Assembly (NCBI RefSeq): GCF_000719475.1
Contig: NZ_JOGO01000050.1
Span: 13,781-77,780, forward strand
Direction: 5' to 3'
Source: Streptomyces sp. NRRL F-5630
GTDB taxonomy: Bacteria; Actinomycetota; Actinomycetes; Streptomycetales; Streptomycetaceae
DNA: 64,000 nt
The position numbers and the translations under genes are program-made. Each line of letters begins with the position of its first letter. The stretch's first letter is position 1. A model generated the notes under the pieces. The model had not been told where the DNA came from, ran no database searches, and worked only from the letters and a program-made list of their open reading frames with translations. Below are positions 1-64,000 of this stretch, piece after piece.

Positions 1-2
1 CG

Positions 3-1322
3 CTCGACTCCGGCATCGCCCTCGCCCGCCGGGTCGTGGCCTTCTGGGTGCGCTGGATCTCGCGCCTCTACCTCGTCTACCTCCTGGTCGTCGTCCTGTT
101 GTTCACCGTCGTCCTGGGCGGGAGTGCCTTCTTCGGCGACACCCTCTTCTCCGGAACCCTGGTGCTGGCGCGCCTCTCCGCCTTCCTCACCCTGTGCGTG
201 TTCGGCGGCATCGTCGCCTGTGTGGCCCTGCGGCGCGGGCAGTTCGCCCGCGTGGTGAGCGAGGAACTCTCCCCGGCCCGCTTCCCCCACGCCTCCGGCG
301 ACCCCGCCGAGACCGCCGCGGGCGAACGCCTCGTCCGTCTGCGGGCCAGGCTCCGCGCCGAACAGCACCAGCCGCTCGTGATGTACGAGGAGGACTGGCC
401 CTTCCTCGGCTTCGGCACCCCGTTCCGCACCTGGTCGCTCGCCATCGAGCTGCGCCCGCGCGGCGACCGCACGCCCGTACCGCTCGACAACGGTGAGATC
501 CTGCGCCGCATCGTCCCGCTCGTCGAGGCGCTGCGCGTCCCCTCGACGCGCCGGGACCCGGCGGTCGCCGGGGCCGTCATCGACCGGCTGCGTGAACTCC
601 GCGTGGACGAGTGCGTGTTCCTGCCGGCCGACGGCATCCAGTTCCGCGACGCGGCACCGTACACACCGGAGGCGTTCGAGGCGCACCGGTCGGCGGCGCT
701 CGAAGAGGGCGGCGAGGCGCGCCGGCACTTCCTGCGCATCCGCGTCGGCGGCTGGGACGAGGGCCTCGTCGTCACCGTCTTCGTCCGGGTGCACACGCAG
801 GGCGGGATGCTCATGGCGGAGTTCGCGCCGCATGTCCTCCCGCCGGTGCGGCGCGCCTACCGGCTCGCCGAGCGCGACGCGCGCCGCCACCGGGCGCTCA
901 CCACGGTGGGTCACGTGGCCTGGGCGATCGTGCACACCCCGGCCTCCTTCGGGCACGCCGCGCGCACACTCGGCGGCTGGCTCCGCGGCGAACTGCTGCG
1001 CCTCTTCGCCGGTTACGCGGGCGCCCCGGCCGAGGGGCCCTCGGCCGCGGTGCGGGAACTCGGCACCGACGAGGACCTCTCGCTCTTCCAGGAGATGGAC
1101 CTCGACCGCTACCTCAAGACGATCCAGGACCGCGTGGCGAGCGGAGTACGCACGGCGCTGCGTGAAGCCGGCTGGGCCACCGACGAGTTCGACCAGAGGA
1201 TCGTCCACGTCGCGAACGGCGGCGTCTACATCGACTCCGCCCGGGACAGCGCCATCGGTATCGGCAATGACAACACGATCAGCCACACGGCGAACGGCCA
1301 GGGGGCGAGGAAGAATGACTGA
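3..1322 (+). CDS. Membrane protein of unknown function with C-terminal RHIM/BASS-like motif (5' partial)
   Basis: The reading frame is open to the left edge of the window, so the true start is probably outside; GTG at 36 is the first in-window start. Two hydrophobic segments lie near the N-terminus (residues about 10-35 and 45-65 counted from GTG 36), followed by a soluble domain with a conserved-looking block around EEDWPFLGFGTPFRTW and a second around RIRVGGWDEGLVVTVFVRVH. I do not recognise an enzyme. The last 40 residues contain IDSARDSAIGIGNDNTISHT, which lines up with the N-terminus of the next gene. The stop overlaps the next start by 8 bases, which indicates translational coupling. 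The soluble part resembles uncharacterised actinobacterial membrane proteins, but the family name is unknown to me. Confidence 0.75.
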   Translation, partial: LDSGIALARRVVAFWVRWISRLYLVYLLVVVLLFTVVLGGSAFFGDTLFSGTLVLARLSAFLTLCVFGGIVACVALRRGQFARVVSEELSPARFPHASGDPAETAAGERLVRLRARLRAEQHQPLVMYEEDWPFLGFGTPFRTWSLAIELRPRGDRTPVPLDNGEILRRIVPLVEALRVPSTRRDPAVAGAVIDRLRELRVDECVFLPADGIQFRDAAPYTPEAFEAHRSAALEEGGEARRHFLRIRVGGWDEGLVVTVFVRVHTQGGMLMAEFAPHVLPPVRRAYRLAERDARRHRALTTVGHVAWAIVHTPASFGHAARTLGGWLRGELLRLFAGYAGAPAEGPSAAVRELGTDEDLSLFQEMDLDRYLKTIQDRVASGVRTALREAGWATDEFDQRIVHVANGGVYIDSARDSAIGIGNDNTISHTANGQGARKND

Positions 1323-1698
1323 GGAAGCGGACCGGGCCCGGAGCACACCGGCCGTCCACATCGGCTCCGTCGAGGGCAGCGCCTTCGCGATCGGCGACGG
1401 GAACCACGTCTCGTACGGGCGGGGCGGGACGGCGGCCGCCGACGAGGCGCAGGCCGCGCTCCTCGCCGCCGTCGCCGCGCTGCGTGCGGACCTCGCGCGC
1501 TTCACCGAGACCCCGCACACCGTGGCTCTCGACGCCGAACTCGCGGCCGTCGAGAGTGAGATCACCGAAGGGGGTGCCGCTTCGGGGGGTCGCCTCGCGC
1601 GGCTGCGCGAGGCCGTCGATGTCGCAGGCCCGCTCGTCGCCGCCCTCGCCTCGGGGACAGCGGTCCTCCAGTCGCTCGCCCCACTCCTGGGGGCTTGA
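1315..1698 (+). CDS. Small protein with N-terminal amyloid-like motif and helical DUF5955-like domain
   Basis: 127 residues from ATG 1315, which overlaps the end of the upstream gene. Residues about 16-35 (IGSVEGSAFAIGDGNHVSYG) match the C-terminal motif of the upstream membrane protein in spacing and key residues (S-A-x-x-I-G-x-x-N-x-x-S). The rest is predicted helical: an Ala/Leu-rich coiled-coil-like segment (about 45-75), a hinge containing ITEGGAASGG, and a hydrophobic C-terminal helix. This layout resembles the actinobacterial DUF5955 family by eye. The pattern of one short motif shared by two adjacent proteins is what is known for amyloid-type signalling pairs in bacteria; the function here is inference. 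No catalytic residues are visible. Confidence 0.75.
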   Translation: MTEEADRARSTPAVHIGSVEGSAFAIGDGNHVSYGRGGTAAADEAQAALLAAVAALRADLARFTETPHTVALDAELAAVESEITEGGAASGGRLARLREAVDVAGPLVAALASGTAVLQSLAPLLGA

Positions 1699-1700
1699 GC

Positions 1701-2627
1701 GTGGCGCCCGGGAGGCCGCGCTGGAACGCGTCCGCGCAGCGTTGGGAGCACGGCCGCTCCGCGGCCGCCTCCGCGCCGGTCCGCGAGGCGGCCCCGTACG
1801 TGGTCGCGCCCGCGCGGAAGGCCCGGCCATTCCCCGACGAGACCGTGCTCCCGTCCGTCACCTGGGACCCGGGGCCGCCGTCCTCACCGTCCGGGGGCCC
1901 GCCCCGGTGGCGCGACAGACGCGCGCTCACGCTGGCGACGGCCGTCGTGGTCGCCGCCGGGGCGGTCGTGCTCACCTGGTCCCTGCTCGCCAAGGGGGAC
2001 GACCCGGCGGCGCACCGCCCGGCGGGGACCACTGTCGCGCCATCGGCCGCCGAGGAGGGCGACCCGTACGGCGAGTACCCCTACGAGGAGGCCCCGTCCG
2101 ACGACGAACAGCCGGAGAGCGAACGGTCGGACGAAGCGGGTGACGAGCCGTCCGCAGACGCCTCCGCCCTTCCCGATGGCTTCGTCACCGCCGACGACCC
2201 CGCCGGATACGCGCTCGCCGTGCCCGGGGACTGGGAGCGCAGCGAGAAGGACGCCAGTGTCTACTACACCTCGCCCGACGGGCTGAGCCTGCTCCAGGTC
2301 TTCGAGATCACCGGCGAGGGGCTCACCCCCGAGGACGCCCTCACCGCATCCTCGGACGATCTGCGCGCCCGCACGGAGCGGTACGAGCAGATCACGCTCG
2401 GCCCGACGCGGCCCGGCCGCGAGAATCCGGCGGGCGATGAGGCCGAACTCGTCTATTCGTACTACAACAGGAAGACGGGCGGCACCCGCCTCGGCATCGA
2501 ACGCGCCTTCACCGCGAGCGACGGGAAGCGCTACGCGGTCCTCGCGGCGGCCCCCGACGAGACGGAGAAGACACAACGCAAGGTGCTGGAGACGGCGTTG
2601 GCCCATTTCGAGCCGCCGAGCGATTGA
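1701..2627 (+). CDS. Single-pass membrane protein with C-terminal extracytoplasmic domain, unknown function
   Basis: GTG 1701 lies two bases after the upstream stop; a TTG at 1695 overlapping that stop is an alternative, so the gene is coupled to the two before it. Residues about 70-90 form one transmembrane helix preceded by arginines, followed by an acidic Glu/Asp/Ser-rich linker (about 105-150) and a folded domain starting near DGFVTADDPAGYALAVPGDW. That domain resembles the extracellular C-terminal domains found on some Streptomyces Ser/Thr kinases and lipoproteins, but no kinase is attached. With the two upstream genes it completes a membrane-associated unit. Role unknown. Confidence 0.7.
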   Translation: MAPGRPRWNASAQRWEHGRSAAASAPVREAAPYVVAPARKARPFPDETVLPSVTWDPGPPSSPSGGPPRWRDRRALTLATAVVVAAGAVVLTWSLLAKGDDPAAHRPAGTTVAPSAAEEGDPYGEYPYEEAPSDDEQPESERSDEAGDEPSADASALPDGFVTADDPAGYALAVPGDWERSEKDASVYYTSPDGLSLLQVFEITGEGLTPEDALTASSDDLRARTERYEQITLGPTRPGRENPAGDEAELVYSYYNRKTGGTRLGIERAFTASDGKRYAVLAAAPDETEKTQRKVLETALAHFEPPSD

Positions 2628-2658
2628 TCCGGGCCGAGCGCCGTCCGCACACTCCGCG

Positions 2659-3162
2659 TCAGCCCGCGTGGTCGCCCGGGGTGTAGTGGCCCGGCACGTT
2701 GCGGCACGTCACGCTCAGCCGGTTCCACGCGTTGATGACCGTGATCGCGCCGACGAGCTGGGCCAGTTCGCGTGGCTCGAAGACCGCCGCCGCCTTCGCC
2801 CAGACCTCGTCGGGGACGAAGCCGTCGGTGAGGACCGTGATGGCCTCGGTCAGTTCGATCGCGGCGATCTCGCGCGCCGTGTAGTAGTGCTTCGACTCCT
2901 CCCAGGCGCTGAGCTGCACGATCCGCTCGACCGACTCGCCCGCGGCGAGCGCGTCCTTCGTGTGCATGTCCAGGCAGTACGCACAGTGGTTGAGCTGCGA
3001 GGCGCGGATGCGGACCAGCTCGGCGAGCGAGGGCTCGATGCCGCCGTGCGAGGCGGTCTCCAGGCGCATCATCGCGCGGTAGAACTCGGGCGCGAGTTTC
3101 GCGAAGTTCAGGCGGGGCGTGTGCTCGGGGAGGGTGGCGGTGGTGTTCTCGTGCGTCGTCAT
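2659..3162 (-). CDS. Carboxymuconolactone decarboxylase / AhpD-like protein
   Basis: A 167-residue protein of the CMD/AhpD fold. The redox motif is visible as SQLNHCAYCLDMHTKDA (CxxC followed by His), preceded by the helix ELVRIRAS, the arrangement used by alkylhydroperoxidase-type members. It probably acts in the cytoplasm as a peroxidase or peroxiredoxin-like thiol protein; the substrate cannot be read from sequence. ATG 3162 was chosen because a more upstream in-frame start would run into the divergent regulator. Only 46 bases separate the two starts, so the MocR-type regulator is the likely controller. The C-terminal helix with VINAWNRL is typical of the family. Confidence 0.9.
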   Translation of the reverse strand: MTTHENTTATLPEHTPRLNFAKLAPEFYRAMMRLETASHGGIEPSLAELVRIRASQLNHCAYCLDMHTKDALAAGESVERIVQLSAWEESKHYYTAREIAAIELTEAITVLTDGFVPDEVWAKAAAVFEPRELAQLVGAITVINAWNRLSVTCRNVPGHYTPGDHAG

Positions 3163-3208
3163 GCGTCCACCGTAGGAGCGCGGCGGCCCAGGAGTATGGT
3201 CCATTCCC
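3163..3208. promoter_or_regulatory. Short divergent promoter region, possibly giving leaderless transcripts
   Basis: Forty-six bases separate the AhpD-like gene and the MocR gene. On the plus strand a TATGGT hexamer at 3195-3200 lies 8 bases before GTG 3209. On the minus strand a TACGGT hexamer lies 6 bases before ATG 3162. Both fit TANNNT -10 elements placed for leaderless mRNAs, and neither start has a Shine-Dalgarno sequence. No convincing -35 is visible. Confidence 0.35.
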
Positions 3209-4615
3209 GTGGCGAACGAGTGGGCCAATCAGGGCCTCGACCTGCATCTCGACACCGGCCCGGACGTGCCGCGCGGCACCGTGCGGGCCCGGCTCATGGC
3301 CGCGCTGCGCGAGGCGGTGCGGAGCGGACGGCTCGCGCCCGGCACCCGGCTGCCCTCCTCGCGGCAGCTCGCCGCCGATCTCGGCCTCGCGCGCAACACC
3401 GTCGCCGACGCCTACGCCGAGCTGGTCGCCGAGGGCTGGCTCACCGCCCGGCAGGGCTCCGGCACCCGCGTCGCTGCCCGCACCGCGCCCGTACGGCGGC
3501 AGGCGTCCCGCCCGCGACGCCCCGCCCCGCTCCCGCTGCACGACCTGCGCCCCGGCAGCCCCGACCTCACGGCGTTCCCGCGCGCCGCGTGGCTCAGGGC
3601 CGCCCGCCAGGCCCTCGACCAGGCCCCGGCGAGCGCGTTCGGCTGGCCGGGCACGGGCCGCGAGGAGCTGCGCACGGCGCTCGCCGAGTACCTGGCACGC
3701 GTCCGGGGCGTGCGCGCGGACCCCGGGCGGATTCTCGTCACGGCCGGGTTCACCCAGGGCCTGCGGCAGCTCCTGCCGCGACTGCGGGAGCGCGGGGTCC
3801 GTACCGTCGCGGTCGAGTCGTACGGGCTGTGGGTGCACTGGGAGGTCCTGCGGGAGGCCGGGATGCGGGTCGTCGTGCTCCCCTTCGACGCCGGCGGCAC
3901 CGTCCCCGTCCCGCCGCCCGGCACGCAGGCGGTGCTCCTCACGCCGAGCCACCAGTTCCCCACCGGTGGCGCGCTGCTGCCGGAGCGCAGGGCCGCGCTC
4001 GTGGACTGGGCGCGGGCGCACGACGGGCTGGTCCTGGAGGACGACTACGACGGGGAGTTCCGCTACGACCGGCAGCCCGTGGGCGCCTTGCAGGGGCTCG
4101 ACCCGGAGCGGGTCGTGCACCTGGGCACGACGAGCAAGTCCCTCGCGACCGGGCTGCGGCTCGGGTGGGCGGTCCTGCCCGCCGCGCTCGCGACCGGGTC
4201 CCTCGCGCCGCAGACGGGCTGGGGCGGTACGACGTGGGAGCCCGGGGTCATGGACCAGCTGACCTTCGCGGCCTTCCTGCGCTCCGGCGCCTACGACCGG
4301 CACGTACGGGCCATGAGGCTGCGCTACCGGCGGCGCAGGGACGCCCTCGTCGCCGCCGTCGCCGCGCGCGCCCCCGGGGTCGGCGTGAGCGGGATCGCGG
4401 CCGGGCTGCACGCGGTGCTGCGCCTCCCGCCGGGCAGCGAGCCCGCCGTCCTGCGCGCCGCCGCCTGGGAACGCCTCGCCCTCACCGACCTCGGCGGGTT
4501 CCGCCACCCGGACGCCGGACTCCCGCCGGAGGATGCCCTGGTCGTCGGCTACGCGACCCCGCCGGAACACGCCTGGCCCTCGGCTCTGGAGGCGCTGTGC
4601 CGGGTGCTGCCGTGA
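3209..4615 (+). CDS. MocR/PdxR-family transcriptional regulator (GntR HTH + aminotransferase domain)
   Basis: 468 residues in two domains. Residues about 20-95 are a GntR winged helix with LPSSRQLAADLGLARNTV as recognition region. Residues about 110-468 are a fold-type I aminotransferase-like domain, with LEDDYDGEFRY and the PLP-lysine segment LGTTSKSLATGLRLGW. Members use PLP or an amine as effector and are cytoplasmic DNA-binding dimers. Divergent orientation and shared promoter region point to control of the AhpD-like gene and of itself. GTG 3209 is used; the N-terminus before the HTH is short, as usual. The PdxR versus other MocR subtype is not decided, and no pyridoxal synthase genes are adjacent. 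Confidence 0.92.
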   Translation: MANEWANQGLDLHLDTGPDVPRGTVRARLMAALREAVRSGRLAPGTRLPSSRQLAADLGLARNTVADAYAELVAEGWLTARQGSGTRVAARTAPVRRQASRPRRPAPLPLHDLRPGSPDLTAFPRAAWLRAARQALDQAPASAFGWPGTGREELRTALAEYLARVRGVRADPGRILVTAGFTQGLRQLLPRLRERGVRTVAVESYGLWVHWEVLREAGMRVVVLPFDAGGTVPVPPPGTQAVLLTPSHQFPTGGALLPERRAALVDWARAHDGLVLEDDYDGEFRYDRQPVGALQGLDPERVVHLGTTSKSLATGLRLGWAVLPAALATGSLAPQTGWGGTTWEPGVMDQLTFAAFLRSGAYDRHVRAMRLRYRRRRDALVAAVAARAPGVGVSGIAAGLHAVLRLPPGSEPAVLRAAAWERLALTDLGGFRHPDAGLPPEDALVVGYATPPEHAWPSALEALCRVLP

Positions 4616-4746
4616 GGCGGGAATCCCTCGCGCGCTGACGGTGGCGCGAACCCGCCCCCGCTTCTAGGCTGTGCGGTGATTTCGGGGTACACGCGGACGG
4701 GTGCCGCAGAGGTGCGCGTACGCGACGGAACACACGGGGGAACAGC

Positions 4747-5142
4747 ATGACCACGACCGACCCGGCAGCCGCGCCCGCCGAGGCCCTCCGCCCGCGCCGG
4801 CTGCGCTCCAGCACCGTCGTACTCGGCGGCATGGGGCTGCTCGCCGTCGCCCTCTCCGCCTGCGGCTCCGATCCCGACCGCCGCTGCGTCGACCGCGACA
4901 GCTACACCGTCGACGGCTACAAGGTCCTGGCCGACAAGAACTGCCGTACGACGAGCGGCGGTCACGGGGCGAGGAGCAAGGCGGGCGCGAAGGGCGCCGC
5001 GGCCGTCCGGCCCGCCTGGTACTACGGCTCCGAGGCGAAGAGCGGGCGCGCGGACTACGGCACCTTCTCGCAGGACAGCGCGATCCAGCGCGGCGGCCTC
5101 GGCTGCGACGACGACGACAACGGCGGCGGGTACGGGGGCTGA
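4747..5142 (+). CDS. Putative lipoprotein, YgiB-like partner of the downstream ATP-grasp enzyme
   Basis: 131 residues with a positively charged N-terminus, hydrophobic stretch and lipobox-like LSAC near residue 39, then Cys-containing segments (CVDRDSYTVDG, KNCRTT) and a Gly/Asp-rich tail. The signal region is long because the first 20 residues are hydrophilic. The ATP-grasp gene starts 24 bases downstream. A lipoprotein of this size next to a YgiC-type glutathionylspermidine-synthase-like enzyme parallels the ygiB-ygiC arrangement of enterobacteria; that link rests on context, not clear sequence identity. Function unknown; probably on the outer face of the membrane. Confidence 0.7.
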   Translation: MTTTDPAAAPAEALRPRRLRSSTVVLGGMGLLAVALSACGSDPDRRCVDRDSYTVDGYKVLADKNCRTTSGGHGARSKAGAKGAAAVRPAWYYGSEAKSGRADYGTFSQDSAIQRGGLGCDDDDNGGGYGG

Positions 5143-5166
5143 AGCGGGACCGGACGAGCACCGATC

Positions 5167-6357
5167 ATGGAACGCCGCACCATCGAGCCGCGCCCGGGGT
5201 GGCAGGAGACGGTCGAGGAACAGGGCCTCATCTACCCGCTGACCCGCTACCCCGACGGCGGGTTCCGCCCCTACTGGGATGAGAGCGCGTACTACGTCTT
5301 CACGCTGCCCGAGGTCGAGGCGCTGGAGGAGACGGTCGAGGAGCTGCACGGGCTGTGCCTCGCGGCGGCGGAGCACATCGTCGCCCACGACCGCTTCGCC
5401 GACCTCGGCCTCACCGACGCGCGCCAGACGGAGCTGGTCGCCGAGTCCTGGCGTCGCCGCGCCGAACTCCCGTCCCTCTACGGTCGCTTCGACCTGCGGT
5501 ACGACGGCCGGGGGCCCGCGAAGCTCCTGGAGTACAACGCGGACACGCCGACCTCGCTCGTCGAGGCGGCGAGCCCGCAGTGGTTCTGGATGGAGGAGCG
5601 CTTCCCGGGCGCCGACCAGTGGAACTCGCTCCACGAACGCCTCGTCGCGGCCTGGCGCCGCCAGGCGAAGCTCCTCCCGCCGGGGCCCGTGCACTTCGCC
5701 CACTCGGTCTCGGACATCCTCGGCGAGGACCTCATGACCGTCGCCTACCTGCGCGAGACCGCCGCGCAGGCCGGGCTCGACACCGAGGCGATCGCCGTCG
5801 AGGACATCGGCTGGGACCCGCTCTCGCACCGCTTCGTCGACCTCAGACTCCGTTTCGTGCGGAGCTGCTTCAAGCTCTATCCCTGGGAGTGGCTCGCGCG
5901 CGACCGCTTCGCGCCGCACGTGCGGGAGACGCTGGACAACGGGGGAGGCACGGGCTCGACGATGTGGATCGAGCCCGCCTGGAAGATGCTCCTGTCCAAC
6001 AAGGCGCTCCTCGCGATCCTCTGGGAGCTCTTCCCCGGCCACCCCAACCTGCTGCCCGCCTACCTCGACGGGCCGCGCGAACTCGCCACGAGGGGCGGCT
6101 ACGCGGCGAAGCCGCTCTTCGGCCGCGAGGGCGCGGGCGTCACGCTCCACGAACCGGGCACCCCGCCCCGCCGGCGCGCCGAGGGCGAGGACCTGCTGTG
6201 CTACCAGGCCCTCGCCCCGCTCCCCGACTTCGACGGGAACAAGGTCGTGCTCGGGGCGTGGGTCGTCGAGGACGAGGCCGCCGGACTCGGCATCCGCGAG
6301 TCCTCGGGCCTCGTCACCGACGAGTACGCGCGCTTCCTGCCGCACGTGATCCTGTAG
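5167..6357 (+). CDS. Glutathionylspermidine synthase-like ATP-grasp protein (YgiC/YjfC family)
   Basis: 396 residues, the usual length of the stand-alone GSP synthase C-terminal-domain family. Visible family landmarks are the N-terminal RPGWQETVEEQGLIYP, the ATP-grasp segment FDLRYDGRGPAKLLEYNADTP, the block MWIEPAWKMLLSNKALLAIL and KPLFGREGAGVTL (lysine plus glycine-rich ATP loop). The family ligates an amine to a carboxyl via acyl phosphate; since actinomycetes lack glutathione, the true substrate is probably another peptide or polyamine conjugate. It is probably co-transcribed with the preceding lipoprotein gene. ATG 5167 is the first start and gives a full N-terminus. Confidence 0.9.
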   Translation: MERRTIEPRPGWQETVEEQGLIYPLTRYPDGGFRPYWDESAYYVFTLPEVEALEETVEELHGLCLAAAEHIVAHDRFADLGLTDARQTELVAESWRRRAELPSLYGRFDLRYDGRGPAKLLEYNADTPTSLVEAASPQWFWMEERFPGADQWNSLHERLVAAWRRQAKLLPPGPVHFAHSVSDILGEDLMTVAYLRETAAQAGLDTEAIAVEDIGWDPLSHRFVDLRLRFVRSCFKLYPWEWLARDRFAPHVRETLDNGGGTGSTMWIEPAWKMLLSNKALLAILWELFPGHPNLLPAYLDGPRELATRGGYAAKPLFGREGAGVTLHEPGTPPRRRAEGEDLLCYQALAPLPDFDGNKVVLGAWVVEDEAAGLGIRESSGLVTDEYARFLPHVIL

Positions 6358-6390
6358 CGCGGTCGGGGGAAGCGCCCGTGACAGCGTGGG

Positions 6391-7152
6391 TCAGTGGAAG
6401 TGCCCGTGGCGCCCCAGGGTCGTCACCGGCCCGGCCCCGGGCCTCGTCCACTGCGGCGTGGGGCGGCTGGTCTCGCCCCACCCGGCCGTCCCCTCGGCGT
6501 CCGTGCGCCAGTACCAGCACGGCTCGTTACCCTCGGGCCACCCCTCCGGGGTCTCCTCCCAGACCTCGCCGCGCCCGTACGGCGTCCGGTCCAGGAGCGC
6601 GAACGTCCCGCTGAACGCCTCGTTGCCGCGCCCTGTCGTCGTGTACGTGAGGAAGACGCGGTCCCCGTCGCGCAGGAACGCCGACAGGTTCCCCATGCCG
6701 CCGCCGACAGGCACGCCCGTGTCGCGCAGCGAGTACCACGGCTGGCGGTACCCCATGAACTCCGCGTACGGGCCCAGTTCCTCCCAGGCGCCGGAGGCCA
6801 GGAAGGCGAAGGAGACGCCGCGCGTCTCCAGGTAGGGCGTCGTGACCTGGAGGTGCCAGGCCGCGTTCGTGCACCCCTCGCACTGGCCCTGCGGCGGCGC
6901 GCCCTCGTACCACATGTGCTGGTAGGTGAGCAGTTCGTTCCGTCCGTCGAAGAGGTCGAGGAAGGGCACGGGCCCCTGGGCGCCGACCACTTCGGCCCTC
7001 CCGTCGACCTCGGTCATCGGCAGCCGGCGCCGCGCCGCCGCGAGCGCGTCGCCCTCGTGCGTGTACGCCTTCTCACGCACGAGCAGCGCGTCCCTGGCCT
7101 GCTGCCAGGTCTCCCTGTCCACCACGGGCGGCTGGGCGGGGGGTGTCGTCAT
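6391..7152 (-). CDS. DUF899 family thioredoxin-like protein
   Basis: 253 residues matching the DUF899 pattern: N-terminal helix with REKAYTHEGDALAAARRRLP, then FLDLFDGRNELLTYQHMWY, CEGCTNAAWH at the thioredoxin active-site position and a C-terminal tryptophan-rich part. The family has a thioredoxin-like fold; enzymatic role not established. It is encoded on the same strand as the ornithine aminotransferase gene upstream but 132 bases away, so co-transcription is uncertain. The convergent ATP-grasp gene ends 33 bases from its stop. ATG 7152 is supported by the family N-terminus starting soon after. Confidence 0.88.
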   Translation of the reverse strand: MTTPPAQPPVVDRETWQQARDALLVREKAYTHEGDALAAARRRLPMTEVDGRAEVVGAQGPVPFLDLFDGRNELLTYQHMWYEGAPPQGQCEGCTNAAWHLQVTTPYLETRGVSFAFLASGAWEELGPYAEFMGYRQPWYSLRDTGVPVGGGMGNLSAFLRDGDRVFLTYTTTGRGNEAFSGTFALLDRTPYGRGEVWEETPEGWPEGNEPCWYWRTDAEGTAGWGETSRPTPQWTRPGAGPVTTLGRHGHFH

Positions 7153-7284
7153 GGGTGTCCTCCGTCGTGTCGGGTCTGCAGGAGGGACCGGTGCGGCGGG
7201 CGGAACTCATCGGTCCGCGGAACGGCCCCTCCGGGGGGTGAGGGCGGGGCGGGCCCCGGGAGACGCCCGTCGGGGCGGCGGGGC

Positions 7285-8493
7285 TCAGCCGACCACTGCC
7301 GCGAGCTGGTCGAGCCCCCAGTCCAGGTCCTCCTCGCTGATCACGAGCGGCGGCGCGAGCCGGATCGTCGACCCGTGCGTGTCCTTCACGAGGACCCTGC
7401 GGTCCAGGAGCTTCTCGGACAGCTCGCGGCCCGTGCCGAACGCGGGGTCCACGTCCACGCCCGCCCACAGCCCCCGCCCGCGCACCTGCTCGACCGCCCC
7501 GCCCCCCGCGACGAGTTCCGCGAGCCGCGCGTGCAGCCGCTCCCCGAGCCGCGCCGCGCGCGCCTGGAACTCACCGCTCTCCAGAAGCGCGATCACCTCG
7601 ATCGCCACCGCGCAGGCGAGCGGGTTCCCGCCGAACGTCGAGCCGTGCTCCCCAGGCCGGAAGACGCCGAGCACGTCCCAGTCGGCGACGACGGCCGAGA
7701 CCGGGACGACCCCGCCGCCGAGCGCCTTGCCGAGGAGGTACACGTCGGGGACGACGCCCTCGTGCTCGCAGGCGAAGGTACGGCCCGTGCGGCCCAGGCC
7801 CGACTGGATCTCGTCCGCCATGAGCAGCACTCCGCGCTCCCGCGTCAGCTCCCGCACCGCCGGGAGGTAGCCCTCCGGGGGGACCAGGACGCCCGCCTCG
7901 CCCTGGATGGGCTCGATGAGCACGGCGACGGTGTTGTCCGTCATCGCCTCGCGCAAAGCGGTGAGGTCCCCGTACGGGACGAGGTCGAAACCCGGCGTGT
8001 ACGGGCCGAAGTGGTGGCGGGCCTCGTGGTCGCTGGAGAAGCTGACGACCGTCGTCGTGCGGCCGTGGAAGTTGTTCCGCGCCACGACGATCTTCGCCGT
8101 GCCCTCGGGGACGCCCTTGACCTCGTAGCCCCACTTCCGCGCCGTCTTCACCGCCGTCTCGACCGCCTCGGCGCCCGTGTTCATCGGCAGTACGGCCTCC
8201 TTGCCGCACAGCGCGGCGAGCCGCGTGCAGAACTCGCCGAAGCGGTCGTGGTGGAAGGCGCGGGACGTGAGCGTGACCCGGTCGAGCTGGGCCTTCGCGG
8301 CGGCGATGAGGCGGGTGTTGCCGTGGCCGAAGTTGAGCGCCGAGTAGCCGGCGAGCATGTCGAGGTAGCGGACGCCCTCGATGTCGGTCATCCAGGCGCC
8401 CTCGGCGGAGGAGATGACGACGGGGAGCGGGTGGTAGTTGTGGGCGCCGTGTTCCTCGGCGCTGGCGATCTGCTGCTCGGTCTGGGTGGCCAT
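7285..8493 (-). CDS. rocD: Ornithine aminotransferase (ornithine-oxo-acid transaminase)
   Basis: Class III PLP-dependent aminotransferase of 402 residues that converts ornithine and 2-oxoglutarate to glutamate semialdehyde and glutamate. Visible are GYSALNFGHGNTRLIAAAKAQ near residue 60-80, LPMNTGAEAVETAVKTARKW, NNFHGRTTTVVSFS, LMADEIQSGLGRTG, the Schiff-base lysine in LLGKALGGGVVPVSA, and GEHGSTFGGNPLACAVA. ATG 8493 places the start just before the conserved N-terminus; a longer upstream extension in the same frame is very Gly/Pro-rich and implausible. No arginase or other rocD partner gene is adjacent. Confidence 0.93.
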   Translation of the reverse strand: MATQTEQQIASAEEHGAHNYHPLPVVISSAEGAWMTDIEGVRYLDMLAGYSALNFGHGNTRLIAAAKAQLDRVTLTSRAFHHDRFGEFCTRLAALCGKEAVLPMNTGAEAVETAVKTARKWGYEVKGVPEGTAKIVVARNNFHGRTTTVVSFSSDHEARHHFGPYTPGFDLVPYGDLTALREAMTDNTVAVLIEPIQGEAGVLVPPEGYLPAVRELTRERGVLLMADEIQSGLGRTGRTFACEHEGVVPDVYLLGKALGGGVVPVSAVVADWDVLGVFRPGEHGSTFGGNPLACAVAIEVIALLESGEFQARAARLGERLHARLAELVAGGGAVEQVRGRGLWAGVDVDPAFGTGRELSEKLLDRRVLVKDTHGSTIRLAPPLVISEEDLDWGLDQLAAVVG

Positions 8494-8579
8494 GGGTGCG
8501 GGCTCCGTCCGTCGGGCGCTACGGGGTACGCCTCTCTGTACCGCCGCGGACGGGCGGAGCGCCGCAACTTCGCCGGAAT

Positions 8580-10083
<1,504 letters not shown>

Positions 10084-10396
10084 ACTGCGCCTTTTCAGCG
10101 CCTTTCGGGTGCCTGACGCCCTTTCGTCCCCCGGTCCCCCGCCTTGCCCGGGACCGGGGCGGGCGTGCGCGGGGGAGGCGCGCCGGTCGGCGTGGGGGCG
10201 CGGCGCGAGGGCTCGCGCGCGGAGCGCGTGCGGCGCACGGGCGGCGCGTGACACCAGGCACACACCGGGGGCCTTGGCCGTGCCGGGTACGGGCGCGACA
10301 CTTGCCGTACCGGACCGGGCCCGTACAGACCGCGCACAGCGGACACACCGCGCACGCGGCGGGACCGCCCGGGGAGACTGACACGAGGAGATGGGA
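10084..10396. other. Intergenic region, no gene seen
   Basis: About 310 bases between trpS and the 2H phosphoesterase gene, very G+C-rich with several short inverted CG-rich stretches but no clear terminator-plus-T run and no supported reading frame. It presumably carries the downstream gene's promoter. A GAGGAG ribosome binding site at 10385-10390 ends the region. Confidence 0.5.
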
Positions 10397-10981
10397 GTGG
10401 ACGTGGGCTCGGTCACGCTCGGCGTTTCGATCGCGGTCCCGGAGCCTCATGGCAGCCGCCTCCAGCGACTGCGCGCGGACTTCGGGGACCCGGCCGCGCA
10501 CGGTATCCCCACCCACATCACGCTGCTTCCGCCCACTGAGGCGCCGGCGGACGCGCTGCCCGCCGTCGAGCGGCACCTCGCCGAGGTCGCCGCGAACGGC
10601 AGGGCCTTCCCGCTGCGCCTCGAAGGCACCGGGACCTTCCGCCCCGTCTCGCCCGTCGTGTACGTGCGGGTCGTCGAGGGCACGGACGCGTGCACCTGGC
10701 TCCAGAAGCAGGTGCGGGACGCCTCCGGGCCCGTCGCGCGCGAGCTCCAGTTCCCCTACCACCCGCACGTGACGGTCGCGCACGGCATCGCCGAGGAGGC
10801 GATGGACCGCGCGCAGACCGAGCTGGCCGATTACGCGGCCTCCTGGGACTGCACGGGCTTCAGCCTCTACGAGCAGGGCCGCGACGGCGTGTGGCGCCGC
10901 CTGCGCACCTTCTCCTTCGGCGCGGGCGCGGTCCCGAGCCAGCCCCTGAGCCCGGACGAGGCCCCGCACCCGATCGGCTGA
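10397..10981 (+). CDS. 2'-5' RNA ligase family protein (2H phosphoesterase)
   Basis: 194 residues with the two HxT/S-type motifs of the 2H superfamily: PTHITLLPP near residue 38 and YHPHVTVAHG near residue 120. The family forms or opens 2'-5' or cyclic phosphodiester bonds in RNA or nucleotides; the physiological substrate here is unknown. GTG 10397 was chosen because GAGGAG sits 6 bases upstream, while the ATG at 10391 abuts that site with no spacing. It follows trpS in the same direction, a common Streptomyces arrangement, but the intervening gap suggests its own promoter. Confidence 0.88.
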   Translation: MDVGSVTLGVSIAVPEPHGSRLQRLRADFGDPAAHGIPTHITLLPPTEAPADALPAVERHLAEVAANGRAFPLRLEGTGTFRPVSPVVYVRVVEGTDACTWLQKQVRDASGPVARELQFPYHPHVTVAHGIAEEAMDRAQTELADYAASWDCTGFSLYEQGRDGVWRRLRTFSFGAGAVPSQPLSPDEAPHPIG

Positions 10982-11041
10982 GCGGCCACGCCGGGGCCCG
11001 TCTCCGCCTCCGTACCGGGCTCGGAGCGTCCGTACCGGGGC

Positions 11042-11830
11042 TCAGACCGGCAGCCGCCGGAAGAGCGGGCGCGGGACGTGCCGCAGCCCCGCCATGACCG
11101 GGCGCAGCGTCGCCGGGACCCACACCGTCTCGCTCCCGCGCCGCAGCCCGCGCTCCACCGCCTCGGCGACCGCCTCCGGTGTCGTCGCGAAGGGGCCGTC
11201 GAGGCCGAGCACCCCGTTCGCGTACTCCTCGGGGACGGCCTGGCCCTGGCGGCGGCTGCGCACCACGCCGGGGCGCACGACGAGTACGCGCACGCCCGTC
11301 CCGTACAGCGCGTCGCCGAGCCCCTGCGCGAAGGCGTCGAGCCCCGCCTTCGACGAGCCGAAGATGAAGTCCCCGCGCCGCACGCGCTCGCCCGCGACCG
11401 AGGAGAGCACGACGAGCGCCCCGTGCCCCTGCGCCTGGAGCCCCATCCCGCAGACGAGCCCCGCCGAGACGGCGCCCGTGTAGTTCGTCGCGGCGACGCG
11501 GGCGGCGGCGGCCGGGTCGGCCTCGTCGTTGAGCTGGTCGCCCGTGAGGCCGAAGGCCAGCAGGACGAGGTCGACGGGGCCCTCGGCGAAGACCTTGCCG
11601 AGCGCCTCGGCGTGCGAGGCGGGGTCGAGCGCGTCGAAGTCGACGGTGTGCGTCGTGGCGCCGAGGGCGCTCAGCTCGGCCGCCGCCGCGTCGAGCGCGG
11701 GGCCGGGACGGCCCGCGAGCCACACGGTGCGGGTGCGGCGGCCGATCATGCGGCGCGCGGTGGCGAGACCCAGCTCCGACGTGCCGCCGAGCAGCAGCAG
11801 TGAACGGGGCGGGCCGATCGGGTCCTGCAT
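11042..11830 (-). CDS. Short-chain dehydrogenase, DprE2-like
   Basis: 262-residue SDR. The Rossmann loop is LLLLGGTSELGLATARRM near residue 9-27 (GGxxxLG variant), followed by LLAFGLTGDQ, the catalytic Ser in VVLSSVAG and the YxxxK-equivalent region FIFGSSKAGLDAF, where Phe replaces the usual Tyr four residues before Lys (F-G-S-S-K). The sequence is closest by eye to decaprenylphospho-ribose 2-keto-reductases (DprE2) of actinobacteria, though no DprE1 oxidase is adjacent. The Tyr-to-Phe change could affect catalysis and deserves care. ATG 11830 is preceded by a GGAG-like site on the minus strand. Confidence 0.8.
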   Translation of the reverse strand: MQDPIGPPRSLLLLGGTSELGLATARRMIGRRTRTVWLAGRPGPALDAAAAELSALGATTHTVDFDALDPASHAEALGKVFAEGPVDLVLLAFGLTGDQLNDEADPAAAARVAATNYTGAVSAGLVCGMGLQAQGHGALVVLSSVAGERVRRGDFIFGSSKAGLDAFAQGLGDALYGTGVRVLVVRPGVVRSRRQGQAVPEEYANGVLGLDGPFATTPEAVAEAVERGLRRGSETVWVPATLRPVMAGLRHVPRPLFRRLPV

Positions 11831-12091
11831 GGCGTACTCCTCGGGGTGGGGTGCTCGCCCGGGGGGTGCGGCGGGCGCGCGGTGACCGTATCGCCCACCG
11901 CTTCCCGAATACGCCCAAACCGACCGAAAACTCACCGTATCGGGCTACCGTGAAGGCCCCTTCCCGCCCCGCCGGACTGCGGGGGCCCCTCCCGGGGCAG
12001 ATGGTGGCCACACCCGCGTGCGGGACCCGGCGACCGGGCCCGCTGCGGGGCAGGTGATCGGCACGGCGCTCGGGAGGGGCGGAGAACACCC

Positions 12092-13087
12092 ATGGACTGG
12101 CTCACGAAACTCCCGGTGGTCGGGCCGTGGTGCGCGCGGCTCATGCGCACGCGCGCCTGGCGCTGCTACGAGCGGCTCGACGAGGTGCGCTGGGCGCGGC
12201 TCGCCGCGGCGATGACCTTCACGAGCTTCCTCGCCCTCTTCCCGCTCCTCACCGTCGCCGTCGCCGTCGTCGCGGGCGCCTTCGGGCAGGACCGCGTCCA
12301 CGACCTCGAATCGCGCGTCAAGGAGCAGATCCCCGGCATCGCGAACCAGCTCGACCTGCAAGGACTCGTCGACAACGCGGGCACGGTCGGGATCGTCGCG
12401 GGCGCGGCGCTGCTCTTCACCGGGGTCAACTGGGTCGGCTCGATGCGGGAGTCGCTGCGCGCCGTGTGGCGGCTGCCCGAGGACCCGGGGAACGCCGTCA
12501 TGGCGAAGGTGCGGGACACCGGCGTCCTGATCGGCCTCGGCGCGGCGGGCCTGATCACCGTCGTCGCCTCGGCCGCGTCGACGACGGCGATCGGCTGGAC
12601 GGCCCACCACCTCGGCATCGCCGAGAACGGCGCGGGCGGCATCCTGCTGCGCGTCCTCTCCTTCGCCGTCGCGGTCGGCACCGACTTCCTGCTCCTGCTC
12701 TACGTCCTGAGCCTGCTGCCCCGCGTCCACCCCCGGCGCCGCCGCCTCGTCTTCGCCGCGCTGATCGGTGCGATCGGCTTCGAGCTGCTGAAGCTGCTGA
12801 TCGGGGGCTACATCTCGGGCGTCGCCTCGAAGAGCATGTACGGCGTCTTCGGCGTCCCGATCGCCCTGCTCCTGTGGATCAACTTCACCGCGAAGCTGCT
12901 CCTGTACTGCGCGGCGTGGACGGCGGTGGAGGGCCGCGCGGAGACGGCGGAGAGCGAGCGGGCCGAGGAGGCCGAGGCGGCACGCCTCACGACGGTGACG
13001 GAAACCCCGGCGGCGGCCCGGAGCGGCAGGTTCCGCAAGCGGGGACACGTGGGAGCGACGCGGGACCCGGGAGGGGCCGAGGGGTAG
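12092..13087 (+). CDS. YihY/BrkB-type inner membrane protein
   Basis: 331 residues with about six transmembrane helices between residues 35 and 285 and a charged, disordered C-terminal tail. Recognisable family blocks are ARLAAAMTFTSFLALFPLLTVA, LLFTGVNWVGSMRESLRAVWRLPE and MYGVFGVPIALLLWINFTAKLLLY. The YihY/BrkB family was once called RNase BN in error; its role is unknown. The start ATG 12092 follows a GGAG site. Divergent from the SDR gene across 261 bases that must hold both promoters; two ACCGTATCG copies (near 11886 and 11935) occur there. Confidence 0.9.
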   Translation: MDWLTKLPVVGPWCARLMRTRAWRCYERLDEVRWARLAAAMTFTSFLALFPLLTVAVAVVAGAFGQDRVHDLESRVKEQIPGIANQLDLQGLVDNAGTVGIVAGAALLFTGVNWVGSMRESLRAVWRLPEDPGNAVMAKVRDTGVLIGLGAAGLITVVASAASTTAIGWTAHHLGIAENGAGGILLRVLSFAVAVGTDFLLLLYVLSLLPRVHPRRRRLVFAALIGAIGFELLKLLIGGYISGVASKSMYGVFGVPIALLLWINFTAKLLLYCAAWTAVEGRAETAESERAEEAEAARLTTVTETPAAARSGRFRKRGHVGATRDPGGAEG

Positions 13088-13144
13088 GGCGGCTCCCGGA
13101 GCGTCCGGCGCGGCCGCTTCCCGGGAGCCGGGGCGGTCCCCGGC

Positions 13145-13193
13145 CGGTGCCGGGTGGACGGGGCCGCTTCCCGGCGGTGCCGGGTGGACGGGG
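13145..13193. repeat. Short direct repeat, two copies of a 19-base unit
   Basis: CGGTGCCGGGTGGACGGGG occurs at 13145-13163 and again at 13175-13193, separated by 11 bases, in the gap between two convergent genes. Probably a local duplication with no coding role. Confidence 0.7.
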
Positions 13194-13194
13194 T

Positions 13195-13225
13195 GGGGCC
13201 CGGGACGCCTGTGGTCCCGGGCCCC
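13195..13225. terminator. Bidirectional terminator hairpin
   Basis: GGGGCCCGGGAC pairs perfectly with GTCCCGGGCCCC around a 7-base loop. It lies between the ends of the convergent YihY and carboxypeptidase genes and can serve both. No T-run follows, as is usual in Streptomyces. Confidence 0.7.
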
Positions 13226-13253
13226 GCCCCGTCGTCGCGCGGACGGCCGCCGG

Positions 13254-14681
13254 TCAGTCGCGGGGGGCCGGGCCCGCGCCCGTCCCGGTGGCGTCGGGGT
13301 CCGGAGCGGTTGTCTCGGCACCCGGGCCCGTACCGCCGGGCCCGGCCGTACCGCCCGTGCCGATGCCGCCGTTCGTGCCCGGGCCCGCCGGGAGGGGGCG
13401 TCGGCGGCGGACGACGAAGACGACGCCCGCGAGGGCGACGAGGACGCTGCCGGTGACGGCGAGGGCGGTGCCGAGACCGCCGGAGCCGGAGTCCGCGCCC
13501 GTGGCGCTCGCCGCGCCGCCGCTGCCCCCGCCCCCGGCCGCGTGCTTCGGCGCCGCCTCCTTGCTCGCCCTGGCCCGCTCGGCGACGACGCCGCGCGGCG
13601 GGACCAGTTCGCCGACCGGGGCGACCTTGCCGTCGGCGGCGAAGCCCCAGTCGAGCAGCCGGGCGGCCTCGCGGTAGACGGCCTGGGTCTCGTCGTAGTC
13701 GGGGTGCATCACGGTCACGAGCAGCTTGCGGTCGCCGCGCTGCGCGTACGCCGTGTAGGTCGCGCCCGCGTTGGTCGTGTTGCCGTTCTTGACGCCCGCG
13801 ATGCCCTGGTAGGGCTTGAGGTCGACGGTGCCGGTGAGCAGGCGGTTCGTGTTCTGGATGCCGAAGTGCTCGCGCGGCTTCTGCTCGGGCCCGGCCTGCC
13901 CCTTCGTCGCCTTCTCCTCGCCCTTTTCCTTGTCCTTCTTCTTGGCGAACTCGCCGGGGAACTGCGCCTCCGCCGTCGAGCAGTACTCGCGGAAGTCGGC
14001 GTTCTTGAGGCCGTCGCGGGCGAAGAGCGTCAGGTCGTACGCGCTCGACACCTGGCCCTTCGCGTCGTAGCCGTCCGGCGTGACGACGTGCGTGTCGTCG
14101 GCCTGGAGCTCGTGCGCCCGCGCCCGCATGTCCTGGACGGTCCGCGCGACGCCTCCGTTCATGGAGGACAGGACGTGGACCGCGTCGTTGCCCGACCGCA
14201 GGAAGACGCCGAGCCACAGGTCGTGCACGGAGTAGGGCAGGTCCTCCTTGATGCCGACGAGGCTGGAGCCCTCGCCGATCCCGTCGAGGTCCTTGAGCGT
14301 GACCTGGTGCACCTTGTCCTTCGAGAACTTCGGCAGCAGCGTGTCCGCGAAGAGCATCTTCAGGGTGCTCGCGGGCGCGAGTTTCCAGTGCGGGTTGTGC
14401 GCGGCGAGGATCTCGCCCGACTCGGCGTCGGCGACGACCCAGGAGCGCGCGGTGAGCTTCTTCGGCAGCTTGGGCGCCCCGGCCCGCGGCTCGACCTGCG
14501 TGCCGGGCAACGCCAGCCGTGCCCCGCCGATCGCGGAGGCACGGGCCGGGGGACGGGGACTCGCGGAATCCTCGCCCGAATCGGCCAGGGCGGGGCTCGC
14601 GACCACGGAGAGGGACAGGGCGGCGGCGGCAGCGCAGGCGGTCAGGGAGAGCACCGGTACGCGCTTTTTCGTAGCGGACAC
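13254..14681 (-). CDS. D-alanyl-D-alanine carboxypeptidase (class C low-MW PBP), membrane-anchored
   Basis: 475 residues from GTG 14681. An N-terminal signal sequence ends near ALA of ASPALADS; a serine peptidase S11 domain follows. The SxxK nucleophile is in LAPASTLKML (about residue 104), SxN is LRSGNDAVH (about 162) and the third motif is GVKNGNTTNAG, with KNG in place of KTG as in many Streptomyces relatives. A Lys/Glu-rich insertion (FAKKKDKEKGEEKATKGQ) interrupts the domain. A C-terminal transmembrane helix (near TALAVTGSVLVALAGVVFVV) and Arg cluster anchor it, then a Gly/Pro tail. It trims peptidoglycan pentapeptides outside the membrane. The start has only a weak ribosome site. Confidence 0.92.
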   Translation of the reverse strand: MSATKKRVPVLSLTACAAAAALSLSVVASPALADSGEDSASPRPPARASAIGGARLALPGTQVEPRAGAPKLPKKLTARSWVVADAESGEILAAHNPHWKLAPASTLKMLFADTLLPKFSKDKVHQVTLKDLDGIGEGSSLVGIKEDLPYSVHDLWLGVFLRSGNDAVHVLSSMNGGVARTVQDMRARAHELQADDTHVVTPDGYDAKGQVSSAYDLTLFARDGLKNADFREYCSTAEAQFPGEFAKKKDKEKGEEKATKGQAGPEQKPREHFGIQNTNRLLTGTVDLKPYQGIAGVKNGNTTNAGATYTAYAQRGDRKLLVTVMHPDYDETQAVYREAARLLDWGFAADGKVAPVGELVPPRGVVAERARASKEAAPKHAAGGGGSGGAASATGADSGSGGLGTALAVTGSVLVALAGVVFVVRRRRPLPAGPGTNGGIGTGGTAGPGGTGPGAETTAPDPDATGTGAGPAPRD

Positions 14682-14913
14682 GTTCAGGAACGTACCTGTG
14701 CTGTCAGAAGGGGCAAGCGGGGAGGGGACGGAGGGGGCGGCCGATCGGGGGAGAGAGGGAGCGGCGAGGCGTCGGCCGTTCGGGCGGTACGGAGCGGGGG
14801 CGGCGGCGCGGGGGCTTGCGCCCCCCGGCTCCCGGCGCTCGTTTCGTCCGGTCCCGGGTGTCTTGTCCGCACCCCGGCGCAGGGCGCGCGGAACCCGGCG
14901 CGATACTGGGCCC

Positions 14914-15165
14914 ATGAAGCTCAGCCGCCCGGTCTCCTGGTTCCTGCTCGCGTTCGGGGTGTGGAGCTGGATCATCTGGATCACTTTCGCCAAGAATCTG
15001 TGGAAGGACGGCAGCGGTCTCGCCTTCGACGACGCCGGCGACCCCACCACCTACTTCTGGGTCCACCTGCTGCTGGCGATCGCCTCCTTCCTTCTGGGGA
15101 CGGTTGTAGGCGGCATCGGGTTCCGGGGGCTGCGTGCGCTGCGGAAACGTGATCTTCCGGTGTGA
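14914..15165 (+). CDS. SCO4848-family small integral membrane protein
   Basis: 83 residues with two transmembrane helices (about 6-25 and 50-72) and a short polar loop containing KNLWKDGSGLAFDD. It lies divergently beside the D,D-carboxypeptidase gene, the same neighbour as SCO4848 in S. coelicolor as I recall it. Function is unknown. The gene is notable because phage phiBT1 integrates inside SCO4848, and this gene is intact here, so it is not occupied by such a prophage. ATG 14914 gives the conserved MKLSRPVSWFLL start. Confidence 0.85.
   Translation: MKLSRPVSWFLLAFGVWSWIIWITFAKNLWKDGSGLAFDDAGDPTTYFWVHLLLAIASFLLGTVVGGIGFRGLRALRKRDLPV
14950..15002 (-). other. Sequence resembling the phiBT1 attB site inside the SCO4848 homologue
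   Basis: Read on the minus strand, 14955-14990 gives CGAAAGTGATCCAGATGATC followed by CAGCTCCACACCCCGAAC. This agrees closely with the phiBT1 attB sequence as I remember it. The site is uninterrupted, meaning an empty attachment site. The match is from memory and was not aligned. Confidence 0.6.
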
Positions 15166-15216
15166 GTCCGCGAGCGATACGGGAACCAGCCGTGGGTGAC
15201 GGGCCGTTGACGCGGC

Positions 15217-16605
15217 ATGGTGATCCTTATCGGCGCGGTGCTGCTGCTCGTGCTCGCGGTGCTCGGACTGGCCCACTGGTACCTGTGGCGCCGCCTCGTC
15301 CGTGACACGACGCGCGGCCCCGGTCCCGCCCGCACGCTGGGCACGGTCTTCTTCGTCGCGGCCCCCCTGCTCATGCTCGCCGCCTTCGCGGGCTCGCGGA
15401 CCCTCCCCTTCGGCGTGCTGCGTGTCATGGCATGGCCGGGGTACCTGTGGGCGGCCGTCCTGCTGTACCTGCTCCTCGCGGTGGCGGTCGGCGAACTGCT
15501 CCGTCCCTTGCTCTTTCGGGTGATGCGCGGGCGGTACGGCCGGGAGGGTGAGGGCGCCGCGCCGGTGGCGGCCACCGAGGGGGCACCCGCCGGGGCGCGG
15601 GGCGCGGCGAAGGACGCGGTCACGGCGGGCGACCCCGCGCCACCCGCCCCCGCCCCCGCACCCGTCTCCGGTCCCGCGCCCGACCCCGGTCCGGCACCCG
15701 TCTCCGGTCCCGACACGGCCGAAGGTCCCGCTCCCGCGCCCGCGTCGGAGCCCGCGCGGGAGGGGGCGCCGCGTCCCGGGCCCTCCCGCCGGCTCTTCGT
15801 CTCGCGGATCGTCGGCGGCGCGGCGGGCGCGGTGGCGCTCGGCACGGTCGGCCACGGCGCGTACGGCGTGCTGCGCGGCCCGCGCCTCAAGCACGTGACG
15901 ATCCCGCTCGCGAAGCTGCCGCGCTCGGCGCACGGCTTCCGGATCGCGGTGGTGAGCGACATCCACCTCGGCCCGATCCTGGGCCACGCGCACACGCGGC
16001 GGATCGTGGACACGATCAACGGGGCGCAGCCGGACGCCGTGGCGGTCGTGGGCGACCTCGTGGACGGCTCGGTGGCGGAGCTGGGGCACGCGGCGCAGCC
16101 GCTGAGCGGTCTGCGGGCCCGGCACGGGGCGTACTTCGTCACGGGGAACCACGAGTACTACTCGGGCGCGGACGAGTGGATCGACGAGGTGCGCGAGCTG
16201 GGTCTGCGCCCGCTGGAGAACGCGCGCGTGGAGCTGCCCGGCTTCGACCTCGCGGGCGTCAACGACATCTCCGGCGAGGACCACCACGCCGCCCCGGACT
16301 ACGAGAAGGCCCTCGGCGACCGCGACCAGGCCCGCGCCGCCGTGCTCATGGCGCACCAGCCGGTGATGATCCACGAGGCGGTGAAGCACCACGTGGACCT
16401 CCAGCTCTCCGGCCACACCCACGGCGGCCAGCTCTTCCCCGGCAACCTGCTCGCCCGCGCGGCCAACCCCACGGTCGCGGGGCTCGACCACTACGGCGAC
16501 ACGACGCTGTACGTGACGCGCGGGGCCGGGGCCTGGGGGCCGCCGGTACGGGTGGGCGCGCCCTCGGACATCACGGTGGTGACGCTGGCGGCGAAAAGCG
16601 CCTGA
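15217..16605 (+). CDS. Membrane-anchored metallophosphoesterase (YkuE/YaeI-like)
   Basis: 462 residues: three to four N-terminal transmembrane helices (residues 1-110), a long Ala/Pro/Gly linker made of repeated PAPVSGP-like units (about 115-190), another hydrophobic helix (near IVGGAAGAVALGTVGH) and a calcineurin-like phosphoesterase domain. All metal-binding motifs are present: VVSDIHLGP, VVGDLVDG, GNHEYYSG, LMAHQP and LSGHTHGGQLFP. The catalytic domain is probably outside the cell. The substrate is unknown; related proteins have been linked to lipid or envelope phosphoesters. The start ATG 15217 is 51 bases after the small membrane protein, so the two may be co-transcribed. Confidence 0.9.
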   Translation: MVILIGAVLLLVLAVLGLAHWYLWRRLVRDTTRGPGPARTLGTVFFVAAPLLMLAAFAGSRTLPFGVLRVMAWPGYLWAAVLLYLLLAVAVGELLRPLLFRVMRGRYGREGEGAAPVAATEGAPAGARGAAKDAVTAGDPAPPAPAPAPVSGPAPDPGPAPVSGPDTAEGPAPAPASEPAREGAPRPGPSRRLFVSRIVGGAAGAVALGTVGHGAYGVLRGPRLKHVTIPLAKLPRSAHGFRIAVVSDIHLGPILGHAHTRRIVDTINGAQPDAVAVVGDLVDGSVAELGHAAQPLSGLRARHGAYFVTGNHEYYSGADEWIDEVRELGLRPLENARVELPGFDLAGVNDISGEDHHAAPDYEKALGDRDQARAAVLMAHQPVMIHEAVKHHVDLQLSGHTHGGQLFPGNLLARAANPTVAGLDHYGDTTLYVTRGAGAWGPPVRVGAPSDITVVTLAAKSA

Positions 16606-16676
16606 GCGCCGGTGCGACGGGGGAGTGGTACCGGAGCGGCGCGGGTGCGGTGAGCCCTCGGCCCGGGGGTGGCGAG

Positions 16677-16714
16677 GGCGAGGGCCCCGGGGGTGTCTCC
16701 CCGGGGCCCTCGCC
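16677..16714. terminator. Strong bidirectional terminator hairpin
   Basis: A perfect 16-base-pair stem (GGCGAGGGCCCCGGGG with its exact complement) around a 6-base loop, placed between the convergent metallophosphoesterase and subtilase genes. Confidence 0.85.
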
Positions 16715-16736
16715 TGTCACCGCGTCGCGCGAGGCG

Positions 16737-17957
16737 TCACGGCACGATGTTCAGGAGGCGGTTCGGGCTGCCGGAACCGGGGCTCGTGACGACGCCCGTC
16801 GCGGCGCCCGCGACGAGGGCCGAGGAGACCTGCGCCGGGGTCGCCGAGGTGTGGCCCGCGAGGTAGACGGCCGCCGCGCCCGTGACGTGCGGGGTGGCCA
16901 TCGACGTGCCGTTGATGGTGTTGGTCGCGGTGTCGCCCGTGCCCCACGCCGAGGTGATCGAGGAACCGGGTGCGAACAGGTCCACGACCGAACCGTAGTT
17001 GGAGTAGCTGGCCTTCGCGTCCGTGCTCGTCGTGGCGCCGACGGTGATCGCCTCGCTGACGCGCGCCGGGGACTTGGTCGAGGCGTTCGTGGACTCGTTG
17101 CCCGCCGCGACCGCGTACGTGACGCCGGAGGCGATGGAGCGGCGCACGGCCGCGTCGATCGTCGAGTCGGCGCCGCCGCCGAGGCTCATGTTGGCGACGG
17201 CCGGCTTCACGGCGTTCGCCGTGACCCAGTCGATTCCGGCCACGACCTGCGCCGTCGTCCCGGAGCCCGCGTTGTTGAGCACGCGGACCCCGACGACCCT
17301 CGCCTTCTTCGCGACGCCGTAGGACGTCCCGGCGATCGTCGCGGCCACGTGCGTGCCGTGCCCGTTGCCGTCCTGCGCCGTGTTGTCCCTGTCGACGGCG
17401 TCGTAGCCGTACGAGGCCCGGCCGCCGAAGTCCTGGTGCGTGATCCGCACGCCGGTGTCGATGACGTACGCGGTCACCCCCTGCCCCGCCGAGTCCGGGT
17501 AGGTGTAAGCGCCGTTCAGCGGAAGGCTTTTCTGGTCGATGCGGTCCAGCCCCCAGGAGGGCGGGTTGGACTGCGTCGCCTCGGCCGTGAACACGCGGTC
17601 CTGCGCGACCTTCGCCACCGCCGGGTCGGCCGCGAGTCTCTTGGCGGCGCCCTCGTCGAGGCGCAGCGCGTAGCCGTTGAGCGCGGCCGAGTAGGTGCGG
17701 TCGATGGTGGCGCCGTACTTCTTCGCGAGCGCCTTGCCCTCCGCCGAAGCCGCTTTCGGGGCACCGGACTTGAGGGTCACGACGTAGCTGCCGGAGACGG
17801 TGCCGGCCACTCCGGCGTTCTCGATCACGCCTTCGGGCGCCGCCGAGGCGGGCAGCGCGACGACGGTGCTGAGCGCGAGCGCGGCGACCGCCGCCGCGCT
17901 CAGCCCGGCCAGGGTGCGGCGGGTGGTGCGGGGGCGGTGGTCTGTCTGAGGTGCCAT
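16737..17957 (-). CDS. Secreted subtilisin-like serine protease (S8) with I9 propeptide
   Basis: 406 residues. A signal peptide (about 1-40, ending LPASAAPEG) is followed by an inhibitor I9-type propeptide starting [13 protein letters not shown] and a peptidase S8 domain of the aqualysin/proteinase K type. The triad is visible as [12 protein letters not shown] (Asp), [14 protein letters not shown] (His) and [15 protein letters not shown] (Ser); the oxyanion region is VAAGNEST. There is no C-terminal P domain; the protein ends soon after the catalytic domain. ATG 17957 has a GAGGAG site 10 bases upstream on the minus strand. Monocistronic, ended by the strong hairpin nearby. Confidence 0.95.
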
Positions 17958-18290
17958 CTGAAGGGTTCTCCTCGTGGATGGTGGTGTGGGGGTACGGGCG
18001 CGAACGCGAGTCAGTCCCTGTTGTGCGCATGACAAACCAGCGTCCGGATGGCCCGGCAGGTGTCGTGCCGGGCCCCGCCGAACGGAATACTCCCCACCGT
18101 CACCACTTCCGCACAAGACCGTCCCGCCCCGCTTGGCCGGATGTCATGCGACAGCCATCGTGCGGCAACACAGCTTCACGGGCGGCCGGTTGAGAAATGC
18201 GGCCAGGTTCTCCGCGACTCGCCGATGAGTGGGGCGCCCGGCCGCGGTCATCCCTTCCGTACGGCACGCCGTCGCGAAAGGACGCACGTC
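17958..18290. other. Divergent intergenic region
   Basis: 333 bases between the subtilase and DUF4287 starts. It must carry both promoters. No reading frame, strong palindrome or recognisable -35/-10 pair is convincing; the base composition is slightly less G+C-rich than the genes. Confidence 0.45.
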
Positions 18291-18515
18291 ATGAGCACCG
18301 CATCCCTCCCGCCCGCCAAGGGGCCCGCCTCCTACTTCCCCTCGATCGAGCGCGCCTACGGCCGCCCCGTCGCCGAGTGGCTCGACCTCGTCCGCGCCTC
18401 GCCCCTCACCCGTCACGGCGAGCTCGTGACCTGGCTCAAGACCGCTCACGGGATGGGGCACGGCCACGCGAACGCGGTGGTGGCGTACGTGCGCCGGGAG
18501 AACGGGGCGGCGTGA
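18291..18515 (+). CDS. DUF4287 domain protein
   Basis: A 74-residue protein covering a single DUF4287 domain, with SYFPSIERAYGRPVAEW, GELVTWLKTAHGMGHGHANAVVAY. The family is small, cytoplasmic and of unknown function, with a compact helical fold. ATG 18291 follows a GAAAGG ribosome site by about 8 bases. It stands alone between a divergent protease and a DUF4190 protein. Confidence 0.88.
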   Translation: MSTASLPPAKGPASYFPSIERAYGRPVAEWLDLVRASPLTRHGELVTWLKTAHGMGHGHANAVVAYVRRENGAA

Positions 18516-18645
18516 GGGCGGCCCGGTCGGCGGGGCCGTGTGCGGCGGGCGGGAGCGGCGTGCCGCGCCGCCGAGAGTGCCGAGGCGGCCACGAAGCGCT
18601 CACACGCCCGTGGCCGCTCCTTCACCGTTACCGCCGGTAAATTCC

Positions 18646-19029
18646 ATGTCACCCCTCTACTCTTACCGCGCTGACCTGCGTGAACGCGGGCCGCACGGCA
18701 GAGAGTGGGAGAGCGTGGAGCCGGGATACCTGACTGTGGACCACGGGGTGCGGACCAAGGCCGCCCCCGACGAGGCGGGCGCCGGACCCAACCGGCTCGC
18801 CGTCGCGGGGCTCGTCTTCGGCCTGCTCGGCCTGCTGCCCCTGCCCCTGCTCGGTTCCGTGCTCGCGCTGTCCTTCGGCGTCGCGGGCGGGCGCAAGGCG
18901 GACCGGGGCGAGGCCGGCGGGCGCGGGATGGCCACCGCGGCGATCGTGCTCGGCATCGTCGGCTGCGTGTGCGGGGTGCTCGGGATCGTCGTGGTTTTCG
19001 TCCAGTTCACCGGCCGCCGGGGCTTCTAG
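18646..19029 (+). CDS. DUF4190-type small membrane protein
   Basis: 127 residues: a hydrophilic N-terminus of about 50 residues, then two transmembrane helices (LAVAGLVFGLLGLLPLPLL, and ATAAIVLGIVGCVCGVLGIV) flanking a short basic loop GGRKADRGEAGGR. The helix-loop-helix with A..GLVFGLLG and GMATAAIVLGIVG is typical of DUF4190. Function unknown. ATG 18646 is used; GTG 18715 would remove the hydrophilic N-terminus and is an alternative. Confidence 0.75.
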   Translation: MSPLYSYRADLRERGPHGREWESVEPGYLTVDHGVRTKAAPDEAGAGPNRLAVAGLVFGLLGLLPLPLLGSVLALSFGVAGGRKADRGEAGGRGMATAAIVLGIVGCVCGVLGIVVVFVQFTGRRGF

Positions 19030-19245
19030 ACCCTCACTTCCCGGGCCGTGACGGGCTGGCCACGCTCTTCGCGCACGGCCGGACAGACCGCCGGGCGGCC
19101 CGCCCCCGCCGCGCGCCGGGTCGGGGCCCGGCCGTCAGCCACGGTCCGGGACTGCCCGCCCCGAGACGGCCCCGTCCGGCGGAACAGGCCCCGGCCCCTC
19201 GGCTGCCGGGCCCGGCCCGGCGGCCGAGGGGGGCCTCGTCCCTCG

Positions 19246-19854
19246 CTACGCGCTCAGCGACCGCGCGTAGTGCACCTGTTGCATGACCTGGTGGAAGCTC
19301 CACGGCCCGAGCGCCGGGACCATCGTGGAGTGGTGGCGGCCCGCGCTCGTCACCGTCACCTGGATGAAGCCGCTCGTCTTCCGCTCCTTCATGAGCAGGA
19401 AGAGGAGGCCGAGGCCGCACAGCAGGATGCCGAGGATGATGGCGAGGACGATGCCGGTCTGGCTGATCTTCTCCTCGGTGTGGGACAGGTCGCTCGCGTT
19501 CCACACCGAGCCCTTGAGCGGCATCGTCCCCGCGGGTGTGGTGATCTCCGTCTGCGTCACGATGATGTCGCCGATCGCGAGCAGCGGCGCGGGCCCGCCG
19601 TGGTGCGGGGCACCCGGACCGGGCGGCGCGAAGCCGTATCCGGCGGGCCGCTGCTGCGGGAAGCCGTATCCGCCCGGGGGCTGCTGCGGGTAGCCGTACC
19701 CGGGAGGCTGTCCCGGAGCGCCGTACGCGGGCGGCGGGCCCGCCTGCGGACCGTCCGGCCCCGGCGCCCGGCCCTGCGGCGGCACTCCCTGCGGGGCCGC
19801 CGGCCCCTTCGCGAACGGATCGCTCCTGTCGGGACCGGGCGGCGGTGTGGTCAT
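19246..19854 (-). CDS. Membrane protein with Pro/Gly/Gln-rich cytoplasmic N-terminus, unknown function
   Basis: 202 residues. The first half is disordered and rich in Pro, Gly, Tyr and Gln, with repeated YGxPQQ-like units, common in Streptomyces membrane proteins. A conserved-looking segment LLAIGDIIVTQTEITTPAGT follows, then a transmembrane helix (GIVLAIILGILLCGLGLLFLL) and a C-terminal domain with VTSAGRHHSTMVP. I do not recognise a named family. It lies downstream of the sdh operon on the same strand but behind a strong terminator, so it is probably separately transcribed. Confidence 0.75.
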   Translation of the reverse strand: MTTPPPGPDRSDPFAKGPAAPQGVPPQGRAPGPDGPQAGPPPAYGAPGQPPGYGYPQQPPGGYGFPQQRPAGYGFAPPGPGAPHHGGPAPLLAIGDIIVTQTEITTPAGTMPLKGSVWNASDLSHTEEKISQTGIVLAIILGILLCGLGLLFLLMKERKTSGFIQVTVTSAGRHHSTMVPALGPWSFHQVMQQVHYARSLSA

Positions 19855-19910
19855 CGGTGGTGTCCCCCATGGGCGTGTGCGGCTGAGTCGGAGACGAGCA
19901 TCGTGACATA

Positions 19911-19951
19911 CGAGGAGGCCGCCACCCCCGTGAGGGGTGGCGGCCTCCTCG
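19911..19951 (-). terminator. sdhCDAB operon terminator
   Basis: A perfect 18-base-pair stem (CGAGGAGGCCGCCACCCC and its complement) with a 5-base loop, located 44 bases after the sdhB stop. It separates the sdh operon from the downstream membrane protein gene. Confidence 0.88.
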
Positions 19952-19994
19952 TGCGCGGGAGCCCCGTGACGCGTCCCGGGGGCCCGTCAGGACT

Positions 19995-20756
19995 TCAGTA
20001 GCGGCGCGTGATCAGCGCCCGCTTGACCTCCTGGATCGCCTTCGTCACCTCGATGCCGCGCGGGCAGGCGTCGGTGCAGTTGAAGGTGGTGCGGCAACGC
20101 CACACGCCGTCACGGTCGTTGAGGATCTCGAGCCGCTGGCTGCCCGCCTCGTCGCGCGAGTCGAAGATGAAGCGGTGCGCGTTGACGATCGCGGCCGGGC
20201 CGAAGTACTGGCCGTCGTTCCAGAACACCGGGCACGAGGACGTGCACGCGGCGCACAGGATGCACTTGGTGGTGTCGTCGAAGCGCTCGCGGTCCTCGGC
20301 GCTCTGGAGCCGCTCGCGGGTCGGCTCGTTGCCCGTCGTGACGAGGAACGGCATGACGTCGCGGTACGCCTGGAAGAACGGCTCCATGTCCACCACGAGG
20401 TCCTTGAGGACCGTGAGGCCCTTGATGGGCTCGACCGTGATGGGCTTGGCGGGGTTCAGGTCCTTGATGAGCGTCTTGCACGCGAGGCGGTTCTTGCCGT
20501 TGATCCGCATCGCGTCCGAGCCGCAGATCCCGTGCGCGCAGGAACGGCGGAACGTCAGGGTGCCGTCCTGCTCCCACTTGATCTTGTGGAGGGCGTCGAG
20601 GACGCGCTCCTTGGGGTCCATCAGGAGCTGGAAGTCCTGCCAGGCGACGTCGGCGGAGACCTCCGGGTTGAACCGGCGGACGCGCACGGTGACCGTGATG
20701 AGGTGGTCCGAGGCGGACCCGGCCTCCTCCACCTTGTCCATGATCGCGGTAGTCAT
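19995..20756 (-). CDS. sdhB: Succinate dehydrogenase iron-sulfur subunit
   Basis: 253 residues carrying the three Fe-S clusters of complex II. The 2Fe-2S ligands lie in RRSCAHGICGSDAM and RLACKT (about residues 70-100), the 4Fe-4S motif is CILCAACTSSCPVFW and the 3Fe-4S motif CRTTFNCTDACPRGIEV. It transfers electrons from the FAD subunit to the quinone site on the cytoplasmic face of the membrane. Its ATG overlaps the sdhA stop, showing translational coupling. It is the last gene of the operon before the terminator. Confidence 0.97.
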   Translation of the reverse strand: MTTAIMDKVEEAGSASDHLITVTVRVRRFNPEVSADVAWQDFQLLMDPKERVLDALHKIKWEQDGTLTFRRSCAHGICGSDAMRINGKNRLACKTLIKDLNPAKPITVEPIKGLTVLKDLVVDMEPFFQAYRDVMPFLVTTGNEPTRERLQSAEDRERFDDTTKCILCAACTSSCPVFWNDGQYFGPAAIVNAHRFIFDSRDEAGSQRLEILNDRDGVWRCRTTFNCTDACPRGIEVTKAIQEVKRALITRRY

Positions 20757-22516
20757 CAGTACTTACGCTCCATCGGCTGGTAGCGGGTCTGCACGACCGG
20801 CTTGTAGTCGAGGCGGATCGCCTCGGTGCCGTCCGCCGAGACCTCGCGGTACGCCATCGTGTGACGCATGAAGTTGACGTCGTCGCGGGTCGGGAAGTCC
20901 TCGCGGTAGTGACCGCCGCGCGACTCCTTGCGGGCGAGCGCGGAGGTCGCCATGACCTCGGCGAGGTCGAGCAGGTTGCCCAGCTCGATCGCTTCGAGGA
21001 GGTCGGTGTTGAAGCGGCGGCCCTTGTCCTGGATCGCCACGTTCTTGTACCGGGCGCGCAGTTCGGCGATCTTCTCGACCGCCGTCTTGATCGTCTGCTC
21101 GGTGCGGAACACCATCACGTTGGCGTCCATGCACTCCTGGAGCTCGGTGCGCAGCACCGCGACCTTCTCGGTGCCCGTCGAGTTCCGCAGCCGCTCGACC
21201 TGCGCGACGACCTGCGCCTCCGGGTCCTCCGGAAGCGGCACGAAGTCGTTGGCGTGCGCGTACTCGGCCGCGGCGATGCCCGCGCGACGCCCGAAGACGT
21301 TGATGTCGAGCAGCGAGTTGGTGCCGAGCCGGTTGGCGCCGTGCACGGAGACGCAGGCGACCTCGCCGGCCGCGTACAGGCCGGGCACGACCGTCGTGTT
21401 GTCGGCGAGTACCTCGCCCTCCACGTTGGTCGGGATACCGCCCATCGCGTAGTGCGCGGTCGGCTGGATCGGGATGGGGTCCGTGTACGGCTCGATGCCG
21501 AGGTACGTACGGGCGAACTCGGTGATGTCCGGGAGCTTCGCGTCGAGCTGCTCGGGCGGCAGGTGCGTCAGGTCCAGGTACACGTGGTCGCCCTCGGGAC
21601 CGCAGCCCCGGCCCTCGCGGATCTCGGTGTAGATCGAGCGCGAGACGACGTCGCGCGAGGCGAGGTCCTTCATGACGGGCGCGTACTTCTCCATGAAGCG
21701 CTCGCCGTCCTTGTTGCGCAGGATGCCGCCCTCGCCGCGCGCGCCCTCGGTGAGCAGGATGCCCATGCGCCAGATGCCCGTCGGGTGGAACTGGAAGAAC
21801 TCCATGTCCTCCAGCGGCAGCCCGCGCCGCCACACGGCGGCCTGCCCGTCACCGGTCAGGGTGTGCGCGTTGGACGTCACCTTGAAGAACTTGCCGGTCC
21901 CGCCCGAGGCGTAGATGACCGACTTCGCCTGGAAGACGTGGATCTCGCCGGTCGCCAGCTCGTACGCCACGACACCGGCCGAGCGCTTGACGCCGTCGAC
22001 CTCGGTGAGGAGCTGGTCGAGCACGTAGAACTCGTTGAAGAACTCCACGCCCTCCTTGACGCAGTTCTGGTACAGCGTCTGGAGGATCATGTGACCGGTG
22101 CGGTCCGCCGCATAGCACGAGCGGCGCACGGGCGCCTCGCCGTGGTTGCGGGTGTGCCCGCCGAAGCGGCGCTGGTCGATCGTGCCGTCCGGGGTGCGGT
22201 TGAACGGCAGGCCCATCTTCTCCAGGTCGAGGACCGAGTCGATGGCCTCCTTCGCGAGGATCTCGGCGGCGTCCTGGTCGACCAGGTAGTCACCGCCCTT
22301 GATCGTGTCGAAGGTGTGCCACTCCCAGTTGTCCTCCTCGACGTTGGCGAGGGCCGCGGCCATGCCGCCCTGCGCCGCGCCGGTGTGGGAGCGGGTGGGG
22401 TAGAGCTTGGTCAGCACGGCGGTACGGCTGCGCTTGGTCGCCTCGATGGCGGCGCGCATGCCCGCGCCACCGGCGCCGACGATGACGGTGTCGTACTTGT
22501 GGATCTTCAGCTTCAT
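20756..22516 (-). CDS. sdhA: Succinate dehydrogenase flavoprotein subunit
   Basis: 586 residues, normal length. The N-terminal dinucleotide fold is [19 protein letters not shown] (about 8-25), the covalent FAD histidine is in [16 protein letters not shown], and the active-site segments [22 protein letters not shown] and HPTGIW are visible. The C-terminus has the capping Arg/Tyr-rich part ending ERKY. It oxidises succinate to fumarate. It sits between sdhD (19-base gap) and sdhB (overlap). Confidence 0.97.
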
Positions 22517-22535
22517 GATTCTCGTGGCCCCGGCT

Positions 22536-23012
22536 CTAACGGATGTTCGGGTCGAAGGTGAAGATCACCAGCGTGCCCAGCAGGACGGTGAAGAGGGTCG
22601 CCGCCCACAGCAGGCCCTTGAGCCACATGCGGGTCGCGGGGCGCTCGGCGTAGTCGTTGATGACCGTGCGCAGGCCGTTGGCGCCGTGCAGCATCGCGAG
22701 CCACAGCATCAGCAGGTCCCAGCCCTGCCAGAACGGGGAGGCCCAGCGGCCCGCGACGAACGCGAAGCCGATCTTCTGCACCCCGCCGTCCAGGAAGAGC
22801 TGGATGAGCAGGTGCCCGAGGACGAGGACGACCAGGACGACGCCCGACAGGCGCATGAACAGCCAGGCGGCGAGTTCGAAGTTGCGCTGCGGGTTCTTCT
22901 TCGTCTTCTTGGTGCGCTGCCGGGGCGGCTCGATGACCGGCGCCGGATTGTCGACGTCGTAGAGCGAGGCGCCCTCGACGGGGCCGATCGCGGAGGAGGT
23001 CTCGGTGGACAT
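22536..23012 (-). CDS. sdhD: Succinate dehydrogenase membrane anchor subunit
   Basis: 158 residues with three transmembrane helices (about 50-150). The N-terminal 45 residues are hydrophilic and basic ([21 protein letters not shown]). The [18 protein letters not shown] segment carries the conserved Ser and His of the heme/quinone region. It begins 4 bases after the sdhC stop. ATG 23012 is preceded by a GGAG-like site. The subunit anchors the dehydrogenase and helps form the quinone pocket. Confidence 0.92.
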
Positions 23013-23016
23013 CGCG

Positions 23017-23397
23017 TCAGCTCCCGAACAGTTGACGTGCGGCGTGGCCGAGGACGGAGTAGAGCGAGCCGAGCATCAGCACGACCCACACCACGAGGAC
23101 CGTCCACAGCATCTTCTTCTGGTGGCGGGGGCCCTGCGACCAGAAGTCGACGGCGATGATGCGCAGGCCGTTGAGCGCGTGGAAGAGGATCGCGGCGACG
23201 AGGCCGTACTCCAGCAGCGCGACGACCGGATTCTTGTAAGTGGCAACGACGTCGTCGTACGCCTCGGGGGAGACACGCACGAGCGCGGTGTCCAGGACGT
23301 GTACGAACAGGAAGAAGAAAATGAGGACGCCGGTGACTCGATGAGCCACCCAGGACCACATTCCTTCCCGGCCGCGGTACAGCGTTCCAGCCGGCAC
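23017..23397 (-). CDS. sdhC: Succinate dehydrogenase cytochrome b556 subunit
   Basis: 126 residues from GTG 23397 with three transmembrane helices. Heme/quinone landmarks are MWSWVAHRVTGVLIFFFLFVH and LFHALNGLRIIAVDFW (His ligand). GTG 23397 was chosen because GGAGGG lies about 8 bases upstream on the minus strand and because it gives the usual VPAGTLYRGREGMW start; an ATG 81 bases further up would add a Pro/Arg-rich extension. It is the first gene of the sdhCDAB operon. Confidence 0.92.
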   Translation of the reverse strand: MPAGTLYRGREGMWSWVAHRVTGVLIFFFLFVHVLDTALVRVSPEAYDDVVATYKNPVVALLEYGLVAAILFHALNGLRIIAVDFWSQGPRHQKKMLWTVLVVWVVLMLGSLYSVLGHAARQLFGS

Positions 23398-23919
23398 GGA
23401 AGAACCCTCCGGGGAAAGGATTGGGAGCCTGCCGCGATCCATTCCTGTCGACGGTCGGCCCGGCCGGGTACGGTCCACCGGCCCCGGCCATCGTAGTCAC
23501 GGGCCGGGGCACGCCCCGCACGGGGGCATCCGGTGTGATCAAACTGGCACGTACGGGTGAAGGAGTCGGCCGAATGGGTGGGTTCGGCCCCCCCATCAGG
23601 CGTCCGGTCAGGGCGGATGCCTGCCGTTATGCCCGCCGGCCGCCGCTCCGTGACGGCGCTTCGGCTCGCCCCAGGCGGCTGTGCGCGCGCTGTGCCTCGC
23701 GTGTCGGACACGGCCGTACGGGGCAGACGCCGCCCGGAGCGGCGGGCCCGGGGGCCGCGCGCGGCCCCCCGCCGCCACCGGGAAGTCATCCGAACGAGGG
23801 GCCGGGCGCCCGGAGTGACACCACGTCCGCCGTCGCGGGAAGGAGTCCCGTACGGCGGCGCGAGCACCCTGCGGCCCGCACCGCGCAGCCCCCGCACCCG
23901 AGCGACGAGGACGTGACCT
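23398..23919. other. sdh / hexosaminidase divergent intergenic region
   Basis: About 520 bases without a supported gene, holding the promoters of sdhCDAB (minus) and the hexosaminidase (plus). On the minus strand a TACGAT hexamer near 23490 is a possible -10, but no good -35 is seen. TGTGATCAAACTGG at 23535-23548 is an A+T-richer island that could be a regulator site. The right half is featureless, G+C-rich sequence. Confidence 0.4.
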
Positions 23920-25566
23920 GTGCCCGAGCACCGCCGTCAAGGCTTCCCCGACACGGGCGGACGGCGTCGCCGCGCCGCGTGGGCCTCGATCGCGGCCCTC
24001 GTCGTCGCCGCGGCCGTCGCGCTCGGCCTCACGGTGTGGCCCGGAGGCGACCACGGCAAGGACAAGGGCGGCTCGGGCGCGGTGAGCGGCGGCGACGCGC
24101 TCACCGTCTCCCCGACCCCCGCCGCCTCGTACCCCGTCTCGAAGCCCCCGCGCACGATCCCCTCCGTGCGCGCCTTCGACGCCGCGCGCGGCCCCGGCTG
24201 GAAGCCCGCGAAGTCCGGGCGGGTCCTCGCCGGTGACGACGCGCTGGCGGACGAGGCGAAGCTCCTCGCGGGCGAACTCGGCATGACGTACGGCGGCGCC
24301 GCGGACCCGAAGCGCGGGGACGTGTGGCTCGGGCTCGACGAGAACGCGAAGGACGACGGCGACGAGGCGTACACCCTGCGCGTCGCCGCCGGTCAGGCGC
24401 GCATCACCTCGGCGGGGCAGGACGGGGTGTGGTGGGGCACCCGTACGCTCAAGCAGGCCGTGCGCGCGGACGGCAAGGCGCCCGAGGGCACCGTGCGCGA
24501 CCGGCCCGCGAAGCCGCAGCGCGGGCTCATGCTCGACATCGCCCGCAAGTGGTACGACGAGGCGTGGATCAAGGCGCGGATCGCGGAGATCGCCGACCTC
24601 AAGTACAACCAGTTCGGCCTGCACTTCTCCGACGACCAGGCGTTCCGCGTCGAGTCCTCCTCGCACCCCGAGATCGTCTCGGCGCGGCACCTGACGAAGG
24701 CGCAGGTCCGCTCGATCGTCGCGTACGCGGCGGCCCGGCACGTCACCGTCGTCCCCGAGATCGACTCGCCCGGACACCTCGGCACCCTCATCAAGGCGCA
24801 CCCGAAGCTCCAGTTGCGGGACGCGGCGGGCAAGCCCGTCGAGGGCGCCGTCGACATCGGCAACCCCGGCTCGGCCCGCCTCGTCGACGACCTCCTCAAG
24901 GAGTACGCGAGCCTCTTCCCCGGCCGGTGGTGGCACCTCGGCGCCGACGAGTACCAGGCCCTCGTCCGCTCCGACCCGGAAGCGTCCTTCCCGGAGCTGG
25001 CCGCGCTCGCCCGCAAGAGGTACGGGGCGGACGGCCGGGTCCAGGACCTCGCGCAGGCGTGGCTCAACGACCGGGCGAAGACGGTGCGGGACGCGCGCGA
25101 GGGACGCGTCCCGCAGGCGTGGAACGACGGCTTCTTCGCGCAGGGCCAGGTCGTGGCCGACCGCAGGATCGAGGTCGTCTACTGGACGGGCAAGGAACTC
25201 GGCGCCCGCCCGCCCTCCGCGTACCTCGCCGAGGGCCGCCAGGTCCTCAACTACAACGACGAGTTCCTCTACTACGTCCTCGGCCAGCCCAACACCTTCA
25301 CCTACCCGACAGGGCAGCGCATCTACGAGTCCTGGACCCCGCGCGTGCTGCGCGGCACGAGCGCCGTGCCCGCGCGCTACGACCACCTCATCGAGGGCGG
25401 CGGCTTCGCGGTCTGGGGCGACTTCCCGAACGCCCAGACGCCGGAGCAGGTCGTGGCGGGCATCCGGATGCCGCTCCGCGCCCTGGCCGAGAAGCTGTGG
25501 CCGCAGGCGGCGGAACCGGCACGGAGCTGGGCCGATTTCCAGGCGGTGTCACGGGCGATCGGCTAG
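23920..25566 (+). CDS. Membrane-anchored or secreted beta-N-acetylhexosaminidase (GH20)
   Basis: 548 residues with a cytoplasmic Arg-rich N-terminus, one hydrophobic helix (about 22-42) and a Gly/Lys linker, then a GH20b-like N-domain (about 95-180) and the TIM-barrel catalytic domain. Landmarks are KPQRGLMLDIARKWY, FGLHFSDDQAFRVES, VPEIDSPGHLGTLI and the catalytic Asp-Glu pair in WWHLGADEYQ (about residue 347). It removes terminal GlcNAc/GalNAc from chitin or peptidoglycan fragments outside the cell. The start GTG 23920 follows GAGGACGT. The stretch after the first helix could act as a signal-anchor or be cleaved. Confidence 0.9.
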   Translation: MPEHRRQGFPDTGGRRRRAAWASIAALVVAAAVALGLTVWPGGDHGKDKGGSGAVSGGDALTVSPTPAASYPVSKPPRTIPSVRAFDAARGPGWKPAKSGRVLAGDDALADEAKLLAGELGMTYGGAADPKRGDVWLGLDENAKDDGDEAYTLRVAAGQARITSAGQDGVWWGTRTLKQAVRADGKAPEGTVRDRPAKPQRGLMLDIARKWYDEAWIKARIAEIADLKYNQFGLHFSDDQAFRVESSSHPEIVSARHLTKAQVRSIVAYAAARHVTVVPEIDSPGHLGTLIKAHPKLQLRDAAGKPVEGAVDIGNPGSARLVDDLLKEYASLFPGRWWHLGADEYQALVRSDPEASFPELAALARKRYGADGRVQDLAQAWLNDRAKTVRDAREGRVPQAWNDGFFAQGQVVADRRIEVVYWTGKELGARPPSAYLAEGRQVLNYNDEFLYYVLGQPNTFTYPTGQRIYESWTPRVLRGTSAVPARYDHLIEGGGFAVWGDFPNAQTPEQVVAGIRMPLRALAEKLWPQAAEPARSWADFQAVSRAIG

Positions 25567-25945
25567 CCGGAACGCCGATGAGCGGTCTCCGGTGGCCGCT
25601 CCCCGGCCCGCGCGGCGGGTCGCGCACGCCGTGAACGCCCGTGTCCTGCCCGCTCGCGGCGGACGCGGGAAGGCGAACGGCCGGGTCGCCACCCCCCACA
25701 GGAGAGACCCGGCCGTCGCACGGCACGGACCGCTTGAGGGCCCGTACTTCCTACAGCGCCATGGTCTCCCGAGACGTCACACCCGGACGGTCACGTGTCG
25801 GTAACGCTTCGTGGTGCGCGGGGCGGGGGCGAAGGTCCGGCTCGGCCTGAAAGGGTGGAGTACTGGCCAACTGACCGGTAGCGTGCTGATTCGCGCCGGA
25901 CCGGACACGGGCCCGGTGGGGACGCGACTGGGGGCAGGCTGAGGG
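25567..25945. other. Intergenic region upstream of the sigma factor gene
   Basis: 380 bases, no supported gene. It contains the promoter region of the sigma gene. An A+T-richer stretch near 25855-25895 (GTACTGGCCAACTGACCGG) is the most promoter-like part, but no autoregulatory motif can be assigned with confidence. Confidence 0.4.
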
Positions 25946-26965
25946 GTGCTGGGGGACGACGCGGAGCTGACCGCCGCGGTACTCGCGGCTCAGCGGGGGG
26001 ACGAGGCCGCTTTCCGTACGGTGTACCGCGAGGTGCAGCCGCGCCTTCTCGGCTACATCAGGACCCTCGTCGGCGAGGCCGACGCCGAGGACGTCGCCTC
26101 CGAGTCCTGGTTGCAGATAGCCCGTGACCTGGGCCGCTTCGACGGCGACGCGGACCGGTTCCGGGGCTGGGCGGCGCGGATAGCGCGCAACCGCTCCCTC
26201 GACCACATCCGGATGCGGGGCCGCCGCCCCGCCGTCGGCGGTGACGAGTCCGAACTCACCGTGCGTCCGGGGGACTCCGACACGGCGGGCGAGGCCATCG
26301 AGGCCCTGGCGACCGGCGAGACCCTCGCCCTCATCGCCCGCCTCCCGCAGGACCAGGCCGAGGCCGTCGTCCTCCGCGTCGTCGTGGGCCTCGACGCGAA
26401 GAGCGCCGCGGCGACCCTCGGCAAACGGCCGGGCGCGGTACGCACGGCGGCCCACCGGGGACTCAAGAGGCTGGCCGAACTCCTGGGCGGGCGCGAGGCG
26501 GACGGCAGGGGCGGGACCACCGGTGGCGGCACGGGCATCGCCGACGCGGGGGAGGGCCCCGACCCCGCCGGGGCCGTGGGAGCCCCCGGACCCGGTGGCC
26601 CCGCCGCTCCCGGGGGCCGCGGAGGAGCGGCCGGCGCGGACGGCCCCGGCGGGGCCGGGGTGCCCGCCGGGGCGCGCGGCGCGGGCGGGCGGCTGCCCGG
26701 CGCCCCGCGCGGCACGAGGGGCACGACGGGCGCGGTGCGCGACGGCGTCCCCGGCGGTACGGGACTCCCGCCCGGCGAGAGCGAGCGCGAGCGCGGCGGG
26801 GCGCGTACGTACGGTGAGGCGGCGACCTCCGGCCGTCCCGCCCCCGCGCAGTCCGCCCGGCGTGCCGCCGTGCCCGCGCAGCGGCGGGGCGAGGGGCAGA
26901 GCGTGCGGCAGTCGGTGCCCGCCGCGGCGACGTCCTGCCCGGCCGTGGTACAGAAGGAGGCGTGA
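25946..26965 (+). CDS. ECF-like sigma-70 family sigma factor with long disordered C-terminal tail
   Basis: 339 residues. Residues about 10-90 form sigma region 2 (RGDEAAFRTVYREVQPRLLG, DAEDVASESW, FRGWAARIARNRSLDHIR) and about 115-180 region 4 (LPQDQAEAVVLRVVVGLDAKSAAATLGK then RPGAVRTAAHRGLKRLAELLG). Typical ECF factors end here; this one continues for about 155 residues of Gly/Pro/Ala/Arg low-complexity sequence. It directs RNA polymerase to an unknown regulon. The stop overlaps the next gene's start (TGATG), so a regulatory partner is expected there. GTG 25946 follows a GAGG-like site. Confidence 0.88.
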   Translation: MLGDDAELTAAVLAAQRGDEAAFRTVYREVQPRLLGYIRTLVGEADAEDVASESWLQIARDLGRFDGDADRFRGWAARIARNRSLDHIRMRGRRPAVGGDESELTVRPGDSDTAGEAIEALATGETLALIARLPQDQAEAVVLRVVVGLDAKSAAATLGKRPGAVRTAAHRGLKRLAELLGGREADGRGGTTGGGTGIADAGEGPDPAGAVGAPGPGGPAAPGGRGGAAGADGPGGAGVPAGARGAGGRLPGAPRGTRGTTGAVRDGVPGGTGLPPGESERERGGARTYGEAATSGRPAPAQSARRAAVPAQRRGEGQSVRQSVPAAATSCPAVVQKEA

Positions 26966-27972
26966 TGGCCGAGGAGTTCGAGGGACACCGGGCGAGTGGC
27001 GCGCCCGGCGGCCGTCCCGCGCGCGTCCCGCGCGCCGTCGCCCGCACGGCGCGGGCCGCGCTGCTCGCGGAGCGCCCGTACGAGACGCTCGACCCCCGTG
27101 CGCGGACCGAGGCCCGCCGCGTCGAAGCGGCGCTCGGCACCCTGACGCGTTCGACCGGGCCGTCCGGTCCCCTGGAGCCGCCCGCCGAACTGCTTGCGGT
27201 GTTCCGCGCGAACGCCGGCCGCGACGCGCGGAGCGCGGAGGCCGCCGCCAAGGCAGGTTTCGCCGCGCGGCGGGCGCGGCTGCTCGCCACCGGGGTGCTG
27301 AGCCTCGGCATGGTCGGCGGCGTCGCCGTCGCGGGCGGGACCGGGGTGCTCACCTCCTTCCCGGATGCCCCGGACGCCCCGCGCACGGTGCGGCCCCGTG
27401 ATCCCGCCCCCGAGGCCCCCAGCGTCCCCGGGGGCGTGGTGCCGGGCGCCACCGCGCTCCCCGGCCCGGCGGAGGAACTGCTCGCCCCCTCCGGCGGGCC
27501 GTCCGGCTCGTCCGCCGGTCCCTCGCCGAGCGGCACGCGGCGCGCCCCCGGCGCCTCCGGCACCGCGAACGCCTGCCGCGCGCACCTGCGCGGACACGTC
27601 GAACGGGCGGCGGAGCGACGGCTCGCGGCGCTCGCGGGCGGTACGGGACGGATCGAGGCGTACTGCGCGTCGCTCCTGCGCGCCAGGACCCGCGTCCCGG
27701 GCCCCGCCCGGTCCGCCCCCGCCCCGGTGGCGCCCTCGCTGACGCTTCCGGACTTCCCGACCACGTACCCGACCTTCGGCTTCGAGGAGCCCTCCGGCGG
27801 TCCGAGCCGGAGCGCGTCCCCCACGGAGGAGCCGGGCGGCGGCGCCTCGCCGACGCGGAGCCCGCACGAGACGAGGCCGGACCCGCCGGACGAAGCGTCA
27901 ACACCGCCCGGGCCCCCGGAGTCCCCGGCGCCCTCCCAGCCGTCAGCGGAGGATGCCCCGGACCTCCCCTGA
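26965..27972 (+). CDS. Membrane protein coupled to the sigma factor, putative regulator
   Basis: 335 residues from ATG 26965 (AAGGAGG site about 5 bases upstream; GTG 26962 is an alternative). A cytoplasmic N-terminal part of about 110 residues with RAALLAERPYETLDPRARTEARR is followed by one transmembrane helix (LLATGVLSLGMVGGVAVAGG) and a long extracytoplasmic Pro/Ser/Gly-rich region with one compact block near CRAHLRGHVERAAERRLAAL. There is no zinc-finger HxxxCxxC anti-sigma motif. Its coupling to the sigma gene suggests an anti-sigma or sensor role, by context only. Confidence 0.72.
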   Translation: MAEEFEGHRASGAPGGRPARVPRAVARTARAALLAERPYETLDPRARTEARRVEAALGTLTRSTGPSGPLEPPAELLAVFRANAGRDARSAEAAAKAGFAARRARLLATGVLSLGMVGGVAVAGGTGVLTSFPDAPDAPRTVRPRDPAPEAPSVPGGVVPGATALPGPAEELLAPSGGPSGSSAGPSPSGTRRAPGASGTANACRAHLRGHVERAAERRLAALAGGTGRIEAYCASLLRARTRVPGPARSAPAPVAPSLTLPDFPTTYPTFGFEEPSGGPSRSASPTEEPGGGASPTRSPHETRPDPPDEASTPPGPPESPAPSQPSAEDAPDLP

Positions 27973-28166
27973 GACCGCCGCGCCGGGACGCGCGCGAACG
28001 GGGTGTGACACTTTTCGCGCCCTTGACGCAGAGAGAAGTGAGCCGACTGGTCATCGGCTGTCGCACGAGCCGGGGTTCCCCCCGTACCACCGGCTCGTTG
28101 CCACCGGCGCGGGCGGGACACGTTCCCCCGGTCCCGTCCGCGCCTCGGCACACACAGAGCCCGCGT

Positions 28167-29072
28167 TCAGTAGACGACCACCTTGTCCCCCGTGCGCACG
28201 GTGTCGAAGAGAGCGGCGACCTTCGCCTTGTCCCGTACGTTGACGCAGCCGTGCGAGGCGCCCGCGTAGCCGCGCGCGGCGAAGTCGGGGGAGTAGTGCA
28301 CGGCCTGGCCGCCGCTGAAGAACAGCGCGTACGGCATGGCGGTGTGGTAGAGCGTCGAGACGTGGTCGCGGGACTTCCAGTAGACCTTGAAGGTGCCGTC
28401 ACGGGTCGGCGTGTACGCGGAGCCGAAGCGCACGTCCATGACGGAGACGACACGCCCGTCCACCATCCAGGAGAGCGTCCGGCTCTTCTTGCTGACGCAC
28501 AGCGCGCGCCCGGTGAGGCAGCGGGGATCGGGCTTCGCGGGCGGCAGTGTCGTCTCCGGGTACAGCTCGGCCTTCGTCGGCGCGGGCCCCGCCGCCCTGA
28601 GCCGCGCCCACGTCGCGCTGTCGAGCACGCCGCTCGCCCCGAGCCCCCGGTCCCGCTGGAACGCGGCGAGCGCCCGCGCGGTGACGTCCCCGAAGTACCC
28701 GGTCGGCTGCTGCCGGAAGAACCCGAGCGACCAGAGCCGGGCCTGGAGGGCGCGTACGTCGGCGGTGCGCTGTCCCTTGCGGGGGAGGGCGGGGGCGGTG
28801 GTGCGGGGCGGAGCGCTCGGACGCCGCGCGTCGGCGCGGGGCACGGCGCCGGTACGGGCGGGCACGGGGCTCGTACGGACCGGGGCCGGGCTCGTACGGA
28901 GCGGGGCGGGGCTCCCGGGCGCGGGGCTCGACCGGCCCTGGGCGGGCGTCGCCACGGAACCGGGCGCCTTCGCGTCACTCGGGACCCCCGCCCCGGCCAC
29001 CCCGTCCACCCGGCACGCCGCGAGCACGAGCACGCCCAATACTCCCGCCACACCCACCGCTCCGCGTCGCAT
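28167..29072 (-). CDS. L,D-transpeptidase lipoprotein with peptidoglycan-binding domain
   Basis: 301 residues from ATG 29072. A signal peptide with lipobox LVLAAC (Cys about residue 21) is followed by a Pro/Ser/Ala linker, a PG_binding_1 domain (TADVRALQARLWSLGFF to GVLDSATWARL) and a C-terminal YkuD domain. The catalytic motif is YAGASHGCVNVRDKAK with the upstream His near MPYALFFSGGQAVHYSP. It forms 3-3 peptidoglycan cross-links or attaches proteins to the wall, on the outer face of the membrane. An in-frame start 66 bases upstream would add residues before the signal peptide and is less likely. Confidence 0.93.
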   Translation of the reverse strand: MRRGAVGVAGVLGVLVLAACRVDGVAGAGVPSDAKAPGSVATPAQGRSSPAPGSPAPLRTSPAPVRTSPVPARTGAVPRADARRPSAPPRTTAPALPRKGQRTADVRALQARLWSLGFFRQQPTGYFGDVTARALAAFQRDRGLGASGVLDSATWARLRAAGPAPTKAELYPETTLPPAKPDPRCLTGRALCVSKKSRTLSWMVDGRVVSVMDVRFGSAYTPTRDGTFKVYWKSRDHVSTLYHTAMPYALFFSGGQAVHYSPDFAARGYAGASHGCVNVRDKAKVAALFDTVRTGDKVVVY

Positions 29073-29256
29073 CCGCGTCCCCCTCGTCGTCCGGACGCCT
29101 TCTGGATTCCCCGGACAGGCGGGGACGAACCCCCTCACCGTCGGCCCGGCCGCTCAGGCGGTTTATCCCACGAATCGCTGAATGGAGTGAACGAAGGCGG
29201 AACGTCTGCGCGCCCGGTTACTCTCCCTGAAGAGTTTTCCCGCAAAGGAGGACACC

Positions 29257-29835
29257 GTGGCTGTACTGCAACACGAGCTGACGTTGAGCGAAGCTGCCGA
29301 CCTGCTTGAGCAAGGGCTGCCCGGTCACCGTGTGGAGATTCTCCAGGGGAGGCTCACTGTGACACCGCCGCCGGACGGTTCGCACGCGCTGTCGTTGAGT
29401 TGGCTGGTCGAGGCGTTCGCCGGGGCGGGCGCGAGGAAGGCCGGGCTGAGGTACGTCCAGGGTCTCGGCCTCTGGCTCCCCACCCGCCCGGACGACTTCG
29501 CGATCCCGGACTTCTCGATCGTCGAGGCCCACTTCCGCGACGCCCTCGTGCGCCGCAGCTGCTACGCCCCCGAGGTCTTCCGGCTGGTCCTCGAAGTGAC
29601 GTCGAGCAACTGGTCCGACGACTTGGGCCCGAAGGTCGAGAGCTACGCCGCCGCCGGGGTGCCGGTGTACGTCGTGGTGGACCGCAAGCACGACGAGGTG
29701 CTGCTGCACCGCGACCCGGAGGACGGGGTGTACACGCGGGTGGAGCACTTCAAGCGGGGCAGCTTCGTGCCGGTCCCGGAATCGGTCGGCGTGGCGCTCG
29801 ACCTGCCGGTGGACACGCTGCTCGACGGCGACTGA
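29257..29835 (+). CDS. Uma2 family (DUF820) putative restriction-like endonuclease
   Basis: 192 residues of the Uma2/DUF820 family, PD-(D/E)xK fold. The N-terminus ELTLSEAADLLEQG and VEILQGRLTV are typical; the nuclease core is IPDFSIVEA (Asp), LVLEVTSSNW (Glu in ExT) and then DLGPKVESYAAAGVPVYVVVD (Lys). Such proteins are abundant in Streptomyces, and their biological role is unclear. GTG 29257 has AAAGGAGG directly upstream. It lies just before the leuE-like exporter, 78 bases apart. Confidence 0.88.
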   Translation: MAVLQHELTLSEAADLLEQGLPGHRVEILQGRLTVTPPPDGSHALSLSWLVEAFAGAGARKAGLRYVQGLGLWLPTRPDDFAIPDFSIVEAHFRDALVRRSCYAPEVFRLVLEVTSSNWSDDLGPKVESYAAAGVPVYVVVDRKHDEVLLHRDPEDGVYTRVEHFKRGSFVPVPESVGVALDLPVDTLLDGD

Positions 29836-29913
29836 GAGGGCGGCTGAGGCGGCGGCTGTCCGGCTGCCGGAAAGGGAGTGTTCGCGGGGGTACGCGCGTG
29901 CGACACTGCCGCC

Positions 29914-30561
29914 ATGTTCGGCGTCATAGACCTGCCCACGTACCTCGCGGGCGTGGCACTCATCGTTCTGCTGCCCGGGCCCAACTCGCTCTACGTGCTC
30001 TCGGTGGGCGCGCGGCGCGGGGTGCGGACCGGGTACAAGGCCGCTGCCGGGGTGTTCCTCGGGGACACGGTGCTCATGACGCTGTCGGCCGCGGGCGTCG
30101 CCTCGCTGCTCCAGGCGAACGAGATGCTGTTCTCACTCGTCAAGTACGCGGGCGCCGGGTACCTGACCTGGCTCGCCTACGGCATGATCCGCTCCGCGCT
30201 CGCGCTGTGGCGCACGCGCCAGGAGCGGGCCGCCGAGGCGGCGGGCGAGGAAGCTCCGGCGGAGCGCGAGCGCCCCTTCCGCCGGGCCTTCGTGATCAGC
30301 CTCTTCAACCCGAAGGCGATCCTCTTCTTCATCGCCTTCTTCGTGCAGTTCGTTCCAGCGTCAAACCCACTCCCGGGCTTCATCTTCCTGGGCTTCCTTG
30401 CCCAGGTCGCGAGCGCTCTGTACCTGTCGGTCTTGATCTTCAGCGGCGCTCGCCTCGCAGCGGCCTTCCGCAAGCGCAAGGCGCTCAGTGCGGGAGCTAC
30501 CTCCGCAGCCGGGGTCGTCTTCCTCGGGTTCGCCTTGAAGCTGTCGTTGGCAAGCGCGTAG
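29914..30561 (+). CDS. leuE: LysE/RhtB family amino acid exporter, leucine-efflux type
   Basis: 215 residues with about six transmembrane helices. The family hallmark LLPGPNSLYVLSVGARRGVRTGYKAAAG is near residue 20-45, and FVISLFNPKAILFFIAFFVQF is the second LysE signature. ATG 29914 is preceded by a weak ribosome site. From about codon 146 onward (30350) the base composition and codon use fall to a lower G+C, and a second, high-G+C version of this same C-terminal part lies 3.06 kb downstream. The gene is intact, but its 3' third appears to have been replaced by element DNA. Confidence 0.9.
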   Translation: MFGVIDLPTYLAGVALIVLLPGPNSLYVLSVGARRGVRTGYKAAAGVFLGDTVLMTLSAAGVASLLQANEMLFSLVKYAGAGYLTWLAYGMIRSALALWRTRQERAAEAAGEEAPAERERPFRRAFVISLFNPKAILFFIAFFVQFVPASNPLPGFIFLGFLAQVASALYLSVLIFSGARLAAAFRKRKALSAGATSAAGVVFLGFALKLSLASA

Positions 30562-30643
30562 GGGGCGTCGTGTCCGATCTCGTCCGTGTTGCATCCCTGT
30601 TCGCCCACATGACCCGCGCGGATGCCGTGATCAGGGGAGTGGA

Positions 30644-30680
30644 AGAGCCCCGCCCTGACACGCAATCAGGACGAGGCTCT
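30644..30680 (+). terminator. Terminator-like hairpin after leuE
   Basis: AGAGCCCCGCCCTGA pairs with TCAGGACGAGGCTCT, with two non-Watson-Crick positions and a 7-base loop, then TTGG. It lies 83 bases after the leuE stop and can end transcription of that gene. Confidence 0.5.
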
Positions 30681-30845
30681 TGGCGTGAGAAGTGGCCTGG
30701 TGCGGGCGCCCTTCGGGACGCTGGTGGGGTCTACGCGTCAGTGCGCAGCTCTCCCGGCATGGGGCCGGCTCCGAGGACCATGGCGTGCGGGGGACAGGCG
30801 AAGAGAGTGAAGCCGGGGCCAGGCTGCTCCCCTACTGCCGTTGTC

Positions 30846-31812
30846 TCAGCGACTCTGATTGAGCGCGACGCTCAACAGGAGTTCGACCAGCCTGTGCGCA
30901 GCGTCGGGCTTGCCCATTGAGCGCGCCGCTCCCGCCATCGTCTCCCGGCGCTGTGGGTCGGACAGAAGAGGTTCCAGGGCGCCCCGCAGCGCGGACGCGG
31001 TGGCCCTGTCTCCGGTCAGCGCTACAGCGGCCTTCGACCCAGTTCGGCCCGCACTGGTGGATGACGTTGGCGACGGACAGCAGCCACGGGAGGTTTTCAC
31101 GGATCACGCCGTTGATCTGCTCGCTGCCCTGGGCTCCGCCGGTGATGTAGACGGTGGGCAAGTCGGGGTCGTATCCGGTCATGCCGAGGGCGGGAACGGC
31201 CTTGGCGGGGTCGCCGGTGAGCACGGTGGGCCGGACAGGGTTGCCGGTGACGACAGCGGCAGCGGCGACGGAGTCGGGGAGAAGGCTCAGCGAGTTCTCC
31301 GACGACAGCGCGACGGCGGTCGCGGAGCGGGCGAGGACCCGGTTGGCCAGGCCGAGTCGGACGGTCTGCTCATGGATGACCAGCGGAGTCTTCGTCGCGC
31401 GGGCAGCAAACCCCACGGGGACAGCGACATACCCCCCGGTGGAGAGGATCACGTCGGCCTGGAAGCGGCGAGCGATGGTCCGGGCCTCCAGGACGCCCTT
31501 GGGAACGCGACCCACGTCCCGCATGTTCTCAGCATTGATCATCTTCAGCGGGTTGCTGGAGCGGCGTAGCTTGCCGGTCGGCACGGTTTCGAAGGGGATG
31601 CCCTCGGCAGGGGCGACGCGGGATTCGAGCCCGGTGGCGGTGCCGACCCATAGGACGTCCACGCTCGCGCCGTGGTGGTGCATGACGGTCTGCATCTCGC
31701 GGACCGCTGTCAGGGCGGGATAGGTGTGCCCACCCGTTCCGCCTCCCGTCACCATCAGCTTGAAGGGACGGCGAAAGGAGGCGAAACGGGTGGCGAGGGC
31801 GTCGACGGTCAC
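30846..31812 (-). pseudogene. murG-like glycosyltransferase pseudogene (internal deletion and frameshift)
   Basis: From GTG 31812 the sequence reads as a MurG paralogue: KLMVTGGGTGGHTYPALTAV (GGTGGH loop), GTATGLESRVAPAEGIPFE, VILSTGGYVAVPVGFAA, LVIHEQTVRLGLANRVLA, VTGNPVRPTVL and YITGGAQGSEQIN. After HQCGPNWVEG, near 31035, the frame shifts. The C-terminus resumes in another frame as AAVALTGDRATASALRGAL and runs to 30846. About 75 residues of the C-terminal domain, including the UDP-GlcNAc-binding region, are missing. It cannot encode a working MurG. Its lower G+C and position inside the leuE insertion show it came with the element; the housekeeping murG belongs in the dcw cluster. Confidence 0.8.
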
Positions 31813-31984
31813 AGCGTGACGGCATCCGATCGTGAGGGCTCCGCATCCGACGAGCCGGAGCCGACGGCGGTCATGCGAACCTCCCGGACGATATCAGGCA
31901 ATCTGACCTTGGTGAGGAGCCAGCCGACCCCGGCGGCTGACGCGGCTGGAGGCTGGTGAGAACTCGGTTGTCGACATCGCGGAC

Positions 31985-32674
31985 GTGATCGCGCTCTGCG
32001 AGAACTACGCGGCGCCGCGAGAGAAGCGTGCTCTGCTGCTCGAATACGCCGCGGTGACGAAGAGCAAGCGAGACTGGTGGCAGACTCCCGAGTTCCGACT
32101 GGCCATCCCGCCATCGTTCAAGGCTTACCTGGGTCTTGAGGCGACTGCCGAGAGTCTGAACAACTACAAAGCCGAGTTCGTGCCCGGCCTCCTTCAGACG
32201 GAGGGGTACGTATGGACGATCCACGAGCGCTCGCACGAAAGGCTCCCAAGCGACGAGATCGACCGCATCGTTGCCGTCCGCATGACTCGACAGGAGGCTC
32301 TTCACCGTGTGGAGGCCCCCTTGCAATTCGCTGCGATCATCAACGAGGCCGTCTTGTACCGTCAGGTCGGTGGTCCGGACGTCATGCGGGCTCAGGTACA
32401 GCATCTGTGCGAAATGGCCATGCAGCCGGGCGTTCGGATTCAGGTCGTGCCGTTCAAGGCCGGCGCTCATGCCGGTGTGAACGGTTCGTTCATGCTCCTG
32501 CGGTTCGAAGATGCTCAGCCGATCGTCTACCTGGAGAACCTAGGCGGTGCGTCAGTCATGCGTAAGCCTAAGAGCGTTGACCAGTACGAACGAGCGTTCA
32601 CCGACCTCCAGATTCTTGCCTTGGGAGAACGAGATTCCCTCGGCATGATGAAAGAAGCAATCAAGGAGCATTGA
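31985..32674 (+). CDS. DUF5753 regulator with most of its XRE helix-turn-helix missing
   Basis: From GTG 31985, 229 residues: IADV..LCENYAAPREKRALLLEYA corresponds to the end of an XRE helix-turn-helix, then WWQTPEFRL and a complete DUF5753 domain (YKAEFVPGLLQTEGYVW, VAVRMTRQEALHR, VVPFKAGAHAGVNGSFMLLRF). Upstream in the same frame the residues RLEAGENSVVD can be read back to 31916, where the frame meets a stop, so helices 1-3 of the HTH are absent. The protein, if made, probably cannot bind DNA. It is paired with the DUF397 gene downstream, the standard actinobacterial arrangement. Confidence 0.75.
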   Translation: MIALCENYAAPREKRALLLEYAAVTKSKRDWWQTPEFRLAIPPSFKAYLGLEATAESLNNYKAEFVPGLLQTEGYVWTIHERSHERLPSDEIDRIVAVRMTRQEALHRVEAPLQFAAIINEAVLYRQVGGPDVMRAQVQHLCEMAMQPGVRIQVVPFKAGAHAGVNGSFMLLRFEDAQPIVYLENLGGASVMRKPKSVDQYERAFTDLQILALGERDSLGMMKEAIKEH

Positions 32675-32679
32675 TTCAG

Positions 32680-32892
32680 ATGACCAACCACGCCGCACTG
32701 ACCGGGGCTCGCTGGTTCCGTTCAAGTTACAGTAATGACCAGGCCGGGAATTGCGTCGAGGGCGCAAGGCTCGAAGGTGCGGCCATGGCAGTGCGGGACT
32801 CGAAGGACCCGAACGCCGGGGCGTTCGTTTTTCGAGCAGATGCCTGGGGTGCTTTCCTCAACACAGTTAAGGGACGCACCGCAGAAATGTAG
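32680..32892 (+). CDS. DUF397 domain protein
   Basis: 70 residues with the family pattern ARWFRSSYSNDQAGNCVEGA near the N-terminus and VRDSKDPNAGAFVFRADAWGAFL in the second half. ATG 32680 lies 5 bases after the DUF5753 stop and has AAGGAG about 12 bases upstream; TTG 32671 overlapping that stop is an alternative. DUF397 proteins accompany XRE-DUF5753 regulators as small antagonists in Streptomyces (BldB/WhiJ-type systems as known). Lower G+C than flanking genes. Confidence 0.9.
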   Translation: MTNHAALTGARWFRSSYSNDQAGNCVEGARLEGAAMAVRDSKDPNAGAFVFRADAWGAFLNTVKGRTAEM

Positions 32893-32909
32893 CCCCGATG
32901 TGGGAAGAC

Positions 32910-32938
32910 GGAGCCCCGAGCGCAACGCTCGGGGCTCC
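32910..32938 (+). terminator. Terminator after DUF397
   Basis: GGAGCCCCGAGCG and CGCTCGGGGCTCC form a perfect 13-base-pair stem with a 3-base loop, followed by TGTCGTTT. It ends the DUF5753-DUF397 transcript. Confidence 0.88.
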
Positions 32939-32979
32939 TGTCGTTTCCCCCCCCACATGGGATGTGTGTGTCAATTCAT

Positions 32980-33357
32980 TCATGAGCGGTCGTGACGGGT
33001 CTCGATTGTGCTGAGAACCACGGAAGCGGCCATTGATTCATTCATGAGTGCCATCCGTGTAGCCCAGAATGCCGAGAAGGGCTCTTGGGGGGAGGTGGAA
33101 TAGGGTGCCTTCTTGGTGGCTGAGACCCCCAAGTCCCGGGCGACTCCCACCAGGCGGATACCTTCGCGGAGCGAGTGGCGGCGTAGATCCAGCTCCTGTC
33201 GTGCCAGGCTGGTGGTCTCCTCCGTGAGCACGGACAGGCGCACGGACAGCAGTCCTCGGAGTGCGTCCTCCGGTAGGGCGTCGTTCGCTGCCTCCAGCTC
33301 GGCAAGCTCCAGGAGTTCGTCTGCGGTCCAGTCGGGGGCGGTCGTCTTCGGTGCCAT
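32980..33357 (-). CDS. Small hypothetical protein of the leuE-inserted element
   Basis: 125 residues from ATG 33357 (an in-frame ATG 72 bases upstream would cross the putative right end of the element). It starts APDWTADELLELAELEAANDA; the middle has REGIRLVGVARDLGVSATK, which could be a helix-turn-helix segment. No named family recognised. Element proteins of this size often are regulators. Weakly supported by codon use; it is the last feature before the right attachment boundary. Confidence 0.5.
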   Translation of the reverse strand: MAPKTTAPDWTADELLELAELEAANDALPEDALRGLLSVRLSVLTEETTSLARQELDLRRHSLREGIRLVGVARDLGVSATKKAPYSTSPQEPFSAFWATRMALMNESMAASVVLSTIETRHDRS

Positions 33358-33404
33358 CCGGCGCAGCCGTACGCGCAGTTGGATGCTGGAACTATCTTCA
33401 TTCG

Positions 33405-33624
33405 GTTCGTTGACCCCGCCTATGCCCACCCCGCGCTCTCCTTCGTCGTGCTCGGCTTCTTCGCCCAGCTCGCCAGCGCCCTCTACCTGAGCGTCCTCAT
33501 CTTCACCGGCACCCGCCTCGCCGCCGCCTTCGCCCGCCGCCGTCGCCTCCGCGCCACCGTCACCTCCGCGGCGGGCGCCCTCTTCCTCGGCTTCGCGGTG
33601 AAGCTCTCGCTGAGCGGCGTCTGA
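33405..33624 (+). pseudogene. Displaced native 3' end of the leuE-type gene
   Basis: The frame reads FVDPAYAHPALSFVVLGFFA, then QLASALYLSVLIFTGTRLAA and ends KLSLSGV, closely matching the last 70 residues of the leuE product at 29914-30561. It has no start of its own and, unlike the functional gene's 3' end, is very G+C-rich, matching the host. It is the original gene end, separated by the 3.06-kb insertion. Confidence 0.85.
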
Positions 33625-33718
33625 GCCGCCCGCTCCTCCGGCAGCCCCGGCTCCCGGCGCCCTTGGATCCGCCGTCGGCGCCGGGGGCGGCCGTCGTTGG
33701 TTCCTCGCCCGGAGGGGC

Positions 33719-35197
33719 TCAGGCCGCCGCCGGGGAGGCGTGGGCCGCCGCTCCCAGGTGCCGGTCCAGCCACCTCGCCGCGCCCCCCGGGTCCGTGCCC
33801 GTCCAGGCCACGTAGCCGTCGGGGCGGATGAGGAAGAGGCCCCGGCCGTAGGGGGCGCAGGAAGGGAGGGCGCGGGTCCGGACGTGGGCGGGGAGACCGG
33901 GCACGACGGGGGCGGCTCCCGCCTCCGGGGTGCGCTCCGTGCTGATCGCCAGGAGCGTCCAGTGCGGGCCCCGGTACAGGTCGAAGAGGCGGTCCCCGCC
34001 CGCGCGCCCGTCCGGCGCCCGGTCGCCCGCGTGAAGCGGTGCCCCGGCGGCCAGGGTGTGGTCGCTCAGGGTCGACGCGCGGTAGTGCAGGCCCAGTTGG
34101 CGCGTCTCCTCGCCCCTGCGGGTCTCGCCCCTGTGGACGCGTGTGGAGAGGTCGAGCATCCCGGCGGCGACCGCGCGGCGTTCCTCCTCGTACGTGGCGA
34201 GCAGCGCCCGCGGCGCGCCCGCGAGCACCGCGCCGAGCTTCCAGCCGAGGTTGTACGCGTCCTGGATGCTCGTGTTGAGGCCCTGGCCCCCGGCCGGTGA
34301 GTGGACGTGCGCCGCGTCCCCGGCGAGGAGGACGCGGCCGTCCTGGAAGCGGTCGGCGAGCGCCGCGCGGGCGGTGAAGGCCGAGGACCAGGTCACGGCG
34401 GTGACCCGCTCGGGCGCGAGGTGGGTGCGCGCGGCGAGTGCCGCCCGTACCGCCTCCGGGTCCGTGGCGACGGTGGTGCCCTCGGGGAAGGCCGCGACGA
34501 ACTGGAAGTCCTCGGTCCCGGCGAGCGGGCACAGCGCCGCGAAGCCGCCGTCCGCGCCCGGGAAGACGTGCCAGTGGGTGCGGGGCAGCGTGCCCCGGGC
34601 GAGCCGCACGTCTGCGACGAGCACCGGCCTCGGGTCCACCGTCCCGCCCGTCATGCCGATCCCCAGGAGGCGCCGCACGGCGCCCCGCGCCCCGTCCGCG
34701 CCCACGACGTACCGGGCCCGTACGGTCCCCGTGCGCTCCGCGAAGCGCAGGGTCACGCCCTCGGCGTCCTGCTCCAGTCCGGTCAGCTCGTGCCCGTACG
34801 AGACCTCGCCGCCCAGCTCCACGAGCCGTTCGCGCAGGAGCCGGGCCGTGCGCCACTGCGGCAGCATGAGCGTGCCGCCGTACGGCTCGCTCTCCGTCGC
34901 CTCCCTCTCCTCGACCATGCGGAACTCCTCGCCCGGCGTGCCCGCCGTCCACCGCCTGTTGGGCGGGTAGGGGCCGCCCGCCGCGAGGAAGCGGCTCGCG
35001 AGGCCGAGGTCGTCGAGCACTTCGAGGGTGCGGGACTGGATGCCCTTGCCGCGCGAGCCCGCGAAGAGGTCCGTGCCGCGCTCGGCGAGCAGGACCCGTA
35101 CGCCGCGCCGCACGAGGTCGATGGCGAGGGTCAGCCCGGTGGGGCCAGCGCCGATGACGGCGACGTCGAAGACGGGGGAGGTGGCGTGGTTCCGCAT
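33719..35197 (-). CDS. FAD-dependent aromatic monooxygenase (PheA/TfdB, group A)
   Basis: 492 residues with all three group A flavin motifs: FDVAVIGAGPTGLTLAIDL (GxGxxG, about 10-28), VVGADGARGAVRRLLG (DG motif, about 165) and VLLAGDAAHVHSPAGGQGLN (GD motif, about 290). The C-terminal thioredoxin-like domain typical of the family begins near LHAGDRAPD. It hydroxylates an aromatic or polyketide-like substrate using NAD(P)H and oxygen; tetracycline or rifampicin inactivators belong to the same family. The divergent TetR gene and twin operators suggest induction by a small aromatic ligand. Confidence 0.92.
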   Translation of the reverse strand: MRNHATSPVFDVAVIGAGPTGLTLAIDLVRRGVRVLLAERGTDLFAGSRGKGIQSRTLEVLDDLGLASRFLAAGGPYPPNRRWTAGTPGEEFRMVEEREATESEPYGGTLMLPQWRTARLLRERLVELGGEVSYGHELTGLEQDAEGVTLRFAERTGTVRARYVVGADGARGAVRRLLGIGMTGGTVDPRPVLVADVRLARGTLPRTHWHVFPGADGGFAALCPLAGTEDFQFVAAFPEGTTVATDPEAVRAALAARTHLAPERVTAVTWSSAFTARAALADRFQDGRVLLAGDAAHVHSPAGGQGLNTSIQDAYNLGWKLGAVLAGAPRALLATYEEERRAVAAGMLDLSTRVHRGETRRGEETRQLGLHYRASTLSDHTLAAGAPLHAGDRAPDGRAGGDRLFDLYRGPHWTLLAISTERTPEAGAAPVVPGLPAHVRTRALPSCAPYGRGLFLIRPDGYVAWTGTDPGGAARWLDRHLGAAAHASPAAA

Positions 35198-35204
35198 GGC
35201 ACTC

Positions 35205-35219
35205 CTTAACGGTGTTAAG
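35205..35219. promoter_or_regulatory. TetR operator 1
   Basis: CTTAACGGTGTTAAG, a palindrome with 6-base arms around 3 bases, 7 bases upstream of the monooxygenase start. Its arms are identical to operator 2. Confidence 0.75.
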
Positions 35220-35241
35220 TGCTGGTGTTCGCAAGGATGCG

Positions 35242-35256
35242 CTTAACGGCGTTAAG
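35242..35256. promoter_or_regulatory. TetR operator 2
   Basis: CTTAACGGCGTTAAG, differing from operator 1 only at the centre. The centres are 37 bases apart, and the site lies 40 bases before the regulator start, so the pair can repress both divergent genes. Confidence 0.75.
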
Positions 35257-35296
35257 GAGTCAAGCGACGCCCGTCGGCGCCGTCTACATTGGGGGC

Positions 35297-35959
35297 GTGG
35301 CCAGCAAGCATCAGACGCCCCGGCTCGACCGGGCCCAGGTCGTGGACACGGCGCTGCGACTGCTCAACGAGGTCGGGCTCGACCGGCTCAGCCTCCGGCT
35401 CATCGCGGGGGAACTGGAGGTGAAGGCGCCCGCGCTCTACTGGCACTTCCGCGACAAGCGCGAACTGCTCGACGAGATGGCCACGGAGATGTACCGGCGG
35501 ATGACCGCGCGGGGCGACGAACCGGCCGGGATCGCCGCCGGCGACTGGCGCGGGCGGCTCACCGCGACCGCGCACGCGCTGCGCGCGGGCCTGCTCTCCT
35601 GGCGCGACGGGGCCCGGGTCTTCTCGGGGAGCCGCTTCACGGGCGACGAGCACGGCCCCGGCATGGAGGCCCAGCTCGCGGCCCTCACGGGGGCGGGCTT
35701 CACGCTCGCGCAGGCCGCGACGACCACCACCACGCTCTTCACGTACGTCCTCGGCTTCGTCACCGAGGAGCAGGGCATGATCACGTACGCCGACGATCCG
35801 CGCCCCGCGCTCGACATCGCCGAACGCGAGCGCCGCCTCGCCGCGACCCCCCTCGCGGCCGAGGTGGGCCCCCTCGTCTTCGGCGACTACGACGCGCGCT
35901 TCACGGAGGGCGTCGCCCTGCTCGTGACGGGAGTGGGGGCGCGGTACGGGGCGGGGTGA
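35297..35959 (+). CDS. TetR family repressor (TetR_C class)
   Basis: 220 residues from GTG 35297. The N-terminal HTH is VVDTALRLLNEVGLDRLSLRLIAGELEVKAP with ALYWHFRDKRELLDEM (about 14-60), and the C-terminal domain has the helical pattern of the tetracycline-repressor subclass (TTTLFTYVLGFVTEEQ, FTEGVALLVTGV). It probably represses the divergent monooxygenase and itself through the paired CTTAAC-N3-GTTAAG sites. An in-frame start at 35219 is rejected because it would place the operator inside the coding region. It ends 12 bases from the convergent acyltransferase. Confidence 0.92.
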   Translation: MASKHQTPRLDRAQVVDTALRLLNEVGLDRLSLRLIAGELEVKAPALYWHFRDKRELLDEMATEMYRRMTARGDEPAGIAAGDWRGRLTATAHALRAGLLSWRDGARVFSGSRFTGDEHGPGMEAQLAALTGAGFTLAQAATTTTTLFTYVLGFVTEEQGMITYADDPRPALDIAERERRLAATPLAAEVGPLVFGDYDARFTEGVALLVTGVGARYGAG

Positions 35960-35971
35960 AGGGCGCGGGGC

Positions 35972-37186
35972 TCAGCGCCCCGTACGCGTACCGGCGACCC
36001 CCCGCGCCACCGCCCGCCGCAGCTTCGGCGTCAACGGCCGTTCCACGCACCGGTGCAGGAGCCAGGCGAGGAGCAGCATCGCGCCGATCGTCGCGGGGAA
36101 GGTGACGGCGGCGGGGACGCCGAGCGAGACGTGCAGAGCGTGCACGACGACCCAGCCCAGGTGCTCGTGGACCAGGTAGAACGGGTACGTGAGCGCCCCC
36201 GCCACCGTCAGCCAGCGCCAGTCGACGCGGTCGAGCCAGCCCACCGCGATCGCGGCGACGGCCGCGAAGCCGAGCGTCACGAGCGCGATGATCACGACGG
36301 TCGAGCGGTACGAGAAGGCGCCGGGCCCGTCCGGGTGCCACAGGTCGCCGACCGCGTAGTGCTGGCCGAGGAGCAGCCCGAGCAGCGCGAAGCCCCAGCC
36401 GAGGACGTCACGGCGGTCGCGGTGCACGAGGTAGAGGCCGATCCCGCCGACGAAGAACGGCGCGTAGCGCGGCATGAGGACCTGGTCGAGCAATGCCGAG
36501 TCCGCCGCGTCGCCGAGCGCCGCCGCGAGCGTCCACAGCGCGCAGAAGAGGACCACCCTGCGCCGCGTGACCCCGGGCAGCACGACGCACACCGCGAAGA
36601 GCGCGTAGAACCGGACCTCGGCCCACAGCGTCCAGCACACCCCGAGCACGCGGGGGGCGCCGAGCGGCATCTGGAGCAGCGTCAGGTTGAGGAGCGTGTC
36701 ACTCGGCGAGAGCGCGTGCCACAGCACCCACGGCAGTGCGAACACGCCGCTGACCAGCAGGATCGCCGCCCAGTACGCGGGCATGAGGCGCGCCACGCGC
36801 GAGGCGAAGAAGTCCGTGAGGCCGCGCCCCCAGCCGCTCATGCAGATCACGAAGCCGCTGATGACGAAGAAGATCTGCACCCCGAGCGGACCGTAGGCGA
36901 ACCACTCGTGCAGGCGCGGGAACTGGGCGGCGGGCGAGGCGCCCCAGGCCCGCGTGATGTCGCCGCCCCGGCCGCCGTAGTGGTAGCACGCGACCATGAG
37001 CGCGGCGAGGAGGCGCAGGCCGTCCAGGGCGCGCAGACGGGGACGCCGGGGCGGCACGGGGCCGGTCGCCGCCGGGCCGGGAAGCGCGGCCTCGGTGGGG
37101 AGCGCCGCCTTGGTGGGAGGACCGGCCTCGGTGGGGAGCGCGCGGGGGAGCGGGGCCGCGGGGGCGGGCTCGGCGGGTGCGGACAT
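35972..37186 (-). CDS. Acyltransferase 3 family membrane protein (OafA/YrhL-like)
   Basis: 404 residues: a disordered N-terminus of about 50 residues with repeated PTEAxLP units, then about ten transmembrane helices. Landmarks are LRALDGLRLLAALMVACYHY (catalytic His segment) and LGVQIFFVISGFVICMS. These enzymes move acyl groups from the cytoplasm to surface glycans. Placed at the border of the glycopolymer cluster, it may O-acetylate the polymer; this is contextual. ATG 37186 was chosen over long in-frame extensions that are Arg/Gly-rich and lack a ribosome site. Confidence 0.88.
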   Translation of the reverse strand: MSAPAEPAPAAPLPRALPTEAGPPTKAALPTEAALPGPAATGPVPPRRPRLRALDGLRLLAALMVACYHYGGRGGDITRAWGASPAAQFPRLHEWFAYGPLGVQIFFVISGFVICMSGWGRGLTDFFASRVARLMPAYWAAILLVSGVFALPWVLWHALSPSDTLLNLTLLQMPLGAPRVLGVCWTLWAEVRFYALFAVCVVLPGVTRRRVVLFCALWTLAAALGDAADSALLDQVLMPRYAPFFVGGIGLYLVHRDRRDVLGWGFALLGLLLGQHYAVGDLWHPDGPGAFSYRSTVVIIALVTLGFAAVAAIAVGWLDRVDWRWLTVAGALTYPFYLVHEHLGWVVVHALHVSLGVPAAVTFPATIGAMLLLAWLLHRCVERPLTPKLRRAVARGVAGTRTGR

Positions 37187-37526
37187 GCGCGCCTTCTTAG
37201 GGACGGGCGGACGACGAGGCCGCCGGTCCCGGTCGGGGGAGGCACGGCGGCCCTGGCAGCGTAGGGAGCGCGACCGCCTCCCGTACGGCCCCCGCGGCTC
37301 CGTTCGCCAGGTCTTCGGCGAGAGTTCACCGGCGGCTCCCGCGCCCGGCGACCGCCACGGGAACGGGATTCGCCACCCCTTCGCCCCCCGTTCACCTTGA
37401 CGTGGCGGCGCTTTCCCCCGCGCGCCGAAGACTGCCGCACGCCGCCGTCCGCGTCCACGCGCCCCCCGGGGGCTTCGCACCCGTTGGCGCACCGCACACC
37501 CGCACCACCGAACCGCCAGGAGAGCC
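37187..37526. other. Divergent intergenic region at the left edge of the glycopolymer cluster
   Basis: 340 bases between acyltransferase and GT29-like gene starts. No coding signal; it should hold both promoters. AGGAGAG at 37518-37524 is the ribosome site for the plus-strand gene. Confidence 0.45.
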
Positions 37527-39086
37527 ATGCCGAGAAGCCGAGCCCTCAGTCCGCAGGAGGAGCGGGGCGCCGTCAAGGAGCCGCCGCCCACCCTGGAGGA
37601 GTGCCTGCGGGCCTGCGCCACGCACAGCGGGAAGCTCGTCGCGGGCCTCGACCGGCGGCGCGGCGAACTCGCGGAAGCCCTGCGGGCCCTGCTCGCCCTG
37701 CACGCCTCGCGCGCCCTGCCCGCCGGAGCGCCGCGCGCCGAACGCGGCCCGGTCTCCGCGCTGTTGCGCCGCGCCCAGGCCACCGCCTCGGGCACCCCCA
37801 CCGCCGCCCCCGGACCGCTCACCCTCGACAACCCGCTCCTCGACGCGCTCCTCACCGTCGGCGGCAAGGCGCTGGACTGCGGGTACGAGGACGAGCGCGC
37901 CCTCGCCGATGTCGTCTCGCGCTGCCTGGTCGCCCTGCGCAAGGGCTCGCGGGCCGCGTGGCGGCTGCGCGGGCGCGTACTGGAGGCGCAGGGCGCGTAC
38001 GCGGAGGCGGCCGACGCCTACGACGCGTACCTGAGCCGGACCGAGGAGGACGGCTTCGGGGTGCGGGCCCGCGTCGCGGGGCTGCGGCTCGCCGCGGAAC
38101 GCGAGCGCGACCTCGCCGGGCTGCTCGCCCTCGCCCGCCCGGCGGCGGAGGCGTTCCGCGCGGAGCCCCTCACGGAGACGTGGTTCGACGGCCTGGAGCA
38201 CCTCGACCGCGGTGAACCCGACGCCGCCCACGACCGGTTCGCCGGGGCGCTGCTCGGTCTCGCCGACCGGGGCGAATGGCGCGAGTTCCAGGAAGCCCTG
38301 GGCCGTACGCTCGACGCGAGCCTCCACGACCTCGACAGCCGCGTCACCGCGCCGGGACCGGACTCGCCCGTCCCCGGCGGCGCGGACGGCGAGCCCCGCG
38401 CCGCGCTCAACGCCCTCCTCGCCCACTACGCCGACCTCACCCGCTCCCGTCAGCGCGGCCCCGTCGACGAGCCCACCTTCGGCGGCACCACGTGGCTCTC
38501 GCTCGGCGAGTTCCGCAACAGGATCGCCGGGCGCTCGGTCTGCCTCGTGGCCAACTCCGGCCGCGTGGGCTCGGGGACGCTCGGCGCGGAGATCGACGCC
38601 TACGACCTCGTGGTGCGCTTCAACTCGTACCGCATCGACGCGCCGGCGACCGGCGCGCGCACCGACATCCACGTCACGATCCACAAGCATGCCTTCAACT
38701 GGGACCAGCACGTCGACACCCGCCTCGTGTTCGGCGGGGACGTGGGCGCCTGGCGGTCCTCGCTGCGCAACCGGCTCGTCCCGGGGGCCCAGAAGCACCT
38801 CGGCGACGACTCGCTGCGGTGGCCGCTGCGCGAGATCGGCAAGGTGGGCCCCGAGGAGTGGCCCGGCATCCCGACCACGGGCTTCAACACGCTCTTCCTC
38901 CTCGACTTCCTCGACGTGAACCCCGTCATCGACCTCATCGGCTTCGACTTCTACGAGAGCGGCGCCTACCGCACGAGCGAGGCGATGCGGATGCCGGTGA
39001 CCTCGGTCCACGAGTACGCCGACGAGAAGACGTGGGTGCTCGACCGCGCGACGAAGGTGACCGAGCACCGGATCAGCCTGCGCTGA
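37527..39086 (+). CDS. GT29 (sialyltransferase)-like glycosyltransferase with helical N-terminal extension
   Basis: 519 residues. Residues 1-290 are helical with a TPR-like stretch (AWRLRGRVLEAQGAYAEAAD). The C-terminal 190 residues carry sialyltransferase-type motifs: L motif SVCLVANSGRVGSGTLGAEI followed by VVRFNSYR (about 337-370), S motif PTTGFNTLFLLDFLDV with LIGFDFYES (about 449-480) and a VS-like HEYADE (His-x4-Glu, about 495). GT29 enzymes use CMP-sialic acid and are best known from animals. With NeuA and NeuB genes 7-9 kb away, a CMP-nonulosonic acid donor is available. Probably cytoplasmic. ATG 37527 has AGGAGAG upstream. Confidence 0.85.
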   Translation: MPRSRALSPQEERGAVKEPPPTLEECLRACATHSGKLVAGLDRRRGELAEALRALLALHASRALPAGAPRAERGPVSALLRRAQATASGTPTAAPGPLTLDNPLLDALLTVGGKALDCGYEDERALADVVSRCLVALRKGSRAAWRLRGRVLEAQGAYAEAADAYDAYLSRTEEDGFGVRARVAGLRLAAERERDLAGLLALARPAAEAFRAEPLTETWFDGLEHLDRGEPDAAHDRFAGALLGLADRGEWREFQEALGRTLDASLHDLDSRVTAPGPDSPVPGGADGEPRAALNALLAHYADLTRSRQRGPVDEPTFGGTTWLSLGEFRNRIAGRSVCLVANSGRVGSGTLGAEIDAYDLVVRFNSYRIDAPATGARTDIHVTIHKHAFNWDQHVDTRLVFGGDVGAWRSSLRNRLVPGAQKHLGDDSLRWPLREIGKVGPEEWPGIPTTGFNTLFLLDFLDVNPVIDLIGFDFYESGAYRTSEAMRMPVTSVHEYADEKTWVLDRATKVTEHRISLR

Positions 39087-39147
39087 GCCCCCGCCCGGCA
39101 CCCGTGACCCCTGTACTCCCTCGCAGACCTGAGGACTTCACCCCGCC

Positions 39148-41523
39148 ATGTCCCGTACCACCGCCTCCGCCGCCCCGCCCGCCGTCCACACCCCCCAAGC
39201 GCCCGTGCGCGAGGCCGCGGCGGACGACGTGCGCGACCTCACGGGCAAGCGCCGCGTCGCCTTCGCGAGCTTCGTCGACGAGAACTACCTCCCCGGCTTC
39301 CTCGCCCTGCTGCGCTCCCTCGCCCTGAGCAACCCGGAGGTGTGCGAGGACTTCCTCGTCCTCCACGACGGCCTGCGCCCCGCGTCCCTCGCGCGCATCC
39401 GCGCCCTGCACCCGCGCGTCAAGCCGCGCCGCGTGGACGCCGCCCGCTACGACGCCTACGCCAAGGGCGACCAGAGCAACTACCTCGTCCGCAAGGCGTA
39501 CTTCCTCCTCGACGTCTTCCGCGTCCGCGACTACGACACGATCATCACGCTCGACACGGACATGGTCGTCCTCGGCGACCTCTCCGAACTCCTGCGCCTG
39601 CGCGAAGGACTCGCCGCCGTACCGCAGTTCTTCTACGGCACCCACAAGCTCAACAGCGGACTCCTCGTCATCCAGCGGGAGTTCCTCTCCGACGCCTTCT
39701 GCGAGCGCATCGACGAGACCGGCCTCGCGGGCAGCTACGAACTCGACAAGCACGACCAGGGCATCCTCAACGCCGTGCTCGACGGGGACTTCGTGCGCCT
39801 GCCCGCCCGCTACAACTTCGTCAAGCGCCGCCTGTCGGGCGACAAGCCCGTCCCGGACGACACCGCCGTGCTGCACTTCACCGGACGCCACAAGCCGTGG
39901 CAGGGCGGCGAGAACGGGTACGCGGAGGCCGAGGCCCGCTGGCGCGAATTCCACCTCACCGAGCGGGAGTTCCAGGACGCGTACCTCGCCCTGCCCGGCG
40001 CGAAGCACCCCGACCTCCTCGTGCACCTCGGCACCCCGTACGTCCACCGCACGGGCGACGTCGAGGCGGCCCGCAGGATCGCCTCGGCGCACATCGGCGC
40101 GGGGCACTTCGAGGAAGCCGTCGAGATCCTGCGCGCGGTCCGCATACCCGTGCACGACGCGTGGCCGCACGAGGTGCTCGGCCACGCCCTGCTCAGCGTC
40201 TCGCGCTACGCGGAGGCCACGAGCCACCTGCTCCTCGCGGCCACCTCGCCGAACCGCGCCCCGACCGCGTACAGCCGCCTCGCGCAGATCGCCTGGATAC
40301 ACCACCGCGACGAGGAGGCCCACGCGTACGCCGAGAAGGGCCTCTCGGTCGACCCGACGCACCGCGCCTCGCGCATCTGGCACCAGCGCACCCGCCACGC
40401 CGCCCCCGGGGGCCAGCCGCCCCACCGGACCGAGGGCCCCGCGCACGAGCAACTGGCCCATGTCGCCTTCTACATGGAGGGCCAGGGCAACGCGGGCGAC
40501 AAGGTCCTCCCCGAGTCGGTGCGCCTCGCCCTGGACGCCGACCCCTCCGCGCGCCGCTGGCACTCCCTGCACGCGCACCGCCTCTTCGACCGCGACGCGC
40601 TCGCCGAGGTCAACAGGCGGCGCGGGCTCGTCATCGGCGGCGGCGGCCTCTTCATCCCCGACACCGCGCCGAACGGCAACAGCGGCTGGCAGTGGAACGT
40701 ACCGCCCGAGCACCTGCGCGCGATCGAGGTGCCCGTCATCGTGCACGCAGTCGGCTTCAACGCCTTCGACGGCCAGTCCTACCGCCACCGCCGCTTCCAC
40801 GAGAGCCTGCGGCTCCTCGCCGAGCAGTCCTCCTTCTTCGGCCTGCGCAACCACGGCTCGGTGGAGAAGGTACGGGCCCTGCTCCCGCCCCACCTGCGCG
40901 AGCGCGTGCGCTGGCAGCCCTGCCCGACGACGGTGACGCGCCACCTCGTGCCCGGCTGGACCGATCCCGTCGCGCGCGAGGACACGATCCTCCTCAACGC
41001 CGCCTACGACCGCGCGGGCCTGCGCTTCGGCCACGACTACCCGTACTTCCTCGACCAGATGGCCCGCGCCGTCCGGGGCCTCGGGGCGCTCGCCCAGGTG
41101 AAGATCGCCGCGCACGCGCTCGACGACGAACGCCTCGCCCACGATCTGCGCCGCACGCACGGCATCTCCCTGCCGGTGCTGCCGATGTACGACTGGGACA
41201 ACGACGAGATCCGCGCGGCCTACGCGAAGACGCGCCTGGTCATCGGGATGCGCGGCCACGCGGGCATGATCCCCTTCGGCTGCGGCACCCCGATCCTGAG
41301 CCTCGTCTCGCACCCGAAGATGGCGTACTTCCTCGCCGACATCGACCGCCCCGAGTGGGGCATCAGCGTCCACGACCGCCACCTGGCCGACCACCTCACC
41401 GAGGCCGCCCGCACCCTGCTGGCCGACCACGGGGCGAGCGTGGCGGACGTGCACGAGCGGCAGCGGATGCTGTGGGAGGTGACGCGCGGGAACGGGGCGG
41501 ACATCAGGGCGGTGCTGGCCTGA
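39148..41523 (+). CDS. Fusion: GT8 glycosyltransferase + TPR-like linker + polysaccharide pyruvyl transferase
   Basis: 791 residues in three parts. About 30-285 is a GT8 glycosyltransferase with RVAFASFVDENYLPGFLALL, the DxD in IITLDTDMVVLGDL and LNSGLLVIQ. About 300-410 is helical and TPR-like (YAEATSHLLLAATSPN, EEAHAYAEKGLSVDP). About 425-791 is a PS_pyruv_trans domain with YMEGQGNAGDKVLPES, GLVIGGGGLFIPDT and RLVIGMRGHAGMIPFGCGTP. It may add a sugar and ketal pyruvate to the wall polymer. It follows the GT29-like gene by 61 bases and is probably co-transcribed. The two catalytic domains are usually separate proteins. Confidence 0.88.
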   Translation: MSRTTASAAPPAVHTPQAPVREAAADDVRDLTGKRRVAFASFVDENYLPGFLALLRSLALSNPEVCEDFLVLHDGLRPASLARIRALHPRVKPRRVDAARYDAYAKGDQSNYLVRKAYFLLDVFRVRDYDTIITLDTDMVVLGDLSELLRLREGLAAVPQFFYGTHKLNSGLLVIQREFLSDAFCERIDETGLAGSYELDKHDQGILNAVLDGDFVRLPARYNFVKRRLSGDKPVPDDTAVLHFTGRHKPWQGGENGYAEAEARWREFHLTEREFQDAYLALPGAKHPDLLVHLGTPYVHRTGDVEAARRIASAHIGAGHFEEAVEILRAVRIPVHDAWPHEVLGHALLSVSRYAEATSHLLLAATSPNRAPTAYSRLAQIAWIHHRDEEAHAYAEKGLSVDPTHRASRIWHQRTRHAAPGGQPPHRTEGPAHEQLAHVAFYMEGQGNAGDKVLPESVRLALDADPSARRWHSLHAHRLFDRDALAEVNRRRGLVIGGGGLFIPDTAPNGNSGWQWNVPPEHLRAIEVPVIVHAVGFNAFDGQSYRHRRFHESLRLLAEQSSFFGLRNHGSVEKVRALLPPHLRERVRWQPCPTTVTRHLVPGWTDPVAREDTILLNAAYDRAGLRFGHDYPYFLDQMARAVRGLGALAQVKIAAHALDDERLAHDLRRTHGISLPVLPMYDWDNDEIRAAYAKTRLVIGMRGHAGMIPFGCGTPILSLVSHPKMAYFLADIDRPEWGISVHDRHLADHLTEAARTLLADHGASVADVHERQRMLWEVTRGNGADIRAVLA

Positions 41524-41603
41524 GGGACGGCGGCGGGAGGACGCCGGGGACCCGGGAGGCGAGGGGCGGGCCGGGGACCTGAGAGGCGGGGCGGGAAGGA
41601 GCC

Positions 41604-41638
41604 GGGGGGCGGGCCATGCCGGGGGTGGCCCGCCCCCC
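41604..41638. terminator. Convergent terminator hairpin
   Basis: GGGGGGCGGGCC pairs with GGCCCGCCCCCC around an 11-base loop, between the ends of the pyruvyltransferase fusion gene and the minus-strand polysialyltransferase-like gene. It can serve both directions. Confidence 0.75.
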
Positions 41639-41648
41639 TCCCGTGCCC

Positions 41649-42995
41649 CTACTTCCTCCGTACCACCCGTGACCGCAGCGCCCGCGTCCTGCGGGCCACC
41701 TTGCGGACCGTCGCGTTGCGCGGCAGGAAGCCGAGCTGCTGGGGCATTCCGCCGGGGAGGCCCAGCGTCGTCAGGCGCTTGCGCTTGATGTAGCGCCTGG
41801 CCGCCTCCTCGCCGCAGGCCGTGAGGTGGGCCTCGGCGCGGGGGCGCAGCCCGGGGTGGATCTTGGGCTGCATCGCGAAGCCGACCGCGACGAGGAGTTC
41901 CTGCGTCGCCGGGCTCGCCGCGAGGTCCTGGGACGCGACCGCCTCCGGGTCCGACAGGTCGGGGAGGAGGGCGTCGACGAGCGTCACGGGAACGCGGTTG
42001 CTGTTCTCGAACGGCGTCAGGCGCTCCAGGAGCCGGCCCGTCCCGGTCCGCGCGACCGGCAGGCCGTAGAACGTCCCCGCCGTGAGCAGCGCCGTCGAGA
42101 AGCAGCCCACGACGAGCGCCGGCTTCAGCACCGGATAGAGCGTCTCGGCGAGCAAGGGGACGTCGAGCACCAGGAGTTCGGCGCCGAGCCGTTCCGCCTC
42201 CGCCTCCATGAGCCGGGCCCAGCGGGCCGGCGCGGTGGGGTGGGGTTTGAAGACGAGGTGCCGGTGGCCGAGTGCGACAGCACCCCGCACCATCTCCGCG
42301 TGCAGCGTCTCCTCCTCCTCGGCGCTGAGGATACCGAGTGCGGACAGATACTGGCCGAGGAGCAAGGCGGGCCGCTGCGAGGGGAGTTCGGGCAGCGTGG
42401 GCGAGTCCTCGGCGATCTCCGCGAGCACCCGTACGAACGCCTCCGCGTCCACGACCTCCCGCCGGACCCCGAACTCGCTGAGCAGCAGCGGCTCCAGGCC
42501 CGGTACGAGGTCGAGGTGGAGCAGCCGTTCGATACGGGTGCCGAGGAGCGGGTCGAGCTTGTTCCGGGTCGGCCCGTAGCTCATGAGCCCGTCCGCGTAC
42601 ACGTCCACGCGCGCGCCCGTAAAGATCGTGGTGACGGCGAGCGCGGGCACGACCTGGATCGACTCGACGACGAACTCGACCTCCTCGTCGGGCCCGAGGC
42701 CCCACAGGAGCCGCAAGTAGCGTTCCCACAGTGGCACATCGTCCGGCGCGGGGTCCCACGCGCCCGGGTGGAAGGGCGCGATGGCCTCGTTCCAGTGCCG
42801 TACCTCGTCGAAGCGCGTACGAAGGCGCGAGAAGCCCGCGAGCGCGTCGGGGCCCGGGGTGGTCTCGGGGTTCGCCGCGTTGTTGCTGAGCAGCAGGATC
42901 GTACGGTCCACGGGCGTGAACAGCCCGGCGTCGACGGCGGCGGCGAGCGTCGCCGTCCCGTAGAGCGTCGAGGCGAGGAAGACACGGGTGCTCAC
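41649..42995 (-). CDS. Polysialyltransferase-like glycosyltransferase
   Basis: 448 residues from GTG 42995. N-terminal Rossmann-like start RVFLASTLYGTATLAAAVDAG; a DG-type motif in RVDVYADGLMSYGPTR (about 145); HP motif HLVFKPHPTAPARW (about 265) and a Ser/Thr motif VVGCFSTALLTAGTFYG (about 310). These match the D/E-D/E-G, HP and S motifs described for bacterial polysialyltransferases. The C-terminus is basic (RYIKRKRLT, RRTRALRSRVVRRK) and may bind membrane lipid. It probably elongates the nonulosonic-acid polymer from CMP donors. Its start overlaps the stop of the GT2 gene by 4 bases, so the two form an operon. Confidence 0.8.
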   Translation of the reverse strand: MSTRVFLASTLYGTATLAAAVDAGLFTPVDRTILLLSNNAANPETTPGPDALAGFSRLRTRFDEVRHWNEAIAPFHPGAWDPAPDDVPLWERYLRLLWGLGPDEEVEFVVESIQVVPALAVTTIFTGARVDVYADGLMSYGPTRNKLDPLLGTRIERLLHLDLVPGLEPLLLSEFGVRREVVDAEAFVRVLAEIAEDSPTLPELPSQRPALLLGQYLSALGILSAEEEETLHAEMVRGAVALGHRHLVFKPHPTAPARWARLMEAEAERLGAELLVLDVPLLAETLYPVLKPALVVGCFSTALLTAGTFYGLPVARTGTGRLLERLTPFENSNRVPVTLVDALLPDLSDPEAVASQDLAASPATQELLVAVGFAMQPKIHPGLRPRAEAHLTACGEEAARRYIKRKRLTTLGLPGGMPQQLGFLPRNATVRKVARRTRALRSRVVRRK

Positions 42996-43969
42996 GCGGC
43001 CACCCCCGCGGCGGGGCGGCGGCGCAGGCGGCGCAGGAGGGCCGCGCGCTCGACGTCCATCGACGAGAGCGCGGCGGCGAGCACGTCCTCCGGCAGCCGC
43101 CGCAGCGCGGCGGCGCTCCGCGTCCGCAACTCCCTGGCCACCGAGGGCTGGAAGTGCTCGACGCGCCCGAGATGGTGGGCGATGATCGCGCAGTACGTCC
43201 GTACGGCCTTGGGCAGCAGCACGGCGGCCTCGGGGTCGGCCGCCGTCTCGGCGACGACCTGGTCGAAGGCGGGCAGGAAGTCGAGCTGGCGCACGTCGCC
43301 GATCTGCGTCAGCGAACTCCCCACGCCACGGCGGTAGAAGTAGCCGAGCGTGTTCACGGCCGCGCAGCTCTCCGCCTCCCGGTGCAGCCGCCAGATCCAC
43401 GGCCGGTCCTCGGCGGTGTGCAGCCCCTCGGGGAAGTCGAGCAAGCCCCGTTCCAGCAAGCGCCGGTGGTACAGGCCCGCCCAGGAGTACGGGTAGTCGA
43501 CGGAGGTGGAGCGCTCGGCGGGCAGGATGAGCGCGCGCGGATCGAGCACGACCCCGCGCCGCCCGATGGGCGCCCGGTACACAGACCGCGCCCGCGCTGT
43601 GCACCGCACGTGGTCGACGCGCAGGAAGTCCACGCCGAGGCGTTCGGCCTCCGCGACGAGCCGCGGAAGGTAGCCGGGGGCGAGCCAGTCGTCCCCGTCG
43701 AGGAACGTCAGCCACTCCCCGCGCGCGGCGGCGAGCCCGCTGTTCCTGGCGGTCCCGATACTGCTGTTCACCTCGTGCCGCACCACTCTCGCGGGCGCCC
43801 CGAGCCCCCCGAGGGCCGCCGCCACCACCTCCCCGCTCCCGTCGTCGGAACAGTCGTCCACGAAGACGAACTCGTAGTCCGCACGGGCATTGGCGCGCAG
43901 TGAACGCAGCGCCTCGGACACATAGGGCCGCACATTGTGGAACGGCACGATGACGGAGAGCTTGGGCAC
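42992..43969 (-). CDS. GT2 family glycosyltransferase
   Basis: 325 residues of GT-A fold. The N-terminus is KLSVIVPFHNVRPYVSEALRSL, followed by YEFVFVDDCSDDGSG, SIGTARNSGLAAARGEWLTF and the DxD motif LDGDDWLAPG (about 90). The C-terminal third is helical. It transfers a sugar in the cytoplasm, probably to a lipid carrier or the growing wall polymer. GTG 43969 is the last possible start before the conserved strand; no good ribosome site precedes it, so a leaderless or weakly translated mRNA is possible. First gene of a two-gene minus-strand operon. Confidence 0.9.
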   Translation of the reverse strand: MPKLSVIVPFHNVRPYVSEALRSLRANARADYEFVFVDDCSDDGSGEVVAAALGGLGAPARVVRHEVNSSIGTARNSGLAAARGEWLTFLDGDDWLAPGYLPRLVAEAERLGVDFLRVDHVRCTARARSVYRAPIGRRGVVLDPRALILPAERSTSVDYPYSWAGLYHRRLLERGLLDFPEGLHTAEDRPWIWRLHREAESCAAVNTLGYFYRRGVGSSLTQIGDVRQLDFLPAFDQVVAETAADPEAAVLLPKAVRTYCAIIAHHLGRVEHFQPSVARELRTRSAAALRRLPEDVLAAALSSMDVERAALLRRLRRRPAAGVAA

Positions 43970-44370
43970 GAGCGCGACGCTAGGGCCTCTCCGGCCCGCC
44001 GGGCTGACCGGCAGGCGACCGGGGGGTGAACGCGGGGCGGCGAGTGGGCCACCTCCGGGACGGCGGGGTCCGGAGCGGCACGCGGGGCCGCCCGGGGCGC
44101 CGCGCCGCCCGTGGGGGCGCGTGTTCCCTCCGCGCGGCACCGCTCGCCGCTCCCCGGCAGCTCTCTCCCCCTGCCCGCGCCCGAGCGGCCTCCCGCCCGC
44201 GCCCGAGCGGCCTCCCGCCCGCGCCCGCGCGGCCTCCCGCCCCCGCCTGCACGGAGGCCCCCTCGCCGCCGCCCCGCGCCGCCCTCCGCCCCCCGCTCGC
44301 TCCGCGCTGTTCACCCGCCGTTGCGGTCGTGTTGGGTGTCCCCTCGGAAACGGTTCCTAGCGTCCGGGGT
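43970..44370. other. Divergent intergenic region with tandem repeat
   Basis: 400 bases between the GT2 and DUF6716 genes, extremely C-rich on the plus strand. It includes three tandem 22-base units and carries the two divergent promoters. A less G+C-rich patch (44322-44370, containing TTGCGG and GTTCCTAG) is the likeliest promoter for the plus-strand operon. Confidence 0.5.
44173..44238. repeat. 22-base tandem repeat, three units
   Basis: Three head-to-tail copies of a unit beginning GCCCGCGCCCGAGCGG; copies 1 and 2 are identical and copy 3 has one change. A degenerate fourth partial unit follows. Likely replication slippage; a regulatory role is possible but unsupported. Confidence 0.8.
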
Positions 44371-45669
44371 GTGCCAGAAAGCAAGCCGAAGTCCCCGCGC
44401 GTCGCGGTGCTCGCCGACTCGGACACGCGCTGGAAGTGGGGAGCCCTCACCGCCGCCCGTGTCACCGGGTGCGAGGAGCCGGACGGGTTCCTGCTGCGCG
44501 GGCGGGCCACTCCCACCGCCCGGCAGCTCCGCGAGGTCGGGGTGCGCGCCGCCTCGCTGCGGGAAGTGACCGCCAACGGGTTCGTGCGGGCCATGGGCGA
44601 GACCGCGTACGACGTCGTCGTGCTCGCGCTCGTCGGCGGCGGCGTGCAGGCCCTCGTGCACGGGCTGCGGTACGCCTGGCAGGGAGCCGTCAAACGGCCC
44701 GTGCTCGTCACGGGGTACGTCGGGGTCGTCTACGAGAAGCTCGCGGACGGGCTGCTCCTGCGGCACGGCGCCGACCTCGTGCTCGCCAACTCGCGCGACG
44801 ACGCCGAGCGCTTCCGCGCCGTGTACGAGGGTGTCGGCGCCGACAGCGCGAGCGTCGTCGAGTGCGCGCTCCCCTTCCTCCAGGGTGAGCCCGCCGCCGC
44901 GAGCGCCGAAGGCCCCGTCGTCTTCGCCGTGCAGCCCTCCGTGCCCGAGCGCCGCGCCGACCGGCTCTACCTCCTGCGCCGCGCGGCCCAGCACGCCCGG
45001 CTCCACCCGGAGCGCGAGGTCCTCGTCAAGCTCCGCTCGCGCCCCGGCGAGCACACGACGCACATCGAGGAACAGCCGTACCAGAAGCTCGCCCGCTCGC
45101 TCGACCTGCCGCCCAACTGCCGCCTCGAATACGGGCACATGGGCACCATCCTCGACACCGCGAGCCTCCTGGTCACGGTCAGCTCGACGGCGGCCCTGGA
45201 GGCTCTGCACCGCGGCGTGCCGACGGCCGTCCTCACCGATCTCGGCGTCCGCGAAGCCCTCGGCAACCACGCCTTCCTCGGCTCGGGGTGCCTGACCTCC
45301 TGGGACGCGCTCGACGCGGGGCACCTCCCGAAGGCCGATCCCGCGTGGGCGGCGCGGCAGGGCGTCGCGAGCGACCGCCCGTACGAGAGCGCCTTCGACG
45401 CGGCGCGCGCCCGCCTCGCGGCGCTGCTCGCGCGGCCCCAACTGCCGCCCCTCTCCCCGTACTACACCCTCGCCACCGCCCCCGGCTACCTGCCCGGCAT
45501 CCTCGCCAGGCACCACCTCGCCCCCGACGGCTCGCCCCTGCCCGGCGCGCCGAGCGACACGCGTCCGCCCGGGCCGCTCAAGCAGGTCGTGCGGCAGGCC
45601 GCGCGCGGCGCCTACCGGCACGGCGTCCAGCGCGTCGCGCCCGTCATCCGCCGCATGGGGGACCTGTGA
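44371..45669 (+). CDS. DUF6716-type putative glycosyltransferase
   Basis: 432 residues from GTG 44371. It opens with RVAVLADSDTRWKWGALTAA, has GYVGVVYEKLADGLLLR and DLVLANSRDDAERF in the N-terminal half and a second Rossmann-like half with VLVKLRSRPGEHTTH and LLVTVSSTAALEALHRGVPT, resembling the CMP-binding Ser/Thr motif of sialyltransferase-like GT-B enzymes. The C-terminal tail (KQVVRQAARGAYRHGVQR) is basic. It is the first gene of a plus-strand operon; the next start overlaps its stop. Its role is probably transfer of nonulosonic acid or another sugar onto the polymer. Confidence 0.8.
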   Translation: MPESKPKSPRVAVLADSDTRWKWGALTAARVTGCEEPDGFLLRGRATPTARQLREVGVRAASLREVTANGFVRAMGETAYDVVVLALVGGGVQALVHGLRYAWQGAVKRPVLVTGYVGVVYEKLADGLLLRHGADLVLANSRDDAERFRAVYEGVGADSASVVECALPFLQGEPAAASAEGPVVFAVQPSVPERRADRLYLLRRAAQHARLHPEREVLVKLRSRPGEHTTHIEEQPYQKLARSLDLPPNCRLEYGHMGTILDTASLLVTVSSTAALEALHRGVPTAVLTDLGVREALGNHAFLGSGCLTSWDALDAGHLPKADPAWAARQGVASDRPYESAFDAARARLAALLARPQLPPLSPYYTLATAPGYLPGILARHHLAPDGSPLPGAPSDTRPPGPLKQVVRQAARGAYRHGVQRVAPVIRRMGDL

Positions 45670-46922
45670 CCACCGGACCCGCGACCACCACCACCGAAGG
45701 CCCCGCCATGACCCCTCGTGTCCTCGCCGTCATCCCCGCCCGGGGAGGCTCCAAGGGCGTGCCCGCGAAGAACCTCGCGCCCGTCGGCGGCGTCCCGCTC
45801 GTCGTCCGCGCCGTGCGCGAGTGCCTGGCCGCCCGGTACGTCACCGACGTGCACGTCTCGACCGACGACCCGGCGATCTCCCGCGCGGCCCGCGAGGCCG
45901 GGGCCGGCATCGTGCGCAGGCCCGCCGAGCTGGCGGGCGACCTGGCGAGCAGCGAGGCCGCGGTCCTGCACGCGCTCGACACGTACGAGGAGCGGCACGG
46001 CACCGCGCCCGACACCGTCCTCCTCGTCCAGTGCACGAGCCCCTTCCTCCTCGCCTCCGACATCGACGGGGTCGCGCGGGCCGTCGTGGACGGCGGCGCG
46101 GACTCCGCGCTCACCGCCGCGCCCTTCCACGGCTTCGTGTGGCGCCGGGACGACGAGGACGGCGCGCGCGGCGTCAACCACGACCGCCGCACGCGCCCGC
46201 GCCGCCAGGACCGCCCCGAGGACCTCGTCGAGACCGGCGCGGCCTACGCCATGGACGTCGCCGGGTTCCGCGCCCACCGGCACCGCTTCTTCGGCCGTAC
46301 GGAGCTCGTGCGGACCGATCCCGCGCGGGTGCTGGAGATCGACGACCCGCACGAGCTGGAGCGCGCCCGCCTCCTCGCCCCGCACTTCGACGCGCACCGT
46401 CCCGGCGCGCTGCCGAGCCGCGCGGACGTGGACGCGGTCGTGCTCGACTTCGACGGCACGCAGACCGACGACCGCGTCCACATCGACGCCGAGGGCCGCG
46501 AACTCGTCTCCGTGCACCGCGGCGACGGCCTGGGCGTCGCCGCGCTGCGCCGCTCCGGGCTCGCCCTGCTCATCCTCTCCACCGAGGAGAACCCGGTCGT
46601 CGCCGCGCGCGCCCGCAAACTCCGCGTCCCCGTCCTGCACGGCGTCGACCGCAAGGACCTGGCGCTCAAGCAGTGGTGCGAGGAGCAGGGCGTCACGCCC
46701 GAACGCGTCCTCTACGCGGGCAACGACGCCAACGACCTGGCCTGCTTCGGCCTCGTCGGCTGGCCCGTCGCCGTCGCGAACGCCCACGACGCCGTGAAGG
46801 GCGCCGCGCGCGCCGTCACCACCGTGCCCGGCGGCTCCGGCGCGATCCGCGAGATCGCCGGCTGGCTCCTCGGCGGCGACCTCGGCACGCGGGGCACCCC
46901 CGGCGGCCAGGGACGCCCGTAA
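45666..46922 (+). CDS. neuA: CMP-nonulosonic acid synthetase fused to HAD phosphatase (NeuA-HAD)
   Basis: 418 residues. Residues about 15-235 form a cytidylyltransferase: VLAVIPARGGSKGVPAKNL, ARYVTDVHVSTDD, VLLVQCTSPFLL and VETGAAYAMDVAGF. Residues about 255-400 form a HAD domain of the KdsC/C0 type: VVLDFDGTQTDDRVHID (nucleophile Asp), LILSTEENPVV, KDLALKQWCEEQGV and YAGNDANDLACF. The first activates a sialic acid or Kdn with CTP; the HAD domain may remove the 9-phosphate. GTG 45666 overlaps the upstream stop; ATG 45708, closer to the first strand, is an alternative start. Precedes NeuB by 110 bases. Confidence 0.9.
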   Translation: MTTGPATTTTEGPAMTPRVLAVIPARGGSKGVPAKNLAPVGGVPLVVRAVRECLAARYVTDVHVSTDDPAISRAAREAGAGIVRRPAELAGDLASSEAAVLHALDTYEERHGTAPDTVLLVQCTSPFLLASDIDGVARAVVDGGADSALTAAPFHGFVWRRDDEDGARGVNHDRRTRPRRQDRPEDLVETGAAYAMDVAGFRAHRHRFFGRTELVRTDPARVLEIDDPHELERARLLAPHFDAHRPGALPSRADVDAVVLDFDGTQTDDRVHIDAEGRELVSVHRGDGLGVAALRRSGLALLILSTEENPVVAARARKLRVPVLHGVDRKDLALKQWCEEQGVTPERVLYAGNDANDLACFGLVGWPVAVANAHDAVKGAARAVTTVPGGSGAIREIAGWLLGGDLGTRGTPGGQGRP

Positions 46923-47032
46923 GGGACCCACCCGCGAGGGACCCGGGAGACGCCCGCGAGGGCCCCGGAGAGACAACCGACCGAGTCCACCCGAACCCCC
47001 CACACCCACCAGCACAGACCCAAGGACCCGCA

Positions 47033-47992
47033 ATGAGCAACGTCACCACCAACCCCCGCCTCCGCGCCTTCGGCTCCCGCGAGGTCGGCCCCGGACGGCC
47101 CGTCTACATCACCGGCGAGATCGGGATCAACCACAACGGCGAGCTGGACAACGCCCTCGCGCTCATCGATGTCGCCGCCGACGCCGGTTGCGACGCCGTC
47201 AAGTTCCAGAAGCGCACGCCCGAGATCTGCACCCCGCGCGACCAGTGGGACATCGAGCGCGACACCCCGTGGGGCCGCATGACGTACATCGACTACCGGC
47301 ACCGCGTCGAGTTCGGCGAGGACGAGTACCGCGCGATCGACGCGCACTGCCGCGAGCGCGGCATCGACTGGTTCGCGTCGCCGTGGGACACCGAGGCCGT
47401 CGCCTTCCTGGAGAAGTTCGACCTGCCCGCGCACAAGGTCGCCTCGGCCTCGCTCACGGACGACGAGCTCCTGCGCGCGCTGCGCGCCACGGGCCGCTCC
47501 GTCATCCTCTCGACCGGCATGTCCACGCCGCGCCAGATCCGGCACGCGGTGGAGGTGCTGGGCAGCGACAACATCGTGCTGTGCCACGCCACCTCGACCT
47601 ACCCGGCGAAGGCGGAGGAGCTGAACCTGCGGGTCATCCACACCCTCCAGGCGGAGTTCCCGAACGTCCCGATCGGCTACTCCGGCCACGAGACCGGGCT
47701 CCAGACGACGCTCGCCGCCGTCGCGCTCGGCGCGACCTTCGTCGAGCGGCACATCACCCTCGACCGCGCCATGTGGGGCTCCGACCAGGCCGCCTCCGTC
47801 GAGCCGCAGGGCCTCGCGCGCCTCGTCCGCGACATCCGCACGATCGAGCACTCGCTCGGCGACGGCGTCAAGAAGGTGTACGAGTCGGAGCTGGGCCCGA
47901 TGAAGAAGCTGCGCCGCGTCCCGGGCGTCGTCGCGGAGGCGGAGACGGCGGTGCCGGCGGCGACCGGGGCCGCGGCCTCCGCCCGCGTCTGA
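47033..47992 (+). CDS. neuB: N-acetylneuraminate/Kdn synthase family enzyme lacking the SAF domain
   Basis: 319 residues. The TIM-barrel signature is visible: YITGEIGINHNGELDNALALI, CDAVKFQKRTPEICTP, ASPWDTEAVAFLEKF, VILSTGMSTPRQI, LCHATSTYPAKAEELNL, PIGYSGHETG and ATFVERHITLDRAMWGSDQAASVEP. It condenses phosphoenolpyruvate with a mannose-type aldose to a nine-carbon acid. Typical NeuB proteins are about 350 residues with a C-terminal antifreeze-like SAF domain; this one ends after KKLRRVPGVV plus a short Ala-rich tail and has none. Sugar specificity is undetermined; no epimerase NeuC is nearby, consistent with a mannose- or mannose-6-phosphate-derived Kdn. Confidence 0.92.
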   Translation: MSNVTTNPRLRAFGSREVGPGRPVYITGEIGINHNGELDNALALIDVAADAGCDAVKFQKRTPEICTPRDQWDIERDTPWGRMTYIDYRHRVEFGEDEYRAIDAHCRERGIDWFASPWDTEAVAFLEKFDLPAHKVASASLTDDELLRALRATGRSVILSTGMSTPRQIRHAVEVLGSDNIVLCHATSTYPAKAEELNLRVIHTLQAEFPNVPIGYSGHETGLQTTLAAVALGATFVERHITLDRAMWGSDQAASVEPQGLARLVRDIRTIEHSLGDGVKKVYESELGPMKKLRRVPGVVAEAETAVPAATGAAASARV

Positions 47993-48005
47993 GCGCGGTC
48001 AGCGC

Positions 48006-49142
48006 ATGACGATCCCGGGGGAGGCGGGCCCGGACGCGGCCGGGCCCGCCCCCGTCGCCACCCCGGCGGGCGGCACGGGGACCGGCCCCACCGCGCCCGC
48101 CCCCGCCACGCTCGCCTTCGTGGAGAGCCCCGTCCAGCTCCTCAACGTCCTCGAATGGGCCCACGCCACCCCCGGCGTCGACCCCGCCGACGTGCTGCTC
48201 GTCGTGCTCTCGCCCACCGACCCGATGTCGCGCGGCCAGTTGCGGCGCATGGCCGAGTTCGCGCGCGAGGCCGGGATGCGGCTGCGGTGGGAGGAGGCGC
48301 GAGGCGGGAGCGCGGCCCCCGTGCACACCGTGCGGGGGCTCGCGCCCCTGCTGCGGGGCGCGCGGCGGATCGTCATCGGCGACCCGTTCTCGCGGTACGT
48401 GCAGCTGCTGCTCACGCTCGCCCGCGCGCGGGAGCTGGTCGTGGTGGACGACGGGACCGCGACGATGGAGTTCATCGCGCTGCTCGCGCGCGGCGAACCC
48501 CTCGTGCGCTGGCACCGGGGCGGGCGCGGCGGACCCCGTGAACTCGCCTTCGCGCCCTTCGCCCGCACGGCGCGGCGCAAGCTCACACCGGGCCAGGGAC
48601 GCCAGGTCGCCCTGTTCACGTGCATGCCGGTCGAAGGCGTCCCCGAGGGCGTCACTGTCACGACGCACGACTTCGCCTGGACCCGTACCGCCTTCGGCCC
48701 GCCCTCCGTGCGCGCGGGCGCCGACCTCGTCGGCACCTCGCTCGTCGAGACCGGCGTCGTCGCCGAGGACCACTACGTGGCGGCGGTCGACGCGCTCGTG
48801 CGGCACCACGGCGCGGTGCGCTACTTCGCCCACCGCAGGGAGAACACCACCAAGCTCCACCGCCTCGCCGTCGAGACGGGCCTCCAGATCGTCCGCCCCG
48901 ACCTCCCCCTCGAACTCATCGCCCGCCGCGGCCCGATCGGCGCGACGGTCCTCAGCTTCCCCTCGACCGTGGTGCACACCCTGCCGCTCGCCCTGACGGG
49001 GACGGGCGTGCGGGTCGCGGTGTGCGACATCGACCCGGCCTGGCTCACCCCGCACGCCTCCCCCCGCGCCTCGGGCTTCCTGGCGGGCGTGACCGGCACG
49101 GCACGGGGAGTGCGGCGCATAGGAGTGGGGGGCGGCGTCTGA
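48006..49142 (+). CDS. GT52/polysialyltransferase-like glycosyltransferase
   Basis: 378 residues, starting 14 bases after neuB and probably in the same operon. After a Pro/Ala-rich N-terminus of about 35 residues it reads TLAFVESPVQLLNVLEWAH, a start typical of GT52 and polysialyltransferase-like enzymes. A D-D-G motif lies in VVVDDGTATMEF (about 150), RYFAHRRENTTKLHRL matches the catalytic His-containing loop and VLSFPSTVVHTLPLAL the CMP-binding Ser/Thr motif (about 320). It probably transfers the nonulosonic acid made by the preceding genes. ATG 48006 gives the Ala-rich extension; no later start fits. Confidence 0.78.
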   Translation: MTIPGEAGPDAAGPAPVATPAGGTGTGPTAPAPATLAFVESPVQLLNVLEWAHATPGVDPADVLLVVLSPTDPMSRGQLRRMAEFAREAGMRLRWEEARGGSAAPVHTVRGLAPLLRGARRIVIGDPFSRYVQLLLTLARARELVVVDDGTATMEFIALLARGEPLVRWHRGGRGGPRELAFAPFARTARRKLTPGQGRQVALFTCMPVEGVPEGVTVTTHDFAWTRTAFGPPSVRAGADLVGTSLVETGVVAEDHYVAAVDALVRHHGAVRYFAHRRENTTKLHRLAVETGLQIVRPDLPLELIARRGPIGATVLSFPSTVVHTLPLALTGTGVRVAVCDIDPAWLTPHASPRASGFLAGVTGTARGVRRIGVGGGV

Positions 49143-49339
49143 GACGGGGGCGGCGCGTGAGGCGGGAGGCGGCGCCTGAGGCGGACGTCGAACGGACGAG
49201 CGCCCGCACGTGTAAAAGCGAGGCATACCCATGCGAGGCGTCCACCATGCGGGATCGGACGCGTTTTCTTACGCCTTTCCCGGTGAACTTTGACGTTTGA
49301 CTGGATAGTTGCCCCCCGCACCGCCTTACCCTTCGGAGG

Positions 49340-50638
49340 GTGAGCCACCTCGAAGCGCCCGAGACCGATGCCCCTGCCCCCCCTCCCGTCACCCCGGATC
49401 TCACCCCGGCAGGCCCCGCCGCCGCTCCCGGGGCGGCCCTGCCCGGCGCGGCCGCCGACTTCCCGGCCGGGCTGTGCGAGGAGCTGATCGCCTTCCGGCG
49501 CGATCTGCACGCGCACCCCGAGCTGGGCAACCAGGAGGTCCGCACGACCGGTGCGATCAAGGCCAGACTGGAGAAGGCGGGGCTGCGCCCCCGCGTGCTC
49601 AAGGGCGGCACGGGTCTCGTGTGCGACGTCGGCACGTGGGACGGGGGCCGCCCGATGCTCGCGCTGCGTGCCGACATCGACGCGCTGCCCATCCCCGACA
49701 CCAAGGTCACGACGCCCTACCGCTCCACGGTGCCCGGACGCGCGCACGCCTGCGGCCACGACGTGCACACGACCGTCGTGCTCGGCACGGCGCTCGTCCT
49801 CGCCGACCTCCTCGAACGCGGCCTGCTGCCGCGCCCGGTCCGGTTCGTCTTCCAGCCGGCCGAGGAGGTCCTGCCCGGCGGCGCGGCCGACGCGGTGCGC
49901 GACGGGGTGCTGGAGAACGTGGGCCGCATCCTCGCCGTGCACTGCGACCCGAAGGTGGACGCGGGCCGCATCGGGCTGCGCCACGGCCCGATCACCTCGG
50001 CGTGCGACAGCCTCAAGATCTCCCTCGACGGCCCCGGCGGCCACACCGCGCGCCCGCACCTGACGACCGACCTCGTCACGGCCGTCGCGAAGGTCGCCAC
50101 CGAGGTCCCCGCGCTCGTCGCGCGCCGCGTCGACACCCGCGCCGGGCTCGCGATCACGTGGGGCCGCATCGAGTCAGGGCACGCCACGAACGTCATCCCG
50201 CAGCACGCCGAACTCGCCGGGACCGTGCGGTGCCTGGACCAGCGCACGTGGGAGACGGCGCCCGACGCGGTGTACGCGGCGATCGACGAGGTCGCGGCCC
50301 TGTACGGCGCGAAGACGCAGATCACATACGTGCGCGGGGTGCCCCCCGTGGTCAACGAGGCGTCCGCCGCCGACCTGCTGCGCGACGCGATGACCGCGCG
50401 GCACGGCGCCGAGTCCGTCGAGAGCACCGAACAGAGCCTGGGCGGCGAGGACTTCTCCTGGTACCTCCAGCACGTCCCCGGCGCGATGGCCAGGCTCGGC
50501 GTCCGCACCCCGGGCGACCGGCTCTCGCGCGACCTGCACCAGGGCGATTTCGACGTGGACGAGTCGGCGATCACGGTGGGCGTGGAACTCTTCACGGCGG
50601 CGGCGCTCCTGGACGCGGCGGGGGAGCGCGAGGGCTGA
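49340..50638 (+). CDS. M20 family amidohydrolase / metallopeptidase
   Basis: 432 residues, with a disordered N-terminus of about 45 residues. Catalytic features are FRRDLHAHPELGNQEVRT, MLALRADIDALPI, ACGHDVHTTVVLG (metal ligands), FVFQPAEEVLPGGA (catalytic Glu pair), GGHTARP in the lid domain and SLGGEDFSWYLQHVPG near the end. It resembles IAA-amino-acid/hippurate hydrolases and hydrolyses N-acyl amino acids. Only GTG 49340 can start the frame, and the GGAGG ribosome site abuts it directly, giving an abnormal spacing of zero. Monocistronic, with its own terminator. Confidence 0.9.
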   Translation: MSHLEAPETDAPAPPPVTPDLTPAGPAAAPGAALPGAAADFPAGLCEELIAFRRDLHAHPELGNQEVRTTGAIKARLEKAGLRPRVLKGGTGLVCDVGTWDGGRPMLALRADIDALPIPDTKVTTPYRSTVPGRAHACGHDVHTTVVLGTALVLADLLERGLLPRPVRFVFQPAEEVLPGGAADAVRDGVLENVGRILAVHCDPKVDAGRIGLRHGPITSACDSLKISLDGPGGHTARPHLTTDLVTAVAKVATEVPALVARRVDTRAGLAITWGRIESGHATNVIPQHAELAGTVRCLDQRTWETAPDAVYAAIDEVAALYGAKTQITYVRGVPPVVNEASAADLLRDAMTARHGAESVESTEQSLGGEDFSWYLQHVPGAMARLGVRTPGDRLSRDLHQGDFDVDESAITVGVELFTAAALLDAAGEREG

Positions 50639-50643
50639 GCGGC

Positions 50644-50694
50644 GGGGGCGGCCCGGGGGCCGGGCGGCACGCCGCCCGGACGCGGGCCGCCCCC
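50644..50694 (+). terminator. Terminator of the amidohydrolase gene
   Basis: Outer arms GGGGGCGGCCCG and CGGGCCGCCCCC pair perfectly, with a nested CCGGGCGGC/GCCGCCCGG stem inside, starting 6 bases after the stop codon. Confidence 0.8.
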
Positions 50695-50862
50695 AATTCG
50701 CCTCTTCGTCACGCTCGTTCACCGTGCCGTAACGGGCTGTCGGCACGAATGGGTAACGCCTCGCCGAAGCCCTTCAGCCCCCCTTCCGCGCGCATTACTG
50801 TGCGGCGCGTCGAGAGCGCCGGCGAACACGTCGAACAAGCGCCTGGAGAAGGGGAGTTCCCC

Positions 50863-51942
50863 GTGGGTCACAAGTCGAGGTTCACCCGGGCCGCCGTGGG
50901 AGTCGCCGCGCTGGCGCTCGCCGCCACCGCCTGCGGGAAGACGAGCGGCGAGGCGGAGAAGGACGACGCGGAGAAGGGCGGCGGCTCCTCCGCCTCGGCG
51001 TCGTCCTCCAAGGGCATCGGTCTCGCGTACGACGTCGGCGGGCGCGGCGACCAGTCCTTCAACGACTCCGCCTACACGGGCTACGAGAAGGCGCGCGGCG
51101 AGTTCGGGCTCGGCGGCCAGGACCTGGAGCCGAACGACGGGGAGTCGGACGCGGACAAGGTCGCGCGCCTGACCCAGCTCGCCAAGCAGGGCTTCGACCC
51201 GATCATCGGCGTCGGTTTCGCGTACGCGCCCGCCATCAAGGCCGTCGCGCCGAAGTACCCGAAGACGACCTTCGGCATCGTCGACGACGACACGGTGAAG
51301 GCCGCCAACGTCGCCGACCTCGTCTTCCACGAGGAGCAGGGCTCCTACCTCGCCGGGGTCGCGGCGGCGAAGGCGACGAAGAACAAGCACGTGGGCTTCG
51401 TCGGCGGCGTGGACGTGCCGCTCATCCACAAGTTCGGCGCGGGCTTCAAGGCGGGCGTCGCCTCCGTGGACCCGGAGATCAAGGTCGAGGAGCAGTACCT
51501 CACCGAGAAGGCCGAGGACGGCGGCTTCTCCAGCCCGAACCTGGGCAAGGAGGCAGCGAAGGGCCAGCTCGACAAGGGCGCCGACGTCCTCTACGCCGCG
51601 GCCGGTCTCTCGGGCCAGGGCGTCATCGAGGAGGCGGCGGCGGCCGGGAAGTGGGCCATCGGCGTCGACTCGGACCAGTACCGCCAGAAGCCGCTCGCGA
51701 AGTACAGGAAGCACATCCTGACGTCCGTCCTGAAGGACGTGGGCGGCGCGGTGTACGACCTGACGAAGTCGGTCGTGGACGGCTCCCCGAAGACGGGCGA
51801 GACCCGCTTCGACCTGGCCTCGGGCCGCGTCGGCCTCTCCGAGTCGAACCCGGCCTACGGGAAGATGACGGAGCTGACGGCGGCGGTCGAGAAGGCCGAA
51901 GCGGACATCAAGGCGGGCAAGATCGACGTCCCGACATCCTGA
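50863..51942 (+). CDS. BMP family nucleoside-binding lipoprotein 1
   Basis: 359 residues from GTG 50863 with a GGAGAAGGGGA ribosome site. The signal peptide ends in lipobox LAATAC (Cys about 24), followed by a Ser/Glu/Lys linker and a BMP/PnrA-type solute-binding domain: GLAYDVGGRGDQSFNDSAY, IGVGFAYAPAIKAVAPKYP, VADLVFHEEQGSYLAGVAA and FVGGVDVPLIHKFGAGF. It captures nucleosides outside the membrane for the downstream ABC transporter. Its neighbour 255 bases downstream is a close paralogue with long identical blocks. Confidence 0.93.
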   Translation: MGHKSRFTRAAVGVAALALAATACGKTSGEAEKDDAEKGGGSSASASSSKGIGLAYDVGGRGDQSFNDSAYTGYEKARGEFGLGGQDLEPNDGESDADKVARLTQLAKQGFDPIIGVGFAYAPAIKAVAPKYPKTTFGIVDDDTVKAANVADLVFHEEQGSYLAGVAAAKATKNKHVGFVGGVDVPLIHKFGAGFKAGVASVDPEIKVEEQYLTEKAEDGGFSSPNLGKEAAKGQLDKGADVLYAAAGLSGQGVIEEAAAAGKWAIGVDSDQYRQKPLAKYRKHILTSVLKDVGGAVYDLTKSVVDGSPKTGETRFDLASGRVGLSESNPAYGKMTELTAAVEKAEADIKAGKIDVPTS

Positions 51943-51989
51943 CGCCCCCTCCGGAGGGGCTTGAGAGGTGGACCGGGTGCCATATTTCA

Positions 51990-52036
51990 AGCCCCTCCGG
52001 CGTTTGAGGATCGGGGCTCGGGGCGGAGCCCCGAAC
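51990..52036. repeat. Streptomyces-type dispersed intergenic repeat with hairpin
   Basis: The block starting GCCCCTCCGGCGTTTGAGGA, followed by a perfect 9-base-pair hairpin (TCGGGGCTC/GAGCCCCGA, 52011-52034), matches a repeat seen between genes in many Streptomyces genomes as I recall it. It lies between the two BMP genes, behind a short CCCCTCCGGAGGGG palindrome at 51946-51959, and can act as a terminator. Confidence 0.65.
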
Positions 52037-52196
52037 ACCCTGCGGCCCGGGGCGCCACTCTCCGCGAACCGGCGCCCCGCGCCTGGGCACAGGTGGATAA
52101 CGGGTGACCTGCGGGGGTTTTCCGCACGTTCTACGCGCGTTACGCTGCGGCGGAACCAGCGCCCATCGGGGCGCCGCCACACAAGGAGTCCCGCTC

Positions 52197-53261
52197 ATGC
52201 GCCGCCTGTCCCGAATCGCTGCCGCAGGCATTGCGACCGCCGCTCTCGCCGTCTCCGTCACCGCTTGTGGCGGCACCTCCAGCGACGCCGCCGCCGACAA
52301 GGACAAGGGCGGCGACGCCAAGGCCAAGGGCCTCGCCCTCGCCTACGACGTCGGTGGCCGCGGCGACCAGTCCTTCAATGATGCCGCGCACGCGGGCATG
52401 GCGAAGGCCGAGCAGGACTTCAAGATCACCGGCAAGGACGTCGAGCCCACCGACGGCGAGTCCGACGCCGACAAGGTCGCCCGCCTCGACCAGCTCGCCA
52501 AGCAGGGCTACAACCCCGTCATCGGCGTCGGCTTCGCCTACGCGCCCGCCATCAAGGAGGTCGCGGCCAAGCACCCGAAGACCACCTTCGGCATCGTGGA
52601 CGACGACACCGTCCAGGAGAAGAACGTCGCCGACCTCGTCTTCCACGAGGAGCAGGCCAGCTACCTCGCCGGCATCGCCGCCGCGATGACCAGCAAGAGC
52701 GGCCACATCGGCTTCGTCGGCGGCGTGGACGTCCCCCTCATCCACAAGTTCGAGGCCGGGTACGTCCAGGGCGCCCGGTCGGTCGACCCGAAGATCAAGA
52801 TCGAGAAGCAGTACCTCACCGAGAAGGCCGAGGACGGTGGCTTCTCCAGCCCGAACCTGGGCAAGGAGGCCGCGAAGGGCCAGATCGACAAGGGCGCGGA
52901 CGTCGTCTACGCCGCCGCCGGTCTCTCGGGCCAGGGCGTCATCGAGGCCGCTGCCGCCGCCGACAAGTGGGCGATCGGCGTCGACTCCGACCAGTACAAC
53001 CAGAAGCCGCTCGCGAAGTACAAGGACCACATCCTCACCTCGGCCACCAAGGACGTCGCGGGCGCGGTCTACAACCTCGTGAAGTCGGTCCGGGACGGCA
53101 AGCCCGCCACCGGCGTCGTCCGCGCCGACCTCGGCTCCGACGGTGTCGGCCTCGCGGACTCCAACCCCGCGTTCAAGGGCGACGCCAAGGTCCAGAAGGC
53201 CATCGAGAAGGCCAAGGCCGACATCGCCGCGGGCAAGGTCAAGGTCAAGACCACCAGCTGA
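52197..53261 (+). CDS. BMP family nucleoside-binding lipoprotein 2
   Basis: 354 residues from ATG 52197 with AAGGAG upstream. Signal peptide and lipobox VSVTAC (Cys about 24), short Asp/Lys-rich linker and a BMP domain with GLALAYDVGGRGDQSFNDAA, GVGFAYAPAIKEVA, FVGGVDVPLIHKFEAGY and GVIEAAAAADKWAIGVDSDQ. Shares long identical stretches with the upstream lipoprotein, so the two arose by tandem duplication. A second binding protein can broaden substrate range. Followed by a strong hairpin before the ABC genes, so transcription of those may be reduced or separately driven. Confidence 0.93.
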   Translation: MRRLSRIAAAGIATAALAVSVTACGGTSSDAAADKDKGGDAKAKGLALAYDVGGRGDQSFNDAAHAGMAKAEQDFKITGKDVEPTDGESDADKVARLDQLAKQGYNPVIGVGFAYAPAIKEVAAKHPKTTFGIVDDDTVQEKNVADLVFHEEQASYLAGIAAAMTSKSGHIGFVGGVDVPLIHKFEAGYVQGARSVDPKIKIEKQYLTEKAEDGGFSSPNLGKEAAKGQIDKGADVVYAAAGLSGQGVIEAAAAADKWAIGVDSDQYNQKPLAKYKDHILTSATKDVAGAVYNLVKSVRDGKPATGVVRADLGSDGVGLADSNPAFKGDAKVQKAIEKAKADIAAGKVKVKTTS

Positions 53262-53267
53262 GCAAGG

Positions 53268-53307
53268 CGCGCGGGCCCGGACGGCGCGTATCGTCCGGGC
53301 ACGCGCG
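53268..53307 (+). terminator. Hairpin between BMP lipoprotein 2 and ABC ATPase
   Basis: CGCGCGGGCCCGGACG pairs with CGTCCGGGCACGCGCG with one mismatch and an 8-base loop. It starts 7 bases after the stop. It may end the message or set higher expression of the binding protein than of the transporter. Confidence 0.75.
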
Positions 53308-53515
53308 CGAAGGCGTCACCGGGCCGGGGGGAGCCCGTCCCGCCGCGGGCGGTCCCCGTACCGCCACAACTGAACCAGTGGATACCGCCACGCAACGGTG
53401 CCGTCACCGGCCCCGGGGAGACTGAACCCGCCCCGGGGCCGCCCGCCACCCGCACCACCCCTCCCGACACGTCCCGGGCCGCCGCACGCGGGCCCCCTTC
53501 CGAGGAGAATGCGCC

Positions 53516-55201
53516 ATCAACGCGTCTCAAAGCCCCCCGGCCGGCGGCCAGGCGCCCGCGGTCGAGCTCCAGGGCATCACCAAGCGCTTCCCGGGCGTGG
53601 TCGCCAACCACGACATCCACCTCAGCGTCCGCAAGGGCACCGTGCACGCGCTCGTCGGCGAGAACGGCGCGGGCAAGTCGACGCTCATGAAGATCCTCTA
53701 CGGGATGCAGAAGCCCGACGAGGGCACGATCCGCGTCGACGGCCAGGAGGCCGCCTTCGGCTCCCCGGCCGACGCCATCGCGCGCGGCATCGGCATGGTG
53801 CACCAGCACTTCATGCTCGCCGACTACCTCACGGTCCTGGAGAACACGGTGCTCGGCAGCGAGAAGCTGCACGGCATCGGCGGTGCCGCGCGCCGCCGGA
53901 TCGTGGAGCTCTCGGAGCGGTACGGGCTCGGGGTCCGCCCCGACGCGCGCGTCGAGGACCTCGGCGTGGCCGAGCGGCAGCGCGTCGAGATCCTCAAGGT
54001 CCTCTACCGGGGCGCGACGACGCTCATCCTCGACGAGCCGACCGCCGTGCTCGTCCCGCAGGAGGTCGACGCGCTCTTCGGCAACCTGCGGGAGCTGAAG
54101 GCCGAGGGCCTCAGCGTCATCTTCATCTCGCACAAGCTCGGCGAGGTCCTCTCCGTCGCCGACGACATCACCGTCATCCGGCGCGGTACGACGGTGGGCA
54201 CCGCCGTCCCCGCCGAGACGACCCCCAAGCAGCTCGCCGAGCTGATGGTCGGCAGCGAACTGCCCACGCCGGAGACCGCCGAGTCGACCGTGACGGACCG
54301 CGCGCTGCTCACCGTCGAGCACCTGAAGCTGCTCGCCGACGGCGGCCGTCCCGTGCTCGACGACATCGGCTTCACGATCCACGAGGGCGAGGTCCTCGGC
54401 ATCGCGGGCGTCGAGGGCAACGGGCAGACCGAGCTGATCGACGCGCTCATCGGCCTCAAGGCCGCCGACTCGGGCCGCATCCTCCTCGCGGGCGAGGAGA
54501 TCACGCCGTGGCCGACGCGCAAGCGCCGCGAGCACGGCGTCGGCTACATCCCCGAGGACCGCCACCGCCACGGCCTCCTCCTCGACGCGCCGCTGTGGGA
54601 GAACCGCATGCTCGGGCACGTCACCGAGGAGCCCTCGGCGAAGGGCTTCTGGCTCACGCCGAAGGCCGCGCAGGAGGACACCCGCCGCATCGTCGAGGAG
54701 TACGACGTCCGTACGCCCGGCATCGACGTGACGGCCGGCTCGCTCTCCGGCGGCAACCAGCAGAAGCTCATCGTCGGCCGCGAGATGAGCCACAAGCCGC
54801 GCTTCCTCATCGCCGCGCACCCCACCCGGGGCGTGGACGTCGGCGCGCAGGCGCAGATCTGGGACCAGATCCGCGAGGCGCGCCGCGAGGGACTCGCCGT
54901 CCTGCTCATCTCCGCCGACCTCGACGAACTCATCGGCCTCTCGGACACCCTGCGGGTCATCTACCGGGGCCGCCTCGTCGCCGACGCCGACCCCGCGCAC
55001 ATCACCCCCGAGGAGCTGGGCTCCGCGATGACGGGGGCCAGCAGCGGCCACCTGGAAGAGGCGGCGCCCGCCGAGGCCGCCCCCACTGAGGCCGCAGCCG
55101 AGTCCGCCGCCGCCGGGTCCGCCCCCGCCGCGGACGTCGCGAAGAACCCCGTACCCCCGCAGACCTCGAAGGCCCCGCAGGAGAAGGACACCCCCCGATG
55201 A
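53516..55201 (+). CDS. Nucleoside ABC transporter ATPase (two ABC domains, sugar/nucleoside type)
   Basis: 561 residues if translation starts at ATC 53516; the first canonical start, GTG 53597, would cut off the opening strand VELQGITKRFPG. GAGGAG (53502-53507) is correctly spaced for 53516. First domain: Walker A LVGENGAGKSTLMKI (about 47), Q-loop HQHFMLADYLTV, modified signature VAERQRVEILKVLYRG, Walker B LILDEPTAVL. Second domain: degenerate Walker A GIAGVEGNGQTEL, full signature AGSLSGGNQQKLIVGREM and FLIAAHPTRGVDVGAQ. The arrangement is that of YufO/NupO-type nucleoside importers. The stop overlaps the permease start (ATGA). Confidence 0.9.
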   Translation: MNASQSPPAGGQAPAVELQGITKRFPGVVANHDIHLSVRKGTVHALVGENGAGKSTLMKILYGMQKPDEGTIRVDGQEAAFGSPADAIARGIGMVHQHFMLADYLTVLENTVLGSEKLHGIGGAARRRIVELSERYGLGVRPDARVEDLGVAERQRVEILKVLYRGATTLILDEPTAVLVPQEVDALFGNLRELKAEGLSVIFISHKLGEVLSVADDITVIRRGTTVGTAVPAETTPKQLAELMVGSELPTPETAESTVTDRALLTVEHLKLLADGGRPVLDDIGFTIHEGEVLGIAGVEGNGQTELIDALIGLKAADSGRILLAGEEITPWPTRKRREHGVGYIPEDRHRHGLLLDAPLWENRMLGHVTEEPSAKGFWLTPKAAQEDTRRIVEEYDVRTPGIDVTAGSLSGGNQQKLIVGREMSHKPRFLIAAHPTRGVDVGAQAQIWDQIREARREGLAVLLISADLDELIGLSDTLRVIYRGRLVADADPAHITPEELGSAMTGASSGHLEEAAPAEAAPTEAAAESAAAGSAPAADVAKNPVPPQTSKAPQEKDTPR

Positions 55202-56433
55202 CGAACCTCTCCGCGCAGACCTCGGACGAGTCGCCGCTGGAGCCGGGCACGCCCGGAGGGCCGGGCAAGCCCCCGGCCCGCACCGGCACGGCGCACGGCC
55301 CCTCCGGCAAGAAGTGGGACTCCGAGCGCCTGATCCTGGCCGCGGCGGGCCCCGTCATCGCGCTCGTCCTCTCCCTCGTCGTGACGGGCGTCGTCCTCCT
55401 CGCCTCCGGCAAGAACCCGGTCGAGCCCTTCCAGCTCATGTTCGAGCAGATCGGGTACTCCGACCAGCAGGTCCTGATCATCAACCAGGCGGGCGTCTAC
55501 TACCTCGCCGCGCTCGCGGTCGCGATCGGGTTCCGCATGAACCTCTTCAACATCGGCGTGGACGGCCAGTACCGCCTCGCCGCCTGCGTCACCGCGATCG
55601 CCGGCTTCCACCTCGCGCTCCCGCAGGTCCTCCAGATCCCCGCGCTGCTGATCATCGCGATGCTCACGGGCGCCCTGTGGGCCGGGATCGCGGGCGTCCT
55701 CAAGGTCACGCGCGGGGTGAGCGAGGTCGTCGCGACGATCATGCTCAACTCGATCGCGACCGCGCTCATCGTGTGGCTGTGCCTCACCGACAACTTCGGC
55801 GTCCCCGTCGGCAACAACCAGACGACGGGCGTCATGGACAAGGCCGGCTGGTTCCCCGGCATCGGCATGGGCGAGGCGGGCGAGATCTACGGCTTCGTCT
55901 TCGTCGCCGTGCTCGCGGGCGTCGCGTACTGGCTCGTCCTCAACCGCACGCGCTTCGGCTTCGACCTGCGTGCCTCGGGCGCCTCGGAGGAGGCCGCCGC
56001 CGCGAGCGGCGTCAGCGCCAAGCGCATGACGCTCACCGCGATGCTCCTCTCCGGCGCCGTCGCGGGGCTCGCGGGCCTGCCGATCCTGCTCGGCGACACG
56101 CACACGTACAGCCAGAGCTTCCCCAGCGGCCTCGGCTTCACCGGCATCACGATCGCCCTGCTCGGCCGCAACAACCCGCTCGGCATCGCCGCCGCCTCGC
56201 TCCTGGTCGCCTTCCTCGACAAGGCCTCGTCCGTCCTGGACTACAACGGCTACGAGAAGGAGATCGCGACGATCATGCAGGGGATCATCGTGATCGCCGT
56301 CGTCGTCTCCTACGAGCAGGTACGCCTGTGGGGCCTGCGCCGCCAGCAGCGCCGCGTCGGGCTCGAACTCGCGGCAGCCGCTGCCGCCGCCACCCCGTCC
56401 ACCGAGGTCAAGAAGGAGGCGGCGGCCCGATGA
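55198..56433 (+). CDS. Nucleoside ABC transporter permease 1
   Basis: 411 residues with about ten transmembrane helices after a 45-residue hydrophilic N-terminus. BPD_transp_2 features include IGFRMNLFNIGVDGQYRLAA and the ATPase-contact loop RASGASEEAAAASGVSAKRM. It forms half of the membrane channel with the next gene. Start and stop both overlap neighbours by 4 bases, showing tight coupling in the operon. Confidence 0.94.
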   Translation: MTNLSAQTSDESPLEPGTPGGPGKPPARTGTAHGPSGKKWDSERLILAAAGPVIALVLSLVVTGVVLLASGKNPVEPFQLMFEQIGYSDQQVLIINQAGVYYLAALAVAIGFRMNLFNIGVDGQYRLAACVTAIAGFHLALPQVLQIPALLIIAMLTGALWAGIAGVLKVTRGVSEVVATIMLNSIATALIVWLCLTDNFGVPVGNNQTTGVMDKAGWFPGIGMGEAGEIYGFVFVAVLAGVAYWLVLNRTRFGFDLRASGASEEAAAASGVSAKRMTLTAMLLSGAVAGLAGLPILLGDTHTYSQSFPSGLGFTGITIALLGRNNPLGIAAASLLVAFLDKASSVLDYNGYEKEIATIMQGIIVIAVVVSYEQVRLWGLRRQQRRVGLELAAAAAAATPSTEVKKEAAAR

Positions 56434-57698
56434 GTACGCCCACCACCACCGCACCGGAGAAGGCGCAGGCCGCCCCGGCCCGCCCCCGCACGAAACTCAC
56501 CTGGCCCCTCGCGCTGCTCCTCGTCGCCGGGCTGCTGCTCCTCGTCTCCGTCGTCCGTCTCGTGACGGGCGCGGACGGCATCACCTCGACCGGGCAGATG
56601 TCCGCCGCGCTGCGCCTCGCCGTGCCGATCGGCCTCGCCGGGCTCGGCGGCCTGTGGGCCGAGCGCGCGGGCGTCGTCAACATCGGCCTCGAAGGCATGA
56701 TGATCCTCGGCACCTGGTTCGGCGCCTGGGCCGGTTACCAGTGGGGCCCGTGGACCGGCATCCTGCTCGGCGTCGTCGGCGGCGCGATCGGCGGCCTGCT
56801 CCACGCGATCATCACGGTGACCTACAACGTCAACCACATCGTCTCCGGCGTCGCGATCAACATCCTCGCGCTCGGCGTCACGCGCTACCTCTCGATCTTC
56901 ACCTTCGCCGAGGCGGACGGCGGCACCTCGAAGCAGTCCCCGCCGATCGACTCGCTCGGCACGTGGACCGTGCCGGGCATCGCGGACGGGCTCGGCGACC
57001 TCGCCGACAAGCACTGGTTCCTCGTCTCGGACCTCGCCGGACTCGTCGGCGGCGTCCTCACCGACCTCTCGCCGCTCACCCTGATCGCCCTGCTCCTCGT
57101 GCCGTTCACGTGGTGGGTGCTGTGGCGGACGAGCTTCGGCCTGCGCCTGCGCTCCTGCGGCGAGAACCCGGTGGCCGCCGAGTCCCTCGGCGTGGACGTC
57201 TACCGCTACAAGTACCTCGCGGTGATCATCTCCGGCGGTTTCGCCGGTCTCGGCGGCGCCTTCCTCGCGCTCGTCTCCTCCAACATCTACCTGGAGGGGC
57301 AGACCGGCGGGCGCGGCTACATCGGTCTCGCCGCGATGATCTTCGGCAACTGGATGCCGGGCGGGCTCGCCCTCGGCGCCGGGCTCTTCGGCTACACCGA
57401 CTCGCTGCGCCTGCGCGGCGGCGGCGAGAACGTGCACGCGGTGCTGCTGCTCCTCGTCATCCTGCTCGCCTTCGCCGTCGCGTGGCTCGTGTGGCGCAAG
57501 AAGTGGCTCGCGGCGGGCGTCACGACGGTCGTCGGGGCGCTGCTGCTCGTATGGTACCTGTTGAGCGACGAGGTCCCCTCGCAGTTCGTCTCCATGACGC
57601 CGTACGTCGTGACGCTCCTCGTGCTCGCGCTCTCGGCGCAGCGGCTGCGGATGCCGAAGGCGGACGGAATGCCGTACCGGAAGGGCCAGGGCGGATGA
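56430..57698 (+). CDS. Nucleoside ABC transporter permease 2
   Basis: 422 residues, about ten transmembrane helices. BPD_transp_2 signatures: AERAGVVNIGLEGMMILGTW and the coupling loop LRLRSCGENPVAAESLGVDVY. It pairs with permease 1 and the upstream ATPase to import nucleosides bound by the BMP lipoproteins. ATG 56430 overlaps the previous stop; its own stop overlaps the cytidine deaminase start. Confidence 0.94.
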   Translation: MSTPTTTAPEKAQAAPARPRTKLTWPLALLLVAGLLLLVSVVRLVTGADGITSTGQMSAALRLAVPIGLAGLGGLWAERAGVVNIGLEGMMILGTWFGAWAGYQWGPWTGILLGVVGGAIGGLLHAIITVTYNVNHIVSGVAINILALGVTRYLSIFTFAEADGGTSKQSPPIDSLGTWTVPGIADGLGDLADKHWFLVSDLAGLVGGVLTDLSPLTLIALLLVPFTWWVLWRTSFGLRLRSCGENPVAAESLGVDVYRYKYLAVIISGGFAGLGGAFLALVSSNIYLEGQTGGRGYIGLAAMIFGNWMPGGLALGAGLFGYTDSLRLRGGGENVHAVLLLLVILLAFAVAWLVWRKKWLAAGVTTVVGALLLVWYLLSDEVPSQFVSMTPYVVTLLVLALSAQRLRMPKADGMPYRKGQGG

Positions 57699-58099
57699 CG
57701 GTGACGCGGGCGGACGCGGACTTCGACTGGGACGGCCTGCGCGAGGCCGCCCGTACCGCGATGCGCGCCGCGTACGCCCCGTACTCCGGCTACCGCGTCG
57801 GAGCCGCCGCGCGCGTCGCCGACGGCCGCCTCGTGAGCGGCTGCAACGTCGAGAACGCGAGCTACGGGCTCAGCCTGTGCGCCGAGTGCGGTCTCGTCTC
57901 GCAGCTGTTGCTCTCGGGCGGCGGCCGTCTCACCCACTTCACGTGCGTGGACGGTGAGGGCCAGGTACTCATGCCGTGCGGGCGCTGCCGCCAGTTGCTC
58001 CACGAGCACGGCGGCCCCGAACTGCTCCTGGAGACGGCAGCGGGCATCCGCACCCTCGCGCAGCAACTGCCGGACGCCTTCGGGCCGCACAAGCTCTGA
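57695..58099 (+). CDS. cdd: Cytidine deaminase
   Basis: 134-residue homotetrameric-type CDA. Zinc and catalytic residues are in SGCNVENASYGLSLCAECG (C-A-E: Cys ligand, catalytic Glu) and LMPCGRCRQLLHEHG (two Cys ligands). The N-terminal APYSGYRVGAAARVADG is characteristic. It deaminates imported cytidine and deoxycytidine to uridine forms. Overlaps the permease by 4 bases. Confidence 0.96.
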   Translation: MTVTRADADFDWDGLREAARTAMRAAYAPYSGYRVGAAARVADGRLVSGCNVENASYGLSLCAECGLVSQLLLSGGGRLTHFTCVDGEGQVLMPCGRCRQLLHEHGGPELLLETAAGIRTLAQQLPDAFGPHKL

Positions 58100-58122
58100 T
58101 TCGTAGCGGGTATCAGCCAGGA

Positions 58123-58148
58123 CGGGCCCGGCGCGCGCGCCGGGCCCG
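58123..58148 (+). terminator. Perfect palindromic hairpin between cdd and deoA
   Basis: A 26-base perfect palindrome with arms CGGGCCCGGCGCG, 24 bases after the cdd stop and 30 before deoA. It may partly terminate transcription and lower deoA expression, or protect the upstream mRNA. Confidence 0.7.
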
Positions 58149-58177
58149 TACCGTTTCACCATCTTTGGGAGCCGTAA

Positions 58178-59458
58178 GTGGACGTCATCTCCGTCATCCG
58201 TACGAAGCGCGACCGGGGGGAGCTGAGCGAGGCGCAGATCGACTGGGTCGTGGACGCGTACACGCGCGGTGCCGTCGCGGACGAGCAGATGTCCGCGCTC
58301 GCGATGGCGATCCTGCTCAACGGCATGACGCGCCGCGAGATCGCGCGCTGGACCGCCGCGATGATCGCCTCGGGCGAGCGCATGGACTTCTCCTCGCTGA
58401 GCCGCCCCACCGCCGACAAGCACTCGACGGGCGGCGTCGGCGACAAGATCACGCTGCCGCTCGCGCCGCTCGTCGCGGCGTGCGGTGCCGCGGTGCCGCA
58501 GCTCAGCGGGCGCGGGCTCGGCCACACGGGCGGCACGCTCGACAAGCTGGAGGCGATCCCCGGCTGGCGCGCGAGCCTCACGAACGCCGAGCTGATGGAC
58601 GTCCTGGACGCGACGGGCGCGGTCATCTGCGCGGCGGGCGACGGGCTCGCCCCCGCCGACAAGAAGCTGTACGCGCTGCGCGATGTGACCGGGACGGTCG
58701 AGGCGATCCCGCTCATCGCCTCGTCGATCATGTCGAAGAAGATCGCGGAGGGCACCGGCTCGCTCGTCCTGGACGTGAAGTGCGGGTCCGGGGCCTTCAT
58801 GAAGAACGCGGCCGACGCCCGCGAACTCGCCGAGACGATGGTCGGCCTCGGCACGGACCACGGGGTACGGACGGTGGCGCTGCTCACCGACATGTCCACG
58901 CCGCTCGGACTGACGGCGGGCAACGCCCTGGAGGTGCGCGAGTCGGTGGAGGTCCTGGCGGGCGGCGGCCCCGCGGACGTCGTCGAGCTGACGCTCGCGC
59001 TGGCGCGGGAGATGCTGGACGGGGCCGGGCTGACGGACGCGGACCCGGCGAAGGCGCTCGCGGACGGCTCGGCGATGGACGTGTGGCGGCGGATGATCGC
59101 GGCGCAGGGCGGCGACCCGGACGCCACGCTGCCGGTGGCACGCGAGACGCACGTCGTCACGGCGCCGCGCGACGGCGTCCTGACCCGCCTCGACGCCTAC
59201 GACATCGGCGTGGCCGCCTGGCGCCTGGGCGCGGGCCGCGCCCGCAAGGAAGACCCGGTGCAGGCCGGGGCGGGCGTCGAACTCCACGCCAAGCCGGGGG
59301 AGTCCGTGCGGGCCGGTCAGCCGCTGCTCACCCTCCACACGGACACCCCCGACCGCTTCGCATACGCGCTGGAGTCGGTGGAGGGGTCGTACGACATCGA
59401 GGAGACGGGCGGCCTGATGGCCCGGCCGATCGTGCTGGACCGGGTCGCGGCGGGCTGA
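58178..59458 (+). CDS. deoA: Thymidine phosphorylase
   Basis: 426 residues. Landmarks: AMAILLNGMTRREIARWT, DKHSTGGVGDKITLPLAP (phosphate loop), the family signature SGRGLGHTGGTLDKLEAIPG, SIMSKKIAEGT and LDVKCGSGAFMKN. The C-terminal beta domain has GVAAWRLGAGRARKEDPVQAG. It splits thymidine or deoxyuridine with phosphate to base and deoxyribose 1-phosphate, completing salvage of imported pyrimidine nucleosides. GTG 58178 has GGGAG upstream. Confidence 0.95.
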   Translation: MDVISVIRTKRDRGELSEAQIDWVVDAYTRGAVADEQMSALAMAILLNGMTRREIARWTAAMIASGERMDFSSLSRPTADKHSTGGVGDKITLPLAPLVAACGAAVPQLSGRGLGHTGGTLDKLEAIPGWRASLTNAELMDVLDATGAVICAAGDGLAPADKKLYALRDVTGTVEAIPLIASSIMSKKIAEGTGSLVLDVKCGSGAFMKNAADARELAETMVGLGTDHGVRTVALLTDMSTPLGLTAGNALEVRESVEVLAGGGPADVVELTLALAREMLDGAGLTDADPAKALADGSAMDVWRRMIAAQGGDPDATLPVARETHVVTAPRDGVLTRLDAYDIGVAAWRLGAGRARKEDPVQAGAGVELHAKPGESVRAGQPLLTLHTDTPDRFAYALESVEGSYDIEETGGLMARPIVLDRVAAG

Positions 59459-59510
59459 GCGCCGACCTGCGAGGGGGCCGGGGAATCAGGCCCTCCCGGT
59501 AGGTGAGGAG

Positions 59511-59543
59511 CGGGGCGGGCGGAGCCCGGGAAGGCCCGCCCCG
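59511..59543. terminator. Convergent terminator between deoA and PIG-L gene
   Basis: CGGGGCGGGC pairs with GCCCGCCCCG around a 13-base loop, 3 bases before the minus-strand stop codon of the deacetylase gene. Confidence 0.65.
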
Positions 59544-59546
59544 GCA

Positions 59547-60236
59547 TCACGGGGCTTCCGGCCCGGCCCCGCCGGTCTCGTACCACTCGGTCCCGAGCAA
59601 CCGCCCCCGCGTCTCGGCCGCCATCGCGGCGATCCGCCCGGGGGCCGCCCCCCGTTCCGCCTCGCTCGCGTGCGCGAGGATCGCCGCCAGCTTCCGCTCC
59701 CGCCACGGCCCTACGTCCAGCCGGAGGTCCGCCCGCTCCTCCGGTACGGCGTACGGGGTCTGCCCGGGCCGCAACAGGGCGCCCCAGTCCCGCAGCGCCG
59801 ACTCGGGGTGCGTCGCGCACCAGAGCGGGACGCCCGCCGCCTCGGCCGCCCCGGCGGCGACCTCGTGGGTCCGGACGTGGTCGGGGTGGCCGGTCAGCCC
59901 GCCGAGCGCGTCGTGCGTGACGATCACGTCGGGCCCGAACTCGGACACGTACCCGCCCAGCCGCGCCACGGCGTCTTCGAGCGCGGCGTCCAGCAGCCGC
60001 ACCTCACCCGGCGCCGACTCCGGCACCTTCGCGTTCGCGTACCCGAGGAACCTCGGCGCTCCGGCCCCCAACACCCGCAGAGCCTCCGCGAGTTCGCCCT
60101 CGCGATGGGTCCCCGCCGTCCACGTGGCCGTCACGACCCCCGTGTGCCACCCGGCGTCGCCCGCCCGCGCGAGGAGGCCACCGGCGGAGAGGGACTCGTC
60201 ATCGGGATGGGCGAAGACAGCGAGGAGAGCGGGCAT
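59547..60236 (-). CDS. PIG-L family deacetylase
   Basis: 229 residues. The zinc-binding motif AHPDDESLSAGG is at residues 9-20, and VIVTHDALGGLTGHPDHVRTH provides the third ligand HPDH. The family (MshB, Mca, GlcNAc-PI deacetylases) removes acetyl from GlcNAc-like or other amides; the substrate here is unknown. The N-terminal MPALLAVFAHPDDE is canonical, so ATG 60236 is secure. The MFS gene lies 39 bases upstream on the same strand. Confidence 0.92.
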   Translation of the reverse strand: MPALLAVFAHPDDESLSAGGLLARAGDAGWHTGVVTATWTAGTHREGELAEALRVLGAGAPRFLGYANAKVPESAPGEVRLLDAALEDAVARLGGYVSEFGPDVIVTHDALGGLTGHPDHVRTHEVAAGAAEAAGVPLWCATHPESALRDWGALLRPGQTPYAVPEERADLRLDVGPWRERKLAAILAHASEAERGAAPGRIAAMAAETRGRLLGTEWYETGGAGPEAP

Positions 60237-60275
60237 GGGGGCAGCGTAGGGGCCCGGCCCCCCGGAGTCCGCTCC

Positions 60276-61571
60276 TCAGACCCCCGACGGGGTCGATTCC
60301 TGGTCACCGGTACGCGGAACGGCCCCCGTCACCGCCGTGACCCGCTTCCGGTCCATCTCCCGCCATTCCGGGAGGAGACCCGCGAGCCCCGTCGTCAGGA
60401 AGTACGCGGCCCCGAAGAGCAGGAGGACCGGCACGAGGGCCGTCGCGCCGAGCAGCCCGCCCGCGACCAGGCCGCCGAAGGGGATGCCCGCCCACGCGAA
60501 CGCGGTGACGAGGCCGCGGACGCGGCCGAGGAGCGGGCGCGGCACCCGTTCGATCTGGACGGCCCCGAGGATCGGGTTGAGGAAGCCCGCGCCGAGGCCG
60601 GAGGCCGCGAAGACCGCGACCACGAGCCACAGGGGCACGTCCAGGGCGAGGACGAGGTAGCGCGGCGCGCCCGCCACGAGGTAGCCGACGAAGAAGACGG
60701 GCCGCCTGCGCAAGCGGTGCGCGTACACCGCGGCGACGACGCTCCCCGCGATGCCCCCGATCCCCATCGCGGCGCCCACGAGGCCGATCGCCCCCACGCC
60801 GCCGCCCGAGTCCCGTGCCCACACGGGGAGCAGCACGCTGGACGTGGCGGCGTCGAGCAGATTGGTGATGCCGACGACGACGGCCACGGCGAGCAGCAGC
60901 CGGTCGCGGCGCAGGAACGCGGCGCCTTCGCCGAGCCGCCGCCAGTACCCCGCTTCGTCCTCGGGGGCGGGCTCCGCGGGGGCCGTGGCCCCGCGCGGCA
61001 GCGTCGTCAGGACGACGAGCGAACCGAGCGCGAAGAGCCCGGCGATGACGCCCAGTGAGGTGAGGGAGCCGAGGAACGCCACGGCCGCGCCACCGCCCGC
61101 GAGACCCAGTGTGCCGGCGAGGTGTTCGACCGTGCCGGAGAGCCCCGTCGCCCGCTCCATCGGTACGCGGGCCAGGTCGGCGGCCTCGGGGACCATGACC
61201 TGCTTGGCGAGGTCCCCGGGCCCGCGCGCGGTGCCGATCACGGCGACGAGCGCGAGCAGCACGGCCGTGTTCAGGCCGCCGCTGACGTCCAGCAGGGGGA
61301 TCGCCGCCGCCGCGAGGGCGCTCACGAGGTCGGTCGTGCCCGAGACGACGCGCGCCCCGAGCCGGTCGACGAGCGGGCCGCCGAAGGTCTGCGCGAGGAC
61401 GTACGGGCCCATCTCGCAGAACGCGACGAGACCGGTCTGCGCCGCGCTGCCGGTGGTGGCGAGCACGTACCAGGGGAGCGCGATCGCGGATATGCGCGTC
61501 GCCGTCTGCGCGACGCCGATGGCGAGCAGGACGCCGATCAGGGGCCGCAGGGAGCGGGGTGCGGGGGCCAT
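60276..61571 (-). CDS. MFS transporter
   Basis: 431 residues with 12 predicted transmembrane helices. The loop 2-3 motif reads TFGGPLVDRLGARVV, a form of the MFS A-motif. The central loop after helix 6 (TAPAEPAPEDEAGYWRRLGEGAAFLRRD) and the general form resemble drug exporters of the DHA/MefA type. It starts 7 bases after the stop of the ArsR-type gene, so the regulator controls it. ATG 61571 overlaps the last bases of no other gene. Substrate unknown. Confidence 0.9.
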   Translation of the reverse strand: MAPAPRSLRPLIGVLLAIGVAQTATRISAIALPWYVLATTGSAAQTGLVAFCEMGPYVLAQTFGGPLVDRLGARVVSGTTDLVSALAAAAIPLLDVSGGLNTAVLLALVAVIGTARGPGDLAKQVMVPEAADLARVPMERATGLSGTVEHLAGTLGLAGGGAAVAFLGSLTSLGVIAGLFALGSLVVLTTLPRGATAPAEPAPEDEAGYWRRLGEGAAFLRRDRLLLAVAVVVGITNLLDAATSSVLLPVWARDSGGGVGAIGLVGAAMGIGGIAGSVVAAVYAHRLRRRPVFFVGYLVAGAPRYLVLALDVPLWLVVAVFAASGLGAGFLNPILGAVQIERVPRPLLGRVRGLVTAFAWAGIPFGGLVAGGLLGATALVPVLLLFGAAYFLTTGLAGLLPEWREMDRKRVTAVTGAVPRTGDQESTPSGV

Positions 61572-61578
61572 GGCGGGC

Positions 61579-62199
61579 TCACTCCTCGCCGGAGGCGGTC
61601 GGCGGACGCTCGTCCACATCGGGGATGACGTGCACGATCATCGAGATGCGCTCGGTGCCCTCGGGCGCCTCCCCGGCCCCCGCCTGCCGGTAGCGGGCGA
61701 TGACCTCGCGCACCTCCTCGCCGAGCCGCAGCGCCTCCTCGGGCGAGAGCCGCAGCGCGTAGTCGCTCATGTCCGCCACCTCGCGCCACTCGGCGGGCAG
61801 CGTCGCGTACTCGTTGACGGCGTCCTGCATCAGGCGGGCGTGCGTCGCGGCGACGGCCTGGTGGTAGAGGAGGGTCGCCTCGGGCTCCCGCTCCACGTAA
61901 GCGCTGGAGTCGAAGGTCGTCCTGCCGTGCGCGGCCCGCCACCACCGCTCGCGGTTGTTGCCCCGCTCGCTGTCCTCGGCGACGAAGCCGGCGGCCCCGA
62001 GCTGCCGCAGGTGGTAGCTCGCGGTCCCCGAACTGATCCCGAGCCGCTGCGCGAGCGCGGTGGCGGTCGAGGGCCCGAACCGCCGCAGAGTTCCGAGCAG
62101 TTGCACACGGACGGGATGTGCGAGGGCGCGGAGGCCCTTGGCGTCGAGGGCGACGGGCGGCGGGGAGGGGGACGGCGGGGGCGTTTCTTCTGCGCTCAT
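61579..62199 (-). CDS. ArsR/winged-helix transcriptional regulator
   Basis: 206 residues. The winged helix (about 20-85) reads LRALAHPVRVQLLGTLRRFG, TATALAQRLGISSGTASYHL and RQLGAAGFVAED. Metal-binding Cys motifs of ArsR are absent; a helical C-terminal domain (EATLLYHQAVAATHARLM, ADMSDYALRLSPEEALRLGEE) may bind a ligand. It is the first gene of an operon with the MFS exporter, and a perfect palindrome lies 40 bases upstream of its start, so autoregulation is likely. Confidence 0.9.
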   Translation of the reverse strand: MSAEETPPPSPSPPPVALDAKGLRALAHPVRVQLLGTLRRFGPSTATALAQRLGISSGTASYHLRQLGAAGFVAEDSERGNNRERWWRAAHGRTTFDSSAYVEREPEATLLYHQAVAATHARLMQDAVNEYATLPAEWREVADMSDYALRLSPEEALRLGEEVREVIARYRQAGAGEAPEGTERISMIVHVIPDVDERPPTASGEE

Positions 62200-62238
62200 A
62201 CGGACAGCGTAGAACCACCAACGCTTCTTCGCAAAGGA

Positions 62239-62252
62239 TTCTTCGCGAAGAA
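62239..62252. promoter_or_regulatory. Putative operator of the ArsR-type regulator
   Basis: TTCTTCGCGAAGAA is a perfect 14-base palindrome upstream of the regulator-exporter operon. CTTCTTCGCAAAG, a related imperfect copy, lies at 62224-62236. Spacing between the two fits two operator half-sets near a promoter. Confidence 0.6.
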
Positions 62253-62340
62253 GTCTTGGGGGTCATGTCCACTACGAGCGCTGACGCCGCACGCCGGGCG
62301 TGGAGGACGCGCGCCCCTTCCCGGCCGCCGCTTGCTCCCC

Positions 62341-62778
62341 TCACCCCAGCGCCTGAGCCACCGCCCTCGGCATCGTCGTGGTGATCTCGTCGCCCAGCCG
62401 TTCGAGCTCGCGGCGCAGGACCGGGGAGGCGAGGGCGCGGAGGCCCTTGAAGCGGATCGTGGCGAGGTAGGTGATGAGGGTGCTGCCCGCCCCGGGGGTG
62501 AAGGTGAGGTCCTCGGTCGTCCGGGCCGTCCTGCTGACACCGGAGAAGACGAGGCGGTCGGGGGTGTACGTGTCGAGGCGGTACGTCAGCTCGGTGCGCC
62601 GGCCCCGGAACTCCGTGACGTTGTGCCAGCGCGCCCCCTCGCCCACCGTGCCCTCGCCGAGGCGCGCGCACGAGACCGTGCCGGGGTCCCAGTCCACGGC
62701 GTGCGCGAAGTCGGCCAGGTAGGCCATCACCTTCGCTCGCGGGTAGGGCACCGCGAACGTGCGGGTCACTCGGATCAT
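62341..62778 (-). CDS. SRPBCC (polyketide cyclase/START-like) family protein
   Basis: 145 residues of helix-grip fold: MIRVTRTFAVPYPRAKVMAYLADFAH, DWDPGTVSCARLGEG, RWHNVTEFRGRRTELTYRL and a long C-terminal helix (LRRELERLGDEITTTMPRAV). The family binds hydrophobic ligands; specific role unknown. ATG 62778 starts right at the first strand; an in-frame upstream extension is Arg/Gly-rich and unlikely. Confidence 0.88.
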   Translation of the reverse strand: MIRVTRTFAVPYPRAKVMAYLADFAHAVDWDPGTVSCARLGEGTVGEGARWHNVTEFRGRRTELTYRLDTYTPDRLVFSGVSRTARTTEDLTFTPGAGSTLITYLATIRFKGLRALASPVLRRELERLGDEITTTMPRAVAQALG

Positions 62779-62877
62779 GAGGGCTCTCCTGCGACGAGGG
62801 CGGCGGGGGCGGGGTGCGGGCACGGGCCGCCGTCCGCCGGGGAGTCCACCTCTTCCCGCTCCCGCCCGCCGCCACAC

Positions 62878-63801
62878 TCATCCCAGTGCCGCCGCCACTC
62901 CCACGAGCACCGGTACCGAAAGCACCGTCGAGAGCAACACCGATTCGCGGGCGAGGCGTTCGGCGACGCGGTACCGCACCGCGTATGTGTAGAGGTTCTG
63001 CGCGGCGGGCAGCGCCGACGTGACGACGACCGCGAGCAGGTCGTGACCCCGCAGCCCGAAGACGCATGCCGCGAGGAACCACGCGATGAGCGGCTGGCCG
63101 AGCGCCTTGAGCCCGGCGGAGAGCAGTACCTGCCCGGCCTCGGGCCCCCGGGCCGGGAGCGCCGACCCGCGCAGCGAGATGCCGAAGGCGAGCAGCACGG
63201 CGGGCACGGACATGTTGCCGACGAGCGTGAGCGGGTCCATGACGGGACCCGGCACGCCGACCCCGAGCGCCGCGACCGCGACCCCGCTCAACGAGCCGAC
63301 GGCGACCGGGTTCCGCAGCGGCGTGAGGACCTGCCGCAGGAGACCGCCCTTCGTACGGCCCGGGCGGCGCAGGTCGAGGATCGTGAGTGCGACGGGGGTC
63401 GCCACGATCTGCTGGAAGAGGAGCACGGGCGCGACGAGCGAGGCGTCCCCGAGCACGTACACCGCGATGGGGATGCCGAGGTTCCCCGCGTTGACGTACC
63501 CGGAGCACAGCGCGCCGATCGTCCCGGGCCCGACGCCCCAGCCGCGCACGGCGGCCACGACCCCGTACACCGCTCCCACGGCGACGACGCTCGCCGCCGT
63601 GACCAGCAGCTTCGCCGAGAGCAGCACGCCGAGGTCGGCCTCGGCGAGCGTCGTGAAGAGCAGGGCGGGCGTCGCCACGTGGAACGCGAGCCGCGTCAGC
63701 GTCTCGCGCCCGCCCTCACCGAGCCGCCCGCTCCGCCCGAGCAGGTACCCGGTGGCGATGACCGCCGCGATGACCCAGAACCCGGTCAGGACGCCACGCA
63801 C
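62878..63801 (-). CDS. AEC family transporter
   Basis: 307 residues with about ten transmembrane helices in two five-helix halves. Landmarks include IATGYLLGRSGRLGEGG, LAFHVATPALLFTTLAE, SGYVNAGNLGIPIAVYVLGD, PLRNPVAVGSLSGVAV and the second-half block PAVLLAFGISL. Members export auxin-like or dicarboxylic compounds (bacterial relatives of PIN carriers). Start is GTG 63801. Part of this gene (63507-63559) is repeated in inverted orientation at the window end. Confidence 0.9.
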   Translation of the reverse strand: MRGVLTGFWVIAAVIATGYLLGRSGRLGEGGRETLTRLAFHVATPALLFTTLAEADLGVLLSAKLLVTAASVVAVGAVYGVVAAVRGWGVGPGTIGALCSGYVNAGNLGIPIAVYVLGDASLVAPVLLFQQIVATPVALTILDLRRPGRTKGGLLRQVLTPLRNPVAVGSLSGVAVAALGVGVPGPVMDPLTLVGNMSVPAVLLAFGISLRGSALPARGPEAGQVLLSAGLKALGQPLIAWFLAACVFGLRGHDLLAVVVTSALPAAQNLYTYAVRYRVAERLARESVLLSTVLSVPVLVGVAAALG

Positions 63802-63947
63802 GGGGAGCCCTTCGCGACGGGGCGCTCGGTGGGGGCCCGGAGGAGTGGGGGTATCGGGGGCTCGGTGGCGGGTGCACGCATACGGTCATTGTCCGAGGTG
63901 GGGCGGGTGGCGGTGGGACGGGGGGCGGGGGGGGGTGTGTCGGGGTT

Positions 63948-64000
63948 CGTGGCCGCCGTGCGCGGCTGGGGCGTCGGGCCCGGGACGATCGGCGCGCTGT
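63948..64000. repeat. Inverted copy of an internal segment of the AEC gene
   Basis: These 53 bases are the exact reverse complement of 63507-63559; allowing one extra T, the match begins a few bases earlier. It directly follows a G-rich low-complexity run (63920-63938) and reaches the window edge. It may be a fold-back assembly artefact or the start of a real inverted duplication. Confidence 0.8.

What the first reader, a model, noticed from the sequence alone, without database searches (positions are those of the whole stretch)
29914..33624. leuE-type exporter split and repaired by a 3.06-kb insertion that carries its own 3' gene end
The last 70 codons of the exporter occur twice: a low-G+C version completing the working gene, and a host-like high-G+C orphan copy at 33405-33624. 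Both junctions share GTTCGTT in the same codon phase. This is how integrative elements that target protein genes preserve the host function, but LysE-family genes are not, to my knowledge, standard attachment sites in Streptomyces.
Basis: partly seen in the sequence, partly recalled or inferred. Interest (0 to 1): 0.75.

Follow-up and report, generated by a model that had tools for sequence, protein, structure and literature searches.

The report
Decayed mobile element that rebuilt exporter
A small phage-like mobile element once inserted into the middle of an amino-acid exporter gene and brought its own copy of the gene's last third, so the gene stayed whole; relatives show the same trick at other genes, with the element's likely exit-switch gene placed right behind the mended gene.

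Summary
Confirmed and explained. The exporter (29914-30561) has a host 5' part and an element-supplied last ~70 codons; the displaced host 3' end lies 3057 bp downstream (33403-33624). The insert is a decayed element with a phiJoe-type large serine integrase: 86 N-terminal codons of the integrase survive (33357-33100, minus) and 15 codons of an RDF-like gene (30570-30614). Twelve other genomes of the genus (Streptomyces) carry integrases at least 83% identical: 11 of 12 have the chimeric exporter; 10 of 12 show the displaced host tail by protein match, one more by DNA, one not. A circular IMG/VR contig (8819 bp) holds the tail between integrase and RDF-like gene and no exporter 5' part: the free form. 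Element tails form one clade, their 5' parts are scattered. In the typed sample 106 of 113 genomes have the uninterrupted host-type gene. Sister integrases (~50% identity) mend a radical-SAM gene (6 of 7 loci) and a GHL10 gene (2 of 3), not demonstrably a third gene (0 of 2). In nine phage loci (eight distinct phages, phiJoe included) the carried gene tail overlaps the RDF start by 4 nt. Gene-mending islands and phiJoe-type modules are known; exporter target, long tail and tail-RDF linkage I did not find in print. That the linkage controls excision is inference.

The parts
29914..30336 (+). host-derived 5' part of the LeuE-like exporter (codons 1-141)
   Evidence: clusters with scattered host heads, not with other element-bearing genes; GC3 0.956
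30337..30353 (+). left junction core TTCTTCGTGCAGTTCGT (attL), codons 142-147
   Evidence: identical in attP of circular L223, in 12 of 14 left junctions and 86 of 106 host-type genes
30354..30561 (+). element-supplied 3' end of the exporter, to the stop
   Evidence: member of the element-tail clade, support 99; GC3 of the last 71 codons 0.817
30570..30614 (+). remnant (15 codons) of the RDF-like gene, 8 nt after the exporter stop
   Evidence: G010 has an 80-aa version, most relatives 71 aa
30832..31812 (-). MurG-like glycosyltransferase with a gap of about 240 bp at 31032/31033 relative to G010; cargo
   Evidence: PF03033. The gap coincides with the end of a 94-bp identity to the end of contig C133 and may be a recombination or assembly junction
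31985..32674 (+). XRE-DUF5753 regulator, 5'-truncated (helix-turn-helix start lost)
   Evidence: PF19054; upstream frame closes at a stop
32671..32892 (+). DUF397 gene
   Evidence: PF04149
33100..33357 (-). remnant of the large serine integrase, first 86 residues
   Evidence: 76.7% identity to S. altiplanensis integrase residues 1-86; PHROG 95, E 3.5e-7
33394..33410 (+). right junction core (attR), 13 of 17 identical to the consensus core
33403..33624 (+). displaced original 3' end of the host exporter (orphan)
   Evidence: closer to host-type tails (mean identity 0.73) than to element tails (0.65), GC3 0.959

Best explanation
An integrative element with a phiJoe-type large serine integrase recombined its attP with a 17-bp core at codons 142-147 of a LeuE-like exporter. 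Its attP is followed by its own in-frame copy of the rest of the exporter, so integration replaces the gene's last ~70 codons and pushes the host's own end to the far side; the exporter remains one open gene. 8-9 nt behind the replaced tail stands a small RDF-like gene, which integration makes the next reading frame after the host gene. Shown by sequence: insertion, tail replacement, displaced end, a free circular form, repetition in many genomes, a matching layout in phages. Inferred: that the small gene is the excision factor (RDF), that its position behind the host gene sets its expression, that the chimeric exporter is functional, and that elements with capsid and terminase genes travel as phage satellites. 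The window copy lost most of its integrase and RDF-like gene and is a fossil.
For: Window keeps integrase residues 1-86 beside the right junction (PHROG 95) and the RDF-like start beside the left. In 12 other genomes with this integrase, 11 have the element-type exporter (in SH_71_13 none was found in the 7 kb from the integrase to the contig end) and 10 have the host-type orphan by protein match, G057 by a DNA match reaching 54 bp into it, G151 none. Circular contig L223 carries integrase, core, tail and RDF-like gene, no exporter 5' part. Element tails form one clade (16 rows, support 99); their heads need 14 changes (shuffled mean 13.4) and one clade is rejected, AU p 2.1e-8. All 11 orphans are nearer to host tails than to element tails. 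106 of 113 typed genomes have the uninterrupted host type.
Against: The window's right core has 4 mismatches in 17 and the integrase is truncated, so the window alone would not prove the case. Median dN/dS of element tails (0.202, 119 of 120 pairs) is above that of host tails (0.128, 432 of 435 pairs among the first 30) and near that of displaced orphans (0.243, 55 of 55 pairs, one of them read through a frameshift), so constraint on the tails is supported only weakly by this measure. The RDF-like gene resembles phiJoe gp52 only faintly (hhalign probability 33%). Circularity of L223 rests on its 127-bp terminal repeat. Orthology of the host-type sites rests on the gene trees, not on synteny.
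Confidence: 0.93

Rival explanations
1. Tandem duplication of the exporter, the second copy later losing its 5' part.
For: Two copies of the 3' end lie in the same orientation and frame.
Against: The completing tail belongs to a clade of element tails, the orphan to host tails; integrase, core and RDF-like gene sit at the copy boundaries in many genomes; none of 106 host-type loci has a second tail in the stretch seen.
Confidence: 0.02
2. Gene conversion or homologous recombination imported a foreign exporter end with neighbouring genes, without an integrase.
For: Window and G010 tails are more alike (dS 0.035, 71 codons) than their heads (dS 0.233, 136 codons), which conversion between strains could also give.
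Against: Junctions fall at one 17-bp core in unrelated hosts; the displaced host end is kept; a free circle with the tail exists.
Confidence: 0.03
3. The tail is carried only as an extended attP or by-product and does not serve to keep the exporter working.
For: Element tails show only moderate constraint, similar to the displaced orphans; no function of the chimera was tested.
Against: phiJoe attP is at most 50 bp (PMC5311408 passage), whereas this tail is about 210 bp and runs exactly to the gene's stop in the 14 left junctions and the circle; tail length follows the target: 71 codons here, 23-35 for radical SAM (6 loci), 99-107 for GHL10 (2 loci).
Confidence: 0.1
4. The elements are decayed prophages or ordinary genomic islands rather than phage satellites.
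For: Several copies are short (2.5-5.6 kb from exporter stop to orphan), IS-invaded or broken; no helper is known; Pfam-tested capsid genes were found in three elements only (S. altiplanensis fragment, G234, L223).
Against: L223 is a compact 8.8-kb circle with small terminase subunit, capsid and HNH genes, a make-up reported for capsid-forming satellites (PMC10690885 passages).
Confidence: 0.4

Closest known systems
phiJoe integration module and SCO2603-type elements (Fogg et al. 2017, PMC5311408; passages and section 8 part 1 read)
   Same: Large serine integrase divergent from a small RDF gene with attP between them; insertion inside a protein gene; small elements of varied content at one site.
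   Different: Target there is a B12-binding radical-SAM gene 74 bp from its end; here codons 142-147 of an exporter, about 210 bp from the end. The carried gene end is not mentioned in the passages I read (term search of the main text).
Gene-regenerating genomic islands (Islander, PMC4383910, start of abstract; PMC12884075, passages)
   Same: Island sequence restores the split target gene and leaves a displaced fragment.
   Different: The Islander abstract speaks of tRNA/tmRNA genes and tyrosine integrases; here a serine integrase and a third of a protein.
Capsid-forming phage satellites, cf-PICIs (described in PMC10690885, passages)
   Same: Small elements with major capsid protein, small terminase subunit and HNH gene.
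   Different: No portal, protease or large terminase subunit among the ORFs that I scanned; serine integrase; helper dependence untested.
SCCmec at rlmH and phage e14/P21 at icd (recalled, no call)
   Same: Elements that keep a protein-coding target whole by carrying its 3' end; SCCmec with serine recombinases.
   Different: Recalled: SCCmec replaces only a few codons; the icd elements use tyrosine integrases.

Membership tests
phiJoe-type serine integrase module | Large serine recombinase (Resolvase plus Recombinase domains) | tested here: met
   Relatives: both Pfam domains; window keeps residues 1-86 only; about 50% identical to integrases of Likavirus-type phages
phiJoe-type serine integrase module | Small RDF gene on the other side of attP, divergent from int | tested here: inconclusive
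   Position and size match; sequence similarity to gp52 weak, hhalign probability 33%; activity not testable here
phiJoe-type serine integrase module | Integration at the radical-SAM gene | tested here: not met
   Target is the exporter in this clade; the module type, not the phiJoe target, is claimed
Gene-regenerating integrative element | Element supplies the lost gene end and the original end is displaced | tested here: met
Gene-regenerating integrative element | Regenerated gene is functional | not testable with these tools
   Open frame and score above the LeuE cut-off only
Capsid-forming phage satellite | Own capsid and packaging genes | tested here: inconclusive
   Small terminase subunit and capsid gene in G234 and L223, capsid fragment in S. 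altiplanensis; large terminase, portal and protease not found among scanned ORFs; none of these genes in the window
Capsid-forming phage satellite | Helper-dependent mobilisation | not testable with these tools
   needs an experiment
LeuE/LysE exporter | Score above the curated LeuE cut-off with the chimeric tail | tested here: met
   NF008201 273.8 bits, cut-off 165; transport not tested

The most novel reading that the evidence does not exclude
phiJoe-type serine-integrase elements use the carried gene tail as a wiring device: integration makes the excision factor the next cistron of the host's target gene (4-nt stop-start overlap in nine phage loci, eight distinct phages; 8-9 nt behind the exporter), so the RDF is read from the host promoter only in the integrated state and is cut off from it on excision. 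Gene mending and control of directionality would be one trait, and tail length would evolve with the target.
Probability: 0.4. Interest if true: 0.78.

Novelty: new variant of a known kind. Interest (0 to 1): 0.62.

Why it matters
It adds a mid-gene exporter site to the Streptomyces integrase targets and shows that serine-integrase elements can swap a third of a host membrane protein again and again (one tail clade joined to scattered heads). When the element decays the chimera stays (G010, G100, G077 and the window), so such elements leave lasting recombinant host genes. The tail-RDF linkage offers a rule for finding RDF genes, for which Fogg et al. (section 8) write that no sound generalisation exists yet, and makes integration-dependent control of excision directly testable. 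For vectors it suggests attP versions that leave the target gene whole.

Tried and rejected
Tandem duplication and plain gene conversion were rejected on trees and junctions. A search for the element-type exporter tail in annotated phages gave no match at E up to 0.01; the plasmid collection gave only recombinases under 60% identity, two records covering 80% or more of the query. Third sister group (tail that looks MBL-like by eye, no Pfam or NCBIfam hit): 0 of 2 loci (G238, G315) show a second copy in about 38 kb, so mending is not shown there. GHL10 group: 2 of 3; in G183 the contig is cut. Radical-SAM group: 6 of 7; L055 shows no second copy in the 10 kb held. Most of the 42 genomes outside the exporter clade were not examined for mending. 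G077 keeps the element tail, an RDF-like frame and a 32-codon remnant of a displaced tail; in G010 and G100 neither integrase nor displaced tail was found, though G100 has a 109-bp match to element cargo. One search picked wrong TTG starts for G057 and G151; one search replaces it, and its value 12 for G077 was measured one codon early (9 is right). Four of the 117 genomes with an exporter match (G031, G058, G099, G145) were not fetched and not typed. Trees used 40 of 106 host rows drawn at random; the row of Tue6430's orphan is read through a frameshift. The absence of a full integrase in the window's genome rests, where 3 of 15 candidates were scored. Ten literature searches showed, in listings and the passages I read, no LysE/LeuE attachment site and no tail-RDF linkage; the library holds open-licence papers only.
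Full report
WHAT IS THERE. The exporter at 29914-30561 is an open 215-aa LysE-family gene that passes the LeuE model. Its last 71 codons have a second, diverged copy at 33403-33624. GTTCGTT occurs at 30348 and 33405, 3057 bp apart and in the same codon phase. Third-position G+C is 0.956 in the exporter's first part, 0.817 in its tail and 0.959 in the orphan.

THE INSERT IS A DECAYED SERINE-INTEGRASE ELEMENT. The minus-strand frame next to the right junction (33357-33100) is the first 86 residues of a large serine integrase, 77% identical to that of Streptomyces altiplanensis, with a PHROG 95 hit. Full relatives have Resolvase and Recombinase domains. At the left junction, 8 nt after the exporter stop, 15 codons remain of a small gene that is intact in G010. 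Between lie a MurG-like glycosyltransferase with an internal gap, a 5'-truncated XRE-DUF5753 regulator and a DUF397 gene. No full integrase of this kind was found in the window's genome (E up to 1e-60, 3 of 15 candidates scored).

RELATIVES. A scan of GTDB genomes gave 12 loci, nine with an integrase 84-100% identical and three at 49%. A search of 392 genomes of the genus gave 50 with a match, eight of them at 91-98% identity. Eleven of 12 have the exporter with the element-type tail; in SH_71_13 none was found in the 7 kb between integrase and contig end. Ten of 12 show the displaced host tail by protein match, G057 by a DNA match reaching 54 bp into it, G151 not at all. The core TTCTTCGTGCAGTTCGT stands in 7 of 11 right junctions (window included), 12 of 14 left junctions, 86 of 106 host-type genes and the circular form.

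FREE FORM. IMG/VR contig L223 has 8946 bp with a 127-bp terminal repeat, hence a circle of 8819 bp. It encodes an integrase 95% identical, the element-type tail between integrase and RDF-like gene, and no exporter 5' part. This is the predicted attP. It also carries a small terminase subunit, a phage capsid gene, an HNH gene and a GntR regulator. The integrated G234 element has a small terminase subunit and a capsid gene, that of S. altiplanensis a capsid fragment.

TWO HISTORIES IN ONE GENE. Of 150 sampled genomes 117 had an exporter match at E up to 1e-40. In the tail tree (67 rows: 16 element, 11 orphan, 40 of 106 hosts) the element tails are one clade with support 99, and holding the orphans together is rejected, AU p 9.9e-7. 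In the head tree (55 rows) the 15 element-type genes need 14 changes against a shuffled mean of 13.4, and one clade is rejected, AU p 2.1e-8. So one tail family has been joined to many different host heads. Window and G010 have dS 0.233 in the head (136 codons) and 0.035 in the tail (71 codons): the tail is shared more recently than the head. Selection on the tails is less clear: median dN/dS is 0.202 for element tails, 0.243 for displaced orphans, 0.128 for host tails, 0.228 and 0.204 for element-type and host heads; the orphans' value mostly reflects divergence before displacement (inference).

THE DESIGN IS WIDER. Sister integrases near 50% identity lie beside other gene ends. In 6 of 7 radical-SAM loci and 2 of 3 GHL10 loci a second copy of the gene end closes the target at the far side (families). 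In a third group 0 of 2 loci showed a second copy. The phages carry the tail in their free genomes: in phiJoe the attP dinucleotide is followed in frame by 31 codons resembling the radical-SAM C terminus, whose stop overlaps the start of gp52, the experimentally shown RDF. The same 31-codon tail and 4-nt overlap stand in all nine phage loci checked: two fetched records and the seven non-exporter loci; L228 has the length and sequence signs of Yasdnil, so eight distinct. One search listed 974 phage records with a match; I examined one of those by fetch. In the exporter family the gap from stop to RDF-like start is 8-9 nt in 16 of 16 sequences, after correcting G077.

HOW IT WORKS. Shown by sequence: insertion at codons 142-147, replacement of the gene end, displacement of the original end, a free circular form, decay with the chimera left behind. 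Inferred: that the small gene is the RDF (similarity to gp52 is weak, hhalign probability 33%; position and size agree), that it is read from the host gene when integrated, that the chimeric exporter works, and that elements with capsid genes spread as satellites.

COMPARISON. Fogg et al. 2017 (PMC5311408; passages and section 8 part 1) describe the module and the many elements at the radical-SAM site, and suggest that an insertion so near the end may be harmless; a term search of the main text found no mention of a carried gene end. A 2026 paper (PMC12924846; passages and the discussion section) writes that few Streptomyces tools restore the target gene, naming u1/6 and pSAM2, and that in most cases it is inactivated. 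Durrant et al. (PMC10083194; passages) speak of target genes disrupted by serine recombinases. Gene reconstitution by islands in general is known (PMC12884075 passages; PMC4383910 start of abstract). Hence: new variant of a known kind.

CAUTION. The gap of about 240 bp in the MurG-like gene ends exactly where a 94-bp identity with the end of contig C133 ends, so the gap may reflect recombination or assembly. It does not touch the finding: flanks on both sides are collinear with G010, and both ends of the insert match relatives.

Noticed in passing
window 30939-31032 and L044 (G000:C133) 6854-6947: 94 bp of the MurG-like gene are identical to the end of another contig of the same genome, which continues into part of the segment missing in the window: a recombination or an assembly junction.
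   Followed up: partly
window 31943/31944: Similarity to G010 (L041) stops here; the regulator, DUF397 and integrase remnant to the right are absent from G010's stretch, so the window insert may be a mosaic of two blocks.
   Followed up: partly
window 29257-29835: A Uma2-family gene (PF05685, putative restriction endonuclease) lies directly upstream of the exporter.
   Followed up: no
L203, L202 (G130, G333): Sister serine integrases mend a GHL10 glycoside-hydrolase-like gene by carrying 99-107 codons of its end.
   Followed up: partly
L205, L206 (G238, G315): A third sister group sits beside a gene end that looks MBL-like by eye; no second copy was found in about 38 kb.
   Followed up: partly
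L040, L056 (G057, Tue6430): Transposase-like genes lie inside the integrase gene of these two elements.
   Followed up: no
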